DNA from: Enhydrobacter aerosaccus | Lineage (GTDB): Bacteria; Pseudomonadota; Alphaproteobacteria; Reyranellales; Reyranellaceae | Assembly: GCF_900167455.1 (NCBI RefSeq) | Contig: NZ_FUWJ01000001.1 | Span: 1 to 64,000 of the forward strand | DNA: 64,000 nucleotides | Direction: 5' to 3' | Shown: one piece after another, positions 1-64,000 of the stretch | How the letters are laid out: the number at the start of each line of letters is the position of its first letter | Position numbering within the stretch: position 1 is the stretch's first letter | Made by a program: the position numbers and the translations under genes | Notes under the pieces: generated by a model | Databases searched by the model: none | Told to the model about the DNA's origin: nothing | Seen by the model: the letters and a program-made list of their open reading frames with translations, nothing else

Positions 1-340
1 TTTTGAACCGCAGCCCTTCGCGCCGCAGGAACATCCAGACCGCATTGTGCGAGACGATCACGCCGCGTGCCGCCAACTCGTCCTTCAGCTTGTGCAGCGT
101 CAGGTGCGGCGTCTGTCTGATCCTCTCCTCGATGAAGGCGCGATGCGGCTCCAGCGTCCGCTTGCGATGTCCCCCCATCTTCCCGGGCGCCACAGAGCCG
201 GTCGACCGCCAGCGCTGCGACCACTTCACCACCGAGGACACCGCAACACCGAACCGCGCCGCCACCGCGCGGCAGCTCTCCCCTCCTGAAACTGCCCGTA
301 CAACCCGTTCTCGCAGATCGTTCGACAGAGGTCGGCTCAT
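1..340 (-). CDS. IS630-family transposase, N-terminal part (cut by window edge)
   Basis: The reverse strand reads from an ATG at 340 without a stop to the window edge, giving 113 residues that begin MSRPLSNDLRERVV. The N-terminal part is a helix-turn-helix DNA-binding region (CRAVAARFGVAVSSVVKW), followed by the basic linker GKMGGHRKRTL and the LTLHKLKDELAARGV segment. This order is typical of IS630/Tc1-mariner transposases, which insert at TA dinucleotides. The DDE catalytic domain would lie outside the window, so intactness cannot be judged. The element's end should lie in the roughly 150 bases after 340, but with one end only the terminal repeat cannot be defined. Confidence 0.85.
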   Translation of the reverse strand, partial: MSRPLSNDLRERVVRAVSGGESCRAVAARFGVAVSSVVKWSQRWRSTGSVAPGKMGGHRKRTLEPHRAFIEERIRQTPHLTLHKLKDELAARGVIVSHNAVWMFLRREGLRFK

Positions 341-902
341 CGATACTGGCCTCCTATCCAGCCAGCACGCCAATTATTTGCAGGTCTTGGATTAGACAGC
401 CAGAACGATACATCCTCAACTCGCTCGATCTAGGGACCAAGTTATGCGATCACTTTTGGCAGGACAAATGTTGGTCTTGCTCCTTCTTCGAGTTGAAGAC
501 CTGCAAACCAAGCGCCTGAATGAGAAAGACATTACCGGTCGCATCTCGAAGATCGGAGAGTGAGGCAGCTTTGTTCGAGGCTGCTCTCGTCACTTTGAGG
601 AGGCCGGTTGAAGCACTGGGCCCTCGCTCTGGTCAAGCGGGCAGGCCCATGGAAGCCTTGGAAGGCCAAGATTGGCGCTTCTCGACGCGTCTAGGTGTTC
701 GTCGCATTTCTTTAGCGTGAACACCTACATCCACTTGATGCATGCAGGGACTGTACATAACGGTCGTCGTTGCACAACCTCTGACGCTCGCCCGGTGTGA
801 ATCCCCTTGCAAGCCCGGAAGCCGTCCCCGAAGATTTCCGCGGGGTATGGGGTGAGCCCGGCCTTGTCGCTTGGCTCCTGTCGTTATCGAGGGGGGAGAC
901 CA
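341..902. other. Intergenic stretch with no confident gene
   Basis: This 562-base stretch separates the transposase from the OmpA-like lipoprotein gene. It should hold the IS630 end near the transposase and the promoter of the lipoprotein gene near 850-890. Short open frames exist (for example 520-720 on the plus strand), but they lack a ribosome binding site and any recognisable family. A short cysteine-containing frame around 448-522 has no start codon. I see no RNA gene. Confidence 0.5.
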
Positions 903-1331
903 ATGCTGAAGACTGTATCGGCGATCCTTGGGATCGCATTCGTGCTGGCGGCCTGCGATCAGGCCGCGCAGGAGACAGCCACGCCGCCGGCGCCGCCGCC
1001 GACCAAGGCCTGGATGGTCTTCTTCGATACCAACAGCAGCAAGCTGTCCCAGCAGGGCACCGCGACCGTGAACGAGGCGGCCGGCGTGGCGAAGTCCATG
1101 CCGAACGCCAAGGTGACGGTCACGGGCTACACCGATACCGATGGTTCGCCGGCCTATAACCAGGCGCTGTCGGTTCGTCGCGCAAACGCGGTCAAGGCCG
1201 AGCTGGTGCGCGATGGCATCGACGCCACGGCCATCACCGTCACCGGCGTCGGCGAGCAGAGCCTTCTGGTGCAGACGCCGAACCAGACCAAGCAGGAGAA
1301 GAACCGGCGGGTTCAGATCGTCGTGCAGTAG
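903..1331 (+). CDS. OmpA-family lipoprotein (Pal-like peptidoglycan-binding)
   Basis: The 142-residue product starts with a short lipoprotein signal (ILGIAFVLAAC, lipobox Cys at about residue 17). After a Pro/Ala linker comes a compact OmpA/MotB C-terminal domain. Diagnostic segments are VFFDTNSSKLS, VTVTGYTDTDGS, LSVRRANAVKAEL and the terminal KNRRVQIVV. Such proteins are lipid-anchored in the outer membrane and bind peptidoglycan non-covalently. The start at 903 was chosen for the strong GGGGGGAG ribosome site just upstream and because it puts the signal peptide at the N-terminus; upstream in-frame extensions add no signal. The domain is at the short end for the family. The zinc-motif gene follows in the same direction. 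Confidence 0.85.
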   Translation: MLKTVSAILGIAFVLAACDQAAQETATPPAPPPTKAWMVFFDTNSSKLSQQGTATVNEAAGVAKSMPNAKVTVTGYTDTDGSPAYNQALSVRRANAVKAELVRDGIDATAITVTGVGEQSLLVQTPNQTKQEKNRRVQIVVQ

Positions 1332-1340
1332 GCGATCGGT

Positions 1341-1372
1341 CTCCTGGCGTTGCGCAATCGCGGCGCCAGGAG
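1341..1372 (+). terminator. Hairpin after the OmpA-like lipoprotein gene
   Basis: CTCCTGGCG at 1341-1349 pairs perfectly with CGCCAGGAG at 1364-1372 across a 14-base loop, ten bases after the lipoprotein stop. There is no T-run, so this may be an mRNA 3' stabiliser or attenuator rather than a classical intrinsic terminator. Confidence 0.45.
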
Positions 1373-1397
1373 GAAGCCGGGCCGAGATGGTCGACGA

Positions 1398-1850
1398 ATG
1401 CCTTTGTTCGATGCGCCTGTTCCGAGGCACCTGCTGTGGCCGATCGATGCCCCCTGGCCGCGGCGCAGGGTGGGTCGATTGCTGCGGCGGTTTCAAGCCT
1501 GCTTTCCGGACGTGGTCTACGACACCGATCTGGCGGTCGAACTCGCCAACGGCCAGGCCTTCCTCGATGGGGACCTGAAGCGGGTGCGGCTGTATGGCGG
1601 CCTCGTCCGGCATCGCGAGATGACGTCCGCGGCGCTGGCCCTGACTCTGGCGCACGAGACCGGACATCATCTCGGAGGACCGCCGTTCCTGCCGTTCCAT
1701 CGCTGGCTGAGCAGCGAGGAGCGGGCGACCGAATGGGGGACGACGGTTGGCCTTCAACGCGTGTTCGGCGAGCGCACGGCACGCCGCATCGCCGGGCAGG
1801 GCGGTCGGCAGTTGGAAAGGATTCGAGGGGCGTCTGATGTAACGACTTGA
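1398..1850 (+). CDS. Small HETGH-motif protein, putative zinc metallopeptidase
   Basis: The start at 1398 gives about 150 residues beginning MPLFDAPVPRHLLWP. The centre carries ALTLAHETGHHLGG, an HExxH zinc-binding motif extended by a further His. About 20 residues later comes SSEERATEW, which resembles the third-ligand region (SSE-x-QAD-x-W) of small bacterial HExxH proteins. No signal peptide or membrane segment is visible, so it is probably cytoplasmic unless exported by another route. The expected AD pair is AT here, so the third ligand is uncertain. It lies between the OmpA-like lipoprotein and an uncharacterised gene 13 bases downstream, probably co-transcribed with the latter. Catalytic activity is inferred from the motif only. 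Confidence 0.6.
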   Translation: MPLFDAPVPRHLLWPIDAPWPRRRVGRLLRRFQACFPDVVYDTDLAVELANGQAFLDGDLKRVRLYGGLVRHREMTSAALALTLAHETGHHLGGPPFLPFHRWLSSEERATEWGTTVGLQRVFGERTARRIAGQGGRQLERIRGASDVTT

Positions 1851-1863
1851 GAGGGAGGGACGA

Positions 1864-2331
1864 ATGGGGATGTATTTCAACACGGCGCAGACCATGCTGA
1901 TGGCCCAGGTGGTCAACAGTCACTTCGCCAACGATGTCAATGGCGGTGACATCGCTCATTGGCGGAACAACAGGGCGGACCTGCAGAATCACACCTTGCC
2001 GCAGATCGCGGATATGCATGGTGCTCACGGTGCCGACTATCCGCTCGGCTCGGATCCAGGAGGGGCCATTCGCAGGCGCTGGAGGAGCTGGCTCACAAAG
2101 CTGGAACAGAGCAACAATCCCAACACCGGCAACCGGATCGGCAAGGATATCCGCGACTACATTCACGACGGACTCGCCAACGCTAACTGCCTCGAGATCG
2201 TGTTTGCCGTCGTTCCCGCCGCTGCCGTCAGCGTCGATGCGCCGGTGGATTACCCGCTTGCCACGCCGGCCGGCTCCGTCGGGCGCCTCATCACGATTCA
2301 TACCCTGGAGATCGATGATCCCAAGTGGTGA
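1864..2331 (+). CDS. Uncharacterised protein, 155 aa
   Basis: The gene follows the HETGH protein after 13 bases, with a good GAGAGGGAGG ribosome site before an ATG. The product begins MGMYFNTAQTMLM and is polar. It has an Asn/His-rich N-terminal half (HFANDVNGGDIAHWRNN) and a hydrophobic beta-like C-terminal third (CLEIVFAVVPAAAVSV). I recognise no family, signal peptide or membrane helix. The tight spacing suggests it works with the putative metallopeptidase, perhaps as a partner or substrate, but that is inference. Confidence 0.6.
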   Translation: MGMYFNTAQTMLMAQVVNSHFANDVNGGDIAHWRNNRADLQNHTLPQIADMHGAHGADYPLGSDPGGAIRRRWRSWLTKLEQSNNPNTGNRIGKDIRDYIHDGLANANCLEIVFAVVPAAAVSVDAPVDYPLATPAGSVGRLITIHTLEIDDPKW

Positions 2332-2365
2332 CGGCTCGTGGTGACGGGTCCAGCGGTGAGGCGTG

Positions 2366-2704
2366 TCAGTCCGGGCGCGTCTCCGAACGCCGCGCCTCGA
2401 GAACCTGGATCAACGAGGTCAGGCTCAGGCGGAGGCCCTGGACGCCATGCGCGATCAGATGGGCGACGCCGTCGGAACCGTCGGTGCTGGCGGTCCGGAT
2501 GCGGATTGCCAGGTCGTACGACCGATCGTGGACCTGGATGAACAGCTCGCGAATCACGGGACGGGCGTGCTCGGGGTGATCGGCGCTGTCCCATTCCAGG
2601 GCACTCAACAACTCCTGCCGGATCGCAGGATCATTGGGATGGCCCCACGCGCGCAGGCAGGCAGCATCCAAAGCCTCGGCCTTCCGGTGAAGTCTGCTGA
2701 GCAA
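2366..2704 (-). CDS. Uncharacterised small protein, 112 aa
   Basis: The reverse frame has coding character and a plausible soluble helical product (HRKAEALDAACLRAWGHPNDPAIRQ, split here at the stop of what I recognise, then ELLSALEW and PVIRELFIQVHDRSYDLAIRI). The only in-frame start after the upstream stop is TTG at 2704. Open codons upstream of it without a start codon (RWNWGPLL) leave the true N-terminus in doubt; a 5' truncation is possible. No family was recognised. It could form a unit with the similarly oriented gene at 2854-3240, 149 bases upstream. Confidence 0.45.
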   Translation of the reverse strand: MLSRLHRKAEALDAACLRAWGHPNDPAIRQELLSALEWDSADHPEHARPVIRELFIQVHDRSYDLAIRIRTASTDGSDGVAHLIAHGVQGLRLSLTSLIQVLEARRSETRPD

Positions 2705-2853
2705 AGGCCCCCAATTCCAGCGCGGTCCCCAACGCCGTCTGCACTACACCATCGCTTCCGGCCGCTGTCGAGCGCGCCGACAGGTTCTCTCGATACGGCG
2801 CGATCCCCGTTCGCGCCGCGTCTCGACGATGGACTGCAGTCTCTATTGTCTCG

Positions 2854-3240
2854 TCAGCCGACCGGCTGCAGAGGGGCCGCGGCCTTCACGGTCGGCGATG
2901 GCGCATGCTGCCAGGCCAGGAGCCGCCGAAGGAGCCAGATCGCCGCCCGGCGCCACAGCGGTGGCGGGGCGAAATGGGAGGCGAACTCGCGATTGATTTC
3001 CATGGGCCGCCAATAGGATGCGTGCCATTCACGATACGCCGCGTGAAAATCCTTGGCCTGCTCCGGACGAGCGCGCAGCAGCGAGCAATCACACAAGGCG
3101 TGTATCTCCACCTCGTTGTCGCTGCGGAAATGGAACCTGTGCCGACTGTTCAAGTGATGAAGGCAACCGTCGGTGAACTCGAATTCTTCGGGTCTCGAAC
3201 GAAGGGCTGTAATCGCCGGAGCAAGTTCCAGATAGGTCAT
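2854..3240 (-). CDS. Uncharacterised protein, 128 aa
   Basis: The start ATG at 3240 has a clear GAGGAGTG ribosome site. The product begins MTYLELAPAITALRSRPEEF and contains a His/Cys-rich stretch (CLHHLNSRHRFHFRS, then ALCDCSLL). It ends with a basic amphipathic segment (LWRRAAIWLLRRLLAW) that could lie on a membrane. Cys and His are spaced loosely enough to suggest, but not prove, metal binding. I do not recognise a named family. Confidence 0.6.
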   Translation of the reverse strand: MTYLELAPAITALRSRPEEFEFTDGCLHHLNSRHRFHFRSDNEVEIHALCDCSLLRARPEQAKDFHAAYREWHASYWRPMEINREFASHFAPPPLWRRAAIWLLRRLLAWQHAPSPTVKAAAPLQPVG

Positions 3241-3429
3241 TGCGACACTCCTCTGCTAACCGGCTGATAAACGCGGGCTGGCCGGCTTTCGGTTGCAGTG
3301 TCCGCAATCAAAATTTCGCCATCGCTCGGCACGCGCTGCAAACCGTCATGCCCGCTCCGCTCCTTGACTTGCATCAACGTCGATCGTTCTGCTCGCCCCT
3401 ACGCAGGAGGAGATGGTTTATGAAGAGTC

Positions 3430-3777
3430 ATGACCTTCGGTGAATTCGCTTCCGGCGCTGGCCGGGTCGTCGAGCTGATCGGCATTGTCGTGCTCATCGT
3501 CGGTGCCCTGGCGGCGACGGTGATGGCCGGGCTGCGGCTGGTGCGGGGCGGTAATCCGCGGGATTGCTATCACGATCTGCGGGCCGATCTGGGACGCGCC
3601 ATCCTGCTGGGGCTCGAGTTTCTGGTCATCGCCGACATCATCGGGACCGTCGCCGTCGAACCGACCCTGCAAAACCTTGGCGTCCTCGCGGTTATCGTGA
3701 CGATCCGGACGCTCTTGAGCTTCGCCCTCGAACTCGAGGTCAGCGGCCGATGGCCGTGGCAGAAGGAGAATCGCTAG
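3430..3777 (+). CDS. DUF1622 family inner-membrane protein
   Basis: This 115-residue protein has three hydrophobic segments: VVELIGIVVLIVGALAATVM, AILLGLEFLVIADIIGTV and NLGVLAVIVTIRTLLSFAL. The loop between the first two reads YHDLRADLGRAILLGLEFL, the diagnostic core of DUF1622 small membrane proteins. Function is unknown for the family. The ATG at 3430 is 17 bases from the strong AGGAGGAG ribosome site at about 3405-3412. A six-codon frame (3413-3433) sits directly behind that site and its stop overlaps this start as ATGA, so translation may be coupled. Confidence 0.85.
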   Translation: MTFGEFASGAGRVVELIGIVVLIVGALAATVMAGLRLVRGGNPRDCYHDLRADLGRAILLGLEFLVIADIIGTVAVEPTLQNLGVLAVIVTIRTLLSFALELEVSGRWPWQKENR

Positions 3778-3983
3778 GGTGGCCCCCTGACCAAGCAGTG
3801 GCGGGCTCGAAAAACCTGTCGCCGACGCAGCGATACTGAAACCAAGACCTTTACCTCGCCCCGGAAAGTGAAAATAATAGATGCAGGGGGAGGGGAGATT
3901 TTGGGGGACTCTGATTCTCTACCGTCATTGAACCGGCGCCTGGCGCCGGTCGGCCTGCGCACGTTGCAGAGGGTGTGAGGGAT

Positions 3984-6647
3984 ATGGATCCTGGCACCGA
4001 CAGCAAGGCCACTGTTTCAAACGAGACGGATTTCGTCGCCCTGCCGGCTGGCGCCAAGATCGGGCGCTACGAAGTCGTCGCTGTGCTGGGGCAGGGCGGC
4101 TTCGGCATCACCTATCGGGCGCGCGACATCCAGCTCGGCCGCGAAGTCGCGATCAAGGAATATCTCCCGACATCGCTTGCCGTGCGCAAGGATGGATCGA
4201 CGGTGCTGCCGCGTTCGACCAAGGTCGCCGAGGACTTCACCTGGGGCCGCGAGCGCTTTGTCGCCGAGGGCCGTACGATGGCGACGCTGCACGACGCGCC
4301 TGGCATCGTGAAGGTGTTCGATTTCCTCGAAATCAACGGCACCGCTTACATCGTCATGGAAATGCTCAAGGGCGATACGCTCGAAGGGCATCTCAAGAAG
4401 CACGGGCGCATGGACCCCGAGGCGATCGACCAGATCGTATGGCCACTGCTCGACGGTCTGGAGCAGGTCCACAATGCCGGCTTTCTCCATCGCGATATCA
4501 AGCCGGCCAACATCCTTCTCAACGCCAAGGGCCATCCTACGCTGATCGACTTCGGCGCCTCACGCGCCGCGATGGTTGGCCGGACCGTGGCGATGACGGC
4601 AATCTTCACGCCCGGCTATGCCGCCGCCGAGCAGTTCACCTCGGCCAAGCAGGGGCCGTGGACGGACATCTACGGTCTTGCGGCCACGCTCTATCACGCG
4701 ATTACCGGCGCGCCGCCGCCCAGCGCCTTCGACCGTATGCTGGACGATGAGTACGAACCGATCGCGCGGACCGCACCGCCGGGCTTCGCGCCCGGCCTGC
4801 TGGCCGGCATCGATGCCGGCCTCGCGGTCCGGGCCAGCGATCGGCCGCAGTCCATCGCCGGCTGGCGGGCCATCCTCTCGCTGGCGCAAGGCCAGTCGGC
4901 CGACGCGACCGCTCTCATGTCCGGTCGAGGCGCCGAAGCCGATGCGACCATCGTCGCGACGGCTGGCCGCCGTGCCGGTCCGCCAACTGCGCGGGTCGAG
5001 GCGCCTCCGGTTCAACCGGCGCCCGCCCCCTCGCCGCCGACCCAGTCGCCGCCCACTCAATCGCCGCCCGCCCAACCGTCCGGAGGGGCAGCCGCAGCGC
5101 CTGCGCCGGAATCCGGACCGTCGATCGCAGCCCCGTCGCCTCGCGGCAGTGCGCCGCGCAGTCGTGGGCTCGTCTATGGCGGCGCCGCAGCGCTCGCTCT
5201 CGCTCTCCTGGGCGGCGGCGGGTATTTCGCCCTCGCGCCCAAGACGCCGTCGCAGAACTCCCTGCAGGACCTGAAGGTCGAGGATCTGGAGCGCGTGCTG
5301 GCCGAGCGGCGCGCGGCGGACGCGGCGGCGGCCGAGAAGAAGCGCATGGAAGAGGAGGCCGCGCGCAAGGCGGCAGCCGATACGGCAGCCAAGCAGGCGG
5401 CCGATGCCGAACTCGAGAAGGCGCGGCAGGATCGCGAACGGGCCGAGGCCCAACTGGCGCAGATGAAGGCCGAGATGGACGTGCGGCGCCGGGCGGAAGC
5501 CGGCCAACGCCAACAGAGTGAGGCGGCGGCGCGCGTGGCGGCCGAGGAAGAGGCGGCCCGCAAGGCGGAGGCCGAAATGGCGGCGCTACGCCAGGCGGAG
5601 GAAGACGCCAAGAAGAAGGCGGCCGCCGAGGCCGAAAGCAAGCGGCAGGCCGACGAGGCGCTGGCCAAGGCTCAGGCGGCACGCGCCGCCGCCGATGCCG
5701 ACGCGAAAGCCAAGGCCGATGCCGAAGCGAAGCGGAAAGCGGACGCCGACGCCAAGCAGGTGGCCGAAGCGCAGGCGCGCGATCAGGCGGCGGCGGCCAA
5801 GGCGCAGGCCGATGCTGACGCAAAGGCCAAGGCGGACGCCGAAGCGAAGGCCAAGGCCGATGCCGAGGCCGACAAGAAAGCAGCCGAAGCCGCGGAGACC
5901 GCGTTGCGCCTGACGCCACTCGATCGCCAGCATGTCCAGGTCGCGTTGACGGCGCTCGGCTTCGACACGCGTGGCAGCGACGGCGCCTTTGGCCCGCGCT
6001 CGCGGGAGGCGATTGCCGCCTATCAGAAGTCGCGCAACGAGCCGGCGACGAGCTTCCTCACGGCCGCCCAGAACCAGGCATTGCTGCGCGACGCCTCGCC
6101 AGCGGTCGCCAAGTTCGATGCCGATCAGAGGAAGATCGAGGACGACAAGAAGAAGGCCGAGGAGGAGGCCAAGCGCAAGGCGGACGAGGACGCCAAGGCC
6201 AAGGCCGCGGCCGCCGTGGCGCCAGCGCCGGCTCCGCCGCCCCCAGCGGCCGCGCCGTCCCCCGCGGCGCCGCAAGCCGTGCCGCCACCCGCTGCATCAC
6301 AATCCGCGCCATCGGCGGCGGGCGCCATCAGTCGGTGGTTCGGCACCGCGCACTGCGAGCGATGGGGCGGCACCCTCGGCCTCAACGTTGTCATGGCCGG
6401 CGGCAAAGGGACGGCAAGCGCCAGCGGGCGAAACGATTCGAGCGCCACCATCACGATCAGTGGCAACAGCTATTCAGGCTCGATCGTCAGCTACAACAAG
6501 AACCACAGCAAGGAACTCACCGGCAGGTTCTCGGGGACGATCTCCGGCAACCAGATCAGCACGCAGGTGGTCATCCGGGCGGACTTCAAGAACCAGGACG
6601 GACCGAACGAGATGATGTGTACCGTCCAGCTTGCCGGAGCAAACTAG
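3984..6647 (+). CDS. Membrane-anchored Ser/Thr protein kinase with peptidoglycan-binding domain
   Basis: The product is about 887 residues. Residues 25-290 form a Hanks-type kinase with a glycine loop GQGGFG (36-41), VAIK Lys58, HRDIKPANILL (catalytic Asp171) and DFGAS (Asp189), all intact. A Pro-rich linker leads to one membrane helix at about 395-415 (YGGAAALALALLGGGGYFAL). Next comes a roughly 190-residue Ala/Lys/Glu coiled coil. A PG_binding_1-type domain lies at about 642-700 (VQVALTALGFDTRGSDG, FGPRSREAIAAYQ). A second charged/Pro-rich stretch leads to a beta-rich C-terminal domain from about 780. The kinase faces the cytoplasm and the rest the periplasm, suggesting cell-wall sensing. 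ATG 3984 was preferred to GTG 3975, nine bases upstream. Confidence 0.92.
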   Translation: MDPGTDSKATVSNETDFVALPAGAKIGRYEVVAVLGQGGFGITYRARDIQLGREVAIKEYLPTSLAVRKDGSTVLPRSTKVAEDFTWGRERFVAEGRTMATLHDAPGIVKVFDFLEINGTAYIVMEMLKGDTLEGHLKKHGRMDPEAIDQIVWPLLDGLEQVHNAGFLHRDIKPANILLNAKGHPTLIDFGASRAAMVGRTVAMTAIFTPGYAAAEQFTSAKQGPWTDIYGLAATLYHAITGAPPPSAFDRMLDDEYEPIARTAPPGFAPGLLAGIDAGLAVRASDRPQSIAGWRAILSLAQGQSADATALMSGRGAEADATIVATAGRRAGPPTARVEAPPVQPAPAPSPPTQSPPTQSPPAQPSGGAAAAPAPESGPSIAAPSPRGSAPRSRGLVYGGAAALALALLGGGGYFALAPKTPSQNSLQDLKVEDLERVLAERRAADAAAAEKKRMEEEAARKAAADTAAKQAADAELEKARQDRERAEAQLAQMKAEMDVRRRAEAGQRQQSEAAARVAAEEEAARKAEAEMAALRQAEEDAKKKAAAEAESKRQADEALAKAQAARAAADADAKAKADAEAKRKADADAKQVAEAQARDQAAAAKAQADADAKAKADAEAKAKADAEADKKAAEAAETALRLTPLDRQHVQVALTALGFDTRGSDGAFGPRSREAIAAYQKSRNEPATSFLTAAQNQALLRDASPAVAKFDADQRKIEDDKKKAEEEAKRKADEDAKAKAAAAVAPAPAPPPPAAAPSPAAPQAVPPPAASQSAPSAAGAISRWFGTAHCERWGGTLGLNVVMAGGKGTASASGRNDSSATITISGNSYSGSIVSYNKNHSKELTGRFSGTISGNQISTQVVIRADFKNQDGPNEMMCTVQLAGAN

Positions 6648-6662
6648 GCCGTCGGCTTCGGC

Positions 6663-7187
6663 TCAGAACGAACGAATGCGCAGCCGACCCTCATAATCAC
6701 GCTTGCCCAGCGGCACGCCTCGCGAGCGCAGGATGTTGTATGCGGTGACGGCGTGGAAATGGAAATTCGGCAGAGAGAATGAGAGAATGAAGGTCTCCGG
6801 CGTGAAAGCAAGCCGTCGCGGGCCGATCTGGAGGTCCAGGTGCTTGTCCGCGCAGTCGTTGATCTCGTCGGGGACGAACGCCTCCAGAGCCGTTTCTGCC
6901 TTATCGATCATCGCCTGCAGGTCCGTGAAGGGGACAGGTCCGACCAAGGCGGGAGGGGTGAACGCGCCCGTCCTGAGAGCCTCGACCCCCCACACGGAAT
7001 GATGCCATGCCGCCTCGATCTGGAAATGGAACGGTGCCATGTCGTCGAAGAGGCGGGTATTCACGAACGTGTCGGGATCGACACCGGTGTTTGAAAAATG
7101 GGTCGCCGCACGGTCGAGGAAGCCTCCGACGGCTCTTACGGTTTGCAGGAAGGTCGGCACGCTAAGGTCGTAGAGGGATGTCCGCAT
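6663..7187 (-). CDS. DUF1993 family protein
   Basis: The product (174 aa) starts MRTSLYDLSVPTFLQTVRAV, the usual opening of DUF1993 proteins. It carries the family's DMAPFHFQIEAAWHHSVWG segment, a conserved LPNFHFHAVTAYNILRSRGV C-terminal block and the ending KRDYEGRLRIRSF. These proteins are small helical proteins of the DinB/YfiT-like superfamily in my judgement, with unknown function. ATG 7187 was chosen because GAGGAAGG precedes it and because family members begin there; the longer upstream frame has no similarity. The gene converges with the kinase gene, the stops lying 15 bases apart. Confidence 0.85.
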   Translation of the reverse strand: MRTSLYDLSVPTFLQTVRAVGGFLDRAATHFSNTGVDPDTFVNTRLFDDMAPFHFQIEAAWHHSVWGVEALRTGAFTPPALVGPVPFTDLQAMIDKAETALEAFVPDEINDCADKHLDLQIGPRRLAFTPETFILSFSLPNFHFHAVTAYNILRSRGVPLGKRDYEGRLRIRSF

Positions 7188-7324
7188 TGCCTTCCTCTTT
7201 CGAGCACCTTGAATCATTGAGAGGATGTGGCGTGATGGCCACAACGGCAAGGCAAGGGACATCACCTGACGCCGTTCGCCGCGGCATCGGCGCGGCGCCT
7301 GGTCCTCGGATCATCACTCCGGTT

Positions 7325-7606
7325 TTATTGTGCCTGCTTGATGAGATCGTCGTACTGGCTGCAGACTGCATCCCAGTCGACGGTTTGTCCGGAAGACAGC
7401 TTGCCCTGATACGACTGCATCACCGGCTGCATCTTCGCCATCATCGCCTGCCCGGCGTTGGGATCGGCCGCCATCTTTGCCTGAACGAGCTGGCTGAGCT
7501 TGGTGCCCTTGGCCATGGCTTCCTGCTGATCGCAGGCCGAAGCCAAACCAGGCGATGAAAGCACGACTCCGCAAACCGCAGCCAGAGCAAACTTTGACAA
7601 ACGCAT
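7325..7606 (-). CDS. Small exported protein, 93 aa
   Basis: The gene has an AGGAGTGG ribosome site and an ATG at 7606. The first 25 residues are a signal peptide (MRLSKFALAAVCGVVLSSPG, cleavage probably after LASA). The mature part is about 68 residues and helical, with two cysteines: CDQQEAMAKGTKLSQLV near the N-terminus and AVCSQYDDL near the C-terminus, which could form a disulfide. This suggests a periplasmic protein. I do not recognise a characterised family. Confidence 0.7.
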   Translation of the reverse strand: MRLSKFALAAVCGVVLSSPGLASACDQQEAMAKGTKLSQLVQAKMAADPNAGQAMMAKMQPVMQSYQGKLSSGQTVDWDAVCSQYDDLIKQAQ

Positions 7607-7813
7607 CGATTACCACTCCTGTTGTCGCTTGCGCGCATCGCGCGCGTCGGTAACGTCGTCGACGCCATATGGTTGCAGGAGCAAGCGAAGGATTTCCGGT
7701 GTCTTGCCTTGTCGTTGCGACGCGTGTCGGGTAATCAGACAGTCCTGCAGGGGGCTCAGCGCGAACGGAAGAACGCCGCTATGCGCAGGCACGTAAAGTA
7801 CCGGCACAGGCTC

Positions 7814-8443
7814 ATGCCCGAATTCGCCACGCTCCTTTCCGCCTTCGTCACGTTGCTGGTCACGATCGGTCCGTTCGAGACGGCACCGGTCTTCGGCACG
7901 CTGACGCGCGATGTCACGCGCGGCGAACGCCTTCGCATCGCCCGGCAGGCGGTGGGAATCGCGGGAATCGTGCTGATCGCGTTCGCCCTAGGCGGCGAGC
8001 GGCTCCTGTCGATCCTCCACGTGTCGTTGCCGGCCTTGCGCACGGCGGGCGGCGTGCTGCTCTTTCTCGAGGCGATCAACCTGATGACTGCCAATCCCGG
8101 CACGTCGGCGATCAATCCCGAGGAGCGTGACGAGGCCCGGCCGCCGCGCGATATCACGGTCTTTCCCTTGGCTTTTCCGCTGATTGCCGGACCGGGATCG
8201 CTGATGGCCGTCATTCTCCTGATGAGCAAGGCCCAGGGAGATCTGGTCCTTCAGGCCGGGATCCTGGCGGTGCTCGTCCTATGCCTGGCGATAACCCTTG
8301 TCGCCTTCATCATGGTCGACTCGTTGCGCCGCATCCTGGGCGTCACCGGCACGGATGTCGTCGGCCGCATTTCCGGCCTCCTTCTCGCCGCAATGGCCAT
8401 GCAGTTCGTGTTCGACGGCGTGACCGAGGGGCTGCTGCGCTGA
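7814..8443 (+). CDS. MarC family integral membrane protein
   Basis: The 209-residue product has six hydrophobic segments and the MarC/NAAT signatures. These are the N-terminal LLVTIGPFETAPVFGTLT, a central FLEAINLM followed by the family's cytoplasmic loop, FPLAFPLIAGPGSLMAVIL, and GRISGLLLAAMAMQFVFDGV near the end. MarC proteins are inner-membrane proteins of uncertain substrate; the old multiple-antibiotic-resistance link has been withdrawn for E. coli MarC. The start at 7814 fits the usual family N-terminus; the upstream in-frame extension (from 7622) is not like MarC. It appears to be a single gene, divergent from the exported protein gene at 7606. Confidence 0.88.
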   Translation: MPEFATLLSAFVTLLVTIGPFETAPVFGTLTRDVTRGERLRIARQAVGIAGIVLIAFALGGERLLSILHVSLPALRTAGGVLLFLEAINLMTANPGTSAINPEERDEARPPRDITVFPLAFPLIAGPGSLMAVILLMSKAQGDLVLQAGILAVLVLCLAITLVAFIMVDSLRRILGVTGTDVVGRISGLLLAAMAMQFVFDGVTEGLLR

Positions 8444-8517
8444 GGGGTTGGAGCGCAGCGCAGTTCGGCGTACCTTGATCACATGGGAGGACGGGCCGTC
8501 GGAAGGCGGGAGGCTCT

Positions 8518-9009
8518 ATGCGACGATCGATCTTTGCCTTGTTTGGCGCGAGCGCCCTTGTGGCCGGCGCGGCATTCTACGCCCAGACCCACGCCCAGAC
8601 CTCCGGATCCACGCGCGTGAATGTCGGATCTCTCGTTTGCACCGTTGCCGCGGGCGATCGGATCGTTCCGGGCTCCGAACATCATCTCGACTGTCTGTTC
8701 GCGCGCAGCGACGGCACGGCCGAGCCCTATCTCGGCGACATCAAGCGCTTCGGAAGGAACGAGGTGTTGGGCGACAAGGCGCCGATCGTCTGGCAGGTTT
8801 TCGCCGCCGGGACGCTTGCTCCCGGCGCCCTGGACGGTGATTTCGGCAAAGCCGGTGGAAGCGCGCATGCGCCCGATCCGGCAACGGCCGCTTCGCTGGT
8901 CGATGGCAAGGGCAAGCGCATCGCCCTTCGGCCGGCGCGCGTGGCCGGCAGAGCCGGAATCAACATCGCCGAAGGTGTCGCGGACCTGACACTGCAGCAC
9001 GGCAGCTGA
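8518..9009 (+). CDS. DUF992 family exported protein
   Basis: A signal peptide (SIFALFGASALVAGAAFYAQ) is followed by a beta-rich domain that opens with RVNVGSLVCTVAAGDRIV and contains HHLDCLF and YLGDIKRFGRN. These match the DUF992 pattern of paired cysteines and an Ile-Lys-Lys/Arg-Phe-Gly motif. DUF992 proteins are small periplasmic proteins common in alphaproteobacteria and of unknown function. The stop lies six bases before fdhD, so the two may share a transcript, although a functional link is not evident. Confidence 0.82.
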   Translation: MRRSIFALFGASALVAGAAFYAQTHAQTSGSTRVNVGSLVCTVAAGDRIVPGSEHHLDCLFARSDGTAEPYLGDIKRFGRNEVLGDKAPIVWQVFAAGTLAPGALDGDFGKAGGSAHAPDPATAASLVDGKGKRIALRPARVAGRAGINIAEGVADLTLQHGS

Positions 9010-9015
9010 CGAACA

Positions 9016-9837
9016 GTGGACAGCATCACAGACCGTGGATCGGTCCATCTTCCGGCGCAGCGCCTTACCGCTTCCGGCGTCGAGGCGCTGGACGAGGTCG
9101 TGGCGGAGGAGATCGCCGTGGCGCTCGTCTACAACGGCATCAGCCATGCGGTGATGATGGCGACGCCGTGCGACCTCGAGGATCTGGCGCGCGGCTTTTC
9201 GTTGACCGAAGGCATCGTCGACAAGCCGGCGCAGATCTACGACATCGAGGTCGAAGGACTCGATCTGGAGAAGGGCCGGCGCGGGATCGAGGTTCGGATC
9301 GAGATCGCGAGCGAGCGGCTGACGGCACTGCGGGAGCGACGGCGCACTCTCACGGGACGGACCGGCTGCGGTCTGTGCGGCGTGGACAGCCTCGACGCCG
9401 CCCTGCGACCCGTGCCGTCGATCCGGGCAGCCGGCCAACTCTCGCGCGACGCCATTGCCCGCGCAATGGCGGCTCTGCCCGCGGCGCAAAGGCTCAATCG
9501 CGAAAACGGTGCCAGCCATGCGGCGGGCTGGGCGTCGACGGACGGGACCCTGATCGCTGTGCGGGAAGATGTCGGGCGTCACAACGCGCTCGACAAGTTG
9601 GCGGGCGCTTTGATGCGGACAGCGCCGACGGACGACGGGTTCGTCGTCGTGACCAGCCGCTGCTCCTACGAGATGGTGCAGAAGGCGGCCGCCATTGGCG
9701 CGATCGCGATCGCCGCGGTTTCGGCGCCGACCTCGCTCGCCATCGCGACGGCGGAGCAGGCGGGGCTGGCGCTGGTCGCCTTCGTCCGCGAGGGCCGCCT
9801 TACCGTCTATGCGCATTCGGAGCGGATCATCGCGTGA
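9016..9837 (+). CDS. fdhD: Formate dehydrogenase accessory sulfurtransferase FdhD
   Basis: FdhD takes sulfur from IscS and passes it to the bis-MGD cofactor of formate dehydrogenase-type enzymes. The 273-residue protein carries the two-cysteine motif GCGLCG (Cys118 and Cys121). Other family segments are ALVYNGISHAVMMATPCDLE, DLARGFSLTEGI, VREDVGRHNALDKLAGAL and VVVTSRCSYEMVQKAA. It starts with GTG at 9016. The mobB start overlaps its stop (GTGA), so the two are translationally coupled. No formate dehydrogenase is adjacent; the nearest bis-MGD enzyme in the window begins at 39603, and its Cys140 aligns with the Mo-ligand position, making it a possible client. Confidence 0.95.
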   Translation: MDSITDRGSVHLPAQRLTASGVEALDEVVAEEIAVALVYNGISHAVMMATPCDLEDLARGFSLTEGIVDKPAQIYDIEVEGLDLEKGRRGIEVRIEIASERLTALRERRRTLTGRTGCGLCGVDSLDAALRPVPSIRAAGQLSRDAIARAMAALPAAQRLNRENGASHAAGWASTDGTLIAVREDVGRHNALDKLAGALMRTAPTDDGFVVVTSRCSYEMVQKAAAIGAIAIAAVSAPTSLAIATAEQAGLALVAFVREGRLTVYAHSERIIA

Positions 9838-10340
9838 TCCCGCACCGCGTCTTCGGTGTCACCGGCTGGAAGAATGCCGGCAAGACCACGCTGGTCGAGC
9901 GGCTGGTGGCCGAGTTCGTCCGGCGCGGATGGTCGGTGTCGACCGTCAAGCATGCCCATCACGATGTCGATATCGACCGGGCCGGCACTGATTCGTACCG
10001 GCATCGCGCGGCCGGGGCGACGGAGGTCGCGCTGGTTGGCGGCCTGCGCTACGCTATCATGCGCGAGCAGGAGGAGCCTACCCTTGGCGAGGTGCTGGCG
10101 CGTCTGGCGCCGGCGGACCTTGTCCTGATCGAGGGCTTCAAGCGCGACCGGCATCCCAAGATCGAGGTCCGGGCTGCCGCGGGCGGAGATCGGCCCGCTC
10201 TTGCGGCGGGCGATCCGACCATCGTGGCCATCGCCGCCGATGCGGCTCCGGCCGAGACGCATCTGCCCTGGTTCCGGCGCGATGACGTCGCGGCCATCGC
10301 CGACTTCATCGGCGCCCGGCTGGCTATCGCTGCGCCTTGA
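9834..10340 (+). CDS. mobB: Molybdopterin-guanine dinucleotide biosynthesis adapter MobB
   Basis: MobB is a small P-loop GTP-binding protein that assists MobA in making the guanine dinucleotide form of the molybdenum cofactor. The 168-residue product has the Walker A motif GWKNAGKTTL near residue 10 and VSTVKHAHHDVDIDRAGTDS followed by SYRHRAAGA. The DLVLIEGFKRDRHPKIEV segment is also typical. The GTG at 9834 overlaps the fdhD stop by four bases. At its 3' end the gene overlaps the converging FecR-domain gene by 17 bases. No MobA fusion is present; mobA must be elsewhere. Confidence 0.93.
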   Translation: MIPHRVFGVTGWKNAGKTTLVERLVAEFVRRGWSVSTVKHAHHDVDIDRAGTDSYRHRAAGATEVALVGGLRYAIMREQEEPTLGEVLARLAPADLVLIEGFKRDRHPKIEVRAAAGGDRPALAAGDPTIVAIAADAAPAETHLPWFRRDDVAAIADFIGARLAIAAP

Positions 10341-13134
10341 ACGTGCCGGCGGCCGTATAGTTCGGACCGGTGACGCCGAAGCTGCCGGCCTGACCCGCCG
10401 CCGGAACCGCGCCGTTGTTGAAGAAGGCGCCATTCAGCGTTCCGACGCGGCCGGTGCTGTTCGTGGCCGCGAAGCCGCCGGTGAATTGCGGCGTGTTGCC
10501 GACCATTGCCGTGCCACCACGATAGCTGGTGCCATCGAAGTTGCTGATGCTGACGGCGCCTGTCCGGGTCGCGAAGTTCCACTGGTTGGTATAGCCGCCG
10601 ACGGCGACGTACGAGGCGCCGCCATTGCGCACATTGCCGACCATATCGCCGACATACGTCGCGGTGCCGGTGTTGGGCATCTGCACCGCGGAGGTAAGGG
10701 TGCCGGCGACATAGGTGGCGAGGTTGATGCGATCGGTGACATTGGAGCCATGCGCGCCGTAGCGGATGTCGCCGCCCCAGAACCCCCAGCTCAGGAAGGC
10801 GCAGGTGCAGGGCGTGACCTCGGCGGCATTGTAGAGCCCGTTCAGCGCCGTTGGATTGGTGTTGGCGCTCACCAGCGCCGTCGACGCGGTCGGCGAGATG
10901 CCGCCGCCCCGCCGAACGGTCACGTTACCGCCGGTCATGGCATAGGTGTTGTCGTCGATGAAGGCGCTCTGGCCGCCCGTGTCGGGGTTGCCCAGCCGGA
11001 TGGTGGCCCGGTCGCTGTTGCCAGCACCCAGAGCCACGCGACGGATGGTGGCGGTGGCCTGATTGGTCGAGGCGTCGGTCGTGAGCGTGAGGTTCGGCCG
11101 CGAGCTGCCAGTGCCGAAGGCCTTGGTATTGAAGATCGAGCCGTCGCCGGTGTCGCGGCGCTGGTCGATCAGCCCGGCGATGAAGCCGGTGAGAGTCCGG
11201 GTCGTCCGCGACTGGCCGACGGACTCGGGCGTCGAGGTCCGGCCCGCCGCGTTGACGCCGAAATAGTCATTGGCGGTCGAATTCTGAAGCCCGACATCGG
11301 CGGAGGCCTGTGAGGTGCGGGTGGTGGAGATCGAGTTCACCACGCCGCCGCGTGTCGTGTAGGTCGTGGCGAGCTTGTCGGGCGTCATCACCATGTAGTC
11401 GGCGTTGTCACCGTAGATCGCGTTGCTCGCGCCCGTGGATGGCGTGGAGATCGCCGAGACCAGCAGATTGGGACCGCTGTGGCTGTCGAGCCGATAGGTG
11501 CCGACATAGTTGCCGCCGAAGCCGACCGAGACCGTGCTGAGGTCGGGGAAGTAATAGCCGACCATCACGCCCATGTAGGATTTCTGGGCCGCGCCCGTGC
11601 CGGAGATGGCGATGGACGCCTGCATCGCCGCCGACTTCTGATTACCGGCCGGCTGATTGAGCGCGAGCGTCTGGGGCGCGAAGACGGCCAGCAGCTTGGA
11701 GACATCCTTCACCGCCTGCAGGTTCGGATCGTCGCCTACCGTGCCATTTGCAAACGGCAGACGGGTGCTGCCGGCGAGATTCGTCACGTCATAGGCGACG
11801 ATGCCGGAGGTCGGGAGATGCGAGCGCAGCGTGGTCGGCTCGCCGCCGAAGAAGCCCACTTTCTGATTGGCGCCATTGTTGAAAACGTAGGCGAAGAACT
11901 TTCCATCCGGCGAGACATAGCCCGTGCCCACGAGCACACCGAGTTGCTGATCAACGATGGGCGCGATCGGAAATGGACTTCCGGTCGGATGCCAGGGAAC
12001 GACAATCGAATGGCCGTCGCCCGTCGTGATCTCCACGCGGTTGCGGTCCGTGACGACACCCGTCGGCTGTAGAGGCTTATTGGCGGATGCCACGGGCGTC
12101 ACCACCAGTCCGTTTTCGCTGTAGTTGAAGTTGGTGTAGGGCGTGGCGCCGATGAAGCGGCCCAGGGTGACGATGACCTGGGTGTTGGCCGGCGGGTCCG
12201 GCTGCGGATTGTTGTTGGGTTGCGAGTTCCTGTCCTGCAGCGCCTGCTGCACCTGTTGTTGCGGACTGTTGGAAGTCGCGGTCGAGATGGCCGTCGACAG
12301 GGCATTGTTCAATTGCTGATTGAAGGCGACCGCCGTCTGATTGAGCAGGATCGGATTCTGCGTCGGCGGCTGCCCGTTGTTCTGCTGCGAGAAGTTCTGC
12401 GCGCCCTGTTCGGCGGTCTTGATGCTGTTCTGGCCGGCTCCGGAACCGCTGCCGGCCGGAATGTTGTTGGTGCCCTGCGTGTTGCTGCCGCTCTTGCCTT
12501 CGAGCTGGCCGAGCAGACCCGCCAGGGCGCCCTGGGCAATCAAGGAAGGTTGGCCCGGCTGAGAGCCGAAGTTCGTGACGATCTGCGAGCCGGGTCGCGT
12601 CGCTGTCTGTGTCTGCCCCTGCCCGGTGACTGTCATCTTGTCGCCGAAGACGAAGGTCGAGCTGGTGGCCGTCTGTTCGACGGCAAAGACCGTGATGCCG
12701 CCGCGGATGCCGATGGTGCTCGACGGCGTCGTGATGGTGATCGGCTGTGTCTTGCTGATCTTGCCGCCGACGAGGCGGAACACGCCCTTGCTGGCATTGA
12801 CGGCAAGCTCACCGGTCTTGGTCGCCGGGTCGAACACGAACTTGTCGATGATGACGCGGGCATTGGGCCCCACGGTCAGGGACGTGCCATCGAGGAAGAC
12901 GAGATGGGCACGGTCGTTGCTGCCCGTCGTGATGGCTTCGTTGGCCTGCACGTCGATGCCGATACGCAGGACGCGTTCGGGCTGGGTCGGCGGCTTGCCG
13001 AGCGGGTCGCCGTCGGTGGCCGAGGTGACGCCGACGCGCGCCAGGGCAGCGGGAGCGGCCAACAGAGAGAGGGCGGCCGTGCTCAGCAGGGCCGCACGCA
13101 GAAGGGAAACGCCACACGGAACAGGACGGGCCAT
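10324..13134 (-). CDS. FecR-domain surface/secreted protein with TbpB-like C-terminal barrel
   Basis: This 936-residue protein begins with a signal peptide (ALLSTAALSLLAAPAALA) that has no lipobox. A FecR domain follows at about 55-155 (ITTGSNDRAHLVFLDGTSLT, then KGVFRLVGGKI and STIGIRGGITVF). Next is a Gln/Asn/Pro-rich linker (about 205-320) and a large beta-rich region. The C-terminal 150 residues contain a CTC motif, GFWGGDI and the repeat style of transferrin-binding-protein barrels (LNGAFFNNG, FGVTGPNYTAAGTFKAQR). Its upstream neighbour, 18 bases away, is a Slam-like outer-membrane protein. Slam (DUF560) proteins export cargo with such barrels, so this is the likely cargo. Lack of a lipobox suggests a released or non-lipid-anchored product. 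Confidence 0.72.
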   Translation of the reverse strand: MARPVPCGVSLLRAALLSTAALSLLAAPAALARVGVTSATDGDPLGKPPTQPERVLRIGIDVQANEAITTGSNDRAHLVFLDGTSLTVGPNARVIIDKFVFDPATKTGELAVNASKGVFRLVGGKISKTQPITITTPSSTIGIRGGITVFAVEQTATSSTFVFGDKMTVTGQGQTQTATRPGSQIVTNFGSQPGQPSLIAQGALAGLLGQLEGKSGSNTQGTNNIPAGSGSGAGQNSIKTAEQGAQNFSQQNNGQPPTQNPILLNQTAVAFNQQLNNALSTAISTATSNSPQQQVQQALQDRNSQPNNNPQPDPPANTQVIVTLGRFIGATPYTNFNYSENGLVVTPVASANKPLQPTGVVTDRNRVEITTGDGHSIVVPWHPTGSPFPIAPIVDQQLGVLVGTGYVSPDGKFFAYVFNNGANQKVGFFGGEPTTLRSHLPTSGIVAYDVTNLAGSTRLPFANGTVGDDPNLQAVKDVSKLLAVFAPQTLALNQPAGNQKSAAMQASIAISGTGAAQKSYMGVMVGYYFPDLSTVSVGFGGNYVGTYRLDSHSGPNLLVSAISTPSTGASNAIYGDNADYMVMTPDKLATTYTTRGGVVNSISTTRTSQASADVGLQNSTANDYFGVNAAGRTSTPESVGQSRTTRTLTGFIAGLIDQRRDTGDGSIFNTKAFGTGSSRPNLTLTTDASTNQATATIRRVALGAGNSDRATIRLGNPDTGGQSAFIDDNTYAMTGGNVTVRRGGGISPTASTALVSANTNPTALNGLYNAAEVTPCTCAFLSWGFWGGDIRYGAHGSNVTDRINLATYVAGTLTSAVQMPNTGTATYVGDMVGNVRNGGASYVAVGGYTNQWNFATRTGAVSISNFDGTSYRGGTAMVGNTPQFTGGFAATNSTGRVGTLNGAFFNNGAVPAAGQAGSFGVTGPNYTAAGTFKAQR

Positions 13135-13152
13135 GTCAGTCTCCTCACGACG

Positions 13153-14529
13153 CTAGAAGCGTCTGCTTATGCCAAACATGAAACTGTTGTTCTCGAACGC
13201 GTAGTTGGGCAGCGTGGCGGCGCGCACGAAGCGGCCGCCGGAAACGGAGAATGTGGTGAGATCGTCGAACGGCACGCTCAGGACGAGATTGAGGATGGTG
13301 TCGCTCTGATAGCGCATGATGGTCGGAGACACGGTCGGATCGGGCGCGTCGTAGGTCCACCACTGCTCGTTGACGCTGAGATTGATGCTCCACGGCAAGC
13401 CGGTCCTGAGCAACGGATCGGGGAAGCGGAATGCCATGCCGCCGCCGACGCCCAGCAGCATGTAGTTCTGTGAGGCGGTCTGGACCGTCTCGTAGCGCTG
13501 CCCGCTGCCGTTGGCGTAGAGCGTTATGATGTTGGTGAGCTGGTACTGGAAACTCGTATTGAGCGTGAACAGCGTGCCCGTGAGCAGGTTGTTGGTCGGC
13601 AGGTACCAGGTGTTTGGATAGTCCTGCTTGCGCCAGGTGAAGGTCGTGACGTTGCGCAGGTCGTCGGCGAGCAGCGCGTTGCCCTCGAGGCCGGCGCCGT
13701 AGCTCGCGTAATAGGGCGTGTCGTTGACCCAGATGGCGCCGACGGCCGCGAAGGGCTTCAAGGTGACGTCCTGGAACGTGCCGCTGAAGATCTGGAATCG
13801 CGGGCCGCTGGTGAGATCGAGCAGCGACACGTTCGCCGTGCTCAGCGTGAACTGGCGATTGGCGTAGGCGGTGAACAGCGTCTCGAGCGCCGATCGATCC
13901 TGACGGCCGAAGTCGTAGGTGTGACGCAGCTGCAGCGAGCCGACGACGCCCCAGTCCGACGCCCCCACCGCCTGCTGGTTGAGGTTGGCCGCCTGGCCGA
14001 ACAGCATCACCGATGACGTGGCCGGACCAAGATTGGCATTGGACTGATAGCGCCAGCCGAAGAAGGCCTCGCCGGAGAATTGCGATGGACGTTCCTGGTT
14101 CACGACCTGGGTCATGAATTCTTCGGCGCGCTTGCGCACGTCGGGCGGCAGGTTCGGAGACTTGAGCGCGCCTTCGAGATAGGTACGCGCCACTTCGAAC
14201 GAGCCCAGGCGATAATAGAGAACGCCAAGTTCGAGTCGTACGCGCGGCAGATCGGGACTGATCAGCAGCATGCGCTCGAGGGCGGAGACCGCGCCTTCGA
14301 GATCGCCGGTCTGACTCGCGATGGTGGCGAAGCGAAACAGCACGTCGAGATTCGCCGGCTGCTTCATCATCTCTTCGAAGGCAGCGTCGTACTCGCGCTT
14401 CGCATCAATTGGCGCGGTGGGTGTCGGTGTATTGGTTTGTGCGTTGGCGAACCCTGCCAGCACGAACCAGGTGATTGAAGCTCCGATTGTTACGCAAAGA
14501 CTCAGGATGGAGCAGCTTGACTGTCGCAA
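13153..14529 (-). CDS. TPR plus outer-membrane beta-barrel protein, Slam/DUF560-like
   Basis: With a TTG start at 14529 the product is 458 residues with a good signal peptide (VTIGASITWFVLAGFANA). Residues about 45-140 form TPR helices (REYDAAFEEMMKQPANLDVL, GDLEGAVSALERMLL, LGVLYYRLGSFEVARTYLEG). The remaining 300 residues are amphipathic beta strands ending in GISRRF, with the terminal Phe typical of outer-membrane barrels. TPR plus barrel is the layout of Slam (type XI secretion) translocons, which move TbpB-like proteins to the surface. The FecR/TbpB-like cargo candidate follows at once. A GTG at 14580 is an alternative start; no ATG fits. Other TPR-barrel porins remain possible. Confidence 0.68.
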   Translation of the reverse strand: MRQSSCSILSLCVTIGASITWFVLAGFANAQTNTPTPTAPIDAKREYDAAFEEMMKQPANLDVLFRFATIASQTGDLEGAVSALERMLLISPDLPRVRLELGVLYYRLGSFEVARTYLEGALKSPNLPPDVRKRAEEFMTQVVNQERPSQFSGEAFFGWRYQSNANLGPATSSVMLFGQAANLNQQAVGASDWGVVGSLQLRHTYDFGRQDRSALETLFTAYANRQFTLSTANVSLLDLTSGPRFQIFSGTFQDVTLKPFAAVGAIWVNDTPYYASYGAGLEGNALLADDLRNVTTFTWRKQDYPNTWYLPTNNLLTGTLFTLNTSFQYQLTNIITLYANGSGQRYETVQTASQNYMLLGVGGGMAFRFPDPLLRTGLPWSINLSVNEQWWTYDAPDPTVSPTIMRYQSDTILNLVLSVPFDDLTTFSVSGGRFVRAATLPNYAFENNSFMFGISRRF

Positions 14530-14588
14530 CCCCGTATATCCCCAACGGCAGAACCGTACCCCGCCGCAAGGATGACGCACGCTGGTTG

Positions 14589-15584
14589 CTAAATCAACCA
14601 ACTCCGCAAAACATATACCCAAGACATTGGAAAGCTTGTGCGAGCTGCACGCATGCGAAGCAGCATTCTCTGATACTGCCGATCGCCGAGCGCGGTGATG
14701 AAACGCTCGCTGTCGCGGATCATCGCGGCGAGCATTCGATCCAACATGCGCGAATGGGTATCGCCCCAATTACGCGCCGAGAGATGGAGTCGTCCTCCAA
14801 GTATTGGATTGTTCGCTGCAAAATTACGTCCATGGAGACGGTACGCGTACAGCGGTTCGTCTATCAGCAGCGAACCTGCAACCATCTGCGCCATGACGAC
14901 GATGTAGTAGTCCATATGGAGGCGAAACGTCTCGTCGTCGTCCGGGAAGACGAGATCGATCAGCGAGCGCCGGAACATCATCGACGAGGTGCTGACCCAG
15001 ACCCAGTGAACCAGCCGCTTCGTATAGAGACAATAAGGAGTCTGCGTCTGCCAATGAGCGGACCGCGATGCGTGATCCAATTTGGGTACCCGCGCCGGAT
15101 CGATGGGGGCGAAAGCGCGTCCGCGATCGGCGACCGCGCGGTCCTTGCCGAACCAGTAGACCGCGCCGGCAACCACGACATCGTTGCCGTCGATCAGGCG
15201 CGCATTGCAGGCGGTGAAGCCCACGGCATAGGTCTCGTTGAGATGTGCCGCGAGGTGGCGTTCGAGGAAGTCCTCGTTCCACAGATCGTCCGAGTCGAGG
15301 AAGCAGACGAACGGCGCGTTGGTGTGCGCAAGACCCGCGCGTGTCGCGCCGGTCTGTCCGACATTCTTCTGCAAACGGACAAGCCGGAAGCGGGAGTCGG
15401 CCAGTTCCGCCAACGTCTGCTCGATGATGGCCGCCGAATTGTCGGTCGAAGCGTCGTCGACGATCACGCATTCGAAATCGGTCAGCGTCTGCCGCGCCAC
15501 CGAGCGGATCGCAGCACCGATATAGTCCGGGCAGTTGTAGCAGGTGACGACGACGGAAATTCGGGGAAGCTTGAGATCGGTCAT
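14589..15584 (-). CDS. Family 2 glycosyltransferase (GT-A fold)
   Basis: The 331-residue product starts MTDLKLPRISVVVTCYNCPD. It has GT2 hallmarks: the nucleotide-binding ISVVVTCYN strand, CVIVDDASTDNSAAII, KNVGQTGATRAGL and the metal-binding FVCFLDSDDLW (DxD-type). A C-terminal region with MMFRRSLIDLVFPDDDETFR is in the position of acceptor-binding residues. No membrane helix is evident, so it is cytoplasmic or peripheral. It would transfer a sugar from an NDP-sugar to an unknown acceptor. It lies 59 bases upstream of the Slam-like gene in the same direction and may be co-transcribed. Confidence 0.88.
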   Translation of the reverse strand: MTDLKLPRISVVVTCYNCPDYIGAAIRSVARQTLTDFECVIVDDASTDNSAAIIEQTLAELADSRFRLVRLQKNVGQTGATRAGLAHTNAPFVCFLDSDDLWNEDFLERHLAAHLNETYAVGFTACNARLIDGNDVVVAGAVYWFGKDRAVADRGRAFAPIDPARVPKLDHASRSAHWQTQTPYCLYTKRLVHWVWVSTSSMMFRRSLIDLVFPDDDETFRLHMDYYIVVMAQMVAGSLLIDEPLYAYRLHGRNFAANNPILGGRLHLSARNWGDTHSRMLDRMLAAMIRDSERFITALGDRQYQRMLLRMRAARTSFPMSWVYVLRSWLI

Positions 15585-15678
15585 GGCTGAGAGCGCAATG
15601 CTCCAATGTCGCTCGTTGTCGTGATGAAGGCCGCTGGAGTGACGCTCTCCCGGCGACCGGAGACTCTCCGCATCGTGT

Positions 15679-17418
15679 TCACTTCTTCTCCGGACCGAGG
15701 AAGTCGAAGTCGACGCCTTCGTCGGCCTGCAGCACGGTCTTGTGGAAGAGGCCGTTGTAGCCGCGGCCGCTGCCGGGATGCGGCGGCGGTGCCGTCCAGG
15801 CCTTGCGTCTCTTGGCGAGCTCGGCCGCCGCGACCAGCAACTCGAGTTTGCGATTGGGCACGTCGAGCGTGATGCGGTCGCCGGTCCTGACCAGCGCGAG
15901 CGGACCGCCAACGGCGGCCTCGGGCGCGACATGCAGCACGATGGTGCCGAAGGCAGTGCCACTCATGCGGGCGTCGGAGATGCGGATCATGTCCTTCACG
16001 CCGGCGCGGGCGAGCTTCATCGGGATGGGGAAGGAACCGGCCTCCGGCATGCCCGGCGCGCCTTTCGGTCCGGCATTGCGCAACACCAGGATATCGTCCG
16101 GCTTCACGTCGAGCTTGGGATCGTCGCCCCGGGCGGCGAGATCCTCGAGCGATTCGAATACCACGGCGCGGCCGGTATGCGTCAGCAGCGCGGGCGAGGC
16201 GGCCGCATGCTTGATGACGGCGCCGCGCGGCGCCAGGTTGCCGCGCAGCACGGCCATGCCGCCGGTCGGCTTGATCGGATCCTTCGGCGTGCGGATCACG
16301 GTCTGGTTGGGCACGATCTCGGCGGCGTCGATCACCTGCTTCAGTGTCCGGCCCGCGACGGTTCGGCATTTCTCGTCGAGGTGGCCGCGGATTTCCTTCA
16401 TGAGCCGCGAGTTGCCGCCGGCCCAGTGGAAATGCTCCATGTAGTGGTCGCCTGACGGCTTGAGATCGACCAGCACCGGCACCTTGCGGCCGATGGCGTC
16501 GAATTCCTCCAGCTCGATGGCGATGCCGAGCCGGCGCGCCACCGCGGTGAGATGCACCAGCGCGTTGGTCGAGCCGCCGATCGCCTGCAAGACGGTGAGG
16601 GCGTTGCGGAATGCCGCCGCCGTCATGATCTCGCTGGGCTTCGGCCCCTGCCTGATCGCCATTTCAGCCGCGAGTTTGCCTGTCTGCTCGGCGACGCGCA
16701 GGCGGTCGGAATGGGTGGCGGGGATCGAGCCGCTGCCGGGCAGGCCCATGCCGAGCGTTTCGACCATGCAGCCCATGGTGCTGGCCGTGCCCATCACCAT
16801 GCAGGTGCCCTTGGTCGGCGCCAGCCGCTCGCTGACCTTCTCGATGTCGGCGTCGGAAAAGGTGCCGGCGCGATACTGGCCCCACAGGCGCCGGCAATCG
16901 GTGCAGGCGCCCAGCACTTCGCCCTTGTAATGGCCGACGAGCATCGGCCCGACCGGCAGCACGATCGCCGGCCGATCGGCGCTGGCCGCCGCCATGAGCT
17001 GGGCCGGCAACGTCTTGTCGCAGCCTCCGATCAGCACCACCGAATCCATCGGCTGCGCACGCACCATCTCCTCGGTGTCCATCGCCATGAGGTTGCGCAG
17101 GAACATGCTCGTGGGATGAGAGAAGCTCTCGTGGATGGAGACGGTCGGAAAGACCATGGGCAGGGCGCCCGCCAGCATGACACCCCGCTTCACCGCCTCG
17201 ATCAGATCCGGCACGTTGCCGTGGCAGGGATTGTAGTCGCTGAAGGTGTTGGTGATGCCGACGATCGGCCGGTCCAGCGCATCATCGGAATAGCCGCCGG
17301 CCTTGATGAAGGCCTTGCGCAGGAAGAGGGAAAAGCCGGCGTCGCCATACGTGGCCAGGCCCTGGCGCAATCCAGTGGCCTTCGGCGCGGGCGGGGCGCG
17401 CCGCTTGCGGGATGCCAT
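15679..17418 (-). CDS. IlvD/Edd family dehydratase (probable sugar-acid dehydratase)
   Basis: This 579-residue protein has the Fe-S dehydratase signatures: NPCHGNVPDLIEAVKRGV, VVLIGGCDKTLPAQLMAA, LGACTDCRRLWGQYRAGTF, GTCMVMGTASTMGCMVETLG and SDARMSGTAFGTIVLHVAPE. The three cysteines that bind the cluster (in NPCHG, GGCDKT and the CMVMGTAST region) are present. Family members are dihydroxy-acid dehydratase (IlvD), phosphogluconate dehydratase and pentonate dehydratases such as L-arabonate or D-xylonate dehydratase. The variant ACTDCRRLW and the stand-alone location favour a sugar-acid dehydratase over the Ilv enzyme, but the substrate is not fixed by sequence. The sarcosine-oxidase-like gene lies 30 bases upstream in the same direction. 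Confidence 0.88.
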   Translation of the reverse strand: MASRKRRAPPAPKATGLRQGLATYGDAGFSLFLRKAFIKAGGYSDDALDRPIVGITNTFSDYNPCHGNVPDLIEAVKRGVMLAGALPMVFPTVSIHESFSHPTSMFLRNLMAMDTEEMVRAQPMDSVVLIGGCDKTLPAQLMAAASADRPAIVLPVGPMLVGHYKGEVLGACTDCRRLWGQYRAGTFSDADIEKVSERLAPTKGTCMVMGTASTMGCMVETLGMGLPGSGSIPATHSDRLRVAEQTGKLAAEMAIRQGPKPSEIMTAAAFRNALTVLQAIGGSTNALVHLTAVARRLGIAIELEEFDAIGRKVPVLVDLKPSGDHYMEHFHWAGGNSRLMKEIRGHLDEKCRTVAGRTLKQVIDAAEIVPNQTVIRTPKDPIKPTGGMAVLRGNLAPRGAVIKHAAASPALLTHTGRAVVFESLEDLAARGDDPKLDVKPDDILVLRNAGPKGAPGMPEAGSFPIPMKLARAGVKDMIRISDARMSGTAFGTIVLHVAPEAAVGGPLALVRTGDRITLDVPNRKLELLVAAAELAKRRKAWTAPPPHPGSGRGYNGLFHKTVLQADEGVDFDFLGPEKK

Positions 17419-17448
17419 GTCGATCTACTCCCTGAGGACGGCTGTCTG

Positions 17449-18570
17449 TCAGGACGGTTTATCGCCTTCCAGGCCGGCCGCCCAGCGGGTATGTGCGCCA
17501 GGATCGCGCTCCGAGACGATCGTGCGCGCCAACTCACGTCCCATCAGGGCGCCGAACTTGAAGCCATGGCCCGAGCAGGGCGACATGATCCAGCCGGCGG
17601 TGCCCTGCTTCTCCACCACGAATCGTTCGTCTTCGGTCACCGTATAGAAGCAGACCTTCAGCCGCTCGGTGCGCCATTGCTCGAAGCCGCGCAGCAGGCT
17701 GCGGCAGCGTTCCAGCAGCGGGCGGATCTCGTCTTCCGTGGCGTCGCGACCAGCATCGGGATCGCCGGCGCGACTGAACTCATGATCGCCGACCTTGAAG
17801 CCGCGACCTTCCATCGGCGGCACCAGGTAGAGCCCGACATCGCCGGTCTTCTCGATGATCATCGGTCCCTTGGCCCAGGCGGCACGTTGTTCGGCGGGCA
17901 TGTCGAGATAGATCACGATCTGGCGCGACGGCACGAGACGGGCGGCGAGGCTCGGCATCAGCCGACCAGCCCAGGCGCCGGCCGCGACGATGACGACGTC
18001 GGCGTCATGGATGGCGCCGGCTCCGGTGACGATCCGGGCGCGGTCGAGATCGACGCTGCGCACAGGCGTCTCGGCGCGAAGCGTCACGCCGCGGCTCTTG
18101 CCGAGATGCTGGACGAGGGCCGTTACGATATCCTGCGCGAAGAGAACGCCGCCCGTATCGATCCAGAAGGCTCGCTCGACACCGCCGGTATTCAACATCG
18201 GAAAACGGTGCGGCAGATCGGCGACAGCGAGCTCCTCCATCGGCCGGCCGATGGCGGCAAGGGTCGCGGCCGAACGCTGTGCCCAGTCGGTGCCGTTGCC
18301 GCTGAGCGCCAGCGTTCCCGTCGGCGCATAGAGGCGTTGGCCCAGATCGTGCCAAAGCGTGTCCCAGGCGGCATATGCGTCGTCGATCATCCGCGCGTAG
18401 CCGGCATGGTCGCCATAAGGGTGGCGGATCAGCCGATGTTCATCGAAGGACGACGAAAGGGGATTGGGCAGCGCGCCCTGCTCGAACAGGTCGACACGGC
18501 AGCCCGCGCGAGCGAGCGCCCAGCCGGTCGCCAGGCCCATGATGCCGCCGCCAATGATGATCGCCTTCAT
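17449..18570 (-). CDS. FAD-dependent oxidoreductase of the monomeric sarcosine oxidase/SolA type
   Basis: The 373-residue flavoenzyme opens with the dinucleotide fold IIIGGGIMGLATGWALA. It carries FEQGALPNPLSSSFDEHRLI, typical of the MSOX/NMTO group. Cys307 in LKVCFYTVTEDERFVV aligns with the cysteine that holds FAD covalently in monomeric sarcosine oxidase. SPCSGHGFKFGALMG near the C-terminus is the second FAD contact. These enzymes oxidise N-methyl amino acids or secondary amines, giving an aldehyde and peroxide. The exact substrate (sarcosine, N-methyltryptophan, pipecolate) is not decided by the motifs. The gene is divergent from the isochorismatase-like gene at 18757 and upstream of the dehydratase gene. 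Confidence 0.87.
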   Translation of the reverse strand: MKAIIIGGGIMGLATGWALARAGCRVDLFEQGALPNPLSSSFDEHRLIRHPYGDHAGYARMIDDAYAAWDTLWHDLGQRLYAPTGTLALSGNGTDWAQRSAATLAAIGRPMEELAVADLPHRFPMLNTGGVERAFWIDTGGVLFAQDIVTALVQHLGKSRGVTLRAETPVRSVDLDRARIVTGAGAIHDADVVIVAAGAWAGRLMPSLAARLVPSRQIVIYLDMPAEQRAAWAKGPMIIEKTGDVGLYLVPPMEGRGFKVGDHEFSRAGDPDAGRDATEDEIRPLLERCRSLLRGFEQWRTERLKVCFYTVTEDERFVVEKQGTAGWIMSPCSGHGFKFGALMGRELARTIVSERDPGAHTRWAAGLEGDKPS

Positions 18571-18756
18571 TCCTCCTCACACTCTATGAGAGGTCAAATC
18601 GGGTCAAGCATGCTTGGCCCGATGCAAGAATGCGGCTCGTTTTCTGTCGCGCAATGGGCGGCCTAATGTGCATGCGTAGGGGCTTGCAAAAGCGCCGGCC
18701 TTCAGCGTTGATAGCGCATACGTTTACACAACCAATCCGGGGAACAGGGGCTTCAT

Positions 18757-19347
18757 ATGGCAATGACCATGCTGCAGATGTCTGGGATGGCGCCGACGCC
18801 GGCGACTTTTGCCGACGGTGTGCTGCTTATCATCGACGCGCAGCGGGAATACACCGACGGCCTGCTGCCGTTGCCCGGCGTGGCGACAGCGGTGCAGGCG
18901 CTCGCCGGCCTGCTCGAGAAGGCGCGTAGCGCCGGCGCGCCGATTGTCCATGTCCGCCATCAGAGCAAAGGCAAGGCGTTCAACCCGGCATCGAGCGGTT
19001 TCGAGATCGTGAAGGAATTGACACCGCGCGACGGCGAGGCGGTCATCGACAAGGGCCTGCCGAATGCCTTTACCGGCACGGACCTTGCCCAGCAGCTCGC
19101 CAACGTCGGCCGCAAGAACCTCATCGTGGGCGGCTTCATGACCCACATGTGCGTTTCGGCCACCGTCCGGTCGGCGACAGATCACGGCTTCATGAGCACG
19201 ATTGCCGCCGACACGGTTGCCACGCGCGATCTGCCGGACGCCACCGGTGACGCGACGATTACGGCCGATGCGATCAACAGGATCACGCTGGCCGCGCTCT
19301 CCGATCGGTTTGCCTGGATCGTGCCGAAGGCCGCTGCGATCGCCTGA
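18757..19347 (+). CDS. Isochorismatase-superfamily cysteine hydrolase
   Basis: The 196-residue protein shows the Asp-Lys-Cys triad of the superfamily: Asp27 in LLIIDAQREY, Lys99 in VIDKGLPNAF and the nucleophile Cys132 in GGFMTHMCVSATVRSA with the usual cis-peptide region before it. Members include nicotinamidase, N-carbamoylsarcosine amidase, ureidoacrylate hydrolase and isochorismatase. These motifs do not separate them. The gene is divergent from the sarcosine-oxidase-like gene across a 186-base shared promoter region, so an amidase acting on an N-methyl or carbamoyl compound is conceivable. That specificity is inference. Confidence 0.85.
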   Translation: MAMTMLQMSGMAPTPATFADGVLLIIDAQREYTDGLLPLPGVATAVQALAGLLEKARSAGAPIVHVRHQSKGKAFNPASSGFEIVKELTPRDGEAVIDKGLPNAFTGTDLAQQLANVGRKNLIVGGFMTHMCVSATVRSATDHGFMSTIAADTVATRDLPDATGDATITADAINRITLAALSDRFAWIVPKAAAIA

Positions 19348-19366
19348 ATTGGTGTCGTCGCGGACT

Positions 19367-19504
19367 CTAGTGCCGCGTCACGCCGAAGTGAGCGACCACA
19401 ATGGCTGCGACGGCGATCAAGAGTGCAAGCGAGCTGAATTGCACGAACGATGAGCCACGAGAACGGACAAGCAGATGCCTGAGCCGAACGAGCGCTGTCT
19501 TCAT
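19367..19504 (-). CDS. Degenerate Flp pilin-like mini-protein, 45 aa
   Basis: The reverse strand encodes 45 residues from an ATG at 19504, starting one base after the stop of the Flp pilin gene (TAACATG), so translational coupling is likely. Aligned to the neighbouring pilins, the hydrophobic core GSSFVQFSSLALLIAVAAIV keeps Gly at -1, but the conserved Glu5-Tyr6 of the Flp motif has become Gln-Phe. The product lacks the short tail of a standard Flp pilin and ends VVAHFGVTRH. It may be a minor pilin-like peptide, an assembly partner or a decaying duplicate. It is shorter than usual gene-calling cut-offs and would normally be missed. Confidence 0.5.
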   Translation of the reverse strand: MKTALVRLRHLLVRSRGSSFVQFSSLALLIAVAAIVVAHFGVTRH

Positions 19505-19505
19505 G

Positions 19506-19667
19506 TTAGAGCGCGCTCGTGATCGGGGCGAGGAAGTTCATGACTTTCTGCCCGATGCTAGTAAAGGCGCTTACGGCGGCGATCGAAATCAGGCCCGCAA
19601 TCAAGCTGTATTCGATCGCGGTCGAAGCTTGATCGTCCACGACCAGACGCCGGAAGATCGCCGACAT
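19506..19667 (-). CDS. Flp/Fap-type IVb pilin
   Basis: The 53-residue product begins MSAIFRRLVVDD and carries the Flp signature STAIEYSLIAGLISIAAVSA, with Glu5 and Tyr6 after the expected processing point. Position -1 is Ala rather than the usual Gly, which may affect cleavage by a TadV-type prepilin peptidase. The mature hydrophobic helix and short tail (IGQKVMNFLAPITSAL) are normal. A GGAGTGG ribosome site precedes ATG 19667. Flp pilins form the Tad pilus used in surface adhesion, but no tad assembly gene is in the window. Confidence 0.88.
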   Translation of the reverse strand: MSAIFRRLVVDDQASTAIEYSLIAGLISIAAVSAFTSIGQKVMNFLAPITSAL

Positions 19668-19772
19668 TTCGCCACTCCATGATTGAGCGGATAAGGTTAG
19701 TCTTTGCGTGTGTCGGGACAACAATCGACTTGTAACGTTGGTAAAGCTTGTCTTTCGTCTGCAGCAAAGAAA

Positions 19773-19798
19773 ATGGGCGAGCCTTGCAGCTCGCCCAT
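19773..19798 (-). terminator. Rho-independent terminator after the second Flp pilin gene
   Basis: On the minus strand ATGGGCGAGC pairs with GCTCGCCCAT around a six-base loop (10-bp perfect stem, arms at 19798-19789 and 19782-19773) and is followed by TTTCTTTG. It lies 27 bases after the stop of the pilin gene at 19825-19986, so that gene is probably a separate, strongly expressed transcript. Confidence 0.85.
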
Positions 19799-19824
19799 CT
19801 TCCAGGATCACGAGATCCTGATGA

Positions 19825-19986
19825 CTACAGTGCGTTCGAGACGCTGCTCAGCACGCTGCTCACCTTGGTGCCGACCGAGGTCATGGCGGTGATGGCGGCG
19901 ACGGCGATCAGCGAGGCGATGAGGGTGTATTCGATGGCCGTGGCACCCTGCTCGTTCTTCATCAGGCGACGGAAAATGGACAGCAT
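19825..19986 (-). CDS. Flp/Fap-type IVb pilin, canonical copy
   Basis: The reverse strand from ATG 19986 gives 53 residues: MLSIFRRLMKNEQG then ATAIEYTLIASLIAVAAITA and the tail SVGTKVSSVLSSVSNAL. Gly at -1, Glu5 and Tyr6 are all present, so this is a standard Tad-pilus major pilin precursor with a short basic leader. The gene has its own terminator directly downstream and 252 bases of upstream DNA to the universal stress protein gene, consistent with an independent promoter. Two related pilin-like genes follow it at 19506-19667 and 19367-19504. Confidence 0.92.
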   Translation of the reverse strand: MLSIFRRLMKNEQGATAIEYTLIASLIAVAAITAMTSVGTKVSSVLSSVSNAL

Positions 19987-20100
19987 GTTTATCTCCAAAA
20001 GAAGTCAACGTTGACGAGGCGGTTCTGTCCTTCCGTGACGCCGGGTCTGGGGCTCGGCGGCGGCCGGGCAGGAACGCTGGCGCCTGAAATTGCGCCTATA

Positions 20101-20119
20101 CCTCAGTGATCAACTGAGG
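20101..20119. promoter_or_regulatory. Inverted repeat upstream of the Flp pilin gene
   Basis: CCTCAGT-GATCA-ACTGAGG has perfect 7-bp arms and sits 115 bases upstream of the pilin ATG at 19986 and about 120 bases upstream of the stress protein gene. It could be an operator in this divergent promoter region or a small hairpin. No regulator can be assigned. Confidence 0.35.
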
Positions 20120-20238
20120 CATGGATGCTAAGATATTGAAATAAACGACAGTCTCAATACACCTATTGTATCAACTGCTTCTTGCCTGCGGCCCGCAGAA
20201 GGGTCGTGTTATCGTCGGGGTGACAGGGAGGGCGTGTC

Positions 20239-21045
20239 ATGAAGTCAATTCTGACAATGGCCTGGACGGCAGAAGATCCGTCCGCATTCGATCTTGCAGC
20301 GAAGTTGGCGCGTGCCTTCGACGCGCGCCTGGTGGGACTTGAACCACCGTCTTATGGCGTGATGAGCATGGCCTGGGCGGATGCCGGCATGGGGGCGCCG
20401 ATCGGCGGCGGCCTGGCGGAGGATGCCGAGGAGCGGCAGCGCGTTGCCGCCGTTCGTCAGGCGTTCGAGCAGCGCGCGACGGGCCTGGCATCGGAATGGC
20501 GCTCGGCCGACGATAGTGGCCCAACCGCGATCGGCATCATCGGTCGCGTCTACGATCTGATCGTGATGCCGCAACCCGGGCCGCTGCCGAAGATGCCAGA
20601 AAGCGTGTTCGAGACGGCGCTGTTCGACACCGGGCGGCCAGTGCTCATCGTTCCGCCCGGATACAACGGCATGGTCGGCAAGCGCATCCTGTTCGCCTGG
20701 AACGGGTCGACCGAAAGTGCGCGGGCGATCTCTCTGGCGATGCCGGTGCTCAGCCGCGCGGAGTCGATCGATGTCATGAGCGTGGACGGGGCGATGGTTC
20801 CTGGCCCGACCTCGGCCGAGATCGCTCAATCGCTGGCTGCGCATGGCCTGAAGGTGACCAGCCAGCATGTGAAGCCGGGAACGCGCTCGGCCGGTCAGAC
20901 GATCGTCGATACGGCGGTCGCGGGCGGGGCGGACCTGATCGTCAAGGGCGCATACACGCAAAGCCGGTTGAGACAGATGATCTTCGGCGGCATGACGCGT
21001 CACCTGATCCTGAACTCACCTTTGCCGGTGCTGTTCTCCTACTGA
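20239..21045 (+). CDS. Universal stress protein, UspA family
   Basis: The 268-residue protein has one recognisable UspA domain in its C-terminal half (GKRILFAWNGSTESARAISL, PVLSRAESIDVMSV, ADLIVKGAYTQSRLRQMIFG, then GGMTRHLILNSPLPVLFSY). The family's ATP-binding G-2x-G-9x-G(S/T) loop is represented by KGAYTQSRLRQMIFGGMTRH. The N-terminal half (MKSILTMAWTAEDPSAFDLA) keeps the fold pattern but is more diverged, making a tandem-type Usp. Such proteins respond to starvation and envelope or oxidative stress. It is preceded by a GGGAGGG ribosome site and appears monocistronic. Confidence 0.88.
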   Translation: MKSILTMAWTAEDPSAFDLAAKLARAFDARLVGLEPPSYGVMSMAWADAGMGAPIGGGLAEDAEERQRVAAVRQAFEQRATGLASEWRSADDSGPTAIGIIGRVYDLIVMPQPGPLPKMPESVFETALFDTGRPVLIVPPGYNGMVGKRILFAWNGSTESARAISLAMPVLSRAESIDVMSVDGAMVPGPTSAEIAQSLAAHGLKVTSQHVKPGTRSAGQTIVDTAVAGGADLIVKGAYTQSRLRQMIFGGMTRHLILNSPLPVLFSY

Positions 21046-21102
21046 CGTCGCTGCGCGCTTGGCCGCGCCGACAGCCGTTGCGAGTATGCTAAGACGTCGC
21101 CC

Positions 21103-22623
21103 ATGACGATCGGTCCGGGCTTGTTTGCCGGCGTGGGGCGCCGAGGCTGGATCGCAGCCGGTGCGGCGGTGGCTGCGGTGGCGATTCTCGCCTTCGCCTA
21201 TCTGTTCGCCGCCAGCACTCCCGTGCCGCAAGGGCCGACCGTCGCCGAGAAGCTCTCGGAGCTGGTGGCGGCCCGCGCGACGCTGCAGGCGCAGGCCGAC
21301 GCCGAGACGCGCATCGATCTGGTCGGGGTCTTCCGTGTCGCCAGCCTCCTGACCGATGCGCTTTCGATCCGTCACGTCCGGGATCGGGGACGGCCGTTCG
21401 CCGCTCTTCCGCCCAGCCAGCAACGTCTGTTCGCGCAGGTCGACGATGTCGACACGGCCCTGCGGGAAAGCATCACCTTTCCCGGCGAAGGCAGTCGCCG
21501 GGCGGCCCGCGCCGCTGCCCAGCTTGCCCAGGGGGCGCTCGACAGCCTGGCGGGGGACGGACAGCCTTTGGTCCTGCAATTCAGTCCGCGCTTTGTCCCG
21601 CCGCGCCGCGGCGGCGGTGAACTGCGGCTGGTTCCGCCCTCGCGTCGGCCGCCTGTTGTGCGGTCTGACGGGGCGCCGGCGCTCCTGTTGGGGCCCGGCA
21701 CCAAGCTGGCCGCCGGGACGACCGATCCACTGGTGCCGATCTATATGCCGGCGTTCGCGGCTACTGCAACGGACGATCCGCCGGTCGAGATCGAGATCGC
21801 CGCCGTTGGCCTCGATGACGATGCCGTCCCGCCGATGCTGACGATCGGCGATTGGCGCGGCGCTGCGCGGGTCTCCCCACTGCGCCTGCATTTTTCTGTG
21901 CCGCGCAGCGCCTTTGCCAACGATGCCGTTCGCACTCGCTTCGTCACCGGCCGGCTCTCGTTCCGTCATGCCGCGCACACCGAGACCGTCGATCTTCTGT
22001 TCGTTGTCCTGCCGGACCAGCCCGGCGCCTTTGCGCTCGACCAGAAGATCCGGACGATGGTGCCGGAGGCAAACACACTGGTATCGCCAGAGATCCTCGC
22101 GCGCGGCGATGTCGGCGAGACCAAGACGGTGCGTCATTGCTTCGATCCGCCGCCCGGCACGCATTTCGACAAGAGCCAGAGGCGTGTCGTCGAGGTACAG
22201 CGGCTGGGATGGCTGGAAGATGTCAGCGATCCGACCCTGAACGATGGCAAGGTCGAGTTCGCAGCCAACGAAGGTCCGAACCAGATCTGTATCGTCGTCA
22301 CGGCCAAGCCTGTGAACAAGGATGCACGCGCCGCCACGATCGGCCGCTTCGAGGCGACCCTGGTGCGGGAACGGGCCGAGGACACGGCTGTGAAGAGCGG
22401 TGTGCGGGCGTTGGACTGGCATGAAGCCGTGCGCGTGCCGCTCGACTCGTCGGCCATCGAGTGGCGGCTCTATCTGCGCCTGCTGGGGGAGATCAATCGC
22501 GAATTCGATCAACCCCTGACGGGCGCCGCCGCGCTGCCCGACGGCATTCCCTTCCTCAGGGTCAGCCGCGATCGCGACGGCAAGTCACTCATCCTCCGCG
22601 CCGATCCGTCCGCCGAACCCTAA
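21103..22623 (+). CDS. Uncharacterised membrane-anchored protein, 506 aa
   Basis: The product begins MTIGPGLFAGVGRRGW and has one N-terminal membrane helix (about 16-37, AAGAAVAAVAILAFAYLFAA). About 470 residues follow, presumably in the periplasm. That part is rich in short beta-like stretches (LVLQFSPRFVPP, PVEIEIAAVGLDDD, VDLLFVVLPDQPGAF) with two cysteines (RHCFDPP and NQICIVV). No enzyme motif or known family is apparent to me. It lies 57 bases after the stress protein gene, in the same direction, and converges with the AI-2E-type permease gene. Confidence 0.7.
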   Translation: MTIGPGLFAGVGRRGWIAAGAAVAAVAILAFAYLFAASTPVPQGPTVAEKLSELVAARATLQAQADAETRIDLVGVFRVASLLTDALSIRHVRDRGRPFAALPPSQQRLFAQVDDVDTALRESITFPGEGSRRAARAAAQLAQGALDSLAGDGQPLVLQFSPRFVPPRRGGGELRLVPPSRRPPVVRSDGAPALLLGPGTKLAAGTTDPLVPIYMPAFAATATDDPPVEIEIAAVGLDDDAVPPMLTIGDWRGAARVSPLRLHFSVPRSAFANDAVRTRFVTGRLSFRHAAHTETVDLLFVVLPDQPGAFALDQKIRTMVPEANTLVSPEILARGDVGETKTVRHCFDPPPGTHFDKSQRRVVEVQRLGWLEDVSDPTLNDGKVEFAANEGPNQICIVVTAKPVNKDARAATIGRFEATLVRERAEDTAVKSGVRALDWHEAVRVPLDSSAIEWRLYLRLLGEINREFDQPLTGAAALPDGIPFLRVSRDRDGKSLILRADPSAEP

Positions 22624-22651
22624 GCCCATTGGCTTTTGCTCTCGGGAGGGA

Positions 22652-23713
22652 TCAGGATCCCGGTTCATGCGGCGCTTCGGGAATCCTGCCATCGGCCGAC
22701 AGCAGGATCGCGACAGGCCGCGTCGATTCGAAGTGCGCCAGCACGATCAGCAGCACCACCATGATAGGCACGCACAGGAACATGCCGATCACGCCCCACA
22801 TCGTGCCCCACACCATCAGGGATACGATGACGACGAGCGGTGAGAGGTTCAGGGAGCGGCCCATGATGGCGGGCTCGATCACGTTGGCCATGACGATCTG
22901 GATCGTGCCGATCACGAACAGCACGATCAGGAACGGCGTCAGATGGTCGAACTGGACCAGGGTCAGGACGGCCGGCGCCACGATCGCCAGGATCGAGCCC
23001 ACGGTCGGGATGTAATAGAAGAAGAATATCATCGTCGCCCAGAAGCCGGCGAAGTCGACTCCGACCCAGGCCATGACCGCGTAAGCGAGAATGGAAGTGG
23101 CGACGGCCAGGACGGTCTTGATGCGCAGATAGACGCGGATGTCCCGGTCGATCTGCTCCAGCACGGACAGCACGCGGGCCTGTTGTTCGCCCGGTCCGAA
23201 GATTATCGCGAGCTTGCGGCGGAAGCGGACCTGCTCGACGAACAGGAAGCCCGCATAGATCAGGACGATGCCGGCGACGCTCACCAGCGATGCCGCGAAG
23301 GTGGCAACACCGCCCAATGTATCGGCAAGGCTGATACGGTCGAAGAGCTGGCCGAGAGTCGGCGCCTGCTCCATCCCCGCGAGGGCCGCGAGCTGGTCGA
23401 GGAGCTTCTGCAGTCGGCCCTCATAGGCCGGAGCTGCGGCGGCAACGGCGCTGACATTGTGGCCAAGCGTCCGGCCCACCACGCCGACGAGGCCGCTCAT
23501 GATCAGAACCGCCGCGAGCAGAGCCAGGGGGCGTGGCACGCGCAATCGGCCGAGGCGCGGACGTTCGATGGCGTCGGCGACGGCATCGACCATGTACCAG
23601 AGCGCCATCGCCAGCACGAACGGAAGGATCAGTCCACGCGCCGCCACAAGCAGATACATCGTGGCTGCAATCACGATTGCCCACAGGGCGGCTCGCTGCA
23701 ACGTCATACGCAT
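22652..23713 (-). CDS. AI-2E family (PerM/TqsA-type) membrane transporter
   Basis: The 353-residue protein has the family layout. Hydrophobic N-terminal helices (ALWAIVIAATMYLLVAARGL, ILPFVLAMALWYMVDAV) are followed by a soluble central region and then helices with YAGFLFVEQVRFRRKL and WATMIFFFYYIPTVGSILA. The signature GTIQIVMANVIEPAIMGRSL followed by NLSPLVVIVSLMVWGTMWG closes the domain. Members include the AI-2 exporter TqsA and Na+/H+ antiporter-like proteins, so the substrate is open. ATG 23713 has a second ATG two codons later. The gene diverges from the DUF805 gene, and a perfect palindrome sits in between. Confidence 0.88.
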   Translation of the reverse strand: MRMTLQRAALWAIVIAATMYLLVAARGLILPFVLAMALWYMVDAVADAIERPRLGRLRVPRPLALLAAVLIMSGLVGVVGRTLGHNVSAVAAAAPAYEGRLQKLLDQLAALAGMEQAPTLGQLFDRISLADTLGGVATFAASLVSVAGIVLIYAGFLFVEQVRFRRKLAIIFGPGEQQARVLSVLEQIDRDIRVYLRIKTVLAVATSILAYAVMAWVGVDFAGFWATMIFFFYYIPTVGSILAIVAPAVLTLVQFDHLTPFLIVLFVIGTIQIVMANVIEPAIMGRSLNLSPLVVIVSLMVWGTMWGVIGMFLCVPIMVVLLIVLAHFESTRPVAILLSADGRIPEAPHEPGS

Positions 23714-23722
23714 GACTATAGG

Positions 23723-23734
23723 CAGTGTACACTG
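23723..23734. promoter_or_regulatory. Perfect palindrome in a divergent promoter
   Basis: CAGTGTACACTG is a 12-base perfect palindrome located nine bases upstream of the permease ATG (minus strand) and 93 bases upstream of the DUF805 ATG (plus strand). A dimeric repressor bound here could control the permease directly. No adjacent regulator gene exists to assign. Confidence 0.35.
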
Positions 23735-23827
23735 TCGATGGGAGCGCCACGAGCGTCAGGTCGATCCATGCACGCCTGCGCACGATGTCGCTCCGTCTGG
23801 TTTTGGGTTTTCGGGGGAGAGGCGACG

Positions 23828-24214
23828 ATGCAAAGCCTGCTGTTCAGCTTCGACGGTCGTGTCAACCGGGCCACGTTCTGGCTCACCTTGATCTCGGTCG
23901 ATATCGTGGTGGTGATCCTGCTCGGAGTCCTCGGCATCGTGGGCGGCGCGTCGGTGATGCCGGATGCCGACGGCAACCTGCCGCCGCCGAGCCTCGGTGT
24001 CAGCATCGGCGCACTGATCCTCTTCATTCTCTCGACCTGGATCGGCCTCGCCATGGGCGTGAAGCGCTTTCACGACCGCAACAAGAGCGGCTGGTGGGTG
24101 CTGATCAATCTGGTGCCGGTGATCGGCGGCCTCTGGTACCTGATCGAGTGCGGCTTCCTCAAGGGCACCGCCGGACCCAACCAGTACGGCCCGGATCCGC
24201 TTGCCATCTCCTGA
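23828..24214 (+). CDS. DUF805 family membrane protein
   Basis: The 128-residue protein starts MQSLLFSFDGRVNRATFWL, the classic DUF805 opening (F-x-G-R-x-x-R-x-x-F/Y-W). It contains WIGLAMGVKRFHDRNKSGWW, the family's R-x-HD-x-x-x-SGWW motif, then four hydrophobic segments overall and the ending CGFLKGTAGPNQYGPDPLA. DUF805 proteins are small inner-membrane proteins of unknown role. ATG 23828 was chosen because it begins the conserved motif; the frame is open upstream without family similarity. Confidence 0.9.
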   Translation: MQSLLFSFDGRVNRATFWLTLISVDIVVVILLGVLGIVGGASVMPDADGNLPPPSLGVSIGALILFILSTWIGLAMGVKRFHDRNKSGWWVLINLVPVIGGLWYLIECGFLKGTAGPNQYGPDPLAIS

Positions 24215-24251
24215 CGGCGGTCGGCTTATCGAAGCGAACCCGCGCGGTTCG

Positions 24252-24626
24252 TCACTCGGGCGCTGCGAGCCATTTTTCAGCGGCGCCGGCGGAGCGGAAG
24301 ATCTTCAAGCGGCGCCGGCTGACGGTGAGTGCCGCAAAAAGCTGCGCGTATTCCTGCTGTGTCTGCCCCGATGCAACTATCGCGAGTGGACCCATCCCGC
24401 CAGGATCGACGCTGGCATAGGCTTGGATACGAGCAGCCAGCGCCATCATATCGCCGTCGACCAGACCCGACTCCGCATTGGCCAGGTCGAACAGCTTGCG
24501 ATAGGGGAGCGCCCCTTCGACCAGCACACCGTCAAGATAGGCCTCCAGATCGCAACGCGCGATGACGCCTTCGCACAGGGCCAAGACCATTCGGTCGGGA
24601 TGGGAAATCGTCCATTTTATCGGCAT
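24252..24626 (-). CDS. Small SpoIIAA/STAS-like protein, 124 aa
   Basis: The product alternates strands and helices in a way that resembles SpoIIAA/STAS-like small domains. It starts MPIKWTISHPDRMVLALCEG and continues with an ALPYRKLFDLANAESGL strand-helix block and ASVDPGGMGPLAIVASGQTQ. It ends with SRRRLKIFRSAGAAEKWLAA, a common ending for the 'DUF-STAS' group. No signal peptide or membrane segment is seen. The assignment rests on fold pattern, so a function is not claimed. Confidence 0.6.
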   Translation of the reverse strand: MPIKWTISHPDRMVLALCEGVIARCDLEAYLDGVLVEGALPYRKLFDLANAESGLVDGDMMALAARIQAYASVDPGGMGPLAIVASGQTQQEYAQLFAALTVSRRRLKIFRSAGAAEKWLAAPE

Positions 24627-24716
24627 GGCGGCAGGCTATGACAACACCCGGGCCGCACGCAACCTTTGCGCTAACAAGGCTTTGCCTTTCATGGTGCAGA
24701 CGATGTGGAGAACACC

Positions 24717-24947
24717 GTGAAGAGGCGTCGAAGCGGAACCTGGCTGACGATTATCGTTCTCGGAGGACTGCTGCTGCTCGCGCTTGCCATCCTTTATGTC
24801 GGAATGATGCCGCTGGAGGGCGAGCAGGGCACGCCGATGTCGGTGAGCGGCTATGTGGCGATGGTGCTCGGCATCCTGGCGACGCTGGGCCTCGGGATCG
24901 GGCTGATGTCGCTGGTGTTCTACAGCAACCGACACGGGCGCGACTGA
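24717..24947 (+). CDS. Small two-helix membrane protein, 76 aa
   Basis: From GTG 24717, preceded by GGAG six bases away, the product begins MKRRRSGTWL. It has two membrane helices (LTIIVLGGLLLLALAILYVG and VAMVLGILATLGLGIGLMSL) joined by a short polar loop with PLEGEQGTPMSVSGY. A basic N-terminus predicts it stays in the cytoplasm. GTG 24705 is an alternative start adding four residues. No family is recognised. Confidence 0.6.
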   Translation: MKRRRSGTWLTIIVLGGLLLLALAILYVGMMPLEGEQGTPMSVSGYVAMVLGILATLGLGIGLMSLVFYSNRHGRD

Positions 24948-25015
24948 TCGATCGATCCCGCCCACTGTGAGGCCGGTCCGCTGTGAGTTCGGTCCGCTGT
25001 GAGGAATGGACGCGC

Positions 25016-25837
25016 TCAGTTCGCCAGGACCTCGACGCGCGCCCACACCGGCTTGTGCTCCTCCTTGGAGTCCGGCGCCCCGTCGTCGAGTTCGACGATG
25101 CGCAGGCGCATGGCTGGCGACACCGGCATCTTGACCGGGGCCTTGAGCTTCTCGCCGGGAGGGCCGTCGTCGTGGAGGAATTTGGTCTTGGCGACGTGCA
25201 GGCACAGGCCTTTCATCTTTTCCAGATAGCCCGCCCCGTGCGGCGGCGGCTTCTCGTAACGGATGAGGTTGCTGCCTTTCTCGCTCGGTATCCACGCCGT
25301 CTTGCCGGCGCGCCCTAGATAAAGCCATCCGCCGCCGCCATTCGCGGCTACCGATGCGGTCTCGCAGGGTTGTTCCGGACCCGCGGCCGCGGACTTGCCG
25401 TCTGCGGGCGGAGCAGCGGCGCTCAAGAGCAGTTCGGCGGCGTTCTCGTTCGTCCACAGCGCCATGAGCTGATTGCGATGACCCGGGATCATGCCGGCCG
25501 CATCGAGCAGGCGCAGCTTGGCGACGATGCGCATCGGGTCGTCCTGGTCCATGGCCTTCAGGATCAGCGACGATTCGGCTTCGCGGGCCGCTTCCTGCAG
25601 GTGTCGCGTCTTCGTGTAGGCATCGTTGGCGATGTTGGCCAGGAAGGCCACGATCGCGCCGACGATCGACAGGATCAGCGGACTCTTGAAGAACGAGCGC
25701 CGATCTTCCCGTTCCTTGAGGATGAGCTCCCGCTCGTGCGCTTCCCGCTCTACCTGCCACTTATAGCGCTCGAACTCTTCCGGCGTGAGGTCGAGCACCG
25801 CCGAATGCAGTTTCTGCTTGCCGTCTTCTTCCGCCAT
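25016..25837 (-). CDS. Uncharacterised protein with one membrane helix, 273 aa
   Basis: The product begins MAEEDGKQKLHSAVLDLTPE and has a charged helical stretch (ERYKWQVEREAHERELILKE, coiled-coil-like). One membrane helix follows at about 53-70 (SPLILSIVGAIVAFLANIAN). After a helical part with AESSLILKAMDQDDPMRIVA, the C-terminal half has GGGGWLYLGRAGKTAWIPSE and a beta-rich ending. That segment resembles the short SH3-like or WD-style domains found on membrane sensors, but I cannot name it. It stands alone between a small membrane protein gene and an open stretch. Confidence 0.65.
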   Translation of the reverse strand: MAEEDGKQKLHSAVLDLTPEEFERYKWQVEREAHERELILKEREDRRSFFKSPLILSIVGAIVAFLANIANDAYTKTRHLQEAAREAESSLILKAMDQDDPMRIVAKLRLLDAAGMIPGHRNQLMALWTNENAAELLLSAAAPPADGKSAAAGPEQPCETASVAANGGGGWLYLGRAGKTAWIPSEKGSNLIRYEKPPPHGAGYLEKMKGLCLHVAKTKFLHDDGPPGEKLKAPVKMPVSPAMRLRIVELDDGAPDSKEEHKPVWARVEVLAN

Positions 25838-26231
25838 CCCCGCATCCCCACTTGCGACACGGGCAACCTAGCGGACGGTCCGGGATGTCGACAACGACAA
25901 ACCAAGCGCCACCGGAAGCGCTCCGGTTGCGCGCCTGATCAAGCCGTACTGGTGATTATCGCTCGGCCGGTCCCGATCCGCCGGCGCGAACGCCGGATCG
26001 CCTCAGGCAATCCCAGGAGCGCTCCAAAGGCCGATGGCGTCTACGGGCGCGCACCCACCGCGTCATGTCCTCGGAGAGGCTGGCGCCGCTCTCCCGGTGC
26101 AGGAACAACCGCGCGGAGGGACCGGGCTCGACCGGCAGCAAAGGCGACGGACGGCCCTTCTCGAAGGCGACTGGCGAGGACGGGAAGGCTTTCATGACCT
26201 GCACAACGCCCGTCTTCCGCAAGGGTTGCAC
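25838..26231. other. 394-base stretch without a confident gene
   Basis: A minus-strand frame from 26231 to 25956 starts right behind the ClC stop. From an internal ATG at about 26195 it would encode some 80 residues (MKAFPSSPVAFEKGRPSPLL and so on) with GC-rich third positions. It has no good ribosome site and no recognised family, so I leave it unannotated. The part next to 25838 should contain the promoter of the preceding minus-strand gene. Confidence 0.4.
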
Positions 26232-27551
26232 CTAAACCGATCGGCGGGCGGGCGTCGATTCTGGACCGTGGCCAAGGAAGCCCTTGGCCAGCGCATGGTA
26301 GATGCCTTCGGGGCAGACGAGCCGCGACGTCATGTAGGCAATGAGCGATGCCGTCATGAGCGGTATCACCATCGCGTGATTCTCCGTCATCTCGGTCACG
26401 ATGACGAAGGCGGTGATCGGCGCCTGCACGACGCCGGCGAAGTAGGCCACCATGCCGAGGAGCATGATCGCTTCAAGCGGGGCCGAAGGGAACAGGGGCG
26501 CAAGGTTGGTGCCCAGGCCGGCGCCGACAGCCAGTGAGGGGGCGAAGATGCCGCCGGGAATGCCGCTGATGGCGGAGAGTGTGGTGGCGGCGAATTTCAG
26601 GACGGCAAAGGTTGTCGGCAGCGCCATGCCATGCTCCAACGCGTCCTTTACCTGCGAATAGCCGGTGCCGTAGACGGTGTCGGCCGAGGCGATACCGCAC
26701 AGCGCCACGCCAAGGCCGCAGATCGCGGCGAAGCTGATCCGGTACTCCTTGGTCAGGCGTCCGAGCAGACCGGGCAGTCCCTGGGCGACGACGATCACGA
26801 TCCGGCTGAACACGCCACCGGCCAATCCGCCGGCGACGCCGCACACCGGCACCGCGAGCCAATCGAGGCCGCGATGCAGCATGGTGGGGCTGCTGCCGAA
26901 ATAGCTGTAGTTGCCGACCAGCGCGAGCGAGGTCAGGCCGGCGGCGATCACACAGGCGATGACCAGTCCGCTGGTGCGGATCTCGAACTTCCGGCTCATC
27001 TCTTCGATGCCGAACACGATGCCGGCCAGCGGCGTATTGAAGGCCGCGGCAACCCCCGCCGCAGCACCGGCCAGGATCAAGCCGGGCTGGCGCCGGGGCG
27101 ACAGGCGGCCGATGGCGAACATGATGGAGGCCCCGACCTGGACCGTCGGTCCCTCGCGGCCCACTGACGCGCCGCAGAGCAGGCCCAGCAAGGTCAGCAG
27201 GACCTTGCCGATGGCGATGCGGATCGACACCAGTCGGCTGCGGGCGGCCTGGTCCTCCAGCTCCCGCGCGGCGATCGCCTGCGGGATGCCGCTGCCCTGG
27301 GAATTCTGGAAGTAGCGATTTGTCAGGAAGACGGAGAGGGCAAATCCTACTGGTGTCACCAGCAGCGCCGCGTACCGCGACCAGCCCAGCAGCTCGGCGA
27401 AGTAAATCTGCGCGCGGTCGGCCAGCAGGGTGAGGCCCACGGCGCTGGCGCCGACCGTGATGCCTCCGAGCAGGAAGACGATCCGCCGCTGCCAGCGTGC
27501 CGATGCCACCTTGACGAGCCGCGGATAACGATCTGCACGGAGCAACTTCAT
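26232..27551 (-). CDS. ClC-family chloride transporter, probable H+/Cl- exchanger
   Basis: The 439-residue protein has the ClC filter segments in order: GSGIPQ (Ser87), GREGPTVQ with the gating Glu133, and GIPGGIFAPSLAVGAGLG. Ten or more hydrophobic helices fit the family. Glu184 in FGIEEMSRKFE aligns with the proton-transfer Glu203 of E. coli ClC, so a proton-coupled exchanger is more likely than a passive channel. The usual Glu after GSGIP is Gln here, as in some bacterial members. No C-terminal CBS domain is present. The gene diverges from the HlyD-like gene over a 187-base gap. Confidence 0.9.
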   Translation of the reverse strand: MKLLRADRYPRLVKVASARWQRRIVFLLGGITVGASAVGLTLLADRAQIYFAELLGWSRYAALLVTPVGFALSVFLTNRYFQNSQGSGIPQAIAARELEDQAARSRLVSIRIAIGKVLLTLLGLLCGASVGREGPTVQVGASIMFAIGRLSPRRQPGLILAGAAAGVAAAFNTPLAGIVFGIEEMSRKFEIRTSGLVIACVIAAGLTSLALVGNYSYFGSSPTMLHRGLDWLAVPVCGVAGGLAGGVFSRIVIVVAQGLPGLLGRLTKEYRISFAAICGLGVALCGIASADTVYGTGYSQVKDALEHGMALPTTFAVLKFAATTLSAISGIPGGIFAPSLAVGAGLGTNLAPLFPSAPLEAIMLLGMVAYFAGVVQAPITAFVIVTEMTENHAMVIPLMTASLIAYMTSRLVCPEGIYHALAKGFLGHGPESTPARRSV

Positions 27552-27738
27552 GTCGACAAATTCCGCCCACGGTTACGACGTTCGAGCGATAGCCGCTTTC
27601 CGGCCCGCTTGAAAGGTCGACGTTGCGCCGGACGGCTGGGCAGCGATGAATCGACGCCGGAAGCGCGCTTTCCCCGACTGGGTCTGGCCACTACGATGGC
27701 GAGGCAAATATCGTGACCTCGAGCGACTCTCGACAGAC

Positions 27739-28797
27739 ATGACGCAGAGACAAAAGTTCGGATGGTGGATAGCGGCCCTGCTGGTCGTCGGCGCCATCTC
27801 ATTTTCCGTGGCCGGTCCGCGAATTGACAAGGACCTGGAGGGCGCGCGTCCCACGCGTAAGCCGTTGATGGTCAGGGGATTCACCGATGCCACCATGGCC
27901 GAGGTCGTTCTGGACGGCGTGGGCAGCGACACGGTGCTCGAGCTCCGCGTTGTCGAGGGGCAGCAGGTGAAACGCGGCGATGTCGTCGCGGTACTGGCGA
28001 ATTATCCGTTGGCAGACATCGCCGTGCGCTCGGCGGAGGCGGAGCTCGAGAAGGCGCAGGCGCGCCGGAAGAGCCTGATGGGCGGCATTCCGGTGGCCGA
28101 GGTGGCAAACGATACTTCCGAAGACGCGCCGAAATCGAAGACCAAGAGTGCGGGCCCTCCCAAGCGGGGCGTGGCCGAGCAGGAAGTCATGGTCAAGCTG
28201 TCGGCCGAGGAAGCCAAGCTCAAGACGCTCAATATGCAACGGTCCGGCCTGCCTCCCGACCAGCGAGAGCTCGAGATCACCGTCTCCAATCAGAATGTGG
28301 AGCACGAGCAGGCGAGGCTGCGCGTTCTGAAGGAGACACTGGCCGACGATCTCGCCAAGAGCGATGCCGAAATCGCCCTCAAGAAGGCGAAGCTGGAGGA
28401 TGCGCAGCTGATCCGGGAGCAGGCGCTGGTCCGCTCGCCACTCGATGGCGTCGTCCTCCAGATATGGACGCATCCTGGCGAAAGGATCCGCCGCGGCATC
28501 GCGCAGATCGTCGACATGCAGCGGCTGCGCATCGTGGCCGATGTCGACGAGGTCCTGCTCGATCGCATGAAGGTCGGCGCCAAGGTCAATGTGACGTTCC
28601 GGGGCGAGAAGACCAGCCACGAGGGCAGGATCGTCCTGGTAGGCTCCGAGATCCGGCGCACTCCGAATCAAGGGAGCTTCGGTAGTTCGACGACCAAAGT
28701 GCGCAGCATACCGGTCAAGATCGAACTGAACGATCCCAGCCAGATGCCGCAGATGGTCGGTCGCGAGGCGATCGTCACCTTCGAGGGCGGAGCGTGA
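27739..28797 (+). CDS. HlyD-type periplasmic adaptor (membrane fusion protein)
   Basis: From ATG 27739 the product is 352 residues with an N-terminal signal anchor (WWIAALLVVGAISFSVAGP). It has a biotinyl-lipoyl-like half-motif (VLELRVVEGQQVKRGDVVAV) and a long helical hairpin (ADIAVRSAEAELEKAQARRK to about 230). The second lipoyl half is ALVRSPLDGVVLQIWTHPGE, and a beta-barrel region holds MKVGAKVNVTFRG. This is the standard adaptor layout linking an inner-membrane transporter to an outer channel, closest in style to DevB/MacA-like adaptors. An upstream ATG at 27646 would add 31 residues without improving the signal. No transporter or outer channel is adjacent. Confidence 0.85.
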   Translation: MTQRQKFGWWIAALLVVGAISFSVAGPRIDKDLEGARPTRKPLMVRGFTDATMAEVVLDGVGSDTVLELRVVEGQQVKRGDVVAVLANYPLADIAVRSAEAELEKAQARRKSLMGGIPVAEVANDTSEDAPKSKTKSAGPPKRGVAEQEVMVKLSAEEAKLKTLNMQRSGLPPDQRELEITVSNQNVEHEQARLRVLKETLADDLAKSDAEIALKKAKLEDAQLIREQALVRSPLDGVVLQIWTHPGERIRRGIAQIVDMQRLRIVADVDEVLLDRMKVGAKVNVTFRGEKTSHEGRIVLVGSEIRRTPNQGSFGSSTTKVRSIPVKIELNDPSQMPQMVGREAIVTFEGGA

Positions 28798-28879
28798 AGG
28801 TCAGTCGACCACTTCGTCTACATGGGCCAGCAGTGACGCGGAACGGTCGGGCTGAGACTTCGCAATCTTCAAGTCGGGC

Positions 28880-31195
28880 TCAGCGCGGGCCGAGGCCGGC
28901 TCGCCGCAACGCATCGGCCATGGCGTTTGCCGGCGAACTGGCCTTGCCGGAGGGCACGCTGGCCTGACCCCGCTTCGGCGCACCGCCACCGTCGGCGCGA
29001 GCAGACCGGGCGGGTTGGCTGCCGGCCTGGTCGTCGAGTCGCAGCGACAGGCTGATGCGCTTGCGCGGCTTGTCCACCTCCAGGACTTTCACGCGCACGA
29101 TATCGCCGGGCTTCACCACCGCGCGCGGATCCTTCACGAAGCTCCTCGACATTGCCGACACATGGACCAGCCCGTCCTGGTGGACGCCGACATCGACGAA
29201 CGCTCCGAACGCGGCGACATTGGTGACGACGCCCTCGAGCACCATGCCCGGCTCGAGATCGTTGAGCGTCTCGATACCGGCCTTGAACTCCGCCGTCTTG
29301 AAGGCGGGCCGCGGATCGCGTCCGGGCTTCTCGAGTTCGCGCAGGATGTCCGTCACGGTGGGTAGACCGAATCTGTCGTCGACGAACGATGTCGGCGACA
29401 GCGCTCGCAGGACGGGCGCGTTGCCGATCAGGGCGTCGATCTTGCTTTGGGTCGCCGCGATGATCCGATGCACCACCGGATAGGACTCGGGATGCACGGC
29501 CGACGCGTCCAACGGGTCGTCGCCGTGGGCGATGCGCAGGAAGCCCGCGCACTGCTCGAATGCCTTGGGGCCGAGCCGCGGCACTTCTTTCAGGGCCTTG
29601 CGGGATCGAAAGGCGCCGTTCGTGTCGCGGTGGGACACGATGCTCTGGGCCAGCGCCTGGCCGATGCCCGAGACTCGAGCCAACAGGGGCGCCGACGCGG
29701 TATTCAGGTCGACGCCCACCCCGTTCACGCAATCCTCGACGACGGCATCGAGCGAGCGCGACAGCTTGTACTCGCTGAGATCGTGCTGGTACTGGCCGAC
29801 GCCGATCGACTTGGGATCGATCTTCACCAGCTCGGCCAGCGGATCCTGCAGCCGGCGCGCGATCGACACCGCGCCGCGCAGCGTAACGTCGAGGCCAGGC
29901 AACTCCTCCGACGCATAGGCCGAGGCCGAATAGACCGACGCACCGGCTTCCGACACCACGACCTTGTGCAGCTTCAGCTCCGGCAGCCCCTTCACCAGCT
30001 CGACCGCGAGCTTGTCGGTCTCGCGCGAGGCGGTGCCGTTGCCGATCGCGATCAGCTCGACCTTATGCTCGCGCACGAGCCTGGCCAGGATGGCCAGCGC
30101 CTCGTCCCAGCGCCGCTGCGGTTCATGCGGATAGATCGTGCTGGTGGCCACCACCTTGCCGGTGGCATCGACCACCGCAACCTTGACGCCGGTACGATAG
30201 CCGGGGTCGAGCCCGAGCGTCGGCCGCGCGCCGGCCGGCGCCGCGAGCAGCAGGTCACGCAGGTTGGAGGCGAATACCCGCACCGCTTCTTCCTCGGCGG
30301 CCGTCCATAGCCGCAGCCGCAGGTCGATCGACAGCAGGACAATGATCTTCGTACGCCATGCCCAGCGCACGGTGTCGGCCAGCCATTTGTCCGCCGGCCG
30401 TCCCTGGTCGGAGATGCCGTAGGCCTGCATGATGCGCAGTTCGTAGGCGCTGACGGCGGGACGGGCCGCAGGATCGTCCGGTTCTATCGTCAGGCCAAGG
30501 ATCTCTTCGCGCTCGCCGCGGAACAGTGCCAGCACCCGGTGGGACGGCATCTTGGCAAGGGCTTCCGAGAAGTCGAAGTAGTCGCTGAACTTGGCGCCTG
30601 CCTCGTTCTTGCCCTCGCGAACTTTGGAAACCAGGCGCCCGTTCGCCCAGAATTCCTCGCGAAGAGAACCGATCAGGTCGGCGTTCTCGGCGAAGCGTTC
30701 GGTCAGGATGGCGCGCGCTCCATCGAGCGCCGCGGCCACATCCGCGACATTCCTGTCCGCCGATACATAGGGTTCGGCGGCGATGGCGGGTACGATGTGC
30801 GGCTCTCGCAACAGCAGGTCCGCCAGCGGCTCCAGCCCCGCTTCCTTGGCGATCTCGGACTTGGTGCGGCGCTTGGGCTTGTAGGGGAGGTAGATGTCCT
30901 CCAGGCGTCCCTTGCTGTCCGCGGCCATGATCGCCGCTTCGAGCGTCGCATCGAGCTTTCCCTGCTCGCGGACCGAATCGAGGATGACCTTGCGTCGCGC
31001 TTCCAGCTCGCGCAGATACCTCAGCCGCTCCTCGAGCGTGCGAAGCTGCGCGTCGTCCAACGATCCCGTGACTTCCTTGCGATAGCGCGCGACGAAGGGG
31101 ACGGTCGCTCCGCCATCGAGCAGCTCGACCGCCGCTTGGACCTGCTGTTCCCTGACGCCGAGTTCCTGGGCAATGCGTGCCTGGATGGAAACCAT
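28880..31195 (-). CDS. tex: RNA-binding transcription accessory protein Tex
   Basis: The 771-residue protein is typical Tex. It has the N-terminal helical Tex_N region ([40 protein letters not shown]), a YqgF/RNase H-like domain ([20 protein letters not shown]) and helix-hairpin-helix modules ([20 protein letters not shown]-type; [20 protein letters not shown]). A C-terminal S1 domain follows ([33 protein letters not shown]). A basic tail follows the S1 domain. Tex binds nucleic acids and affects transcription and stress tolerance in several bacteria. ATG 31195 ([12 protein letters not shown]) was chosen with a GAGGTG ribosome site; longer in-frame starts lack family similarity. Confidence 0.95.
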
Positions 31196-31530
31196 CGAGA
31201 AACACCTCTTCGAGCGAATGGGAGGGACAGCGGTCGGGCCGCGGATATGGACGGCGCGCCTGTGAGACTTCAAGCGGTTTGTTGGCTACTGCCCCCAGCG
31301 TTGCCCAAGAACTTTGAGCCGATCCAGCTTGACAGCGCTTGCCATGGAGGCGGGGCTGTGCGCTGGGACCGCGCCTCGGCGTGTGGCGCACGAGATCGAG
31401 CAAGGGATCAGTCACGACATCATCCGCCATCGCTGACGATCGTCGATGGCGATGACGTGCTCCAGGCCGGTAACCCGATGCTGTGCGCCCTGACCTTTGT
31501 TCCGGCCTCGGCGCAAATCTCCAGACTGTT
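31196..31530. other. 335-base intergenic stretch with a nested palindrome
   Basis: No confident gene lies here. CGCCATCG (31425-31432) is repeated inverted as CGATGGCG (31444-31451) around an 11-base spacer that itself contains the palindrome ACGATCGT. It could act as a transcription-blocking hairpin for the minus-strand TetR gene, which ends at 31531, or it may be a repeat element. The part next to 31196 should hold the tex promoter. Confidence 0.4.
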
Positions 31531-32163
31531 CTAGCGGCGTTTAGGGGAATTCTCCGTCAGTCGAAAAAACAGCTTGAGAGTGCGCTTCTCCCACGTCGGG
31601 TCGATGAGATTTCCCGTAATGAGGAGATTGAACCAGACCGATCCGAAGAGGAGTTCGAGCGCCGTGTCGACGTCCAGGTCTCGGCGCACCTCTTCATGCT
31701 TCTGGCCATGCAAGATCAACTCGCGGCCTTGGGCAAGCCGAGGCTGAACAATACGCGTCATCAGTGCGTCGCGAACAGCGGCATCGGCCTGTCCTTCCAT
31801 TGCCAGGGCGCGCAGGATGTTCGCCCGTGCAGGATCGAAAAGACGCTGGACACTCCACCGCAGATAACTTTCGAAACGATCCTTGAAGCGCGCGCCGGAG
31901 AAACTCGGGTTCTCGTCCGTACTCGTGCCGATATAGAGGTCCACGAGCAGATCGCCGCGCGAAGACCAGCGGCGATAGACGGATTGTTTGGACACACCCG
32001 CACGCGCCGCTACCCCCTCCATCGATAGGGCTGTGCTGCCGCTCTCACGAATGATCGCCTGAGCTGCATCAAGGATCCGTTGCTGCACGAGCGGATTTCG
32101 GGGCCGTCCGAGTCGGGCGGCATTCGAGGCTGGAGCAACGGGGCCCGGTTTAGGTATTGACAT
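31531..32163 (-). CDS. TetR-family transcriptional regulator
   Basis: The 210-residue protein has an N-terminal TetR DNA-binding domain: QRILDAAQAIIRESGSTALS, then MEGVAARAGVSKQSVYRRWS with the recognition helix VSKQSVYRRW, then DLLVDLYIG. The rest is helical ligand-binding region. The gene is divergent from the amidase operon at 32271, so it is the likely local repressor of that operon. ATACG...CGTAT arms at 32162-32179 overlap its own start codon and are a weak operator candidate. Ligand unknown. Confidence 0.88.
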   Translation of the reverse strand: MSIPKPGPVAPASNAARLGRPRNPLVQQRILDAAQAIIRESGSTALSMEGVAARAGVSKQSVYRRWSSRGDLLVDLYIGTSTDENPSFSGARFKDRFESYLRWSVQRLFDPARANILRALAMEGQADAAVRDALMTRIVQPRLAQGRELILHGQKHEEVRRDLDVDTALELLFGSVWFNLLITGNLIDPTWEKRTLKLFFRLTENSPKRR

Positions 32164-32270
32164 ACGAGACGCACCGTATTGGAATTGCTGTCACTGAATG
32201 ACCTCTACAGGCTGGAGTCCCAAGCCTCAATCCATTCTCTGGCATTCGCATCCCCGAAGAGACGATATCG

Positions 32271-33695
32271 ATGAATCACGCTGAACTGGCATTTCTGAGC
32301 GCGACCTCACTGAAAGACCTCTATGCGAAAGGCGAGGTTTCTCCCGTTGAGGTTGTCAGATCGCTCCTTCAGCGCGTGGAGGCCATCGACCCGTTATTGA
32401 ATGCGATGACGATGGTCACTCCTGAACTGGCTCTCGAGGCGGCAACGAAGGCAGAACAGGCCTATAGGGGCGCGCGGACTCCAAGATTACTCGAAGGCAT
32501 TCCGGTAACTCTCAAGGATATGCACCCCACCGCTGGTCTCAAGACGGCGCAAGGATCGTGGGCAAGTGCAGAATGGATACCGGACACGGACGCTCCCTGC
32601 ATCTCGCGGCTCTATCGGGCCGGTGGCGCCGTCATCGGCAAGACGAGCGTGCCGGAGTTCGGCTGGAAGGGAGTGAGTAAAAGCCCGCTCACCGGCATTA
32701 CGCACAATCCTTGGAAGCGCGGATACAATGCCGGCGCATCGTCTGCGGGCGCTGCCGTGGCAGCGGCTGTTGGTTTTGGGCCGCTTCATCTGGGATCCGA
32801 TGGCGGCGGCTCTGTCCGGATGCCGGCACATTTTTCCGGTGTTTATGGCCTCAAGCCCACATATGGCCGGATTCCCTATTGGCCTGTCCCGAACAACGAC
32901 TACGCCACCCACATGGGGACCCTCACGCGAACTGTCGCCGATAGCGCCTTGATGCTCGAGGCCATGGCGGGTCCTCATGCTTGGGATCATACGAGCTGCG
33001 AATCGCCGCCAGAGCCTTATGTGGAGCGCCTCAAGGCAAGTCTCAAAGGAAAGCGGATTGCCTTCAGCGCTGACCTTGGTCATGCCCGCGTCGACCTCGA
33101 TGTCAAAGACCTCGTCGATCGCGCGGTGCTCACCTTTGAGGAGCTGGGCGCCGTTGTTGAGGTCGTCACGCCCAGCTGGGGAACGCTCGGCCCGGAACTT
33201 GCTCGCTTTTTCTGGAAAGCAGGGTATCTGGCGCGGGGTGCGCTCTATCTCCCTGAATGGCGCGAGAAGATGGATCCAGGCCTCGTCGCAATGCTCGATG
33301 AAGGACAAAGCATCACTGGCGTGGAATTCCATGTCATGCGTGCTCGCAAGCTGGCCTATGTGGAAGAGATCCATCGATTCTTCGAGAATTGGGATCTGCT
33401 TATCACCCCTGCCGTCAGCACGGCGGCCTTTCCGGCGCATCTGCTCCAGCCACCGACCTGGCCACAGCATCCTTGGGATTGGCTGATGTGGGCCGAGTTC
33501 TCCTATCCGTTCAATTTCTCTGGCAATCCCGCCGCGAGCATTCCCTGCGGCTTCAATTCTTCGGGGTTGCCCGTCGGGTTGCAGATTGTCGGCCGACGCT
33601 TCGATGATCTCGGGGTGCTGCAGGCCTCTGCCGCTTTTGAGGAAGCGCGACCGTGGCAGCACCATCGCCCGCCAATTGCAGAAACTCGAGATTAG
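32271..33695 (+). CDS. Amidase-signature family hydrolase
   Basis: The 474-residue enzyme has the Ser-cisSer-Lys triad: Lys82 in IPVTLKDM, Ser157 in YNAGASSAGAAVAAA and the nucleophile Ser181 in LGSDGGGSVRMPAHF. Spacings (75 and 24 residues) equal those of fatty-acid amide hydrolase. The glycine-rich stretch is GASSAGAA where GGSSGGSA is usual, and GSDGGGS replaces GSDTGGS; both are conservative. It hydrolyses an amide of unknown structure in the cytoplasm. It is the first gene of an operon with a peptide-type ABC importer 9 bases later, so its substrate is probably imported by that system. Confidence 0.92.
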   Translation: MNHAELAFLSATSLKDLYAKGEVSPVEVVRSLLQRVEAIDPLLNAMTMVTPELALEAATKAEQAYRGARTPRLLEGIPVTLKDMHPTAGLKTAQGSWASAEWIPDTDAPCISRLYRAGGAVIGKTSVPEFGWKGVSKSPLTGITHNPWKRGYNAGASSAGAAVAAAVGFGPLHLGSDGGGSVRMPAHFSGVYGLKPTYGRIPYWPVPNNDYATHMGTLTRTVADSALMLEAMAGPHAWDHTSCESPPEPYVERLKASLKGKRIAFSADLGHARVDLDVKDLVDRAVLTFEELGAVVEVVTPSWGTLGPELARFFWKAGYLARGALYLPEWREKMDPGLVAMLDEGQSITGVEFHVMRARKLAYVEEIHRFFENWDLLITPAVSTAAFPAHLLQPPTWPQHPWDWLMWAEFSYPFNFSGNPAASIPCGFNSSGLPVGLQIVGRRFDDLGVLQASAAFEEARPWQHHRPPIAETRD

Positions 33696-33704
33696 GGGGA
33701 CCGA

Positions 33705-35297
33705 ATGCTTTCACGCCGAAGGTTGATGAGTCAGGTCGCTTCCATGGCAGCGGCCACCCTGGCTGCTCCAAATCTCGCTTCCGCCCAATCCTCCAAGACC
33801 CTGCGATTTGTCCCGCAGGCGGATCTGGCGCTGCTGGACCCGGTTCAATCAACGGGCCTGGTCATTCGTCATCATGCATTGCTGGTCTTTGATACGCTCT
33901 ACGGGGTGGACGAGCAGCAACGGGCCCAGCCACAGATGGTGCAGGGGCATGTCGTGGAGAACGACGGACTGCTGTGGCGACTCACTTTGCGGGAGGGGTT
34001 GAAGTTCCACGACGGACAAAAAGTGCTGGCGCGAGATTGCGTCGCCTCCATCAAGCGCTGGGGCGTGCGCGATTCCTACGGGCTTTCCTTGATGGCGGTC
34101 GTGGATGACCTCTCCGCCGTCTCCGACAACGAGATCCAGTTCCGCCTCAAACGCCCGTTCCCGCTATTGCCGGATGTCCTTGGTAAGGCAGGAACCAATA
34201 TCTGCGTCGTCATGCCGGAGCGTCTGGCGCAAACCGATCCGATGCAGCGTGTGAACGAGATGGTCGGCAGCGGGCCTTTTCGCTTCGTCGCGAGCGAACG
34301 CGTTCCAGGATCGCTGAATGTTTACGCGAAGTTTACGGACTATGTCCCCAGATCTTCCGGAGAAACCAGCTTCCTGGCGGGGCCGAAGATCGCGAACTTC
34401 GATCGCGTCGAATGGCGCACCATTCCCGACGCTGCGACTGCCGCTGCCGCGCTCCAGACAGGCGAGGTCGATTGGTGGGAGCAACCGATTTCCGATCTGA
34501 TCCCGCGCTTGAAGTCCAACCGGAACCTCAAGGTAGAGGTGCTCGACAGGTTTGGTGCGGTAGCGATGATCCGCTTCAATCACCTGTTGCCTCCATTCGA
34601 CCGGCCGGAGATGCGACAAGCCCTGCTCGGGGCCATCAAGCAGGACGAGTACATGATCGCGGTGGCAGGAGAGGATCGTGCCTACTGGAAGGATGGCGTC
34701 GGGTTCTTTGCGCCTGGCTCCTCGATGGCGAACGATGCGCGACTGGATGCTTTGCCGTCGCGTCCTGATGTCGATCGCGTGAAGCAGGCGCTCCGGGCTG
34801 CAGGTTACTCAGGGGAGCGTATCGTCTTTCCCGTACCGACTGACTTTCCTGCCCTCAACGCCATGAGCGAAGTCGCCGGTGACATGATGCGGCGGGCTGG
34901 AATCAATCTCGACTATCAGGCGCTGGATTGGGGAACGGTGCTTCAGCGGGTGGCGTCGCAGCAGCCCGTCGATAAGGGCGGATGGAATATCTGGTGCAAC
35001 TATTCAACAGGTATCAGCGCCGTGAACCCGGCAGCGCACACCTATCTTCGCGGGCTGGGCCGCAGCGGCACATTTGGCTGGCCGACGAGCCCGACGCTTG
35101 AACAGCTGCGTTCTGGATGGCTGGACGCTGGCGACGAAAGCGCCAGGGTCGAGATCTGCAAACAGATGCAGGTTCAGGCATTCCAGGATCTGCCCTACAT
35201 CCCGTTGGGAGTGTTCTACCAGCCGACGGCCTACAGGACGAGTTTGCAGGGCGTTCTGAAGGGATTTCCTCTCTTCTACAATGTGAAGCGTGCCTAG
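33705..35297 (+). CDS. Periplasmic binding protein of a dipeptide/opine-type ABC importer
   Basis: The 530-residue protein belongs to the SBP_bac_5 family. A twin-arginine-like signal (MLSRRRLMSQVASMAAATLA, cleavage after LASAQ) is followed by LRFVPQADLALLDPVQSTG and LFDTLYG-like and LREGLKFHDGQKVLARDCV segments. The typical MVGSGPFRFVASERVPGS and the late LPYIPLGVFYQPTAYRTSLQ block are also present. It would capture a peptide, opine or similar amide and deliver it to the permeases encoded from 35435. The 137-base gap before the permease gene is unusually wide for such operons and includes no obvious hairpin. Confidence 0.9.
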   Translation: MLSRRRLMSQVASMAAATLAAPNLASAQSSKTLRFVPQADLALLDPVQSTGLVIRHHALLVFDTLYGVDEQQRAQPQMVQGHVVENDGLLWRLTLREGLKFHDGQKVLARDCVASIKRWGVRDSYGLSLMAVVDDLSAVSDNEIQFRLKRPFPLLPDVLGKAGTNICVVMPERLAQTDPMQRVNEMVGSGPFRFVASERVPGSLNVYAKFTDYVPRSSGETSFLAGPKIANFDRVEWRTIPDAATAAAALQTGEVDWWEQPISDLIPRLKSNRNLKVEVLDRFGAVAMIRFNHLLPPFDRPEMRQALLGAIKQDEYMIAVAGEDRAYWKDGVGFFAPGSSMANDARLDALPSRPDVDRVKQALRAAGYSGERIVFPVPTDFPALNAMSEVAGDMMRRAGINLDYQALDWGTVLQRVASQQPVDKGGWNIWCNYSTGISAVNPAAHTYLRGLGRSGTFGWPTSPTLEQLRSGWLDAGDESARVEICKQMQVQAFQDLPYIPLGVFYQPTAYRTSLQGVLKGFPLFYNVKRA

Positions 35298-35434
35298 GAG
35301 TGCGGGAGAGGAATCGGCACTCGGGTCGTGACGGACCAGGCATGCACCATGCCGGCAAAGGGCTCCTGACCATGCCGTCCCGAGCAAGCCATCGTCACCG
35401 TCAGCGCCTCGGTCAACACCGGTAGGAGGAGATC

Positions 35435-36376
35435 TTGGTCGCTTACATCGCCCGACGCGTCCTAGCCATCATTCCTGTCATGGCCGTGGTGGCGATGTTT
35501 GTCTTTTTGTTGCTTTATTTGTCACCGGGCGATCCAGCGGTTGTTATCGCCGGTGACCAGGCTACGCCAGAAGATGTCGAGAAGATCAGGCAGGGCCTGG
35601 GCTTGGACCGTCCGTTCTTCGTCCGCTTCGCCGAGTGGATCTGGCAGATCGTGCATTTCGACCTGGGGACATCGATATTCACCGGGCAGCCGGTGTCGAC
35701 GCTGATTGCCCAACGTATCGAGCCAACGCTGTCGCTGATGGTCATAACGCTGCTGTTTGCCGTCATCACCTCGATACCGCTGGGCATTCTCGCTGCCTGG
35801 AAAGCGGGGGCCTGGCTAGACAGAATTATCATGACCTTCGCCGTTTTCGGATTCTCGGTGCCGGTCTTTGTCGTCGGCTATGTCCTTGCCTACGTCTTTG
35901 CCCTCGAACTCGACTGGTTGCCCGTGCAGGGCTATTCGCCCATCGCTCAGGGCATAGGCCACTGGCTCGAGGGGCTGTTGCTTCCGGCCGCCACACTCGG
36001 CTGTGTCTACATTGCCCTGATCGCCCGCACGACGCGCACTGCCGTGCTCGAAGTGCTTCGCCAGGATTACATTCGAACCGCGCGCGCGAAGGGGGTGGGG
36101 CAGATTGCTACCCTCTTCCTGCATGCCCTGAAGAACGCTGCGGTTCCAGTCGTCACCGTGATTGGCATCGGTGTTGCTCTGCTGATCGGCGGAGCGGTGG
36201 TGACCGAAAGTGTGTTCGCTATCCCAGGGTTGGGACGATTGACCGTCGATGCCATTCTCCGGCGTGACTATCCCGTCATTCAGAGCCTCGTGCTGCTGTT
36301 CTCACTTGTGTACGTGCTCGTGAACCTCGCCGTTGACCTTCTCTACACAGTCGTTGACCCGAGGATCAGATATTGA
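35435..36376 (+). CDS. DppB-type ABC permease
   Basis: The 313-residue permease has six membrane helices and starts VAYIARRVLAIIPVMAVVAM, as usual for DppB/OppB. It contains the first-loop PGDPAVVIAG motif, YLSPG, the EAA-loop equivalent RQDYIRTARAKGVGQIATLF and a C-terminal LVNLAVDLLYTVVDPRIRY. TTG at 35435 with a strong GGTAGGAGGAG ribosome site is the start. Its stop overlaps the next gene's TTG start (TTGA), so the two permeases are coupled and form a heterodimer. Confidence 0.92.
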   Translation: MVAYIARRVLAIIPVMAVVAMFVFLLLYLSPGDPAVVIAGDQATPEDVEKIRQGLGLDRPFFVRFAEWIWQIVHFDLGTSIFTGQPVSTLIAQRIEPTLSLMVITLLFAVITSIPLGILAAWKAGAWLDRIIMTFAVFGFSVPVFVVGYVLAYVFALELDWLPVQGYSPIAQGIGHWLEGLLLPAATLGCVYIALIARTTRTAVLEVLRQDYIRTARAKGVGQIATLFLHALKNAAVPVVTVIGIGVALLIGGAVVTESVFAIPGLGRLTVDAILRRDYPVIQSLVLLFSLVYVLVNLAVDLLYTVVDPRIRY

Positions 36377-37287
36377 ACGCTCCTCGCCTCGGGCCAACGA
36401 ATGGGTTGGCGATTGCCACTCCGCTTCCAGATATCCTCCCGGATGTCAGGCGCCCCACAGGCGCGATCGGATTTCTGCGCCGATATCCGGCGATCGCCGT
36501 AGGCGGCGGTTTGCTTGGCGTGATGATATTCGTGGCGCTCTTCGCGCCCATACTGGGGACCGTGGATCCGACCGCTATTGCCGCGCGTCTTCGGACGCGG
36601 GAACCGTCGGCATTGCACTGGTTCGGGACCGACATGCTTGGGCGCGATCTTTATTCGCGTGTGCTCTACGGTGCGCGAGTTTCACTGATCGTAGGCTTTT
36701 CGGTCGCGGCCTTATCGTCCATCGGGGGCCTCGCCATCGGTCTGTTCTCGGGATTCTTCCGTGCGATGGATGCGGTCGTGATGCGGGTGATGGATGGCAT
36801 CATGTCGATTCCCTCCATCCTGCTTGCGGTAGCGCTGATGGCCCTGACGCGTGGCTCCGTGGGCAACGTCATCATTGCGATTACAATCGCGGAAACGCCG
36901 CGGGTGTCTCGACTGGTGCGCGGGGTGGTGCTGTCCCTGCGCGAGCAAGCTTATGTCGATGCGGCGATCACCTGTGGCACACGCACTCCCGTGATCGTGC
37001 TCAAGCACATCCTGCCGAACGCGCTCGCTTCCATTATCGTCCAGGCCACGTACGTCTGCGCCAGCGCCATGATTACCGAAGCGATCCTGTCGTTCATCGG
37101 AGCAGGCACTCCGCCTTTCATTCCGTCGTGGGGAAACATCATGGCCGAGGGGCGGGCGCTCTGGCAGGTCAAGTTCTACATCGTGCTTTTTCCAGCGATC
37201 TTTCTCTCGATGACGGTGCTGGCGGTCAATCTGCTCGGCGATGGATTGCGCGATGCCCTTGACCCGCGGATGACGAAAGCGGCGTGA
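36373..37287 (+). CDS. DppC-type ABC permease
   Basis: The 304-residue protein pairs with the DppB-type permease. Hallmarks are the FGTDMLGRDLYSRVLYGARV loop, SLIVGFSVAALSSIGGLAIG, the EAA-type loop REQAYVDAAITCGTRTPVIV followed by LKHILPNAL, and the ending LGDGLRDALDPRM. The TTG start at 36373 overlaps the previous stop. Six hydrophobic segments fit. The next gene starts at or just beyond its stop. Confidence 0.92.
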   Translation: MNAPRLGPTNGLAIATPLPDILPDVRRPTGAIGFLRRYPAIAVGGGLLGVMIFVALFAPILGTVDPTAIAARLRTREPSALHWFGTDMLGRDLYSRVLYGARVSLIVGFSVAALSSIGGLAIGLFSGFFRAMDAVVMRVMDGIMSIPSILLAVALMALTRGSVGNVIIAITIAETPRVSRLVRGVVLSLREQAYVDAAITCGTRTPVIVLKHILPNALASIIVQATYVCASAMITEAILSFIGAGTPPFIPSWGNIMAEGRALWQVKFYIVLFPAIFLSMTVLAVNLLGDGLRDALDPRMTKAA

Positions 37288-37292
37288 CTCCC

Positions 37293-38294
37293 ATGCCCGA
37301 TAGCTTGCCGTTGCTGGAGGTGGTGGACCTGCAAACGCATTTTCGTACCCCCGACGGTATCAATCGAGCCGTGGATGGCGTTTCGTTCACCGTCAAGGCG
37401 GGGGAGACCCTCGCTGTGGTAGGCGAATCTGGCTGCGGTAAGTCGGTCACCGCGATGTCGTTGCTGCGCCTGGTTCCGGAGCCGCCGGGAAAGATCGCGG
37501 GTCGCATCCTGTTCCAGGGCAGAGACCTGCTAGCCCTGACCGAAAGGGAAATGAAAGCGATCCGTGGCAAAGAGCTCTCGATGATCTTCCAGGAGCCGAT
37601 GACGAGCCTCAATCCGGTGCTCACCATTGGCTTCCAGCTGCGGGAAACGTTGCGCTTGCACGAGAAGGTCGATCGCAGGACTGCGGAACGTCGCGCCATC
37701 GAGCTACTGGATCTCGTGGGCATTCCAGAGTCGCGCCGGCGAATGTCCGAGTATCCGCACCAACTTTCTGGCGGAATGCGCCAGCGCGTGATGATCGCTA
37801 TTGCGCTGGCGTGTTCACCAAAGCTGCTTATCGCCGATGAGCCTACGACGGCCCTCGACGTCACCATCCAGGCGCAGATTCTCGATTTGATGACAGACTT
37901 GAAGCGACGCATCGGAGCCGCGATCGTTCTGATCACGCATGATCTCGGCGTCGTGGCGGAGGTCGCAGAGCGCGTGATGGTGATGTATGCGGGCCGCAAG
38001 GTCGAGGAAGCACCGGTTGCCGACCTGTTTCGCGCGCCCAAGCATCCTTATACGCAGGGCCTTCTAGGAGCGGTGCCGAGGCTCGGCGCCTCGTTGTTGG
38101 ACGCCGAAAGTAAGCTACTGGAAATTCCAGGAGTCGTTCCCAGCCTTAAGCAACGAATCGTGGGCTGCGTCTTCGCGGGGCGCTGCCCTCACGCAACCGA
38201 TATCTGCCGGGAGGCGATGCCTGCCCTTGACGTCAAGGCGCCGAACCATATCGCGGCTTGTCACCATGCGGCGACAGAACCGGCGGCTGCATGA
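37293..38294 (+). CDS. DppD-type ABC ATPase
   Basis: The ATPase has Walker [18 protein letters not shown], the Q-loop [17 protein letters not shown], signature [15 protein letters not shown], Walker [15 protein letters not shown] and the His switch [15 protein letters not shown]. The oligopeptide-type C-terminal Cys-rich motif [20 protein letters not shown] may bind an Fe-S cluster in this family. ATG 37293 was chosen; GTG 37284, overlapping the DppC stop as GTGA, is equally possible. It forms a heterodimer with the next gene's product. Confidence 0.92.
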
Positions 38295-39304
38295 GCAGGC
38301 CGTTACTGGAGGTCAACGACCTCAAGAAGTATTTCCCGATCAAGGGTGGCTTGCTCGGCGGGATCAAGGCCCAGGTGCACGCCGTCGATGGCGTCTCGTT
38401 CCATGTCTCCCGAGGGGAGACGCTTTCCCTTGTCGGCGAGTCCGGCTGTGGCAAGTCGACAGTCGGTCGTGCGATCCTGGGATTGTTTGACATCACGGCT
38501 GGCCAGGTGGTGCTGGACGGCAAGCGCATCGATCAGCTCTCGGCGCGCGTGCTCCGCCCTCTTCGGCGGCGAATGCAGGTGGTGTTCCAGGATCCGTTCT
38601 CAAGTCTCAATCCGCGCATGAAGGTTCGCGACATCATCGCCGAGCCTGTTCGGAATTTCGGCTTGGCCACGAGCAAAGCGGATTTGGAGCACAAGATCCG
38701 GGCCGTGGCGGAATTGGTTCGCTTGCCTCAGGACGCCCTGGGTCGGTGGCCGCACGAGTTCTCGGGAGGCCAGCGTCAGCGCATCGGCATCGCCCGGGCT
38801 TTGGCGGCGGAACCGGATCTGATCATTTGCGATGAAGCGGTGTCCGCCCTCGACGTTTCGGTGAAGGCGCAGATCGTCAATTTGCTGCAAGAGCTGCAGA
38901 AGCAGTTGGGATTGGCACTTCTCTTCATCAGCCACGATCTGGCCGTGGTCGAGCACATGACGCATCGCGTCGCGGTCATGTATCTGGGGCGTATCGTTGA
39001 GATGGCACCCAAGCGCGAAATATTCGCCGCACCGAGGCATCCCTATACGAGCGCGCTGCTTTCAGCGGTGCCGGTGCCGGAGCCTGCGACCGACCGTCGG
39101 CGCGTTGTTCTCAAAGGCGACGTTCCGAGCCCGATCAATCTTCCCTCTGGTTGCCGCTTCCACACCCGCTGTCCTTATGCCTTCGATCGCTGTCGCGTGG
39201 AGGACCCCGAGTTGAGGCTATCGGACAAGGATCACTTCGTAGCTTGCCATCTGCAACAGCCCGGTTTGGCTGGCGTTGCGGGAGTGGCTGTCGGACAGGA
39301 TTGA
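38291..39304 (+). CDS. DppF-type ABC ATPase
   Basis: The start ATG overlaps the preceding stop (ATGA). Walker [17 protein letters not shown]-loop [16 protein letters not shown], signature [15 protein letters not shown], Walker [16 protein letters not shown] and [14 protein letters not shown] are intact. As in Dpp[21 protein letters not shown] is the N-terminus and [14 protein letters not shown] the C-terminal cysteine motif. Walker B carries DEAVSALD in place of DEPTSALD, a common DppF variant. It completes the importer that begins at 33705. Confidence 0.92.
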
Positions 39305-39533
39305 ACTGTCGAGCTCGCCCTTACGAGGGGAGGGCCCATCGTTGGCGTGATGCGGGCGCCTTTGAAGGCCTTCGCTTCCTTTACATAAAATGCCTCATGC
39401 GCGGGCGGACTGTTCGGACTGACCAGACCGATGTGTGATGTGTCGGCGCGAAATCCGCAGACTTCCATTGTTGAACACCACGTGCATCCTTGTGAAAATA
39501 CGAGTCGCGTTCGTCCAGAGTCATCGCGAAGCG

Positions 39534-39571
39534 CAGACGCTGGATAATGTCCAAATGACGCTCTGCGTCTG
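39534..39571 (+). promoter_or_regulatory. Possible competing hairpins in the leader of the molybdoenzyme gene
   Basis: GCGTC at 39565-39569 can pair either with GACGC at 39557-39561 (three-base loop) or, as GCGTCTG (39565-39571), with CAGACGC at 39534-39540 (24-base loop). The two pairings exclude each other, and the region ends 31 bases before the ATG. Short arms make chance possible. Confidence 0.25.
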
Positions 39572-39602
39572 ATCTTCCAGCGGAGAACCGGGAGGCGAGG
39601 CA

Positions 39603-41666
39603 ATGGGCAAGGAGTTCTGGAAGTCGGCCTGTCCCCACGACTGCCCGAGCGGCTGCGCGCTCGAGGTGGAAAGACTCTCCTCAAGTCGCATCGGACGTAT
39701 ACGGGGTGCCGCAGCGAATGATTACACGGATGGCGTCGTCTGCGCGAAGGTCGCTCGCTACGCCGAGCGGGTGCACCATCCTGACCGTCTCAAGCGGCCC
39801 TTGCAGCGCATTGGCGAGAAGGGAAGCGGGGAGTTTCGTCCGATCTCCTGGGACGCGGCCTTGGACGAGATCGCCGGCGCGTTCGCCAAGGCAACGGAGC
39901 AGTACGGACCCGAGGCGGTTTGGCCCTATCACTCCGGAGGGACGATGGGCGTCGTGCAGCGCTACGGCATCGAGCGTCTGCGCCACGCGTTCGGCTATTC
40001 GCGGCAACACAGCACCATTTGCATGACGCCAGCCGAGTCCGGCTGGCGCGCTGGTGTCGGCAAGCTTACCGGCGCGGACCCTCGTGAAATGGCTCAGTCG
40101 GACCTGATCGTCGTATGGGGTGGTAATCCGGTCTCGACGCAGGTGAATGCGATGACGCATATCGCCAAGGCCCGGAAGCAGCGCCAGGCCAAACTCGCCG
40201 TGATCGACGTCTACCGCACGCCGACGGTAGAGGCCGCGGACATCGGCCTGGTCTTGAGGCCGGGTACGGACGGAGCCCTTGCGTTGGCGATGATGCATGT
40301 CTTGCTCGCCGAGGGCTTGGCCGATCGCGACTACCTCACGCAGTACACTGATTTCGACGCCGATGTCGAAGCGCATCTCGCTGACAAGACGCCCGATTGG
40401 GCGGCGCAGCTGACCGGTCTTTCCGTGGACGAGATCGTCGAGTTTGCGCGGCTCTACGGCCGCACACCCAAGTCCTTTCTCAGGCTTGGCTTTGGCTTTA
40501 CGCGTTCGCGCAATGGCGCCTCCGCTATGCACGCCGTCAGTTGTCTGCCGGCCATCACGGGCGCCTGGAGGTATGCCGGCGGCGGAGCCTTCTTCATCAA
40601 CTGGGACATCTGGTCGTTGGATCTAGCGCTTGCCCATGGACTTGACTGGGTGAATCCGGCGACGCGCATCCTCGATCAATCGCGCATCGGTCCGGTGCTG
40701 TGCGGTGAGCCGGCTGCTCTTGCCGGCGGGCCGCCCGTCACGGCCATGCTGATGCAGAATGCGAACTCCGCCAATGTCGCCCCGGACAGCGGCGTTGTCG
40801 CGAGAGGCTTATCGCGCAGCGACCTGTTCCTGTGCGTACACGAGCAGTTCATGACCGCAACGGCAAGATACGCCGATATCGTCCTGCCGGCGGCAATGTT
40901 TCTCGAGTACGATGATATCTACTACGGCTTCGGACAAACGCACCTGAGCGCTGGTCCGCGTGTGCTGGATCGGTATGAAGAATGCCGCAGCAATCACGAG
41001 GTCGTGTGTCAGCTTGGCCGTCGGCTGGGCGCCAACCACCCGAGCTTCGAGATGACAGCGGTCGAACTACTGGACGCCACACTTCGAGCGTCCGGGAAAG
41101 GAACGTGGGAGGATCTGGCACGACGGGGCTGGATGGATTGCGCGCAGGAGTTCGAAGAATCGCACTTCTTGAAGGGCTTTCCGACCCCGGATGGCCGTTT
41201 CCATTTCAAGCCCGACTGGGCCGCCATCGGCCCATATCACGCAGGCATGGTGGCGTTGCCGCAGCATTGCGAGAACTTCGAACGTCCTACTGCGGCCTTT
41301 CCGTTCCGACTGGTCGTGCCCCCGGCTCGAACGTTCCTGAATACGACCTTCACCGAGACGTCGAGTTCCGTCGCCCGCGAGGGCCAGCCGCGGGCCTTGG
41401 TGAATCCTGCCGACGCCGACAGGCTCGGTATTGTCGAGGGATCATTGGTGCAAGTCGGTAATGACCGCGGCCAGATCAGAGTGCGTGCCCGGATAGAGCA
41501 GACAGCCCGGACCGGCGTCGTCATCGTCGAAGGCAACTGGCCAAGCAATGCCTTTCTCGACGGCGTGGGTGTCAATGTGCTGATCGGATCCGACGCAGTG
41601 CCGCCGAACGGCGGTGCCGCCTTCCATGATACCGCCGTGTGGGTGCGAAGCGCTCAGGAACGCTAA
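39603..41666 (+). CDS. Molybdopterin (bis-MGD) oxidoreductase of the formate dehydrogenase/DMSO reductase family
   Basis: The 687-residue enzyme opens with the [4Fe-4S] motif CPHDCPSGC (Cys10, 14, 18, with Cys47 as fourth ligand). The cofactor domains follow: ISWDAALDEIAGAFAKATEQ, DLIVVWGGNPVSTQVNAM, KLAVIDVYRTPTVEAADIG and the C-terminal dinucleotide-binding FLNTTFTETSSSVAREGQPR plus [20 protein letters not shown]. Cys140 in STICMTPAESGW aligns with the Mo-ligating Cys/Sec of formate dehydrogenases. There is no signal peptide, so it is cytoplasmic, and no electron-transfer subunit is adjacent. The substrate is unknown. The gene begins 298 bases after the ABC importer and converges with livF, the stops overlapping by four bases. 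FdhD and MobB at 9-10 kb may serve it. Confidence 0.9.
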   Translation: MGKEFWKSACPHDCPSGCALEVERLSSSRIGRIRGAAANDYTDGVVCAKVARYAERVHHPDRLKRPLQRIGEKGSGEFRPISWDAALDEIAGAFAKATEQYGPEAVWPYHSGGTMGVVQRYGIERLRHAFGYSRQHSTICMTPAESGWRAGVGKLTGADPREMAQSDLIVVWGGNPVSTQVNAMTHIAKARKQRQAKLAVIDVYRTPTVEAADIGLVLRPGTDGALALAMMHVLLAEGLADRDYLTQYTDFDADVEAHLADKTPDWAAQLTGLSVDEIVEFARLYGRTPKSFLRLGFGFTRSRNGASAMHAVSCLPAITGAWRYAGGGAFFINWDIWSLDLALAHGLDWVNPATRILDQSRIGPVLCGEPAALAGGPPVTAMLMQNANSANVAPDSGVVARGLSRSDLFLCVHEQFMTATARYADIVLPAAMFLEYDDIYYGFGQTHLSAGPRVLDRYEECRSNHEVVCQLGRRLGANHPSFEMTAVELLDATLRASGKGTWEDLARRGWMDCAQEFEESHFLKGFPTPDGRFHFKPDWAAIGPYHAGMVALPQHCENFERPTAAFPFRLVVPPARTFLNTTFTETSSSVAREGQPRALVNPADADRLGIVEGSLVQVGNDRGQIRVRARIEQTARTGVVIVEGNWPSNAFLDGVGVNVLIGSDAVPPNGGAAFHDTAVWVRSAQER

Positions 41667-42367
41667 CGCCCCAGATAGGACCGCAGCACCTCGGGATTGT
41701 CGACCAGGCCCGCAGCTGGACCGGAGAAGGTGATTTCGCCCCCCTGCAGGATGTGTGCCTGCTCCGCGACGGCGGCAGCGACACCGATGTTCTGCTCGAC
41801 CAGCAGAATGGTGAGACCCCGCTTGTTGAGGGCGAGGATGACATCGACCATATCGCCCACGATCGAGGGGGCGAGACCGGCAGAAGGTTCATCCATCAGC
41901 AGGCAGCGAGGCCGCGCCATCAGCGCCCGCGCGATCGCGACCATCTGCTGCTCACCACCGCTCAGACTGCCGGCTCGGCGCCTGCGGCCTTCAGCCAGCT
42001 TGGGAAACATCGTGTAGATCTCGTCCATGTCCGACCGAATGCCGGCCCAGTCGCGTCGCGTCGCGGCACCGAGTTCGAGATTGTCCTGAACCGACATGCT
42101 CGGCCATACCTCGCGGCCTTGCGGTACCTGGGCAATGCCATGCCGCACGATGCTGTCTGGAGAGAGTCCGGCGCATTCATGGCCTTCGAACACGATCGAA
42201 CCGTCACTGGGCCGCACCAAACCGGACAAGGTGTTCAGCATTGTCGTCTTGCCGGAACCATTGCCGCCCAGCAGTGCGACCACTTTCCCAGCGGGCACGT
42301 CGAAGGTCACGTCGCGCAAGACCTGCGTGATGCCGTAGGAGACTTTAAGATGCCGAATGGCGAGCAC
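41663..42367 (-). CDS. livF: LivF-type ABC ATPase
   Basis: The 234-residue ATPase has Walker A LLGGNGSGKTTMLNTLSGLV, signature LSGGEQQMVAIARALM, Walker B CLLMDEPSAGLAPSIVGDMV and the LivF-style ending PEVLRSYLGR. The LAPSIV segment and the short length place it with LivF rather than LivG. Its 5' end overlaps livG by 23 bases. The GRE VWPSMSVQDNLELGA region is the usual Q-loop follow-on. It energises a branched-chain amino acid/amide-type importer with the genes up to 46218. Confidence 0.93.
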   Translation of the reverse strand: MLAIRHLKVSYGITQVLRDVTFDVPAGKVVALLGGNGSGKTTMLNTLSGLVRPSDGSIVFEGHECAGLSPDSIVRHGIAQVPQGREVWPSMSVQDNLELGAATRRDWAGIRSDMDEIYTMFPKLAEGRRRRAGSLSGGEQQMVAIARALMARPRCLLMDEPSAGLAPSIVGDMVDVILALNKRGLTILLVEQNIGVAAAVAEQAHILQGGEITFSGPAAGLVDNPEVLRSYLGR

Positions 42368-43136
42368 GGAGTTCTTTCCCGAGATAGGCCTCGATGACCT
42401 GACTGTCGTTGCGGACGGCGTCGGGTGGGCCCTCGGCTATCTGCCGCCCTGAGCTCAGCACCGTTACCTGGTCGCAGACATCCATGACGAGACGGATCAC
42501 GTGTTCGATCAAGATCAGCGTGACACCTTTCTCGTCGCGAATTCGCCGGAGAAGCGTGTCGAACTCGGCCAGGCGGTTCAGGCTGAGACCTACGGCGGGT
42601 TCGTCCAGCAGTACCACTTTGGGCGCTCCGATCAGGGTACGCGCGATCTCGATCACGCGTTGCTGACCGAACGACAGGGCAGAGCCAGGCCGATCCGCAA
42701 AGGCAGACATGCCGACGAACTCGAGTGCCAGTCGGGCTTCCTCTTCGGCCGCTTCCTCTTCTTCCCGATAGCCTCGCAGGTTGAACGCTGCTGCCACCAG
42801 GCCCGCCGACGTCCGGTGGTGCAATCCGGTCATCAGGTTCTCGAGCACCGTCATGCCGCGGAACAGCTGGGAGGTCTGGAACGTGCGACCGAGGCCCAGT
42901 CGCGCAATCTCATTGGGCTTGCGGCCGACGATGGAAACGCCGTCGAGCAGAATGTCCCCGATATTCGGAGCATGGATGCCCGAGATGACATTGAGCATCG
43001 TCGTCTTGCCGGCACCGTTCGGTCCGATAAGGCCACGAATTTCGCCCGGTTGGACATCGAGATTGACGCCATCAAGGACCTTCACGCCGCCGAAACTCAC
43101 GGAAACGTTGCGAACGGACAGCAAAGGCGCGGTCAT
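42345..43136 (-). CDS. livG: LivG-type ABC ATPase
   Basis: The 263-residue protein has Walker A GLIGPNGAGKTTMLNVISGI and the LivG-specific LGLGRTFQTSQLFRGMTVLE loop. The signature is ALSFGQQRVIEIARTL, with LSFGQQR in place of LSGGQQR as often seen in LivG proteins. Walker B is KVVLLDEPAVGLSL and the His switch ILIEHVIRLVMDV. ATG at 43136 overlaps the livM stop (ATGA). The longer frame upstream is out of register with livM and is not coding. Confidence 0.93.
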   Translation of the reverse strand: MTAPLLSVRNVSVSFGGVKVLDGVNLDVQPGEIRGLIGPNGAGKTTMLNVISGIHAPNIGDILLDGVSIVGRKPNEIARLGLGRTFQTSQLFRGMTVLENLMTGLHHRTSAGLVAAAFNLRGYREEEEAAEEEARLALEFVGMSAFADRPGSALSFGQQRVIEIARTLIGAPKVVLLDEPAVGLSLNRLAEFDTLLRRIRDEKGVTLILIEHVIRLVMDVCDQVTVLSSGRQIAEGPPDAVRNDSQVIEAYLGKELRARHSAS

Positions 43137-44146
43137 GGCCGGACCTCGCTGCGTGGCGTCGTCACGGCTGCAGGGCCGGGAGGGGAATTCCGGCGTCGTG
43201 ATCTGTGCACGGGCTCTTCCCAGCCCCGGACTTTTGCCTTCAGCGCGCCAATGATCCCGTTCGGCATGAACAGGATGAAGCCGAGAAGAATTGCACCGAA
43301 GGCGATCTCCTGCAGCCCTTTCACGGTGCGTAAGGCCTCCAGGGCCGTGATGATGGCGCCCGCGCCCAGGAGCGATCCGACGATCGAGCCGAGCCCGCCC
43401 ACGACCACCATTGCCTTCTGCAGGACCATCTGGAACAGGTCGTAGCCCTCGGGGGATACGAAGTTGAGCAATGCCGAATAGAGACCGCCGGCTACGCCGG
43501 CATAAAATCCGCTGATCCCGAAGGCGAGGGCCTTGTAGCGCAAGAGATCGACGCCCAGGGACTGAGCGGCTATTTCGCTGTCCCGTACAGCAATGAAGGC
43601 GCGCCCAATTCGAGAGCGGACGGCATTTTGCGCCAGGACATAGAGCACGACCACCAGGATCAGGGTGAGATAGTAAAGGCCAGCCTGCTTCGACACCGGC
43701 AGCGGTGCGAAGGAGATCGGCGGCGTCTTGAAACCTCCCGCGCCGTAGGTCACCGATTCCCAGTTCAGGAACACCCATTGCGTGAACTGCGCGAAGGCCA
43801 GCGTGGAGACCGCGAGATACAGCCCTCGAAGGCGAAGAGCCGGTAACGAGATCGCAAGACCGACGGCTGTCGCGATCAGGGCGCCGGACGGGAAGGCCAG
43901 CCAGAAAGGCCAGCCAACGCGAACCTGCAGCAGGCCGGTGGCATAGGCGCCAATGCCGAACATGGCGGCGTTGGCGAAGGCCAACTGTCCCGTGTAGCCG
44001 AGCAGTATATTGAGTCCGATCGACAACAGAACGTAGATCAGGATCGTGTTGGCGACGAAGAGATAGTAGTCGTTGACGAAAGAGGGCGCTATGGCGGCAG
44101 TCAGGGCCAGGACCATGAGGACGTTACGCCGACCGAAAAGCGTCAT
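43133..44146 (-). CDS. livM: LivM-type ABC permease
   Basis: The 337-residue permease carries about ten hydrophobic segments, IGLNILLGYTGQLAFANAAM, the LRLRGLYLAVSTLAFAQFTQ block and the cytoplasmic loop IGRAFIAVRDSEIAAQSLGV followed by LLRYKALAFGISGFYAGVAG, all LivM hallmarks. A hydrophilic basic tail (RGWEEPVHRSRRRNS to the end) follows the last helix and is longer than usual. It is two bases from livH and overlaps livG, so the operon is tight. Confidence 0.93.
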   Translation of the reverse strand: MTLFGRRNVLMVLALTAAIAPSFVNDYYLFVANTILIYVLLSIGLNILLGYTGQLAFANAAMFGIGAYATGLLQVRVGWPFWLAFPSGALIATAVGLAISLPALRLRGLYLAVSTLAFAQFTQWVFLNWESVTYGAGGFKTPPISFAPLPVSKQAGLYYLTLILVVVLYVLAQNAVRSRIGRAFIAVRDSEIAAQSLGVDLLRYKALAFGISGFYAGVAGGLYSALLNFVSPEGYDLFQMVLQKAMVVVGGLGSIVGSLLGAGAIITALEALRTVKGLQEIAFGAILLGFILFMPNGIIGALKAKVRGWEEPVHRSRRRNSPPGPAAVTTPRSEVRP

Positions 44147-44148
44147 GT

Positions 44149-45030
44149 CTAGATCCGCCGCATCCCTTTAAGCCCAAGCAAACCGGTCGGGCGCACTACC
44201 AGAACGAACATGATGACGATAAAGGCCGAGACTTCCATGAAGCTCGAGTTGATGTAGCCACCCGCGAGCGCCTCGATGACGCCGATGCAGAAGCCGCCCA
44301 GGACGGCGCCGGGCAGGCTCGTGAGACCGCCCAGAACCGCGGCCGCGAAGCCCTTGATGAAGAATGAAAAGCCCATGTCGGGATAGAGCAAGGTGAGGGG
44401 AGCCATAAGCACTGCCGCCGCTGCGGCGATGGCGGCTCCGGTACCGAATGACAGCATGTAGATCCGGTCGACACGGATCCCGACGAGCTTCGATGCCTTG
44501 GCGTTGTCGGCGGCCGCTTGCATCATCTTGCCGGCACGGGTGAGCCTGAAGAATGCTGCGAAGACAAGCATGATAACGATGGCACCGGCGAGGACCGCGA
44601 TCTGTTGCGGAATCACCATGATCTCACCAAAGGAGATCGGGTCCGGGGAGGTGATGGGCGGGAAGGATAGATAGTCGCCTTTGCCGCCCCAGATGACCCG
44701 CGCTGCGCCCCGAACCACGAAGGCCAGGCCAATCGTGGCCAGCACAAGGCTGACGACGTCTGCGTTCTTGATCGGCCGAAAGGCGATCAGGTTGGTGGCG
44801 ACGCCCAGGGCGAAGCCAAGCACTACCGCGATCGCCAGCGACGGAAGATAGCTGACGCCAAGCTGGACGTGCAGCGTCCAGGCGAGCAGTCCGGAGAACA
44901 TGAAGAGCTCGCCGTGGGCGAAATTGATGACGCCCGTGGATTTGTTGACGACGACAATGCCGAGGGCGATCAGCGCATAGAGCGAGCCCGTCGTCAGCCC
45001 GCTCAACAGCAGATACGTAAGAAGGATCAA
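44149..45030 (-). CDS. livH: LivH-type ABC permease
   Basis: The 293-residue permease starts at TTG 45030 (ILLTYLLLSGLTTGSLYALI). It shows LivH markers: GIVVVNKSTGVINFAHGELF, LATIGLAFVVRGAARVIWGG, the cytoplasmic loop GKMMQAAADNAKASKLVGIR and the C-terminal VLVVRPTGLLGLKGMRRI. AGAGGTCC precedes the TTG. The gene follows the binding-protein gene after six bases. Together with LivM it forms the membrane channel. Confidence 0.93.
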   Translation of the reverse strand: MILLTYLLLSGLTTGSLYALIALGIVVVNKSTGVINFAHGELFMFSGLLAWTLHVQLGVSYLPSLAIAVVLGFALGVATNLIAFRPIKNADVVSLVLATIGLAFVVRGAARVIWGGKGDYLSFPPITSPDPISFGEIMVIPQQIAVLAGAIVIMLVFAAFFRLTRAGKMMQAAADNAKASKLVGIRVDRIYMLSFGTGAAIAAAAAVLMAPLTLLYPDMGFSFFIKGFAAAVLGGLTSLPGAVLGGFCIGVIEALAGGYINSSFMEVSAFIVIMFVLVVRPTGLLGLKGMRRI

Positions 45031-45036
45031 GGACCT

Positions 45037-46218
45037 CTACTCGACCTTGGTGACTTCCAGGACTCGCACCGGTTTGCCGGGCTCCTTCGCGATCCAGACG
45101 GGGGCTTTGTTGCAGCGGTGATCCGTCTCGGTGCAGGTGATGCCTGCCCCATACACGTCGGTTGGGAAGTTCGTCAGGTGATTGAGGGCGGCCACCAGTT
45201 TTTCACGAGTGAGATCTCGGCCAGCACGCTTGAGTGCCTCGACCATGACCTGCGCACTGCCGATCCCAAACAGGTTGAACACCGACAGACGGTCGCCCGA
45301 AAACTTGGTCTCGATCGCCTTGCGCCACTTGTCCATGGCAGGATCTTCCGGCGTGTAGCGCACCATCGAAATGGTTCTGAAAAGCGCGGTGGCTCCAGGT
45401 GAACCAACCTGTTCTTCGAAGGCGGCGGGGTCGGCGATGCCGGTCTGGCCAATGGCCAGCGGCTTGTAGCCCAATTTCTGCGCATCGCGCATGAAGATGG
45501 CGGCGGGCTTGGGGTAGAGGACGATGAGGACTGCATCCGCATTGGCCGCCTTGAGTCGCAGGACCTGAGCCGTCGCGTCATTGGCGTCGGGCGCCATCTC
45601 CTCATCTGCAACCGGTGTTATGCCTCTTTTCTTGAAGGCTTCCATCAACGGGGTATAGCGAGCCCGACCCCAAGCATCGCGCATGGAAATGACGGCAATA
45701 CGCTTGGCCTTCTGCGAAATCGCGTAGAGGAGCTGCGCTTCGCTTTCGATGGTCGAGGTAAGCGCTGCGCTGAAGATCGTGGGAGAAACCGGTGTCGTGA
45801 TTCCATCATGTACAGACGCCATCACGACCAGCGGGATTTTTGCCTCGTCGAGAGCATCCCGGGCAGCAAATGTGGCGTTGCTGCAGCCGCCGCCGATCAG
45901 GGCAAAGACATTGTCTTCGGAGATCAGCTTCTTCACCGCGCCGATTGCAGCTGCCGGATCGCAGCGGTCGTCTTCTCGAACCAGCTGAAGTTTACGGCCG
46001 TTGACACCCCCGGCAGCATTGACCTCGTCGAAGACCGCCTCGATGCCGTTCATTGGCAGCTTGCCGTAAAGGTAGCCCGGGCCGGTGAGGGCTCCGAACG
46101 AGCCGATCCGGATCGTATCTGCGGTCACGCCCGGAACCTGTGCCGCACTGGTCTGTGCGATAGCGACGGACGCCAGCAGGCTGATGACCGCGAGCTGAAC
46201 CCCTTGTTTCACTGCCAT
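45037..46218 (-). CDS. Periplasmic binding protein of the Liv-type importer
   Basis: The 393-residue protein has a signal peptide (VQLAVISLLASVAIAQTSAA). A type I periplasmic fold follows with IRIGSFGALTGPGYLYGKLP, EVNAAGGVNGRKLQLVREDD, CDPAAAIGAVKKLISEDNVF and ALIGGGCSNATFAARDALDE. LivK-like proteins bind branched-chain amino acids, amides, urea or aromatic acids; the conserved residues do not decide. It heads the importer operon. The 131 bases before it form a divergent promoter with the crotonase-hydantoinase operon, including a palindromic operator candidate. Confidence 0.93.
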   Translation of the reverse strand: MAVKQGVQLAVISLLASVAIAQTSAAQVPGVTADTIRIGSFGALTGPGYLYGKLPMNGIEAVFDEVNAAGGVNGRKLQLVREDDRCDPAAAIGAVKKLISEDNVFALIGGGCSNATFAARDALDEAKIPLVVMASVHDGITTPVSPTIFSAALTSTIESEAQLLYAISQKAKRIAVISMRDAWGRARYTPLMEAFKKRGITPVADEEMAPDANDATAQVLRLKAANADAVLIVLYPKPAAIFMRDAQKLGYKPLAIGQTGIADPAAFEEQVGSPGATALFRTISMVRYTPEDPAMDKWRKAIETKFSGDRLSVFNLFGIGSAQVMVEALKRAGRDLTREKLVAALNHLTNFPTDVYGAGITCTETDHRCNKAPVWIAKEPGKPVRVLEVTKVE

Positions 46219-46295
46219 AACCCCCTCCGCTCAAGGTCTGCAGACATCCCTGGAAGGCCTGAAGCAACTTCCATTCCCTTGTCGGCAGCCAGTCG

Positions 46296-46310
46296 TGTAT
46301 ACAGTACACA
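46296..46310. promoter_or_regulatory. Candidate GntR/FCD operator in the divergent promoter
   Basis: TGTATAC-A-GTACACA is a 15-base inverted repeat with one mismatch between its arms, lying 78 bases upstream of the binding-protein start and 40 bases upstream of the crotonase start. FadR-subfamily GntR regulators often bind such T-G-T-A-T-A-C type dyads, and one is encoded in the operon at 52914-53678. One dimer here could control both operons. Assignment is inference. Confidence 0.5.
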
Positions 46311-46349
46311 AGTTCGCCAACCTATCAACCATGCAGACAGGGTGAATAC

Positions 46350-47141
46350 GTGGCCAATCTTGCCGCAGAGATTTTGGTCAAGACCGTCGAAGGGATTGCC
46401 ACCGTAACGCTCAACCGTCCCGCAAAGCGCAACGCGGTTTCGCTGGCGATGTGGAGTCGCCTCGCGGAGATCTTCTCCGACTTCGGGCGACAAGATGGAC
46501 CTCGGGCCGCGATATTGACCGGAGCGGGTGGCCACTTCTGCGCTGGCGCCGATATCTCGGAGTTCCCGACGGTTCGCGCCAATGCAGCTATGGGCAAGAT
46601 ATATGAGGAGGCTGCAGACGCCGCGACACGCGCCGTACGTGATTGCCCGGTTCCAACAATTGCGGCCATCTCTGGCTATGCGATGGGCGGCGGATGCGGC
46701 CTCGCGCTCGCTTGCGACTTCCGGATCGGAGATGCAAGCGCGCGGATGGGCATTCCTGCGGCCCGGCTTGGCATTGTCTATGGTCCCCTGGACTGCTCGC
46801 TCCTGCTGCGGCAGGTCGGGCTCTCCAATGCCAAGCGCATACTGTTTTCCGGCCGGGCCTTCGACGTCGAAGACTGTCGTCAACTCGGCCTGCTCGACAT
46901 GGTGTCAGAGCAGGGTAGTGCACTGGAGGCAGCGCATGCCTTCGCAAGCGATCTGTCCAAGAACGCTCCCCTGTCGCTTGCCGGCGCAAAGCTTGTCCTT
47001 GAGGCGCTGTCCTCTGGAACGGCTGAAGGGCGTGCTGGCGAGATCGAAACTGCGATCGCCCGCGCCATGGACAGTGAAGATTATCGCGAGGGTGCATCGG
47101 CCTTCACCGAAAAGCGGTCACCCCGATTCCTGGGGCGCTGA
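46350..47141 (+). CDS. Enoyl-CoA hydratase/isomerase (crotonase) family protein
   Basis: The 263-residue protein starts at GTG 46350. Crotonase features are VTLNRPAKRNAVSLAMWSRL, the oxyanion-hole loop GAGGHFCAGADISEF and ISGYAMGGGCGLALACDFRI, then ASARMGIPAARLGIVYGPLD. Canonical hydratases have Pro-Glu at the position of IPAARLGI here, so the first catalytic Glu is absent. Reaction type (isomerase, hydrolase, lyase) is therefore open. It begins the operon with HyuA, whose alternative start at 47141 overlaps its stop. A CoA-bound product of the ring-opening enzymes may be its substrate. Confidence 0.88.
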   Translation: MANLAAEILVKTVEGIATVTLNRPAKRNAVSLAMWSRLAEIFSDFGRQDGPRAAILTGAGGHFCAGADISEFPTVRANAAMGKIYEEAADAATRAVRDCPVPTIAAISGYAMGGGCGLALACDFRIGDASARMGIPAARLGIVYGPLDCSLLLRQVGLSNAKRILFSGRAFDVEDCRQLGLLDMVSEQGSALEAAHAFASDLSKNAPLSLAGAKLVLEALSSGTAEGRAGEIETAIARAMDSEDYREGASAFTEKRSPRFLGR

Positions 47142-47170
47142 TGAATGCAGAATTTGGGAGTGGCAAAACG

Positions 47171-49201
47171 ATGAACTGGCTGGGCGTCGACGTTGGCGGC
47201 ACGTTCACCGATCTGGTCCTCATGGATCGAGGGAGTGGCCGTCTTCAGATCCTGAAAACGCCTTCGACGCCTGCGGATCAGTCGGAAGGCATATTGGCCG
47301 GTATCGAGAAACTGTCGCTCGAGCCGGATGATCTGGAGCGCATCGTTCACGGGACGACGGTCGCGACCAATACGGCACTGGAGAGCGATGGCGCCAATCT
47401 GGCCGTGCTGGCGACCCGGGGCCATGGCGACGTGCTTGTCGTCGGCCGAGGCAATCGCATGATCATCTATAATATAAAGGCGCCGCCAAACCGGCCGCTG
47501 GTCGCGCGCTCCCGATGCTTCGAAGTGCGCGAACGACTAAGAGCCGACGGCAGTGTCGTTACCGCACTCGACGAGAACGACGTTGCCGAGATCGGTCGTC
47601 GCCTGGCCGAGAGCGGCGTCGAAGCCGTCGCGGTTTGCTTTCTTCATTCCTATGCCAATGCCGATCACGAGCGGAAGGCGGCCGAGATCCTGGCCCGTCA
47701 CCTGCCGGATGCGGTGATTACAACCTCGTCGGAGGTGTTGCCGGAATATCGGGAATACGAGCGCTTCTCGACCACGGCGCTCAACGCCTATGTCGCGCCG
47801 CGCATGCGCCGGTATCTTGGCGAGTTACGCAACCGGTTGGGCAGCGCCGGTATTGCGGCACCTCTTTCCATCATGACGTCGAACGGCGGAACACTGCCCG
47901 CCGAGCGCGTGGAATCGATGCCGGTACTGTCGATGTTGTCCGGGCCGGCCGCGGGGGTAATCGCTGCCGGTTTCATCGGGCATGCCGCAGGTTTCCCCGA
48001 CATCATTACCTGCGACATGGGCGGTACATCGACTGATGTCTGCATGGTGCGCGGCGGTGAATTCGGTATGACGACCGAAGGCCGTGTCGCGGCATTTCCG
48101 GTGAAGATCCGACAGATCGACATCAATACCGTCGGCGCCGGGGGCGGAAGCATCGCCGCTGTCTCCGGCGGCTTCCTGACTGTCGGACCGCGTTCGGCAA
48201 AGGCATATCCAGGGCCGGTCTGCTTCGACCGCGGCGGCACCGAACCGACCGTAACGGATGCCAACGTCGCCCTTGGGCGGCTCGGCGTCGATCAGCTTCT
48301 GGGCGGTGAGATCCGCCTCGATCGCGCGGCCGCGGTGGCGGCGGTGGAACGTCTTGGCGCCAAGCTCGGGCTTCCGGCAGAGCGGATGGCAGAGGGAATC
48401 CTGCGCATTGCCGTTGCCTCGATGGCGGGGGCGATCAAGGAAGTGTCGGTATTGCGCGGAATCGATCCGCGCGATTTTGCGCTCTTGGCCTATGGCGGAG
48501 CCGGGCCGCTGCAAGCAGCGGCAATAGCCGACGAACTGGGCATGCGCACAGTGGTGGTGCCGCCCATGCCCGGCAACTTCTCGGCCTTCGGGCTGTTGGT
48601 GGCCGACGTGCGCCGCGACTTCGTCCGTACCAGGGTGGCGACGATCGACAGGCTCGATCCGGCGGAGGTGCGGGAGATGCTCGCCGGCCTGGTGGCCCTG
48701 GGCGATGAGGAACTGGAAGCCGCCGGCTTCCCTTCGGACAAACGACGCTTCGCCGCAACTCTCGACATGCGCTATTCGGGACAGTCCTTCGAACTCTCGG
48801 TTCCTGTCGAGGTGGACTTTACCGACATGGCGAAGCTCGTGACGAGCTTTGAGACCGTGTACCGGACTCGCTATGGCGGCACGACCGGAGCGCCCATCGA
48901 AATCGTGAGCTACCGCGTGGCTGCTTGGGGACTGGCTGACAAACCCGGTCTGCCGCCGGTGGAAGCATGCGGCACGACGATGGACGGCGCCCGGCGGGGA
49001 GTGCGCCCTGTGATATTTGACGACGTGGCGCATGTCGCTCCGATTGTGGATCGTGAGCGAATGCCGCCCAACCTGGCGATCGATGGTCCGGCTGTCATCG
49101 AAGAGGCCGGGTCATCGACGGTGGTCCCGCCAGGCTGGTCCGCCGAGCGTGACCGGGTGGGATGCCTCGTGCTGCGGCGGCGCGGAGGAGACCTCCAATG
49201 A
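47171..49201 (+). CDS. Hydantoinase/oxoprolinase family subunit A (HyuA-like)
   Basis: The protein opens WLGVDVGGTFTDLVLMDRGS, the ASKHA-type ATP-binding motif of HyuA. It continues with VHGTTVATNTALESDGANLA, CDMGGTSTDVCMVRGGEF, INTVGAGGGSIAAVSGGFL and LAYGGAGPLQAAAIADELGM. Length (676 aa) is normal. HyuA with HyuB forms ATP-dependent enzymes that open hydantoins, 5-oxoproline, caprolactam or carboxylate acetone and acetophenone. ATG 47171 was chosen because it begins the conserved motif and GGGAG precedes it; ATG 47141, coupled to the crotonase stop, is possible. The stop overlaps the HyuB start (ATGA). Confidence 0.93.
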   Translation: MNWLGVDVGGTFTDLVLMDRGSGRLQILKTPSTPADQSEGILAGIEKLSLEPDDLERIVHGTTVATNTALESDGANLAVLATRGHGDVLVVGRGNRMIIYNIKAPPNRPLVARSRCFEVRERLRADGSVVTALDENDVAEIGRRLAESGVEAVAVCFLHSYANADHERKAAEILARHLPDAVITTSSEVLPEYREYERFSTTALNAYVAPRMRRYLGELRNRLGSAGIAAPLSIMTSNGGTLPAERVESMPVLSMLSGPAAGVIAAGFIGHAAGFPDIITCDMGGTSTDVCMVRGGEFGMTTEGRVAAFPVKIRQIDINTVGAGGGSIAAVSGGFLTVGPRSAKAYPGPVCFDRGGTEPTVTDANVALGRLGVDQLLGGEIRLDRAAAVAAVERLGAKLGLPAERMAEGILRIAVASMAGAIKEVSVLRGIDPRDFALLAYGGAGPLQAAAIADELGMRTVVVPPMPGNFSAFGLLVADVRRDFVRTRVATIDRLDPAEVREMLAGLVALGDEELEAAGFPSDKRRFAATLDMRYSGQSFELSVPVEVDFTDMAKLVTSFETVYRTRYGGTTGAPIEIVSYRVAAWGLADKPGLPPVEACGTTMDGARRGVRPVIFDDVAHVAPIVDRERMPPNLAIDGPAVIEEAGSSTVVPPGWSAERDRVGCLVLRRRGGDLQ

Positions 49202-51252
49202 GCATCGATCCGATTACTCTCGAAGTCCTGACGCAGGGGCTCATCTCCATTGTGCGTGAGATGCGTGCGACCGTTTGCCGGACGGCGAGCTCGGTTGCGA
49301 TCTATGATGCGAAGGATTTCTCATGCGGCCTCTTCGCGCCGGACAGCCAGGTCGTGGCGCAGTCGGAAGATATTGGATCGCATGTCGTGCCGCTGCCGTG
49401 GTCCGTACGATCGGCGATGGACAAGTTGGGCGGCGATATCGCGCCAGGGGACGTTATCCTGTCGAACGATCCCTACACCGGCGGTACCCATCTCAATGAC
49501 GTGACCATCATCTTCCCGGTATTCGCAGGCGATCGGCTGATCTTCTTTCCGGCGGTTCGTGCGCACTGGGCCGATGTCGGGGGCATGGTGCCGGGAAGCA
49601 TGTCCGGCAAGGCGACGGAGATCTATCAGGAGGGAGTCCGTATCCCGCCAATCAAGATCCAGGAGCGCGGCCGCTTCAATCAGGCCGCGTTGGATATTCT
49701 GCTTTCGAACATGCGGGTGCCGGAGGAGCGCCTTGGTGACCTGGAAGCGAGCCTGGCGTCCTGCCGTGTTGCCGAGAAGAGAATCCACGAGATCTGCGCG
49801 CGCTGGGGTGTGGATACGCTGCTCGAGGCCGTGCGTTTGGACCTCGATCGCTCCGAGGCGCGGATGCGTGCCTGCATCGCCGACCTTCCGGATGGGACCT
49901 ATCGCTACGAGGACTATCTGGAAACCTACATGGACGGCACTTTCGAGCCGTTGCTTCTGCCGCTCGCGCTCACCGTCACGGGCGATCGAATGCTGGCCGA
50001 TTTCACCGGCGCATCACCGCAGGTGCCTTTCCCCGTCAACTCGACGGCAGCCGTCACGGCTGCATCGGTCTTCATCGCCGTGAAGTCGATCTTCGATCCC
50101 GCCGCACCCCTGAACCAGGGTTCCTTCCGACCCATCGAGGTCATCGCACCTCCCGCGTCGATCGTAAACGTACAGCGACCCGCTCCGGCAGGGTCCCACG
50201 GCGAGATTCGCAAGCGTGTCATCGCCACGATGGTCGGCGCCCTGTCGCAAGTGGTCCCTGATCTTGTGGCCGGTGATCTTTGCCGAACATCCTTTCACAA
50301 CCTGATCGGCGGATACGACGCAAAGCGTCAACGCGAATGGGTCCACTACGAATGGTCGGCCGGCGGCAATGGCGCATTCCGTGAAAGCGACGGGCCAAGC
50401 GCGATGGCAACCATCGACTGGGGCGATCTCGTAACGGTGCAATCAACGGAAGTCATCGAGACGCGCATGCCCCTCATGGTCGAGACATCGCGGCTCGCCA
50501 TCGACTCGGGCGGAGCCGGCACAACCCGAGGAGGGCTCTCCATGCAGCGCTCGATCAAGGTCCTCGCGAGCGGCGCGCGCTATTCGCTGCTGTCCGATGG
50601 AGCCGTTGTCCCGGCGTTTGGCGTTCTGGGAGGGCTTTCCGGCGTACAGGTCGGGGCCTGGCTCGAAAGTGACGGGACCATCGAGAGTTTCGATACACCG
50701 GGCAAGGTCGCCGGACATCCGGTGGGCGACGGCAGTGTCGTGGTGATTCGGTCGGCGGGCGGCGGTGGCTATGGCGATCCGCTGCAGCGCGATCCAGCTC
50801 ACGTCGCCGAGGACGTAAGCGAAGGCTATGTCTCCCGACAGGCCGCTCATGACCTTTACGGAGTGGTACTCGGGCCGAAGGGCGAGGTTGATCGGCGTAC
50901 GACCAATGCCCTGAGAAAGCGATTGGGCGAAGCACGCTTCTCCCTGCCGGCGGTCCTGACCGCTGATTCGTATGAGAGCGGCGCCGTCAGCAAGCGGCGG
51001 GTTTGTCGCCTGCATCCGAAAGACGCAGCCGCGGCGGGCCTTCAGGCCGACGACCTGGTCGAGATTGATTCCCGTCGCGCTGCACCCCTTAGGGCGTGGC
51101 TGCGCATCGATCCGTCGACTGCCCCGGGGACCGTGCCGATTGATGACGCCGGCCTGGCGATATTGAAAGCGACCCCGGGGGATCGGTTGGAGATTCGGAG
51201 TATCGCAACCGTCGTCATGCCCCAGATCCGTCTCGCCGAGGCAGCCGAATGA
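49198..51252 (+). CDS. Hydantoinase/oxoprolinase family subunit B (HyuB-like)
   Basis: This 684-residue partner starts MSIDPITLEVLTQGLISIVR, the standard HyuB opening. It shows TASSVAIYDAKDFSCGLFAP, VILSNDPYTGGTHLNDVTII, HWADVGGMVPGSMSGKATEI and GSHGEIRKRVIATMVGALSQ. After the usual GGGGYGDPLQRDPAHVAEDV end of HyuB comes an extra region of about 100 residues (RRVCRLHPKDAAAAGLQADD and onward). That region resembles the small C-terminal subunit (HyuC-type) found in some acetone/acetophenone carboxylase-like systems. The extension is worth comparing. Its stop overlaps the epimerase start as ATGA. Confidence 0.92.
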   Translation: MSIDPITLEVLTQGLISIVREMRATVCRTASSVAIYDAKDFSCGLFAPDSQVVAQSEDIGSHVVPLPWSVRSAMDKLGGDIAPGDVILSNDPYTGGTHLNDVTIIFPVFAGDRLIFFPAVRAHWADVGGMVPGSMSGKATEIYQEGVRIPPIKIQERGRFNQAALDILLSNMRVPEERLGDLEASLASCRVAEKRIHEICARWGVDTLLEAVRLDLDRSEARMRACIADLPDGTYRYEDYLETYMDGTFEPLLLPLALTVTGDRMLADFTGASPQVPFPVNSTAAVTAASVFIAVKSIFDPAAPLNQGSFRPIEVIAPPASIVNVQRPAPAGSHGEIRKRVIATMVGALSQVVPDLVAGDLCRTSFHNLIGGYDAKRQREWVHYEWSAGGNGAFRESDGPSAMATIDWGDLVTVQSTEVIETRMPLMVETSRLAIDSGGAGTTRGGLSMQRSIKVLASGARYSLLSDGAVVPAFGVLGGLSGVQVGAWLESDGTIESFDTPGKVAGHPVGDGSVVVIRSAGGGGYGDPLQRDPAHVAEDVSEGYVSRQAAHDLYGVVLGPKGEVDRRTTNALRKRLGEARFSLPAVLTADSYESGAVSKRRVCRLHPKDAAAAGLQADDLVEIDSRRAAPLRAWLRIDPSTAPGTVPIDDAGLAILKATPGDRLEIRSIATVVMPQIRLAEAAE

Positions 51253-52187
51253 AGGACGGCGCTGTACTTGTCACCGGCGTGGGCGGCCTCATCGGTGCGG
51301 CGGTCCTTCGCAGGCTGGTGGCAGAAGGTGTTTCCGTCGTCGCCTCGGATCGATCGCCGCCACCCGGCATCGACCTCGAGGGACACGGCATACCGTTCTT
51401 GACTCACGACCTGCCGGATCCCGCGCGCTGGCATGAGGCGATCTTGCGGTTTGGCATTCGCCGCGTCGTGCATGCCGGCGGGATTTCGGGGCCCATGGTC
51501 TTGCCTGACAATCCGAGTCGCGTCTGCGATGTGAACTTATCCGGGCTGGCCGCACTGCTGGAAGCCGCGCGCCTGCACCGGCTGGGTCGCATCGTCTGGT
51601 TCTCCTCGATCATGGCTTATGGGCAGCGGTCCGACCTGCTGCCGGTCGTCGAGGATGAACCGCTGCGCCCGCATACGGTCTATGGTGCGACCAAAGCTGC
51701 GGGGGAGGCCCTGATCCACGCGTATCATCTGGAGCATGGCGTCGATGCCGTCGCTTTCAGGGTCGCCTCCTGTTACGGCCCCGGACGTACGACTTCGTGC
51801 CTCATCCGCACCCTTGTCGAGGACGGTCTCGCCGGCCGACCGACCATCGTTGCTCCTGCCGTAGGGGTGACTCGGCAGCATATCTTCGTCGGGGACGTCG
51901 TGGCGGCTGTCCGCGCCGCACTGGATGCGGAGACACTCGATCGGCGTATCTACAATATTGGTCCGGGGATTTCGCAAGACCTGCAGGAGATATTGGAGCA
52001 GGTGCGCGAGGCCGTGCCGACGGCGACGATCGAAATCGATCCCAAGGGACTTGCTTGGAACACCTTCGGCCTTGGCCCTCTCGCGATCGATGCCGCACGC
52101 CGCGATTTCGGCTTCGTGCCGACGGTGCCGCTCGCCCAAGGAGCGATTGCGACGCGTAACTGGGTTCTGGAGCGCACTGGATCATGA
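51249..52187 (+). CDS. NAD-dependent epimerase/dehydratase (extended SDR)
   Basis: The 312-residue protein has the Rossmann motif VLVTGVGGLIGAAVLRRL, the Ser/Tyr/Lys site WFSSIMAYG (Ser in VWFSS) and VYGATKAAGE (Tyr145, Lys149), and a C-terminal substrate region with ITRQHIFVGDVVAAVRAAL-like arrangement (GVTRQHIFVGDVVAAVRAAL). It would act on a sugar nucleotide or an open-chain hydroxy or keto acid. Its location in a hydantoinase operon, with ATGA overlaps on both sides, suggests a catabolic rather than cell-surface role. Confidence 0.88.
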   Translation: MKDGAVLVTGVGGLIGAAVLRRLVAEGVSVVASDRSPPPGIDLEGHGIPFLTHDLPDPARWHEAILRFGIRRVVHAGGISGPMVLPDNPSRVCDVNLSGLAALLEAARLHRLGRIVWFSSIMAYGQRSDLLPVVEDEPLRPHTVYGATKAAGEALIHAYHLEHGVDAVAFRVASCYGPGRTTSCLIRTLVEDGLAGRPTIVAPAVGVTRQHIFVGDVVAAVRAALDAETLDRRIYNIGPGISQDLQEILEQVREAVPTATIEIDPKGLAWNTFGLGPLAIDAARRDFGFVPTVPLAQGAIATRNWVLERTGS

Positions 52188-52927
52188 CGCTCGCTGACGA
52201 TCTCGATTTCCATAGCCGCCGCATACTTATAACCGGTGCGGCCAACGGCTTCGGTGCGGCAATGGCCGGTCTTTTCCATGCCGCCGGTGCCGACCTGGTA
52301 TTGGCTGACATCGAAGATCAGCCACTCGCTGAGGTCGCGCAGCGTTGCGGTAATGCCGAGGTCCATGTTTACGATCAGGCGGATCCTGCTTCCGTCGGGT
52401 CGCTTGCCGAGGCGGCTGGAGCCGTAGATATCCTGATCAACAATGCTGGTGTCCTGGTGGCAAAGCCGCTGCTCGATACAGGCCTCGAGGAGATGCGACG
52501 GGTGATCGATGTCGATCTGATCGGTGCGGTGCGGCTGATGCAGCTCGTCGGTGCCGGCATGGTCAGGCGTCGTCAGGGGGTGATCCTCTCGATCGGGTCG
52601 CAGACCGCCTTTTCGGGCGGAGAGAATCGAGCCATATATGCCGCCGCCAAGGCCGCGATTTCGCAGGTGACGAAGGCCGCTGCCGTGGAATGGGGCCCCC
52701 ATGGCGTTCGGGTTCTGTGTCTGGCCCCAGGACGATCGCTAACACGACTTTCCCGTCAGACCGTGAAGGAGGGGCAGTCGGGCGACAGGGGGCTGGCGCG
52801 TGTTCCCCTTGGGCGATGGGGAACTGCAGAGGAGATCGCCAAGCTGGCAATGTTCCTGGTGTCGGATGCGGCCTCTTATGTGACCGGCGAAACCGTCATT
52901 GCCGATGGTGGCTATGTCATTGGCTAA
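52184..52927 (+). CDS. Short-chain dehydrogenase/reductase (classical SDR)
   Basis: The 247-residue enzyme has the cofactor motif RILITGAANGFGAAMAGLF, DILINNAGVLV, Ser139 in ILSIGSQTAF, Tyr152 and Lys156 in IYAAAKAAISQ, and the ending YVTGETVIADGGYVIG. Asp42 after the second strand (LVLADIEDQ) predicts NAD over NADP. It overlaps the epimerase gene by ATGA. The GntR gene starts within its last 14 bases. It likely oxidises an alcohol intermediate of the pathway. Confidence 0.92.
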   Translation: MTLADDLDFHSRRILITGAANGFGAAMAGLFHAAGADLVLADIEDQPLAEVAQRCGNAEVHVYDQADPASVGSLAEAAGAVDILINNAGVLVAKPLLDTGLEEMRRVIDVDLIGAVRLMQLVGAGMVRRRQGVILSIGSQTAFSGGENRAIYAAAKAAISQVTKAAAVEWGPHGVRVLCLAPGRSLTRLSRQTVKEGQSGDRGLARVPLGRWGTAEEIAKLAMFLVSDAASYVTGETVIADGGYVIG

Positions 52928-53678
52928 GAAAGGCTCTTCCGTGGCCCCTTGGTCCACGAAGCCCGCTACAGCACCTGCCGGATTCCAACTTCCGTCCGTG
53001 ATTGCGATCGAGGTGGCGCGAGTGCTGTCGGATCGGATCGTGTTCCTCGAACTCGCCCCGGATACCCGCATTCTCGAAGAGGAGGTCGGAGCAAGCTTTG
53101 GCGTCAGCCGATCGCCCATTCGCGAAGTCTTTCGAATGCTCGAAGCGGACGGGCTCGTCGTTCGCACGGCACGCAAAGGAGTAAGGGTGACGCCCATGAG
53201 CCGGCGCGATCTCGACGAGGTCTACGCCTGCCGCGTTGGTCTCGAGGGGCTGGCCGCAGCGGAGGCCGCGCGCCACATCGACGACGAAGGCCGAAAGCAG
53301 GTCAAGGCCTTGATTGCCGGCATGGGACAGGCCTTCAAGGCGAAGGATGTTCCGACCTTCTTCAATCACAATGTCAGCTTCACGAGGGCGATCCATACGG
53401 CCTCGCAAAACCAGACCCTCATCCGCATCGTGGCTGGCATCGAGAAGCAGGCGATGCGCTACCGTTACCTGGCTCATCTGCAGTCGAGCGAGATGCTGTC
53501 GATGACGCTTGAAGGTCATAGCGGTGTTGCAGATGCGGTCCTGGCGGGGGATGTGCCTCTGGCACGGCGCAGGGCAGAGCAGCTCATGAGGCGCGCTCAT
53601 GATGTGATCGCAAAGGCGCTCTCCGAGTCCAGCTATGCCTTGCCCGGAGACAGCGGCGATACCTTCGAAGACTTGTAG
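52914..53678 (+). CDS. GntR-family regulator, FCD (FadR) subfamily
   Basis: The 254-residue protein has a winged helix (AIEVARVLSDRIVFLELAPD, ILEEEVGASFGVSRSPIREV, FRMLEADGLVVRTARKGVRV) followed by the all-helical FCD ligand-binding domain (YACRVGLEGLAAAEAARHID, FNHNVSFTRAIHTASQNQTL, GHSGVADAVLAGDVPLARRR). FCD proteins usually sense small carboxylates with a metal ion; the FNHNVSFTRAIH segment fits the metal site region. ATG 52914 overlaps the SDR gene and is preceded by GGTGG. It probably controls this operon and the divergent importer via the palindrome at 46296. Confidence 0.92.
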   Translation: MSLAKKGSSVAPWSTKPATAPAGFQLPSVIAIEVARVLSDRIVFLELAPDTRILEEEVGASFGVSRSPIREVFRMLEADGLVVRTARKGVRVTPMSRRDLDEVYACRVGLEGLAAAEAARHIDDEGRKQVKALIAGMGQAFKAKDVPTFFNHNVSFTRAIHTASQNQTLIRIVAGIEKQAMRYRYLAHLQSSEMLSMTLEGHSGVADAVLAGDVPLARRRAEQLMRRAHDVIAKALSESSYALPGDSGDTFEDL

Positions 53679-53694
53679 GGGAGGGAGGAGAGTG

Positions 53695-54585
53695 ATGCGG
53701 GATCTGGTTGGCTACGGCTGGAACTATCCCAAGGTCCGGTGGCCAGACGATGCGCGCGTGGTCGTCTCGCTGGTTCTCAATTACGAGGAGGGATCGGAGC
53801 TTTGCGTCGGCGACGGCGATCCTGATGGCGAGCGCGTCGGCGAATTTGTCTATCCGACGATGGATTCGAAGACCCGGGACCTCGGCGTCGAATCGACGTT
53901 CGAGTATGGCTCTCGCGTCGGCACGTGGCGCGTACTGGACCTGATGGCGGAGTATGGGGTCAAGTCCACGATATTTGGCTGCGGGAGAGCGCTCGAGCGC
54001 AATCCACTGGTCGCCCGCGCCTTCACGGCGCGCGGACATGAGGTGGCAGGACACGGCTATCGCTGGGTCGACCATTTCCGAATGGATCCCGACCAGGAGC
54101 GCGAGCAAATCAACCTCGCTGTAGCATCGATTGCGGCGACGACTGGCGAGCGTCCCGTTGGCTGGTATTGCCGATACGCTCCCAGCGTGAATACGCGGCG
54201 CCTCCTGATCGAAGAGGGCGGCTTCCTCTACGATTGCGATTCCTATGCCGACGAGATTCCCTACTGGGTGAAGGTCGATGACAGGCATCACCTGGTCGTG
54301 CCTTATCAGCTCGATGCCAACGACGCGAAGTTCTTCAGAGGGCCGGGATGGTCTGGCGCCGGAGAGTTCTGGGAGTATCTGCGCGACAGCGTGGACTGTC
54401 TGCTGAAGGAAGGCCGCACGGTGCCGAAAATGCTCAGCATCGGACTACACGGTCGCATCATTGGACGCCCCGGGCGCAGCACGGCTCTGGCCAGGTTTCT
54501 CGAGTACTGCCACAAGACACCGGGTGTAAGCTTCCAAAGGCGAGTGGATATCGCGAAATGGTGGCATGCGAATTTCCATCCGTGA
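53695..54585 (+). CDS. Polysaccharide deacetylase-fold hydrolase, PuuE-like
   Basis: The 296-residue protein resembles PuuE allantoinases and related cyclic-imidases rather than sugar deacetylases. It has VVSLVLNYEEGSELCVGDGD, TFEYGSRVGTWRVLDLMAEY, GHEVAGHGYRWVDHFRM and YCRYAPSVNTRRLLIEEGGF followed by LYDCDSYADEIPYW. The NodB TFDDG metal motif is replaced by NYEEG, as in PuuE, which works without the usual metal site. It would hydrolyse a ring amide such as allantoin or an analogue. ATG 53695 has the strong GGGAGGGAGGAG site; GTG 53692 is adjacent. It closes the catabolic operon. Confidence 0.85.
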   Translation: MRDLVGYGWNYPKVRWPDDARVVVSLVLNYEEGSELCVGDGDPDGERVGEFVYPTMDSKTRDLGVESTFEYGSRVGTWRVLDLMAEYGVKSTIFGCGRALERNPLVARAFTARGHEVAGHGYRWVDHFRMDPDQEREQINLAVASIAATTGERPVGWYCRYAPSVNTRRLLIEEGGFLYDCDSYADEIPYWVKVDDRHHLVVPYQLDANDAKFFRGPGWSGAGEFWEYLRDSVDCLLKEGRTVPKMLSIGLHGRIIGRPGRSTALARFLEYCHKTPGVSFQRRVDIAKWWHANFHP

Positions 54586-54640
54586 CGCAACACTGTCACG
54601 AGGCGATCAGGGATCTGGACCACTCGGGTTTAGGCGACCG

Positions 54641-54881
54641 CTAACGGAACCGGAGCATCGCCAGGACTTCGCGCCGCGAGTGCTCCTGCCGATCGAGGCC
54701 GCGCCGCTCCGGCCATCCGAAGGCGAAGCCCGGTGCGGTATGAGCTTGATTTTCGACTTCCCCCGCCGAGTCGGCGACAATGTTGCCGTATGCCGATCGA
54801 GCAGCTTTCCAGGCTTTCCCGGCCGGGAGGTCGAGTTTCGACGAGCGCCTTGAGGCACCGGTCCAAGGCCTTCGCCACCAT
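54641..54881 (-). pseudogene. Possible frameshifted small gene
   Basis: A minus-strand ATG at 54881 opens with MVAKALDRCLKALVE. Near 54836 the coding pattern appears to jump frame to KLDLPAGKAWKAARSAYGN, then HTAPGFAFGWPERRGLDRQE and a TAG at 54641. Both pieces have natural-looking composition and would join into about 80 residues with one base change. I do not recognise the protein. It fills most of the 359-base gap between the PuuE-like and glpR genes. A chance open frame is the alternative. Confidence 0.3.
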
Positions 54882-54944
54882 TCGCTTCGGGATCGGAAGC
54901 GCCCGGGCTTGTTCCGTGCCGGTCGGTGCCTAGAATTGCCCGGC

Positions 54945-55730
54945 ATGCAGACGACATCGGCCCGACAGAAGGAGATCATGGCGCTCGCCCGGGTGCAGGG
55001 ACGGGTCAGCGTCGAGGGCCTTGCCGGGAAATTTGACGTCACGCCGCAAACCATCCGCAAGGACCTCAACGACCTCTGCGAGCGGCGGCTGCTGAACCGT
55101 ATCCATGGCGGCGCCATCATCGCGTCGGCAGTCGAAAACACCGCCTACGAGGCGCGCCGGCTGATCGCCGCTCTGGAGAAGCGGGCGATCGGCGCACGGG
55201 CCGCGGCTCTGATTCCGAACCAGAGCTCGCTGTTCATCAACATCGGCACGACGACTGAGGAGGTGGCGCGCGCGCTCACCGCCCATGAGGACCTGCTGGT
55301 CATCACCAACAATCTCAACGTGGCGCGCACCCTCTACCCGTTTCCCAGCTTCGAGGTCATCGTGGCGGGCGGCCCAGTACGGCGCAGCGACGGCGCGATC
55401 GTCGGCGCCGCCGCCGTCGATCTCATCCGCCAGTTCAAGGTCGATACCGCGGTGATCGGCGCCTCGGCGATCGACGAAGACGGCGCCCTGCTCGACTTCG
55501 ACTACCGCGAGGTCCGGGTCAGCCAGGCCATCATGGAGAACGCCCGCCGCGTCGTGCTGGTGGCCGACCGCCTGAAGCTCGAGCGTACGGCGCCGGTCCG
55601 CATCGGCCACATCTCGCAGATCCAGGTCTTCGTGACCGACCGTCTGCCCTCGGCCCGCCTGCGTGCGGTGTGTGCCGAGCACGCCGTCGACGTTATCGAG
55701 ACCTCTGCCGCCGAGGCTGTCGGACAGTAG
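54945..55730 (+). CDS. glpR: DeoR-family repressor of glycerol metabolism, GlpR
   Basis: The 261-residue protein has the DeoR N-terminal winged helix (SARQKEIMALARVQGRVSVE, GLAGKFDVTPQTIRKDLNDL, CERRLLNRIHGGAI) and the sugar-phosphate-sensing C-terminal domain (LFINIGTTTEEVARALTAHE, LVITNNLNVARTL, EVIVAGGPVRRSDGAIVG). The IGTTTEE loop binds the phosphate of glycerol-3-phosphate in GlpR-type proteins. It lies directly upstream of glpD in the same direction. A TTCGT...ACGAA dyad before glpD is its likely operator. Confidence 0.9.
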   Translation: MQTTSARQKEIMALARVQGRVSVEGLAGKFDVTPQTIRKDLNDLCERRLLNRIHGGAIIASAVENTAYEARRLIAALEKRAIGARAAALIPNQSSLFINIGTTTEEVARALTAHEDLLVITNNLNVARTLYPFPSFEVIVAGGPVRRSDGAIVGAAAVDLIRQFKVDTAVIGASAIDEDGALLDFDYREVRVSQAIMENARRVVLVADRLKLERTAPVRIGHISQIQVFVTDRLPSARLRAVCAEHAVDVIETSAAEAVGQ

Positions 55731-55937
55731 GCCTGCGTTTCGCTGTCATCGAGCGGCGGCCTCATCATCCTAAGCAGTACCGCTGTCATTCCGAGTGGCG
55801 CCCAAATCCCGGGCTCTGCTTGGGGTGACAAGCCAACCCGGCAGGGCAGGGCGGTCCGAACCCTTTTCCATCCAGCACAAAATATTCACCGAGCCGCGCG
55901 GTGCCCGCATTGCGAGTGCGAAAACATTCATTTAGAG

Positions 55938-55953
55938 TTCGTTTTCATACGAA
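55938..55953 (+). promoter_or_regulatory. Candidate GlpR operator upstream of glpD
   Basis: TTCGT-TTTCAT-ACGAA is a perfect inverted repeat 33 bases before the glpD start. GlpR/DeoR proteins recognise TTCG...CGAA dyads. A second arm pair, GAAAAC at 55919-55924 and GTTTTC at 55941-55946, overlaps it, so two dimers may bind. An AT-rich stretch with the -10-like TAATAA follows. Confidence 0.6.
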
Positions 55954-55986
55954 AAAGAAATAATAACGAAAGAAGAGGAAACGCTC

Positions 55987-57515
55987 GTGTCGGCCGAGTT
56001 CGACCTCGCCATCGTCGGCGGCGGCGTCAACGGCTGCGGCATCGCCCGCGAAGCCGCGCGCCGCGGCCTGTCGGTTTTCCTGTGTGAGCAGGACGACCTC
56101 GCGTCGGGCACCTCGTCGGCCTCGACCAAGCTGATCCACGGCGGCCTGCGCTATCTGGAGCACTACGAGTTCCGATTGGTGCGAGAAGCTCTGCGTGAAC
56201 GTGAGGTGCTGTGGCGCATGGCGCCGCATATAGTGAGGCCGCTCCGCTTCGTGCTGCCGCTTCATTCGGGATTGCGGCCGGGCTGGATGTTGCGGCTCGG
56301 CCTCTTCCTCTACGACCATCTAGGGGGGAGGGCGCTGTTGCCGGCGACCGAGACCTTGAATCTGACGCGTGATGTGTCAGGTGCTGCGTTGAAGCCTTCG
56401 TTCACGCGTGCGTTCGAATATTCCGACTGCTGGGTCGACGATGCCCGCCTCGTGGTCCTGATCGCCCTCGATGCTGCCAGGCACGGTGCCGTCGTGCGCA
56501 CGCGGACCCGCTGCGTGTCGGCGGAGCGTGGGCCAGGCGGCTGGCGCGTGGTGGTCGAGGATCGCCACAGCCGGGCGCGCAGCGACATTCGCGCCCGCAC
56601 CTTGATCAATGCCGCCGGTCCGTGGGTTGGCAGCATCCTCGCCGGCACGCTACCCAGCGAGGCGCCCGTGAAGGTCAGGCTGGTGCAGGGCTCGCATATC
56701 GTGGTGCGCCGCCTGTTCGACCACGACAAGTGCTACATTCTCCAGAACGCCGACGGCCGCATCGTCTTCGCAATCCCTTTCGAGCGCGACTTCACGCTGA
56801 TCGGCACCACGGACCGCGACTATGTCGGCGATCTCGCGGCGGTAGCGGCCAGCGGCGCGGAGATCGACTATCTCTGCAGCGTCGCCAGCATGTACTTCCG
56901 GCAGGCGGTTACCCAGGCCGACGTCGTGTGGACCTATTCCGGCGTACGTCCCCTCTACGACGACGGCGTCTCGGAAGCCCAGGCCGTGACTCGCGACTAT
57001 GTCCTGGCGCTCGACGCCCCGTCGGGAAGTGCCGCCCTGCTGAACATCATCGGCGGCAAGATCACCACCTTCCGCCGGCTGGCCGAAGCGGCGCTCGACA
57101 AGCTCGCGTCGGCGCTCCCGGCGGGCGGAGAATCCGCCGAAACCGGCACCCTGCCAGGCGGGGACTTCCCCGTGAACGGCCTCGGCGAACTCGCGGCCGA
57201 CCTGCGCCGTCGCTATTCCTATCTCGCCGTCGACCACGCCGAGCGGCTGGCCCGCGCCTATGGAACGCGCGCCGCGACGCTGCTCGAGGACACCCACGGC
57301 TTGCCCGATCTCGGCCGGCGGTTCGGCGCCGATCTGACCGAGCGCGAGGTCGCCTTCCTGATGGACCACGAATGGGCCGAGACGGCGGGTGACGTCGTGT
57401 GGCGCCGCTCCAAGCTCGGCCTGCGCCTGACCGCGGCCGAGACAGCCGAACTCGACAACTGGATGACTGCGCGACGCGCGGCGCTGGCCGGCGGCCGCTC
57501 GGCGAGGCTCGCGTC

Positions 57516-57519
<4 letters not shown>
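55987..57519 (+). CDS. glpD: Aerobic glycerol-3-phosphate dehydrogenase
   Basis: GlpD oxidises glycerol-3-phosphate to dihydroxyacetone phosphate at the inner membrane and passes electrons to quinone. The 510-residue protein has the FAD motif DLAIVGGGVNGCGIAREAAR, the family signature SSASTKLIHGGLRYLEHYEF, NAAGPWVGSIL, IGTTDRDYVGD and TYSGVRPLYDDGVSEAQAVT. The C-terminal DAO_C region (SYLAVDHAERLARAYGTRAA) is present. GTG 55987 has AGAGGAAA upstream. The next gene's ATG overlaps its stop. The glycerol kinase that would supply its substrate is not in the window and may lie beyond the right edge. Confidence 0.95.
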
Positions 57520-58619
<1,100 letters not shown>

Positions 58620-58627
58620 GGCGCGCC

Positions 58628-59710
58628 ATGGCCCGGATCGACCTGGTCGAGCTTGCGCATTCCTACCACGGCACCGGGGTCGATCCGGCGAATTTCGCCC
58701 TGAAGCCGACCTCGATGACCTGGCGTCAGGGCGGTGCCTACGCGCTGCTCGGGCCGTCGGGCTGCGGCAAGACCACCTTGCTCAACATCATCTCGGGGAT
58801 TGTGAAACCGTCGCGCGGCACGGTGCTGTTCGACGGCCGCGATGTCATGCCGCTCACCACGCAGCAGCGCAACATTGCCCAGGTTTTCCAGTTCCCGGTG
58901 ATCTACGACACCATGACGGTGGGCGAGAACCTCGCCTTTCCGCTCAGGAACCGCCGCATGCCGAGCGCCGAGATCGAGGCGCGCGTGAGGCAGATCGCCG
59001 AGCTGCTCGACCTCGTGCCGCATCTCGGCCGCAAGGCGAGCCGGCTGACCGCCGACGCCAAGCAGAAGATCTCGCTCGGCCGCGGCCTGGTCCGTGCCGA
59101 CGTCGCGGCGGTCCTGTTCGACGAGCCACTCACCGTGATCGACCCCGCGCTCAAATGGGAGCTGCGCTCCAAGCTGAAAGTGCTGCACCGCGACCTCGAT
59201 CTGACGATGATCTATGTCACCCACGACCAGACCGAGGCGCTGACCTTCGCCGACACCGTCGTGGTAATGCACGAAGGGAGCGTGGTGCAGACCGGTACGC
59301 CGGAAGAGCTGTTCTTGCGCCCCGACCACACCTTCGTGGGTTACTTTATCGGCTCGCCGGGCATGAACGTTCTGCCGGCGGAGGTGCAGGGACGGCAGGC
59401 GCGCATTGCCGGCCACGTGGTGCAGCTCGAGAGAAGCTATTGCGGGCTGCCGATCGGTGCGCGCTTGGAGATCGGCATCCGCCCGGAGTTCGTGCGGCTC
59501 GCACCGCCCAGTCCCGGCCTGCTCGGTGCCAAGGTCGAGCGCATCGACGATCTCGGCCGTAGTCGGTTCGCACATGTCCGGGTGGGCGACCTCAGGATCG
59601 CTGCCCGCGTACCGCGCGGCCTGTCGATCGAACCCGAGATGGCGCTCGCGTTCGAGCCGGCGCAGATCCACGTCTATGCCGATCAGCGGCGCGTCGAGGG
59701 AGCGGCGTGA
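58628..59710 (+). CDS. glpT: Glycerol ABC importer ATPase GlpT
   Basis: The 360-residue ATPase has Walker A LLGPSGCGKTTLLNIISGIV, Q-loop VFQFPVIYDTMTVGENLAFP, Walker B AVLFDEPLTVID and a normal His switch MIYVTHDQTEALTFAD. The LSGGQ signature is lost; the equivalent stretch reads LTADAKQKISLGRGLV. Together with GlpS this gives one complete composite ATP site (GlpT Walker/His plus GlpS signature) and one degenerate site. A TOBE-type tail follows (LEIGIRPEFVRLAPP). The gene is eight bases after glpS. Confidence 0.92.
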   Translation: MARIDLVELAHSYHGTGVDPANFALKPTSMTWRQGGAYALLGPSGCGKTTLLNIISGIVKPSRGTVLFDGRDVMPLTTQQRNIAQVFQFPVIYDTMTVGENLAFPLRNRRMPSAEIEARVRQIAELLDLVPHLGRKASRLTADAKQKISLGRGLVRADVAAVLFDEPLTVIDPALKWELRSKLKVLHRDLDLTMIYVTHDQTEALTFADTVVVMHEGSVVQTGTPEELFLRPDHTFVGYFIGSPGMNVLPAEVQGRQARIAGHVVQLERSYCGLPIGARLEIGIRPEFVRLAPPSPGLLGAKVERIDDLGRSRFAHVRVGDLRIAARVPRGLSIEPEMALAFEPAQIHVYADQRRVEGAA

Positions 59711-60612
59711 TGGAGAAGATCCCCAACCAGAAGGCCTGGTTCCTGGTCCTGCCGGTGTTCGCGATCGTCGCTTTCTCGGCGGTCATCCCGCTGATGACCG
59801 TGGTGAACTATTCGGTGCAGGACACTTTCGGCAACAACAAGTTCTTCTGGAACGGCGTCGGCTGGTACCAGGAACTGCTCGATCCCGGGACCGAGCTCGG
59901 CGGCCGCTTCTTCGCCTCGCTGTGGCGCAACCTCGCCTTCTCCGGGATCGTGCTCGCGATCGAGATTCCGCTCGGCATCGTGATCGCGCTCGCCATGCCG
60001 CGCGAGGGCTGGGGCGTCGCCTTCTCGCTGGTCGTACTGGCGTTGCCGCTGCTCATCCCATGGAACGTCGTCGGCACGATCTGGCAGATCTTCGGTCGAT
60101 CCGACATCGGGCTGATGGGCTGGGCAGTCAATCGCCTGGGCTTCGACTACAACTACGTCGCCAACCCGATCGATGCCTGGCTCACCATCATCGTCATGGA
60201 CGTCTGGCACTGGTCGAGCCTGGTGGCGCTGCTCTGCTATGCCGGCCTGAAGTCTATCCCCGATGCGTACTACCAGGCGGCGAGCATCGACGGCGCGTCG
60301 CGCTGGGCGGTGTTCAAGGCGATCCAGCTGCCCAAGATGCGGCACGTGCTGGTGATCGCCGCCCTGCTGCGGTTCATGGACTCGTTCATGATCTACACTG
60401 AGCCGTTCGTCGTCACCGGCGGCGGCCCCGGCAACTCCACCACATTCATCTCGATCGAGCTGGTGAAGCTGGCCCTCGGCCAATTCGATCTCGGCAAGGC
60501 CGCGGCCATGTCGCTGGTCTACATGTTGATCATCATCATCGTCTGCTGGGTTTTCTTCACCGTCATGACCAACGCAGGTCAGGAGCGCCGCGGGGCGGGA
60601 GGCGAGCCATGA
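59710..60612 (+). CDS. glpP: Glycerol ABC importer permease GlpP
   Basis: The 300-residue permease is of the sugar-type MalF/UgpA group. It starts EKIPNQKAWFLVLPVFAIVA, has six hydrophobic segments, a large first periplasmic loop, and the EAA-loop YYQAASIDGASRWAVFKAIQ followed by LPKMRHVL. YTEPFVVTGGGPGNSTTFIS is the typical late loop. ATG 59710 shares its first base with the glpT stop; GTG 59707 just upstream also fits. It pairs with GlpQ. Confidence 0.93.
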   Translation: MEKIPNQKAWFLVLPVFAIVAFSAVIPLMTVVNYSVQDTFGNNKFFWNGVGWYQELLDPGTELGGRFFASLWRNLAFSGIVLAIEIPLGIVIALAMPREGWGVAFSLVVLALPLLIPWNVVGTIWQIFGRSDIGLMGWAVNRLGFDYNYVANPIDAWLTIIVMDVWHWSSLVALLCYAGLKSIPDAYYQAASIDGASRWAVFKAIQLPKMRHVLVIAALLRFMDSFMIYTEPFVVTGGGPGNSTTFISIELVKLALGQFDLGKAAAMSLVYMLIIIIVCWVFFTVMTNAGQERRGAGGEP

Positions 60613-61418
60613 TGTACACGCTCCCCGGAAGACGGGCGGTGCTCGGCCTGTTCCTCGTCTTCCTGCTGCTGCCGATCTACTGGCTCGTCAACATGAGCTT
60701 CAAAACCAACGTCGAGATCACCTCGACCATGTCGCTATGGCCGCAGCATCCGACGCTCGACAACTACCGCGTCATCTTCACCGACCCCAGCTGGTACTCG
60801 GGCTACATCAATTCGCTCACCTACGTGGTTCTGAACACACTCCTGTCGATCAGCTTCGCGCTGCCGGCGGCCTATGCCTTCTCGCGCTATCGCTTCCTCG
60901 GCGACAAGCATCTGTTCTTCTGGCTCCTGTCCAACCGCATGGCGCCGGCCGCGGTATTCGCGCTGCCGTTCTTCAACCTCTATTCGGCGATCGGCCTGTT
61001 CGACACGCCGTGGGCGGTGGCGCTGGCCCATTGCCTGTTCAACATTCCGCTGGCGGTCTGGATCTTGGAAGGCTTCATCTCGGGAGTGCCGCGTGAGATC
61101 GACGAGACCGCCTTCCTCGACGGCTACTCCTTCCTACGCTTCTTCCTCAAGATCCTGATGCCGCTGATCGCGGCCGGCATCGGCGTCGCCGCCTTCTTCT
61201 GCTTCATGTTCTCGTGGGTCGAGCTTCTGCTCGCCCGCACGCTCACCTCTGTCAACGCCAAACCGATCGCCGCTACCATGACGCGCACGGTGTCGGCCGC
61301 CGGCATGGACTGGGGCGTGCTGGCGGCGGCCGGCGTGCTCACCATCGTGCCGGGCGCGATCGTGATCTGGTACGTCCGCAACTACATCGCGCGCGGCTTC
61401 GCGCTCGGCCGGGTCTGA
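60609..61418 (+). CDS. glpQ: Glycerol ABC importer permease GlpQ
   Basis: The 269-residue permease is of the MalG/UgpE group with six hydrophobic segments, starting RRAVLGLFLVFLLLPIYWLV. The EAA-loop reads PREIDETAFLDGYSFLRFFL with KILMPLIAAGIGV after it. The second periplasmic loop is short. ATGATG at 60609 overlaps the glpP stop. The symbol follows the rhizobial importer usage and is not the glycerophosphodiesterase of the same name. Confidence 0.93.
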   Translation: MMYTLPGRRAVLGLFLVFLLLPIYWLVNMSFKTNVEITSTMSLWPQHPTLDNYRVIFTDPSWYSGYINSLTYVVLNTLLSISFALPAAYAFSRYRFLGDKHLFFWLLSNRMAPAAVFALPFFNLYSAIGLFDTPWAVALAHCLFNIPLAVWILEGFISGVPREIDETAFLDGYSFLRFFLKILMPLIAAGIGVAAFFCFMFSWVELLLARTLTSVNAKPIAATMTRTVSAAGMDWGVLAAAGVLTIVPGAIVIWYVRNYIARGFALGRV

Positions 61419-61430
61419 AGGGAGGCGGGT

Positions 61431-61757
61431 ATGGAAGGTATCGCCTGGATGGCCTGGACGCCAGTCACCGCCGCGCTCTTCGTCGCGGTGGCCCTTGCGC
61501 TCGGCGCCATGAGCTGGTTCGCGCTCGCCCGACCGCAACCTGAGCGGGTGGGCATCCTGGGCATTGCCACGACGCGCGGCGACCGGCTGTTCCTGTCGCT
61601 GGTGCTCGCGGCCGTCATTCATCTCGCCTGGATTGGACTGATCGGCACGGCGCCGATCGCCGCGCTGCCGATCGGCGAGGGCATTGAGATATCGAGCCTG
61701 TGGCTCGCTACCGCTATTTCGTTGGTCGCTGCTGTGGTCGTATTTCGCGTCGTTTGA
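61431..61757 (+). CDS. DUF2160 small membrane protein of the glycerol importer operon
   Basis: The 108-residue protein has three hydrophobic segments (WTPVTAALFVAVALALGAMS, FLSLVLAAVIHLAWIGLIGT, SLWLATAISLVAAVVVFRVV). The loop RPQPERVGILGIATTRGDRL matches the DUF2160 family, which is found next to this importer type in related bacteria. A role in complex assembly or stability is plausible but unproven. It starts 12 bases after glpQ with a GGGAGG site. Confidence 0.8.
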   Translation: MEGIAWMAWTPVTAALFVAVALALGAMSWFALARPQPERVGILGIATTRGDRLFLSLVLAAVIHLAWIGLIGTAPIAALPIGEGIEISSLWLATAISLVAAVVVFRVV

Positions 61758-61828
61758 GGCCTACGAGATCAAGACAGAGCTGGGACAACCGGCCGGGCTA
61801 TGCACTCGCGCTCCATATGGAGGAAACC

Positions 61829-63595
61829 ATGAGACGCAACAGAGTCAAGGTCCGACTGTCGACGATGGCGAGCGCCCTCGCGATGGCGGCGTGTTTGGGG
61901 GCGATTGGCGCCCCGGCGTACGCCGACGAGGCGGCCGCCAAGCGTTGGATCGACACCGAGTTCCAGCCTTCTACGCTCAGCAAGGATGAGCAGATGAAGG
62001 AGATGCAATGGTTCATCAATGCCGCCAAGCCGTTTGTTGGCATGGACATCAGCGTGGTGTCTGAGACCATTACCACGCATGAGTACGAATCCAAGGTGCT
62101 GGCCAAGGCGTTCACCGAGATTACCGGCATCAAGGTGAAGCACGACATCATCCAGGAGGGTGACGTCGTCGAGAAGATCCAGACCCAGATGCAGTCGGGC
62201 AAGAACATTTACGACGGCTGGATCAACGATTCGGACTTCATCGGCACGCATCCGCGCTATAATCAGACCGTCAACCTGACGGACTGGATGAATGGTGAGG
62301 GCAAGGACGTTACCTCGCCGACCCTCGACGTCGACGACTTCATCGGCAAGTCGTTCGGCACCTGGATCGACGGCAAGCTGTTCCAGTTGCCCGATCAGCA
62401 GTTCGCCAACCTCTACTGGTTCCGTTACGACTGGTTCACCAATCCAGACTACAAGGCCAGGTTCAAGGCCAAGTACGGCTACGATCTCGGCGTGCCGGTG
62501 AACTGGTCGGCGTATGAGGACATCGCCGAGTTCTTCACCAACGACATCAAGGAGATCGACGGCGTCAAAGTCTATGGCCACATGGACTACGGCAAGAAGG
62601 ATCCATCGCTCGGTTGGCGCTTCACCGATGCCTGGCTGTCGATGGCCGGCAACGGTGACAAGGGCATCCCCAACGGCAAACCGGTCGACGAGTGGGGCAT
62701 CCGCATGGAAGGCTGTCGTCCGGTCGGCTCGTCCGTCGAGCGTGGCGGCGACGTCAACGGGCCGGCCGCAGTCTACGCCGTCACCAAGTACGTCGACTGG
62801 CTGAACAAGTATGCCCCGCCCAACGCCCGTGGCATGACCTTCTCCGAGTCCGGACCGGTCCCGGCCCAGGGCGCCGTCGCGCAGCAGATCTTCTGGTACA
62901 CCGCCTTCACCGCCGACATGGTGAAACCCGGCCTGCCGGTGGTGAACGCCGACGGCACCCCCAAGTGGCGCATGGCGCCGTCGCCGCATGGACCATATTG
63001 GAAGGAGGGCATGAAGCTTGGCTACCAGGATGCAGGGTCGCTCACGCTCCTGAAGTCGACGCCCGTCGACCGGCGCAAGGCGGCGTGGCTCTACATGCAG
63101 TTCATCGTCTCCAAGACGACCTCGCTGAAGAAGAGCCATGTCGGCCTGACCTTCATCCGCGAAAGCGACATCTGGGACAAGAGCTTCACCGAGCGGGCGC
63201 CCAAGCTCGGCGGCCTGATCGAGTTCTACCGCTCGCCGGCGCGCGTGCAGTGGACCCCGACCGGCGTCAACGTGCCCGACTATCCCAAGCTCGCGCAGCT
63301 CTGGTGGCAGAACATCGGCGATGCCTCATCCGGGGCCAAGACGCCGCAGCAGGCGATGGACGCTCTCGCGGCGGCGCAGGACTCCGTCCTCGAACGCCTC
63401 GAGAAGTCGGGCGTGCAGGGCGCCTGCGGGCCCAAGCTCAATCCCAAGCAGACGGCCGACTATTGGTTCGCCAAGGCCGAGAAGGATGGCACCATCGCCC
63501 CGCAGCGCAAGCTCGCCAATGAGAAGCCCAAGGGCGAGACAATCGACTACGACACGTTGATCAAGTCGTGGCCGGCAACGCCACCCAAGCGGTAG
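61829..63595 (+). CDS. glpV: Glycerol ABC importer periplasmic binding protein GlpV
   Basis: The 588-residue protein has a signal peptide (ALAMAACLGAIGAPAYA) and a large type II binding fold, longer than typical sugar-binding proteins. Segments include VVSETITTHEYESKVLAKAF, EITGIKVKHDIIQEGDVVEK, QSGKNIYDGWINDSDFIGTH and KLFQLPDQQFANLYWFRYDW. It delivers glycerol to GlpPQ. ATG 61829 follows a clear GGAGGAAACC ribosome site; the frame is open upstream but that part is not signal-like. A strong hairpin lies 25 bases after the stop, ending the operon. Confidence 0.93.
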   Translation: MRRNRVKVRLSTMASALAMAACLGAIGAPAYADEAAAKRWIDTEFQPSTLSKDEQMKEMQWFINAAKPFVGMDISVVSETITTHEYESKVLAKAFTEITGIKVKHDIIQEGDVVEKIQTQMQSGKNIYDGWINDSDFIGTHPRYNQTVNLTDWMNGEGKDVTSPTLDVDDFIGKSFGTWIDGKLFQLPDQQFANLYWFRYDWFTNPDYKARFKAKYGYDLGVPVNWSAYEDIAEFFTNDIKEIDGVKVYGHMDYGKKDPSLGWRFTDAWLSMAGNGDKGIPNGKPVDEWGIRMEGCRPVGSSVERGGDVNGPAAVYAVTKYVDWLNKYAPPNARGMTFSESGPVPAQGAVAQQIFWYTAFTADMVKPGLPVVNADGTPKWRMAPSPHGPYWKEGMKLGYQDAGSLTLLKSTPVDRRKAAWLYMQFIVSKTTSLKKSHVGLTFIRESDIWDKSFTERAPKLGGLIEFYRSPARVQWTPTGVNVPDYPKLAQLWWQNIGDASSGAKTPQQAMDALAAAQDSVLERLEKSGVQGACGPKLNPKQTADYWFAKAEKDGTIAPQRKLANEKPKGETIDYDTLIKSWPATPPKR

Positions 63596-63620
63596 GCAGC
63601 ACCAAGGTCCCCGTCAAATT

Positions 63621-63645
63621 CCTCTCCCCCCGCTCGGGGGAGAGG
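63621..63645 (+). terminator. Strong hairpin after glpV, possibly a dispersed intergenic repeat
   Basis: CCTCTCCCCC pairs perfectly with GGGGGAGAGG around the loop CGCTC. The 10-bp stem would end the glycerol operon. CCTCTCCCC...GGGGAGAGG palindromes are also common dispersed intergenic repeats in rhizobial-type genomes, so it may be both. No T-run follows. Confidence 0.65.
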
Positions 63646-63663
63646 CAGGAGAGAGGGGACAGA

Positions 63664-63899
63664 TCAGAACGGCCGTGGCGGTCCCCAAAGCGCCAGGGTC
63701 GTGCCCAGCGAGACCATGGCCTCGCAGGCTCTATAGAAGTCGAGGAAGTTGGGCAGCCACACGTCGACGGCCGACCCTCATCGAGCACCGCCACGTCATA
63801 GAGGGCGAAGGCATCGGCTAAGGTCGGCTCGCAGACCTCGGCCTCGCCCTCCGAGGCGAACCGGACCGGTCGCGGGTCGAACGTCCGCGCTCGCCGCAG
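63664..63899 (-). pseudogene. Decayed gene remnant, minus strand
   Basis: Two coding-like pieces lie in different frames. The first reads LRRARTFDPRPVRFASEGEA then LADAFALYDVAVLDEG, down to about 63777. The second reads SAVDVWLPNFLDFYRACEAM then VSLGTTLALWG and ends with TGA at 63664. A single-base indel between about 63768 and 63777 would join them. Upstream DNA to the window edge also changes frame. I do not recognise the family, and the rest of the gene may lie outside the window. Confidence 0.4.
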
Positions 63900-64000
63900 G
63901 GCCGCGCCAGGCGCGGACGTTGCAGGCGCCCCAGGCGCCGAAACCCACGAGTGCCTTTTATGCAGGCGTCACTCGCTAGAGGACGCAGCTGTCGTAGAAG

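Follow-up and report, generated by a model that had tools for sequence, protein, structure and literature searches.

The window analysed here comprises 64,000 nucleotides of Enhydrobacter aerosaccus (positions 1 to 64,000 of contig NZ_FUWJ01000001.1). Two adjacent genes on the minus strand were examined: 13153–14529, encoding a predicted Slam/DUF560-type outer-membrane protein with TPR repeats and a 14-strand barrel, and 10324–13134, encoding a predicted cargo protein of 936 amino acids. The second gene follows the first after a gap of 18 bases, and the gene order and coordinates given in the initial annotation are confirmed. The glycosyltransferase gene that it had placed just upstream in the same direction (14592–15599, minus strand) encodes a GT2 enzyme (PF00535, E 1.4e-31). 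Just past the end of the cargo gene, and convergent with it, lie two genes named by eye as fdhD and mobB (9016–10340, plus strand). One or both of these genes are present in the fetched stretches of 37 distinct loci, including this one. Co-occurrence of T11SS with formate dehydrogenase is reported, and molybdopterin discussed, in PMC12282271; the recurrence of fdhD and mobB beside the pair may be plain synteny. About 4 kb from the pair, an 890-residue protein (3975–6647, plus strand) shows, by eye, a Ser/Thr protein kinase-like start and a peptidoglycan-binding-like stretch.

The 13153–14529 gene starts with TTG at 14529, in a reading frame that is open to 14769, and its product ends in ...SRRF. 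This protein matches SlipAM (PF04575) with 24.4 bits, above the Pfam cut-off of 22, and is the sole SlipAM match of its genome at E ≤ 0.001. TPR repeats were detected by Pfam (TPR_19, E 1.5e-9), and the Slam-specific TPR model PF24575 gave E 0.027. In the AlphaFold model (pLDDT 90.8, pTM 0.77), six TPR helices form a presumably periplasmic domain at residues 41–146 (14092–14409, minus strand), and 14 long strands form a beta barrel at residues 149–457 (13159–14085, minus strand). Among solved barrels, the model comes nearest to two 14-strand porins, CymA (Z 21.7, 277 residues, 3.4 Å) and OmpG (Z 20.4). The top three Foldseek matches, two to BcsC and one to PelBC, likewise combine TPR with a barrel, and no solved Slam structure is among the fold matches listed. 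The hhalign alignment of 14 close relatives with 12 strong SlipAM proteins (120–354 bits) ran the whole length, the TPR domain as well as the barrel, at probability 99.8 and E 4.9e-28 over 375 columns; the barrels alone (19 rows) aligned with strong SlipAM at E 4e-20. SlipAM at E 0.01 was passed by eight of the 35 aligned family members, the 13153–14529 protein included. Mean identity within the family is 46% in the TPR domain versus 31% in the barrel. Given the SlipAM match, the end-to-end profile homology and the predicted TPR plus 14-strand barrel, sequence and predicted architecture place this protein in the Slam/T11SS (type XI) family as a divergent member. The initial annotation had described a TPR-plus-barrel outer-membrane protein ending in Phe, and the DUF560 match and Slam-like predicted barrel bear this out.

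The leader of the cargo, at about residues 1–33 (13036–13134, minus strand), ends in APAALA|RVGVTS, with the cleavage site judged by eye. Both reading of the sequence and a survey of the pattern in the family agree with the ordinary signal peptide without lipobox that was described earlier, and this distinguishes the cargo from lipidated Slam surface lipoproteins. The FecR domain (PF04773, 42.6 bits, E 1.2e-9) occupies residues 67–159 (12658–12936, minus strand), an N-terminal position, as had been claimed for the 936-residue protein. By eye, a low-complexity linker rich in Asn, Gln, Ser, Thr and Pro covers about residues 190–316 (12187–12567, minus strand). It leads to a middle "passenger" domain at residues 317–640 (11215–12186, minus strand), delimited by the family alignment. 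In a profile search, this domain of about 320 residues has no credible relative among PDB sequences; the best match, to carbonic anhydrase at E 0.12, was taken as chance. Among other long cargos, Pfam gave no passenger domain in nine that were scanned and cadherin in one (L276).

The C-terminal part of the cargo, residues 643–936 (10327–11208, minus strand), is predicted as a TbpB-type lobe composed of a handle and an 8-strand barrel (AlphaFold pLDDT 90.2, pTM 0.90). In VIA comparisons, the lobe model matches the TbpB C-lobe with Z 14.8 (197 residues, 4.2 Å), NHBA with Z 13.3 (145 residues, 2.6 Å) and HpuA with 12.5. The 50 matches listed by Foldseek and the 50 listed by VIA are all TbpB, LbpB, fHbp, NHBA, HpuA or hemophilin-type proteins, one of them titled only "Surface Lipoprotein". 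Since the fold matches listed are all TbpB-type proteins, with the TbpB C-lobe at Z 14.8, the predicted structure is read as handle plus barrel, resembling one TbpB lobe. The lobe of this cargo has no Pfam TbpB_B_D or FHBP_C match over the cut-off (FHBP_C E 0.082, 14.2 versus 28.1 bits). Among 25 family lobes searched singly at E ≤ 5, FHBP_C was found in 11 (best E 4.2e-4) and TbpB_B_D in 7 (best E 3.4e-5). When these 25 lobes were combined into a profile and compared with PDB sequences, all 19 matches at E ≤ 10 were NHBA, fHbp or TbpB (best E 0.0069). The TbpB-like C-terminal barrel of the initial annotation is thus retained as a predicted fold, with one correction: the barrel placed at residues 780–936 is part of a larger lobe that begins at about residue 643.

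To survey gene linkage, 140 stretches around homologues were retrieved, of which 60 (L034–L093) were chosen for long contigs and spread of identity and 80 (L094–L173) were the best of 149. One of them, L074, was chosen with its FecR neighbour known. Because the loci were chosen by hand or from the best matches, the linkage counts favour close relatives. After removal of eight TPR-only and three partial genes, 129 barrels remained; merging identical exporters left 103, and setting aside three loci at contig edges left 100. With a FecR HMM built from this family, linker included, FecR was found directly downstream of the TPR-barrel gene in 89 of these 100 distinct loci with room for it. The 89 FecR partners include 54 with a lobe, 26 with FecR only, three in which the following frame encodes the lobe and six that are cut short. 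No FecR lies directly downstream in the other 11 loci, one of which (L079) has FecR upstream. Split FecR/lobe pairs in L051 and L052 were considered as natural fissions and rejected: by eye, the downstream frame lacks a signal peptide and reads as a continuation of one protein, and they were not used as evidence because a frameshift or assembly error is equally likely. As the pairing of TPR-barrel and FecR-lobe genes recurs in dozens of distinct loci, it is not due to chance, and exporter and cargo genes do co-occur across alphaproteobacteria. Carriers of the pair include Reyranella soli and R. aquatilis (L113, L117).

The linkage extends to relatives that have TPR and no barrel. All eight TPR-only genes that were fetched directly precede a FecR gene; seven of these partners have no lobe and the eighth is cut. 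The genome studied here has two FecR matches at E ≤ 0.001, and both lie behind a TPR gene of this family. The second pair (G000:C17:1503507-1505629; L074:5008-7130) consists of a short TPR-only protein, with 51–55% identity to the TPR domain of the exporter, and an immediately following FecR protein of 537 residues that has no lobe. In 65 congeneric genomes, 43 FecR rows and 39 TPR rows among the matches listed were compared, chosen by contig: 36 of the 43 FecR matches at 41–51 bits have this TPR at most 2.6 kb upstream, in the same orientation. Among the matches listed for the genus, FecRs linked to TPR score 41–51 bits, as opposed to 62–91 bits for other FecRs, and inspection by eye placed no FecR row of at least 62 bits near a listed TPR row. 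Since 89 of 100 barrels and eight of eight TPR-only genes precede FecR, and 26 of the 89 partners have no lobe, the constant link is that of TPR with FecR, and the TbpB lobe is a common but optional partner. That FecR is the constant partner, rather than the TbpB barrel, goes beyond the initial annotation. In a mirror-tree comparison of 58 pairs, the partial correlation with the barrel is −0.04 for the lobe and 0.72 for FecR. Shared ancestry and gaps in the lobes confound these values, which serve as a hint only. The divergence of the lobe does not track that of the barrel, which argues against a specific barrel–lobe fit.

In most of these proteins, FecR appears to stand where a lipid anchor would be expected. 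Among 86 distinct lobe proteins, 76 have FecR, six have no FecR, three are cut at an edge and one is a fragment. A loose lipobox pattern was found in eight of the 76 FecR-bearing proteins (68 have none) versus all six FecR-free ones (p 9e-6), the latter being from four genomes and weakly scored (28–41 bits). By eye, most of the eight patterns are not at the leader's end, and those in L134 and L164 could be true lipoboxes. The 16 fetched lobe genes without an exporter in the stretch include 11 with FecR, three cut by contig ends and two (L284 and L285) with a lipobox and no FecR. Genome G594 encodes six proteins with FecR and lobe, 694 to 1445 residues long, versus one exporter match; of the four scanned, one has cadherin repeats (PF00028, E 1.3e-40) and three have FecR only. 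In a SlipAM control with the best locus in each of 30 genomes of the phylum, the family-made HMM found FecR within about 1.5 kb at four of 30 loci, and at none of the 14 listed first (L174–L187). Outside the class, a SlipAM gene cluster (L264) has a FecR protein with a below-cut-off TbpB_B_D match (E 3.4e-4). In another stretch, a single open frame (L286:3422-8320) combines FecR with two TbpB-type lobes in 1632 residues.

To investigate the relationships among the exporters, a quick maximum-likelihood tree of 106 sequences was constructed. Reyranella and its family hold two clades of paralogous exporters, clade I with 52 rows (SH-aLRT 99) and clade II with 19 rows (SH-aLRT 100). The partners in clade I comprise 40 with a lobe, three split, eight cut or at an edge and one with FecR only, and all 19 rows of clade II have FecR-only partners. 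Lobe-bearing pairs also sit on deeper branches, a pattern simply read as clade II having lost the lobe; long branches make the deep order of the tree uncertain. The GT2 gene lies upstream in 43 of the 52 clade-I rows, the present locus included, and is 71–88% identical where present; it was not found upstream of any clade-II row or of nine clade-I rows, two of which have less than 500 bases upstream. It is a conserved neighbour within this paralogue clade, and its role in the system is unproven. Downstream of one clade-II FecR-only pair lies a gamma-glutamyltranspeptidase gene (PF01019, L055:6719-8524), and frames of 600–601 amino acids downstream of such pairs in L056, L057, L058, L060 and L092 resemble it by length alone. 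At the genome level, 289 genomes of the class were searched, with the exporter profile found in 74 and the lobe profile in 27. The exporter profile is present in 26 of the 27 lobe genomes versus 48 of the 262 without lobe (p 2e-16), and the 27th has a SlipAM match.

The pair resembles known Slam/T11SS systems (DUF560/SlipAM, PF04575) in its TPR domain, predicted 14-strand barrel, terminal Phe, adjoining TbpB-lobe cargo and whole-length profile homology. It differs in that the exporter belongs to an outlying lineage (24.4 bits) and the partner is a FecR protein. DUF560 barrels export proteins, with a C-terminal 8-strand barrel as the likely targeting element (PMC8406197; PMC12282271). According to a 2021 survey, characterised DUF560 proteins were confined to cluster 1, and the other nine of the ten clusters, mostly from water and soil organisms, had none (PMC8406197); DUF1194 is a frequent partner in marine cluster 3 (PMC12282271). 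Slam homologues were found beside lipobox genes in 185 of 353 cases (PMC5449769), and a separate FecR regulator is described beside a TbpB/Slam cluster (PMC11233812). Close parallels to the present cargo are the non-lipidated T11SS cargos with TbpBBDsol, such as HrpC and hemophilin, which also have a leader of the signal peptidase I type, one C-terminal handle-barrel lobe and a DUF560 neighbour (PMC8406197). FecR, which the present cargo has, is absent from the ten cargo architectures listed in PMC12282271, in keeping with the earlier remark that FecR plus a TbpB barrel is not among the classical Slam clients. The word FecR does not occur in the main text of PMC8406197 or of PMC12282271. A literature search, with most subscription papers and all bioRxiv preprints outside its scope, found, among the entries examined, no paper on FecR paired with DUF560, Slam, T11SS or TXISS. 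TbpB, LbpB, fHbp, NHBA and HpuA share the lobe fold with the present cargo and are lipidated surface proteins and Slam clients, NHBA being dependent on Slam, with known ligands in animal hosts; they carry a lipid anchor where the cargo here has FecR. Although it has the same FecR domain (PF04773) as the FecR iron-citrate anti-sigma regulator, the cargo is a secreted-type protein with a signal peptide.

Taken together, the DUF560 match, the predicted 14-strand barrel with TPR, the TbpB-type lobe and the co-occurrence support the initial proposal of a Slam-type pair with a FecR-bearing cargo, and we consider it probable that the two genes make up a Slam-like (type XI) secretion unit whose cargo belongs to a new class. 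Both proteins would reach the periplasm by Sec, and the TPR-barrel protein would insert into the outer membrane. By analogy with the family, the C-terminal TbpB-type lobe, with its 8-strand barrel, would act as the export signal and be taken outward through the 14-strand barrel. The FecR domain, at the other end of the cargo, would dock on the periplasmic TPR domain, either delivering the cargo or holding its N-terminus. For this docking itself we see slightly less than an even chance; a periplasmic contact between TPR and FecR is the simplest shared step, because TPR-only proteins also precede FecR genes. A held N-terminus could tether passenger and lobe at the surface without a lipid anchor, and the variable middle domain, which has cadherin repeats in one relative, would be the effector.

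Several observations count against secretion: the FecR-only partners, the 11 loci without FecR downstream, the absence of lobe–barrel co-divergence, CHASE2 neighbours in distant relatives, the few SlipAM passes (8/35), the present lobe's scores below Pfam cut-offs, the lack of a solved Slam among the fold matches listed and the possible lipoboxes in L134 and L164. In particular, the FecR-only partners (26/89) offer no lobe to export, so the barrel there would do something else or handle FecR itself. These partners, and the co-divergence of FecR with the barrel, would also suit a trans-envelope sensor. In such a sensor, the TPR-barrel and FecR proteins would be permanently joined at the outer membrane, any lobe present would sense a ligand outside, and FecR would relay the signal in the periplasm as with FecA, to be received in distant relatives by a CHASE2 cyclase of the inner membrane. 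CHASE2-guanylate cyclase genes adjoin TPR-barrel/FecR pairs in L079, L080 and L287, which keeps a sensing role in consideration, and in Burkholderia a LysM-FecR protein shares operons with a CHASE2 histidine kinase (PMC5192318). The lobe fold, however, is that of surface-exported proteins, and by eye no cyclase, ECF sigma factor or FecA-type receptor was recognised among the ORFs around the present pair, some of which were also scanned; the kinase-like gene at 3975–6647 lies about 4 kb away. We regard sensing as improbable. Two possible parallels were set aside: NsrA of Sinorhizobium, an outer-membrane receptor upstream of CHASE2 cyclases, was dropped on its published description, in which the barrel spans residues 600–1200, and S. 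meliloti SMc02177, a FecR-domain protein encoded near cyaD1, showed no link to a TPR-barrel in the published account.

The glycosyltransferase neighbour and the shared TPR-plus-barrel architecture of Foldseek's best rows could instead point to polysaccharide export, with the TPR-barrel as an EPS porin like BcsC, PelB or PgaA, GT2 as the synthase and FecR as an envelope adaptor. A GT41 gene also adjoins a SlipAM-FecR pair in L265. BcsC and PelB have barrels of 16 strands. For PgaA, 16 strands are reported (PMC8406197), whereas the exporter here models with 14 and best matches CymA and OmpG among solved barrels. The end-to-end SlipAM homology and the exporter rows with no GT found upstream, namely all of clade II and nine of 52 in clade I, also argue against this explanation, which we judge very improbable. 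In L265 (L265:6277-11279), the order is SlipAM gene, FecR and then the GT41 (OGT-like) glycosyltransferase. Within the secretion reading, FecR might be a mere structural stalk or spacer that does not bind TPR, as FecR is found in other envelope proteins. The eight barrel-less TPR-only genes directly before FecR genes, and the TPR found upstream of 36 of the 43 lower-scoring congeneric FecR matches listed, argue against such a passive role; we consider it unlikely, as a sub-case whose probability overlaps with that of the preferred reading.

With secretion by a Slam-like exporter as the preferred reading, a wider scheme can be offered tentatively, and we hold it to be somewhat less probable than the docking step. 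FecR would be a lipid-free module for retention and addressing, and TPR plus FecR the ancestral core. Loss of the lobe would have accompanied the emergence of a clade of paralogues in which barrel and FecR were retained and served a different purpose. Within a genome, several unlinked FecR-tagged cargos, including an adhesin-like one, could pass through one exporter, and the core would be wired to CHASE2 cyclases in distant relatives.

The pair is real and conserved, and by sequence and prediction it is a new variant of type XI secretion, in which the role of FecR is the new and testable part. The FecR-headed, TbpB-lobed cargo is a combination common to related bacteria. It gives the environmental alphaproteobacterial members of DUF560 a concrete candidate class of cargo and suggests a testable rule, that FecR replaces the lipid anchor. 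A natural experiment is provided by the two clades of exporter paralogues, which occur in the same family and differ in whether the cargo has a TbpB lobe.
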